The notes below the pieces were generated by a model, which was not told where the DNA came from, did not search any database, and saw only the letters and a program-made list of their open reading frames with translations. Source: Alphaproteobacteria bacterium (GTDB lineage: Bacteria; Pseudomonadota; Alphaproteobacteria; Rhodobacterales; Rhodobacteraceae). From it: a DNA stretch of 6,871 bases. Below are positions 1 through 6,871 of this stretch, one piece after another. The stretch lies in assembly GCA_030830465.1 (NCBI GenBank), contig JAURMY010000005.1, forward strand, positions 1 to 6,871, given 5' to 3'. The first letter of the stretch is position 1; every line of letters starts with the position of its first letter. Position numbers and translations under genes: made by a program.

Positions 1-453
1 CAGAAAGAACCGCGCATCAAAACGGCGCGGCCGGCCCGGCGGGGTGATGGCGCGAAACACAAAACGCATGCCTTCGCCGCCCGGCGTGACGCCATGTTGA
101 AAATAGGTGCGCCAGTCTTCGGGCGCGTCTTTGGCCATTTCCGGCGCAGCGGGGTCCGGGTGGCCCAGCAACAGACCGGTTTCTTCCCACATTTCCCGCA
201 ACGCGGCCAGAACCAGCGGTTCTGCCAAAGCGGGATCCGCGTCTTTGCGCAGCCGATCCATGCAGGTTTGCGCCATCGGGGTCGTCAGCTTGACCTGCCT
301 GTCGGAAGGATCCAGTGCGCCGCCGGGAAAAACGAATTTTGACGGCATGAAAGCGGCGTTCTTGCCGCGCTGACCCATCAAGACCTTGGGGGCGGTCGCC
401 TTGTCGCGCAGCACGATCACCGTCGCCGCGTTTCGGATTTGGGTTTTGTCCAT
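1..453 (-). CDS. NUDIX hydrolase with an interrupted Nudix box (C-terminus cut by window edge)
   Basis: NUDIX enzymes hydrolyse nucleoside-diphosphate-linked compounds using metal ions held by the Nudix-box glutamates. The 151 visible codons start at the ATG whose complement is at 451-453 and run off the window at base 1. The protein opens with a beta strand (AATVIVLRD), then MPSKFVFPGGALD (residues 36-48), then REMWEETGL (86-94), which fits the REuxEExGu half of the box. Between the box glycine (G45) and R86 there are about 27 more residues than in the canonical box. An insertion at this place is known in NUDT19-like acyl-CoA diphosphatases, so a CoA-ester substrate is possible, but that is inference. 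The gene lies 24 bases after the DUF983 stop on the same strand, so the two are probably one operon. The ribosome binding site is weak, suggesting translation partly coupled to the upstream gene. The NUDIX call is firm; the substrate is not. Confidence 0.88.
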   Translation of the reverse strand, partial: MDKTQIRNAATVIVLRDKATAPKVLMGQRGKNAAFMPSKFVFPGGALDPSDRQVKLTTPMAQTCMDRLRKDADPALAEPLVLAALREMWEETGLLLGHPDPAAPEMAKDAPEDWRTYFQHGVTPGGEGMRFVFRAITPPGRPRRFDARFFL

Positions 454-477
454 GTCAGCCCGATAGTTTGCCTGAGG

Positions 478-912
478 CTAAACTGTCGGATCGGGCAGGG
501 CTTGTCCAGAGAGGTTGCGATTGTCGTTCGGATGCGCGTGGTCAAATCCGTGCATCCGCTTGGCCCATTGGATCGCCACGAACATGCCTTTGAAACGGGG
601 CAGCAAAAACAGCGCCATTGCCACAAAGCCGATGGTCAAACCCACGGCCATGACCATCGGGTCGGGACGGAAGTGACCGTAAATAACCAGCAAAAGCGGC
701 GCCAGAATATGCCCGGAAACCAGAATTGTCATATAGGCGGGGCCGTCATCGGCGCGATGGTGATGCAGTTCTTCGCCGCAAACCGCGCAGCTGTCGCGGG
801 TTTTCAGATAGGATTTCATCAGCGGCCCGGTGCCACATGCCGGACATTTCAGCCTGACACCGTTCAGGATGGCGGGCTTGAGCGGGCGGTCTGTGGTCTG
901 GTTCTGGGTCAT
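478..912 (-). CDS. DUF983 family zinc-ribbon membrane protein
   Basis: The 144-residue protein belongs to DUF983, small membrane proteins of unknown function common in alphaproteobacteria. The N-terminal cytosolic part holds a zinc-ribbon pair, CPACG at about residues 23-27 and CAVCGEE about 15 residues later. The family-like stretch RADDGPAY follows. Two hydrophobic segments come next, MTILVSGHILAPLLLVIYG and MVMAVGLTIGFVAMALFLLP, joined by a short polar loop, giving a hairpin in the inner membrane. The tail is histidine- and asparagine-rich and polar. I chose the ATG at 912 because AAGGAACAGGA lies just upstream on this strand. The reading frame stays open to an ATG at 1059, but that start adds 49 residues unlike the family and has no clear ribosome binding site. 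The gene is followed closely by the NUDIX gene and is divergent from the EF-hand gene. No biochemical role is assigned. Confidence 0.9.
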   Translation of the reverse strand: MTQNQTTDRPLKPAILNGVRLKCPACGTGPLMKSYLKTRDSCAVCGEELHHHRADDGPAYMTILVSGHILAPLLLVIYGHFRPDPMVMAVGLTIGFVAMALFLLPRFKGMFVAIQWAKRMHGFDHAHPNDNRNLSGQALPDPTV

Positions 913-1089
913 GTCGAATTCCTGTTCCTTGCGGATTGATAAGGGATATTGGCGCGAAACGCATCCCTGCAAAGGTGCTTGCGTCGGGATGTCGCAAATT
1001 CCGAAATTTTTTCCGACGGAAGTTTCGCCGGGCTGCGTTTGAAGAATTGAAGGTGGCAATCAGGCGGCCTGACAGAAACGGAGCATGAC
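913..1089. promoter_or_regulatory. Divergent intergenic region with an AT-rich dyad, between DUF983 and the EF-hand gene
   Basis: These 177 bases must hold promoters for both divergent units. A perfect 5-1-5 palindrome, TTCCGACGGAA, lies at 1011-1021. TTCCGA also occurs at 999-1004, so the motif appears twice in direct orientation 12 bases apart, with a T-run between. CGAAA (1002-1006) and TTTCG (1023-1027) flank the palindrome as a further imperfect dyad. This could be an operator or part of an ECF-type promoter. For the minus-strand unit a weak sigma-70-like pair exists: TTGCAG (972-967) and AATATC (950-945), 16 bases apart, with only three matches in the -10 element. I see no convincing promoter for the plus strand. 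The EF-hand gene has GGAG at 1080-1083, six bases before its ATG. Confidence 0.35.
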
Positions 1090-1587
1090 ATGGAACAGAA
1101 ACGGATTTTCAAGATCGGTGCAGTCACATTGGCGGCGGCCCTTGGGTTTGCGGCGCTTGTACCGGCCTTTGCGGCCAGCGATGCCGACCGCGCAATGGGA
1201 AACGGCCCTGCCGCCCATTTCCTCAGCATGGATGCAAATGGTGACGGAAAGGTTACGGCGGAAGAAATTGATGCCTTCCGCGCCGAACAGTTCAAAACCG
1301 CGGACACGGACGGCGATGGCTTTTTGTCAAAAGACGAGTTGCTGGCGGCTGCGATGACGCGCATGCAGGAACGTATGGCACAGCGCATCGACAAGATGAT
1401 CGCGCATGATGACAAAGACGGCGACGGCAAGATCAGCCTGGCCGAGCAGGACGGCAATCCCAGAATGGACCGCATGTTTTCGCGGTTGGACAAGGATGGG
1501 GATGGCGCGCTTTCGACCGAAGAACTGGCCGCGATCGGCGAGCATGGCTGGCACAAGGGCAAAAAGCACCACAACGACAACGAATAA
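1090..1587 (+). CDS. Exported protein with four EF-hand calcium-binding loops
   Basis: The 165-residue protein begins with a signal peptide: MEQKRIFKIG, a hydrophobic core, then a likely cleavage site after AFA (about residue 28). It should therefore act in the periplasm or outside the cell. Four canonical 12-residue EF-hand loops follow: residues 48-59 (DANGDGKVTAEE), 72-83 (DTDGDGFLSKDE), 108-119 (DKDGDGKISLAE) and 134-145 (DKDGDGALSTEE). Each has Asp/Asn at loop positions 1, 3 and 5, Gly at 6 and Glu at 12, so all four should bind calcium. Loops 1-2 and 3-4 form two pairs joined by a Met/Arg-rich helix. The tail is rich in His and Lys (HGWHKGKKHHND). GGAG at 1080-1083 supports the ATG at 1090. 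The gene lies 73-79 bases upstream of the ECF sigma gene in the same orientation, separated by hairpins. A role as calcium buffer, sensor or target of that sigma factor is inference. Confidence 0.93.
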   Translation: MEQKRIFKIGAVTLAAALGFAALVPAFAASDADRAMGNGPAAHFLSMDANGDGKVTAEEIDAFRAEQFKTADTDGDGFLSKDELLAAAMTRMQERMAQRIDKMIAHDDKDGDGKISLAEQDGNPRMDRMFSRLDKDGDGALSTEELAAIGEHGWHKGKKHHNDNE

Positions 1588-1598
1588 GACAGATGTGT

Positions 1599-1620
1599 CC
1601 GGCGGCCTGATCGCCGCCGG
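1599..1620 (+). terminator. GC-rich hairpin after the EF-hand gene, possible terminator or attenuator
   Basis: An 8-base-pair perfect stem, CCGGCGGC (1599-1606) with GCCGCCGG (1613-1620), closes the six-base loop CTGATC. It starts 11 bases after the EF-hand stop codon. The sequence after it is T-rich but interrupted (GCCTTTGCCTTTT), so termination may be partial. That would let some transcripts read into the sigma gene and give the EF-hand mRNA a higher level than the sigma operon. Confidence 0.55.
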
Positions 1621-1627
1621 GCCTTTG

Positions 1628-1644
1628 CCTTTTGGCGCAAAAGG
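1628..1644 (+). repeat. Inverted repeat just upstream of the sigma gene
   Basis: CCTTTTG (1628-1634) and CAAAAGG (1638-1644) are exact complements around the triloop GCG. The right arm runs into AAGGA (1641-1645), the purine-rich stretch upstream of the sigma start. The repeat may be a second RNA hairpin next to the GC-rich one, or a DNA operator. Function is not shown. Confidence 0.4.
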
Positions 1645-1666
1645 ATTTACGCGATAGGCTATGGCA

Positions 1667-2239
1667 ATGCCCTTTGACGCAATGACGGATATCAGCGACG
1701 ACGCCTTGCTTGTGTTATACGGCAACGGCGACAAAGCGGCGGCTGCGGCCCTGACCGCACGGCTGACGCCGATGGTCTATCGCCTGTCAAAGCGGTTGCT
1801 GGGCAACGCCACCGAAGCGGAAGATGTGACACAGGAAGCGATGCTGAAGCTTTGGAAAATGGCCCCGGACTGGCGTCAGGGCGAGGCGAAGGTCAGCACC
1901 TGGCTTTACCGCGTGACCAGCAATTTATGTCTGGACCGGTTGCGCAAAGGCAAGACCGCGGCCTTGGACGATATTGCCGAACCGGTGGATGAAACACCCG
2001 GCATGGATGCCAGACTGCAGGGGGCCAGCCGTGCCGAGGCGCTGGAATCGGCCCTGCAAGCGCTGCCCGAACGGCAGCGGCAGGCGGTTGTGCTGCGGCA
2101 TTTGGAGGGCCTTGCGAATCCGGATATCGCGGGGATCATGGACCTGAGCATCGAGGCGGTGGAAAGCCTGATTGCCCGGGGCAAACGCACATTGGCGGCG
2201 CGGCTTGCACCGCGAAAGGAAGAATTGGGGATCGCGTGA
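1667..2239 (+). CDS. ECF-type RNA polymerase sigma factor
   Basis: ECF sigma factors carry only regions 2 and 4 and direct RNA polymerase to a small regulon when their anti-sigma factor releases them. Counting from the ATG at 1667 (190 residues), region 2 spans about 32-95, with YRLSKRLLGNATEAEDVTQE, then a Trp-rich helix and STWLYRVTSNLCLDRLRK (-10 recognition). Region 4 spans about 124-180, with ALPERQRQAVVLRHLEGL and a helix-turn-helix ending IEAVESLIARGKRTL. A linker rich in Asp, Glu and Pro joins them, and there is no region 1.1 or 3. Three starts are in frame: 1661, 1667 and 1682. I prefer 1667 because ATAGG (1654-1658) sits eight bases before it; it is too close to 1661, and nothing precedes 1682. 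The stop overlaps the next start by one base, the classic sigma/anti-sigma coupling. The exact ECF subgroup cannot be named from sequence alone. Confidence 0.93.
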   Translation: MPFDAMTDISDDALLVLYGNGDKAAAAALTARLTPMVYRLSKRLLGNATEAEDVTQEAMLKLWKMAPDWRQGEAKVSTWLYRVTSNLCLDRLRKGKTAALDDIAEPVDETPGMDARLQGASRAEALESALQALPERQRQAVVLRHLEGLANPDIAGIMDLSIEAVESLIARGKRTLAARLAPRKEELGIA

Positions 2240-2625
2240 TGACAAAGAACCCGATGACAGAAGACACGAAATTGGAGCTGGACCTTGACGGTCTGTTCGC
2301 CGAATTGCGGGCCGAACCGGCCGGGGTGCCCGACAGGCTGATGCAGGCGGTTGCGCGTGACGCGGCTGCGATGCAGCCGGCGCCGGCCGGGTTGGCCCCG
2401 CGACCGGCAGGCGGTGGACGGTCGTGGCGTGATGTCAATGCGTGGTTTTCGGGCTGGCCGCTTGCCACCGGGCTGGCCGCCTGTTTGGCGCTGGGCGTGA
2501 CCGTGGGCTATACCGGACTGGACCAATTGACGCCGTTTACTCAGGCGCTGACCGAAAGTCTGAGCGTAAGCGGGCCGGCCACGGACGCCACATTCAGCGT
2601 CGATGATTTCTTGAGCGAGGGTTGA
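2239..2625 (+). CDS. Putative single-pass membrane anti-sigma factor
   Basis: The 128-residue protein has a cytosolic N-terminal part (about residues 1-71), one membrane segment (about 72-91, WPLATGLAACLALGVTVGYTG) and a short C-terminal tail (about 92-128) rich in Thr, Ser and Asp. The cytosolic part has an amphipathic stretch, LDLDGLFAELRAEPAGVPDRLMQAVARDAAAM, broken by Pro, and then a Pro/Gly-rich linker before the membrane. It has no HxxxCxxC zinc motif, so it is not a ZAS-type anti-sigma factor. I call it anti-sigma from position and topology: its ATG overlaps the sigma stop by one base and the sensor gene follows two bases after its stop. A GTG one codon earlier is possible. GGGG at 2227-2230 serves as ribosome binding site. 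By analogy CnrY, also short and single-pass, holds CnrH at the membrane. I see no recognisable domain, so function is inferred. Confidence 0.72.
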   Translation: MTKNPMTEDTKLELDLDGLFAELRAEPAGVPDRLMQAVARDAAAMQPAPAGLAPRPAGGGRSWRDVNAWFSGWPLATGLAACLALGVTVGYTGLDQLTPFTQALTESLSVSGPATDATFSVDDFLSEG

Positions 2626-2627
2626 AG

Positions 2628-3098
2628 ATGGAAAAGATCAGGCAAATCTGGACGAAATGGCGCCTGACCCGCGTGGTGTTTGCCGTGTCACTGGGCCTGA
2701 ACCTGATTGTTGGCGGAATGATGATCGGGGCGGTGCTGGGCGGCGGGCCGGGCGAGCATATGCGCGGGATGCGCGACGCATCCGCCCTGGGATTGCGGCC
2801 CTATCTGCGGGCGCTTGATGACAACAACCGCACCGTCTTGTTTCAGACCATCGCCGGTCAACGGCATGATTTTCCGATTGGGCAGGCCCAGATGACCAGG
2901 CATTTGAAGGCCCTGGCCGCAGCGGTTGCCTTGACGCCCTATGATCCGGACGCGGTTGCTGCGGTCATGCTGGCACAGGAACAGGTGATTTCCGGCAGCG
3001 TGACCCGTGGCCAGAAAATTCTGCTGGATTTGCTGGCGGACATGTCGCCGGAGCAACGCGCCGATTTCGCACAGGCATTGCTGCGCAAACGCCATTGA
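2628..3098 (+). CDS. Membrane-anchored periplasmic protein of the heavy-metal sensor (CnrX/ZraP-like) type
   Basis: The 156-residue protein has a basic N-terminus (KIRQIWTKWRLTR), one membrane segment (about residues 16-38) and a mostly helical periplasmic domain. The domain ends with LLADMSPEQRADFAQALL, the MSPEQR-type helix turn seen in Metal_resist/CpxP-ZraP proteins. Candidate metal ligands include H44, M45, M48, H80, M89 and H92; the periplasmic part has no Cys. Conservation of true ligands cannot be judged from one sequence. The ATG at 2628 has GAGG (2617-2620) seven bases upstream; a TTG at 2622 would add two residues and is less likely. The gene sits two bases after the anti-sigma stop and should be translated with it. 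In CnrYXH the equivalent CnrX senses metal and loosens CnrY from the sigma factor. Here the ligand is unknown, and the EF-hand neighbour hints at a divalent cation. Confidence 0.75.
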   Translation: MEKIRQIWTKWRLTRVVFAVSLGLNLIVGGMMIGAVLGGGPGEHMRGMRDASALGLRPYLRALDDNNRTVLFQTIAGQRHDFPIGQAQMTRHLKALAAAVALTPYDPDAVAAVMLAQEQVISGSVTRGQKILLDLLADMSPEQRADFAQALLRKRH

Positions 3099-3114
3099 CA
3101 TCAGGCCATGGCGA

Positions 3115-3137
3115 CACGCGCCCGATCAGGCGGCGTG
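3115..3137. other. Stem-loop over the pleD stop codon in the convergent gap
   Basis: CACGC-GCC (3115-3122) pairs with GGC-GCGTG (3129-3137, G3132 bulged) around a six-base loop that contains the pleD stop codon. It sits in the convergent junction between the sensor gene (stop 3096-3098) and pleD. Neither side has a T-run, so it is not a canonical intrinsic terminator, but it may stabilise both 3' ends. Confidence 0.3.
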
Positions 3138-4520
3138 GGAATAGACGGTGACCATATTCCGCCCGTCATGTTTTGACGTGTAAAGTGCTTTGTCGGCCTC
3201 CTCGATCAGAGTGTCGACGATGGCACTGTCCGGGTTGCCAAGCGTTACGCCAATGCTGACCGTGATATTGAGCGTGGCACCGCCGGCGGGCAATTGAAAC
3301 GGCGTCTGTTCAATTTCCCTTCGCAGCCGTTCCGAGGCGCTGCGGGCCTGGTCTTCGGTTGTGTCGGGCATGGCGACGAGAAACTCCTCTCCGCCGATGC
3401 GCGAAATCAGGTCGACGCCGCGCAGGTTTTCCTGAATGCGGCGCGCGAATTCCGCCAGCACACTGTCGCCGCCATTGTGGCCGTGTCGATCATTGACCGA
3501 CTTGAAGTTGTCGATATCCAGCAGCATCAGCGCGAAACCTTTGCCGTTCTTACGCGCCCTCTCCGCAATGCGGGCCAGATGCTGGGTCGCGTAACGGCGG
3601 TTGTAAAGCCCGGTCAATGGATCGGTCACCGCCAGCCGCATCGTGCTGTCAACCGAACTGCGCAACTGGTCAGACATGCGTTTGCGCCTGACCTGTCCGC
3701 GCAGGCGGATGGTCAGTTCGGCGGGATCAAAGCTGTCAAACACATAGTCATGCGCCCCCAGGTCAAGACCTTTGGCCGCCAGATCAAGGTCACCGTCCGG
3801 CACCGCCAGGACCACGGCGGTGTTGCGGGCCTTGGGGCGGGACCGCAGATAGGAAACCAGACGCAAACCGTCACCGAATTTGCCCTGCCGCGCATGGATC
3901 AGGAACACATCGGGCGCGGCGTCGGCGTCTTCGGCCAGACGGATCGCGGTGCCCTCATCCGGGCAGATTTGTGCGTGAAACCCCGGGTGATCCGCCAGCA
4001 TGTTCAACCAGTTCTGGCCCATTTTCGCATCGGTCGGCAGCAGGGCGACCTGTGCCGGCGGGGTGTCCCCAAGGGGCGGTTTCAAGGGGCGTTCGCTCAG
4101 CCCCAGTTCGCGCGAGGTGCGGTCGCGCAGATGCAGTTCGTCCATCATGAATTTTGAGCGCAGCAAATTCCGCACGCGGGAAAACAGCGCCAGATCATTG
4201 ATCGGTTTGGTCAGAAAATCGTCCGCCCCGGCGGCAAGTCCGCGCAAGCGGTCGGCGGTGCCCTGAAGCGCGGTCACAATGATGACGGGGATATGGGTGG
4301 TGCGCGGATCGGATTTCAGGGTCTTGCACACGGCAAACCCGTCCAGATCCGGCATCAGGATATCCAGCAGGATCACATCCGGCAGTTCGGCAAAGGCTTT
4401 TTCCAGCGCCTCGCGGCCATTTTCGGCCTGTATGACCTCATAATAGGCGGCCGCGAGTTTTGAGCGCAGAATAACCCTGTTGGTCGCGATATCATCTACC
4501 ACCAGAATTCGACCGGACAT
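3126..4520 (-). CDS. pleD: PleD-like response regulator with diguanylate cyclase (REC-REC-GGDEF)
   Basis: The enzyme makes c-di-GMP from two GTP after phosphorylation-driven dimerisation. At 464 residues it is close to Caulobacter PleD (454). REC1 (about 1-122) has the acidic pair D9/D10, phospho-acceptor D53 in VILLDILMP, T83 and K105 (KP). REC2 (about 155-278) is degenerate: the acceptor position reads VFLIHA with H209, and the usual Lys region reads YVFDSF. An adaptor-like second receiver is also known in PleD. The cyclase domain (about 296-462) begins DPLTGLYNRRY, has the metal/substrate-binding region LLDIDNFKSVNDRHGHNGGD and the active GGEEF at 376-380. RGVD at 367-370, five residues before GGEEF, is an intact I-site for product inhibition. 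AAAGG (4532-4528) lies seven bases before the ATG. No divK precedes it, unlike the Caulobacter divK-pleD pair. It should act in cytosol or at the membrane face in motile/sessile control (inference). Confidence 0.95.
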   Translation of the reverse strand: MSGRILVVDDIATNRVILRSKLAAAYYEVIQAENGREALEKAFAELPDVILLDILMPDLDGFAVCKTLKSDPRTTHIPVIIVTALQGTADRLRGLAAGADDFLTKPINDLALFSRVRNLLRSKFMMDELHLRDRTSRELGLSERPLKPPLGDTPPAQVALLPTDAKMGQNWLNMLADHPGFHAQICPDEGTAIRLAEDADAAPDVFLIHARQGKFGDGLRLVSYLRSRPKARNTAVVLAVPDGDLDLAAKGLDLGAHDYVFDSFDPAELTIRLRGQVRRKRMSDQLRSSVDSTMRLAVTDPLTGLYNRRYATQHLARIAERARKNGKGFALMLLDIDNFKSVNDRHGHNGGDSVLAEFARRIQENLRGVDLISRIGGEEFLVAMPDTTEDQARSASERLRREIEQTPFQLPAGGATLNITVSIGVTLGNPDSAIVDTLIEEADKALYTSKHDGRNMVTVYSHAA

Positions 4521-4620
4521 TCCAAAACCTTTACACAGGCGTCCCGCCTTTGCGGGAAAACTGGTGCTATTAGGCCGCTAAACTGTTAAGAAAACCTTTC
4601 CAGAAGGTTAGGAGACTTTC
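4521..4620. promoter_or_regulatory. Divergent pleD / DUF3572 intergenic region with two hairpins
   Basis: The 100 bases separate two divergent starts. A perfect hairpin, TCCCGC (4542-4547) with GCGGGA (4552-4557), has a four-base loop. A second inverted repeat, AACCTT (4593-4598) with AAGGTT (4604-4609), abuts the DUF3572 ribosome binding site AGGAG (4610-4614), six bases before its ATG. The nonamer AAAACCTTT occurs at 4524-4532 and 4591-4599; in the first copy its complement supplies the pleD ribosome binding site. The region 4568-4594 is AT-rich (TATTAG, CTAAACTGTTAAG) and is the likely promoter zone, but I cannot place a confident -35/-10 pair. No full TTAA-N7-TTAA CtrA box is present. Confidence 0.4.
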
Positions 4621-4917
4621 ATGCCCGAATTGGGGATCATGTCGGCAAAGCAGGCGGAAGCCGTTGCGATTCAAGCGCTTGGCTGGATTGCCATGGATGA
4701 CGAAATAACATCGGGGTTTTTAAACAATTCTGGTGCAGGTGTTAACGACCTGGCCGCCGCCGCCAAAGACCCCCAGTTTCTGGGGGCGGTCCTTGATTAT
4801 GTTCTGATGGATGATTCCCTTGTCATCGGGTTTTGCGACCATGCCGGCCTGCCTTACGAGACCCCCTATCGCGCCCGGCAATCCCTGCCCGGCGGAGACA
4901 TGGTGAACTGGACCTGA
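4621..4917 (+). CDS. DUF3572 family protein
   Basis: The 98-residue acidic, soluble protein matches the DUF3572 family as I know it from alphaproteobacteria. Family-like stretches are AEAVAIQALGWIAMDDE (about 13-29), FLGAVLDYVLMDDSLVIGFCD (about 53-73) and the end GLPYETPYRARQSLPGGDMVNW. It has no signal peptide, membrane segment or cofactor motif and is predicted mainly helical. The ATG at 4621 has a strong AGGAG at 4610-4614. A second ATG at 4642 (MSAKQAEA) is where many relatives seem to begin, but it lacks a good ribosome binding site here. It is divergent from pleD; this pairing is, as far as I recall, seen in other Rhodobacteraceae, but I could not check. Its stop is 15 bases from the convergent stop of the dehalogenase fusion. 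Function is unknown. Confidence 0.88.
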   Translation: MPELGIMSAKQAEAVAIQALGWIAMDDEITSGFLNNSGAGVNDLAAAAKDPQFLGAVLDYVLMDDSLVIGFCDHAGLPYETPYRARQSLPGGDMVNWT

Positions 4918-4943
4918 GGCGCGTTTACCGGTTCAAAGGTCCA
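4909..4943. repeat. Inverted repeat spanning the DUF3572 and dehalogenase stop codons
   Basis: TGGACCT (4909-4915) and AGGTCCA (4937-4943) are exact complements with a 21-base loop. Both convergent genes end in this heptamer, so the arms are coding in each gene and the two stop codons are in the loop. It could fold in either transcript and serve as a bidirectional 3'-end structure. There is no T-run, so termination is not assured. Confidence 0.35.
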
Positions 4944-6871
4944 CCTCGATCTCGCCATCCGGCCGGGCCGCGCGCGACTGGCACAGAATGACCTGGGTTT
5001 CGCGCTGTTTGTTGGACAGAACAAAATCGCGATGTTCGACCTCGCCGGAAATCAGGCCGCATTTGCACACACCGCAGATCCCGTCGGAACATTTGGTGTC
5101 CACATGAATGCCGTTTTCTTGCAGGATATCGGTTGCGGATTTGTCGGCGGGCACGTGCAATACGCGGCCCGACCGGGCAAGCCTGACTGTGAACGGGTGG
5201 TTTTCATATTCCGGCAGTTCGGGAACCGTGAAATATTCGCAGTGCCGGTTGTCATCGGGAAAGCCGTTTGCCTCGGCGGCAGCAAGAACCGATTGCATAT
5301 AGATGTCCGGGCCGCAGGTATAAACATGGGCGCCGGGTTGGAATTTCAGGACCTTGTCAAGCCGGCACCGGGTGCCCTGATCGGTAAAGTGCAGATTGAC
5401 CCGGTCCCGCCACGGCACCTTGGCCAGATCGTCCAGAAACCCGGCATGTTCCCGGCGCGATGCCGAATAATGCATCACGAAATCCGCGTTCAGGGCGTGC
5501 AGGCGATGCGCCATGGCAATCAGGGGGGTGATGCCGATGCCGCCGCCCATCAGGTAGGTTTTTGACGCGCTTTCAACCAGCGGAAAATGGTTCAGCGGCT
5601 TTGAGATAAACACCATCCGGCCGACCTCAAAGATCCGGTGCATCAGTTTTGAGCCGCCCTTGCCATGATCCTCGCGCAGTACCGCAATCTGGTATCTGCT
5701 ACGGTCGGCGGGGTCGCCTGACAGGGAATATTGCCGGAAAAATTCGGGGGCCACGACCACGTCAATATGGGCGCCTGCCGCAACTTCGGGCATGGGGCTG
5801 TCATCGGGCATGGCGAATTCATATTTGACGACGCCCGCCGCCATGGGCTCCACCTTGGCCACCCGCACCCGCAGCACCGGCGAGGCGGTCTTGTCGGCGC
5901 TGTACACATGTTCCGGCGGTGCGCCTGCGGCACGGCGGCGCTTGTGCTCGGCGGCGGGGATCATCGCCTGATAGGCCGCGATGGCGGCTTCGCGGTCCAT
6001 CGGGAACGGCCAGCTGTAGGGCGGCGGGGCCAGCGTGGCCGGATAGACCGCCAGCGTCTGATCCTCAAACCGCAGGTTCAGGGATTTTGACAGGCTGCGC
6101 CGGTTGACCGGATGGCCGGACGGCTTGTAGGGGCCGTCATCGGTCATCTCAAGATCCCACCACCATTTTTTCACGGCGTTGATCTCGCCCTTGCCCAGCA
6201 GGTCATCCAGCCGCGCCAGCGCTTTTGCACTGAAGGGCGCATTCATCGCGGCCCAGCGGAACGGGCGTTCGGCGAAAATGCCTTCCAGATTCCAGGGACA
6301 GGTTTTCATGCAGCGCCCGCACATGGCGCCGTTTTTCTGAGAAACGCGATAGGTGGTGCAACGCTGGCTGTCGGATTTCCAGATTTCATAGCCGTTGAAC
6401 ATCAGCTTGGGTCCGGCGGTGATCGCGCCAGAAGGGCATTCGCGGGCGCATTTGTTGCAAGCTTCGCAGAATTTTTGCAGGCCGAAATCAATCGGCTTGT
6501 CATGGGCCATCGGCAGATCGGTGGTGACAACCCCGGATTTCAGCCGCGGCCCCAGAAACGGATTGAGGATAACCTCGCCGATGCGGCTGACCTCGCCCAG
6601 ACCGGACAACAGCAACAGGGGGGGCTGCAACACCTCGTCATCCATCACCGAATGCACCCGGGCCGAATAGCCAAGGTTGCGGATCTGTTGGGCGATCACC
6701 CCGCCGATCAGGCTGAACCGCAAATAGGCCCGCATGGATTGCGCGCAGGCGATCCAGTCATCGCCAGAAGCGCCTTCCATGGTTTCGTGCCCCTGATCCA
6801 CCACCATCGAGACGGCATTCTTATGGTAAGGCGTCAGCGGTTCGCCAGCGGCGTTATGGCTGTAATAGGCA
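4933..6871 (-). CDS. rdhA: Reductive dehalogenase fused to an FMN/[2Fe-2S] NAD(P)H oxidoreductase (5' end outside window)
   Basis: The frame is open to the window edge, giving 645 visible complete codons. The Met at 6807 is not taken as the start because AYYSHNAAGEPLTPYHKNAVS precedes it in frame and continues the domain. Numbering from that Met, the RdhA module has IRNLGYSARVHS (42-53), GLGEVSR (69-75), VVTTDLPMAHDKPIDFG (93-109) and two [4Fe-4S] sets: C114/C117/C120/C124 (CxxCxxCxxxCP) and C150/C163/C166/C170 (Cx12CxxCxxxCP). After a linker (about 250-310) comes a phthalate-dioxygenase-reductase-like module: FMN motif RQYS (358-361), NAD(P)H motif GGGIGITP (421-428), CGP (498-500), and a plant-type [2Fe-2S] domain with C573/C578/C581/C609. 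The order matches BhbA-type catabolic dehalogenases, which remove halogen from aromatics in the cytosol using cobalamin and NAD(P)H. The cobalamin-binding and catalytic Tyr region and any signal peptide lie largely outside. The substrate is unknown; epoxyqueuosine-reductase-type chemistry is unlikely given the fusion. Confidence 0.9.
   Translation of the reverse strand, partial: AYYSHNAAGEPLTPYHKNAVSMVVDQGHETMEGASGDDWIACAQSMRAYLRFSLIGGVIAQQIRNLGYSARVHSVMDDEVLQPPLLLLSGLGEVSRIGEVILNPFLGPRLKSGVVTTDLPMAHDKPIDFGLQKFCEACNKCARECPSGAITAGPKLMFNGYEIWKSDSQRCTTYRVSQKNGAMCGRCMKTCPWNLEGIFAERPFRWAAMNAPFSAKALARLDDLLGKGEINAVKKWWWDLEMTDDGPYKPSGHPVNRRSLSKSLNLRFEDQTLAVYPATLAPPPYSWPFPMDREAAIAAYQAMIPAAEHKRRRAAGAPPEHVYSADKTASPVLRVRVAKVEPMAAGVVKYEFAMPDDSPMPEVAAGAHIDVVVAPEFFRQYSLSGDPADRSRYQIAVLREDHGKGGSKLMHRIFEVGRMVFISKPLNHFPLVESASKTYLMGGGIGITPLIAMAHRLHALNADFVMHYSASRREHAGFLDDLAKVPWRDRVNLHFTDQGTRCRLDKVLKFQPGAHVYTCGPDIYMQSVLAAAEANGFPDDNRHCEYFTVPELPEYENHPFTVRLARSGRVLHVPADKSATDILQENGIHVDTKCSDGICGVCKCGLISGEVEHRDFVLSNKQRETQVILCQSRAARPDGEIEVDL

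What the first reader, a model, noticed from the sequence alone, without database searches (positions are those of the whole stretch)
4933..6871. Self-sufficient reductive dehalogenase: RdhA module fused to its own NAD(P)H/FMN/[2Fe-2S] reductase
Seen: two bacterial-ferredoxin-type [4Fe-4S] motifs in RdhA context, then RQYS, GGGIGITP, CGP and a Cx4CxxC...C ferredoxin motif in one open frame. Known: respiratory RdhAs are TAT-exported and need a membrane anchor RdhB; a catabolic class typified by BhbA of Comamonas carries a fused reductase and is cytosolic. Inferred: this organism can use NAD(P)H to dehalogenate, probably a halogenated phenol or other aromatic, in oxic conditions. No rdhB lies downstream, which fits the catabolic class. 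Substrate and physiological role in such bacteria are poorly known.
Basis: partly seen in the sequence, partly recalled or inferred. Interest (0 to 1): 0.75.

Follow-up and report, generated by a model that had tools for sequence, protein, structure and literature searches.

The report
Self-powered bromophenol-removing enzyme in marine bacteria
This is most of a gene for an enzyme that probably strips bromine or iodine from phenol-like molecules using the cell's own NADPH through a reductase built into the same protein; the enzyme type is already known and common in marine Rhodobacteraceae, but in many close relatives it comes with a neighbouring control gene and a DNA switch site that I did not find described.

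Summary
Complement(4933-6870) is one open frame of 645 codons: the C-terminal part of a cobalamin-type reductive dehalogenase (TIGR02486, 170 bits, cut-off 160; QueG model 25, cut-off 200) fused to a phthalate-dioxygenase-reductase-like module. The Tyr-Lys-Arg catalytic set, eight [4Fe-4S] and four [2Fe-2S] cysteines are present and identical in 120 of 120 listed relatives. The gene's 5' end lies outside the window. It is a new member of a known class: BhbA (53% identical) and JtRdhA, which uses NADPH on bromo- and iodophenols in air. In a sample of the relatives' family, 113 of 295 genomes match. What I add comes from relatives. In the window's clade, 27 of 43 loci have a co-directional MarR-type regulator just upstream (in the wider family sample 13 of 113). 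The palindrome TARTTGACNNNGTCAAYTA lies in front of MarR in 27 of 30 MarR-bearing loci, and near rdhA in 0 of 50 loci without MarR. In 12 of 20 genomes without rdhA, the flanking DUF3572 and HAD genes abut. So MarR and rdhA look like a regulated cassette. Whether the window's organism has the MarR cannot be seen. Interest is modest.

The parts
4933..6870 (-). rdhA-PDOR fusion gene, 3' part (645 codons + stop; 5' end beyond the right edge)
   Evidence: open frame; TIGR02486 170.2 bits, cut-off 160.35; 120 listed relatives 73-83% identical
6091..6870 (-). RdhA catalytic module, C-terminal part (frame residues about 1-260)
   Evidence: NpRdhA 4ras/6zxu about 1e-112; TIGR02486 matched at residues 16-226; domain limit approximate
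6724..6726 (-). Tyr49, equivalent of NpRdhA catalytic Tyr426
   Evidence: alignment; Tyr in 120 of 120 listed relatives
6538..6540 (-). Lys111, equivalent of NpRdhA Lys488
   Evidence: Lys in 120 of 120
6346..6348 (-). Arg175, equivalent of NpRdhA Arg552
   Evidence: Arg in 120 of 120
6436..6468 (-). C135 xx C138 xx C141 xxx C145 P: first [4Fe-4S] cysteine set
   Evidence: PF12838/PF13484; 120 of 120 conserved
6298..6360 (-). C171 ... C184 xx C187 xxx C191 P: second [4Fe-4S] cysteine set
   Evidence: as above
4936..5877 (-). phthalate-dioxygenase-reductase-like module: FMN (RQYS), NAD(P)H (GGGIGITP, CGP) and [2Fe-2S] domains
   Evidence: 2PIA 6.9e-59, residues 332-636; most of this region modelled with good confidence, Foldseek 2pia E 1.7e-32, TM 0.68 by target length
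4981..5091 (-). C594 xxxx C599 xx C602 ... C630: plant-type [2Fe-2S] ligands
   Evidence: PF00111 1.2e-9; 120 of 120 conserved
4621..4917 (+). DUF3572 gene, convergent with rdhA; marks the conserved chromosomal site
   Evidence: PF12096 9.4e-29; found downstream of rdhA in 30 of 80 loci
3126..4520 (-). PleD-type response regulator/diguanylate cyclase; syntenic flank, no evidence of a link to dehalogenation
   Evidence: NF007135 506 bits, cut-off 474; downstream of rdhA in 27 of 80 loci

Best explanation
The gene encodes a cytosolic, self-sufficient catabolic reductive dehalogenase. SHOWN by sequence: an RdhA module with the Tyr/Lys/Arg catalytic set and two [4Fe-4S] sites, fused to an FMN/NAD(P)H/[2Fe-2S] reductase. 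INFERRED: NADPH gives a hydride to FMN; single electrons pass through the [2Fe-2S] and the two [4Fe-4S] clusters to base-off cobalamin; the halogen of an ortho-bromo- or ortho-iodophenol, bound through its hydroxyl by Ser45/Lys111/Arg175, sits on the cobalt; Tyr49 donates the proton, halide leaves, and the phenol enters ordinary aromatic catabolism. INFERRED from relatives only, and less sure (about 0.6): in this lineage the gene is a fixed chromosomal trait, often in an operon behind a MarR-type regulator that binds TARTTGACNNNGTCAAYTA and is probably released by a halophenol or related ligand.
For: Profiles and structures. Catalytic and cluster residues identical in 120 of 120 listed relatives. 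Ser45 and Met46, equivalents of pocket residues S422 and M423 of NpRdhA (PMC7565698, passages), are invariant in 34 aligned sequences. JtRdhA: NADPH-dependent, bromo/iodo-specific, active in air, lacks a TAT signal, has a PDOR fusion (PMC10463259). In the BhbA plasmid record ligA and an extradiol dioxygenase beta gene lie upstream, one gene away, and in Nitratireductor sp. OM-1 pobA and extradiol dioxygenase genes lie near the fused gene. MarR and operator.
Against: No activity was or could be measured. The N-terminal half is outside the window. No aromatic-catabolism gene is among the nine window proteins scanned. Two residues of the NpRdhA pocket differ here: A419 is Cys42 and N452 is Val75 (read from the alignment), so the substrate range may differ. 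50 of 80 loci lack the MarR upstream, among them L012 in the window's own five-row clade, and in the family sample only 13 of 113 rdhA genomes have a close MarR beside rdhA. The MarR also occurs without rdhA, with its palindrome in G006 and without it in G014, so it may have other targets.
Confidence: 0.86

Rival explanations
1. A fused RdhA whose natural job is not growth on halophenols but detoxification or salvage, for example debrominating or deiodinating algal bromophenols or iodinated tyrosines that would poison the cell.
For: The gene sits among unrelated genes, with no aromatic pathway in the window, unlike BhbA and OM-1. It is widespread: 113 of 295 genomes in the family sample. MarR regulators often answer to phenolic toxins (recalled). 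JtRdhA handles iodophenols well.
Against: In E. coli W, JtRdhA supported growth on 3-bromo-4-hydroxyphenylacetate (PMC10463259 abstract). TRAP transporter genes lie beside the MarR-rdhA pair in Aminobacter and in a few loci, which speaks for uptake of a substrate.
Confidence: 0.4
2. QueG-like epoxyqueuosine reductase or another class III cobalamin enzyme mis-read as a dehalogenase.
For: QueG is a relative, and its model gives a weak hit (25.3 bits).
Against: The QueG model needs 200 bits while the RDH model exceeds its cut-off. The NpRdhA catalytic set is kept. A PDOR fusion is not a QueG feature (recalled).
Confidence: 0.01
3. A decaying or non-functional copy.
For: The 5' end is unseen. Two matches in the family sample are broken or short: a second match in G196 has two stops, and G163 is a fragment.
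Against: 645 codons without a stop, all catalytic and cluster residues intact, 73-83% identity to the 120 listed relatives.
Confidence: 0.04

Closest known systems
JtRdhA, Jhaorihella thermophila self-sufficient reductive dehalogenase (PMC10463259)
   Same: Domain order RdhA then PDOR; Tyr/Lys/Arg set; two [4Fe-4S] sites; catabolic class
   Different: I did not have its sequence, so identity to the window was not measured. The paper's text has no MarR regulator (one search found only 'marred')
BhbA of Comamonas sp. 7D-2, plasmid pBHB (NC_021077, L081)
   Same: Fused RdhA-PDOR of the same architecture, 53% identical over the window's frame
   Different: On a plasmid typed conjugative IncP, near dioxygenase genes (PMC10463259 describes the cluster as bromoxynil degradation); no MarR among the 14 listed features and no operator match
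NpRdhA, Nitratireductor pacificus (PDB 4RAS, 6ZXU; PMC7565698)
   Same: Catalytic module and active-site polar residues
   Different: No fused reductase; pocket residues A419 and N452 are Cys42 and Val75 here
Ros_A3X954 debrominase, Roseobacter sp. MED193 (PMC13101508)
   Same: Marine Roseobacter debrominase without TAT signal
   Different: Its published motifs and their positions point to an unfused protein (my inference); they resemble a separate protein found in relatives (L083-L085), not this fusion
Phthalate dioxygenase reductase (PDB 2PIA)
   Same: Sequence and fold of the C-terminal module
   Different: Stand-alone protein serving a dioxygenase

Membership tests
Self-sufficient catabolic reductive dehalogenase (BhbA/JtRdhA type) | Cobalamin-dependent RdhA catalytic domain | tested here: met
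   TIGR02486 170.2 bits over a 160.35 cut-off although the piece is partial; cobalamin itself not tested
Self-sufficient catabolic reductive dehalogenase (BhbA/JtRdhA type) | Tyr-Lys/Arg catalytic residues | tested here: met
   Y49/K111/R175 align with Y426/K488/R552; 120 of 120 listed relatives
Self-sufficient catabolic reductive dehalogenase (BhbA/JtRdhA type) | Two [4Fe-4S] binding sites | tested here: met
   eight cysteines, PF12838 and PF13484
Self-sufficient catabolic reductive dehalogenase (BhbA/JtRdhA type) | C-terminal PDOR module (FMN, NAD(P)H, [2Fe-2S]) in the same chain | tested here: met
   one frame; 2PIA match residues 332-636; fold match
Self-sufficient catabolic reductive dehalogenase (BhbA/JtRdhA type) | No TAT export signal | tested here: inconclusive
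   N-terminus outside the window; a simple twin-arginine pattern occurs in the first 60 residues of 0 of 120 listed relatives, a few of which are themselves shorter than full length
Self-sufficient catabolic reductive dehalogenase (BhbA/JtRdhA type) | Duplicated cobalamin-domain N-terminal half | tested here: inconclusive
   not in the window; in G001-G003 a second, weaker match to the same query lies upstream in the same open frame, and P0001 aligns with NpRdhA over both halves
Self-sufficient catabolic reductive dehalogenase (BhbA/JtRdhA type) | NADPH-dependent dehalogenation | not testable with these tools
   needs an enzyme assay
Respiratory reductive dehalogenase (RdhA/RdhB) | rdhB membrane-anchor gene next to rdhA | tested here: not met
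   downstream neighbour is the convergent DUF3572 gene; upstream of 6871 not seen
QueG epoxyqueuosine reductase | TIGR00276 equivalog score | tested here: not met
   25.3 bits against a cut-off of 200

The most novel reading that the evidence does not exclude
In the window's lineage the debrominase is not a stray pollutant-degradation gene but an old chromosomal trait: a MarR-rdhA cassette held at one site (between DUF3572 and HAD genes), in which the MarR protein senses halophenols through the operator TARTTGACNNNGTCAAYTA. The same MarR-operator-rdhA arrangement, with a divergent TRAP transporter, occurs on a plasmid of another order (Aminobacter pANY103b). This would give marine Rhodobacteraceae of this clade an inducible, oxygen-tolerant route in the bromine and iodine cycle.
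Probability: 0.5. Interest if true: 0.45.

Novelty: new member of a known kind. Interest (0 to 1): 0.3.

Why it matters
Reductive dehalogenation is usually discussed as an anaerobic respiratory process. About four in ten genomes of the sampled family carrying a fused, probably oxygen-compatible version (113 of 295) would make debromination or deiodination an ordinary ability of abundant aerobic marine bacteria. The predicted regulator and operator turn the open question of the natural substrate into a ligand-binding test.

Tried and rejected
Structure prediction of the window's frame (34 sequences) gave mean pLDDT 56.8. Most of the reductase half was usable, but most of the RdhA half was below 50, probably because its N-terminal half is missing, so nothing is claimed from it. 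Cobalamin riboswitch near rdhA: none at the gathering threshold in the window and eight loci (one tRNA only). TctC-type transporter as in pBHB: 0 of 80 loci. LysR (13 of 80, divergent, close upstream) and a YcsF gene (4 of 80) are other neighbours; those loci lie in the other large clade, so they do not explain this lineage. The HAD gene ('haloacid dehalogenase-like' in Pfam) might suggest a dehalogenation cluster, but it is a generic HAD protein (the best specific models are phosphatases, below their cut-offs) that stays beside DUF3572 in 12 of 20 genomes without rdhA; rejected as a partner. A simple longest-frame gene caller chose shadow frames in several loci, so the neighbour counts come from tblastn instead. 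The tree outgroup is poor (L086 has an end branch of 9.44), so the root is not relied on.

Full report
WHAT IS THERE. The minus-strand frame from 6870 to 4936 is open for 645 codons and ends at the stop 4935-4933; its 5' end is beyond the window. It matches the NCBIfam reductive dehalogenase model TIGR02486 at 170.2 bits (cut-off 160.35), while the QueG model scores 25.3 against 200. Against solved structures the first half matches NpRdhA (about 1e-112) and the second half phthalate dioxygenase reductase (6.9e-59, residues 332-636), with self-sufficient P450s next. From the alignment, NpRdhA Tyr426, Lys488 and Arg552 correspond to Tyr49, Lys111 and Arg175. In an alignment with the 120 listed relatives these three, the eight [4Fe-4S] cysteines, the four [2Fe-2S] cysteines and the glycines of the nucleotide loop are identical in 120 of 120. 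AlphaFold2 modelled most of the reductase module with good confidence and Foldseek placed it with 2PIA (E 1.7e-32); the RdhA half was not modelled reliably.

FULL LENGTH. The listed full-length relatives are about 1064 residues; the closest is 82% identical over the whole frame (6003 proteins passed 1e-20, 120 were listed). P0001 aligns with NpRdhA from near its N-terminus onward. A twin-arginine-like pattern was found in the first 60 residues of 0 of 120 listed relatives. These are statements about relatives; the window does not show its own N-terminus.

KNOWN CLASS. I saw the outline and abstract, section 4 and passages of PMC10463259: JtRdhA of Jhaorihella thermophila is a fused, TAT-less RdhA-PDOR enzyme, NADPH-dependent in air and under nitrogen, active on bromo- and iodophenols, inhibited but not turned over by chlorinated compounds. 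Most catabolic RdhAs are said there to carry the PDOR domain, and its tree legend already names Ruegeria pomeroyi and Tropicibacter RdhAs. BhbA itself (plasmid pBHB) is 53% identical to the window frame. From the abstract and passages of PMC13101508: Ros_A3X954 of Roseobacter sp. MED193 is a marine debrominase, and putative bhbA homologues are stated to be widely distributed in the Roseobacter clade. So the window's gene is a new member of a known kind.

ACTIVE SITE. From passages of PMC7565698, NpRdhA binds the phenol hydroxyl through S422, K488 and R552 and lines the pocket with F290, F310, P311, A419 and M423, with N452 and F291 moving slightly. By the numbering S422, M423, Y426, K488 and R552 are kept (Ser45, Met46, Tyr49, Lys111, Arg175), while A419 is Cys42 (Cys in 113 of 120) and N452 is Val75 (invariant in 34 sequences). 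F290, F291, F310 and P311 fall outside the window. The polar half is kept and part of the rest changed, so ortho-halophenols are the likely substrates but the exact range is open.

HOW COMMON. In an evenly drawn sample of the family of G003 (the genome of L005), 113 of 295 genomes match at E 1e-100 or better. Nearly all matches span residues 1 or 2 to about 645; G289, G105 and G163 are partial, and G196 (one of them broken) and G142 have two matches each.

NEIGHBOURHOOD. In the 80 kept loci, by tblastn with distances from an approximate rdhA start: a co-directional MarR gene within 1.2 kb upstream in 29 (30 with L032, slightly further up), a divergent HAD gene within 1.2 kb in 36, an MTTB-type gene within 3 kb in 28, a convergent DUF3572 gene downstream in 30, and PleD downstream in 27. 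The window shares the downstream part: DUF3572, PleD, a metal-resistance-domain protein, an ECF sigma factor, an EF-hand protein, DUF983 and Nudix. MarR and rdhA nearly touch: in L017 MarR ends at 2270 and the rdhA frame starts at 2272. In a tree of 90 sequences the window lies with L001, L004, L005 and L012 (SH-aLRT 99); three of those four have the MarR. Next comes a 44-row clade (97) in which 27 of 43 loci have the MarR, and outside which none of the 80 loci shows the DUF3572 or HAD neighbour; the only MarR loci outside it are L032, L053 and L065. Twenty-nine of 87 inner branches are weak and the outgroup is long.

WIDER FAMILY, AGAINST GENERALISING. In the family sample 48 of 295 genomes have a close MarR (E 1e-25). 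Comparing the lists by hand, 30 of those 48 also have rdhA, but in only 13 is the MarR beside it; so 13 of 113 rdhA genomes have the linked MarR at that threshold, and the other matches look like paralogues elsewhere. The MarR link is a feature of the window's clade, not of the family.

EMPTY SITES. I queried the 20 genomes without rdhA that were listed (of 182) and 8 with it. In 12 of the 20 the DUF3572 and HAD matches lie 9 to 142 bases apart on one strand. In G014 only the MarR lies between them. In G006 the MarR and two other long frames lie between them. The remaining 6 were on different contigs or lacked a HAD match. Of the 8 with rdhA, four (G002, G003, G136, G159) have it between the two genes; in G241 the site is empty and MarR-rdhA lies on another contig.

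OPERATOR. A palindrome search in front of MarR in the 30 loci gave several similar sites, from which I wrote TARTTGACNNNGTCAAYTA. Allowing 3 mismatches at 16 fixed positions over 1,605,967 bases of the 80 loci, it lies upstream of rdhA, in front of MarR, in 26 of 30 MarR loci. L032 makes 27: its site was tallied as far because its MarR is further away. L011, L016 and L030 have none. It is near rdhA in 0 of 50 loci without MarR (L056 holds no sequence upstream of rdhA, L068 only about 565 bases), and apart from L032 only four other sites occur. Of 300 scrambled half-sites the best reached 3 MarR loci, mean 0.18. The motif was derived from some of these same loci, so the independent support is: the 0 of 50; the Aminobacter plasmid, where a 1-mismatch site ends at 7229 and MarR starts at 7231; and G006 (1 mismatch, at the MarR start). 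Against: L081 (BhbA), L096 and L097 have no site, nor has G014, whose MarR stands alone. Genome-wide with 2 mismatches, 15 of 16 genomes have at least one site, but the reversed-pattern control finds more (46 against 31 on one strand, summed from the table), so the genome-wide count itself shows nothing. Of the 14 rdhA genomes in that call, 10 have a site beside the rdhA-linked MarR; G172, G157, G292 and G064 have not at that threshold.

LITERATURE ON THE REGULATOR. Searches (catabolic reductive dehalogenase; 12 papers; reductive dehalogenase, MarR, regulator, aerobic; 15 papers; two of debromination, MarR family, reductive dehalogenase; 15 of 46 listed) showed no title or abstract start describing this pair. 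I did not read most of the listed papers, and the library lacks most subscription journals.

MECHANISM. Shown: domain order, catalytic and cluster residues, no rdhB downstream. Inferred from JtRdhA and NpRdhA: NADPH to FMN to [2Fe-2S] to two [4Fe-4S] to cobalamin, halogen-cobalt contact, proton from Tyr49, release of halide. Inferred from relatives only: MarR control. Not known: the natural substrate, whether for growth or detoxification, and whether the window's own genome has the MarR.

Noticed in passing
L083:2792-4012, L084:1368-2588, L085:3594-4805: All three relatives' genomes checked (G001, G003, G002) carry a second, unfused 403-406 residue protein; in L083 and L085 it exceeds the RDH cut-off (168 and 165 bits; L084 was not scored). 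Their motifs (C..CT.CADACP and CAICMRVCP) resemble those published for the Roseobacter debrominase Ros_A3X954.
   Followed up: partly
L086:209-1168: A third RDH-like protein of 319 residues in G001, below the RDH cut-off (109 bits) and far below QueG's (53 of 200); G003 has a match in a frame of similar length, not inspected. Function unclear.
   Followed up: no
L083:30-767: A cobalt-precorrin-6A reductase gene (270 bits, cut-off 231) lies about 2 kb from the unfused RDH gene, so this relative may make its own cobalamin.
   Followed up: no
L065, L053, L082 (Aminobacter plasmid pANY103b): A TRAP transporter substrate-binding protein gene is divergent from the MarR-rdhA pair, with large-permease genes beyond it. 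A candidate halo-aromatic uptake system.
   Followed up: partly
L096 (Nitratireductor sp. OM-1 plasmid pOM-1): A fused rdhA near pobA and extradiol dioxygenase genes points to halogenated 4-hydroxybenzoate as its substrate.
   Followed up: no
   Followed up: no
L015: The record title names Nocardioides marinus, an actinobacterium, but its rdhA is 77% identical to the window's, and a genome in the G003 family sample (G241) has a contig of the same length, 486386 bases, with rdhA. The title looks wrong or the assembly contaminated.
   Followed up: no
window 1090-3098: EF-hand protein, ECF sigma factor (PRK12524, 291 bits, cut-off 264), an unassigned 129-codon frame with a possible membrane segment (perhaps an anti-sigma factor; my reading) and a Metal_resist-domain protein in a row: a metal- or envelope-stress-like module, apparently unrelated to rdhA.
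   Followed up: no
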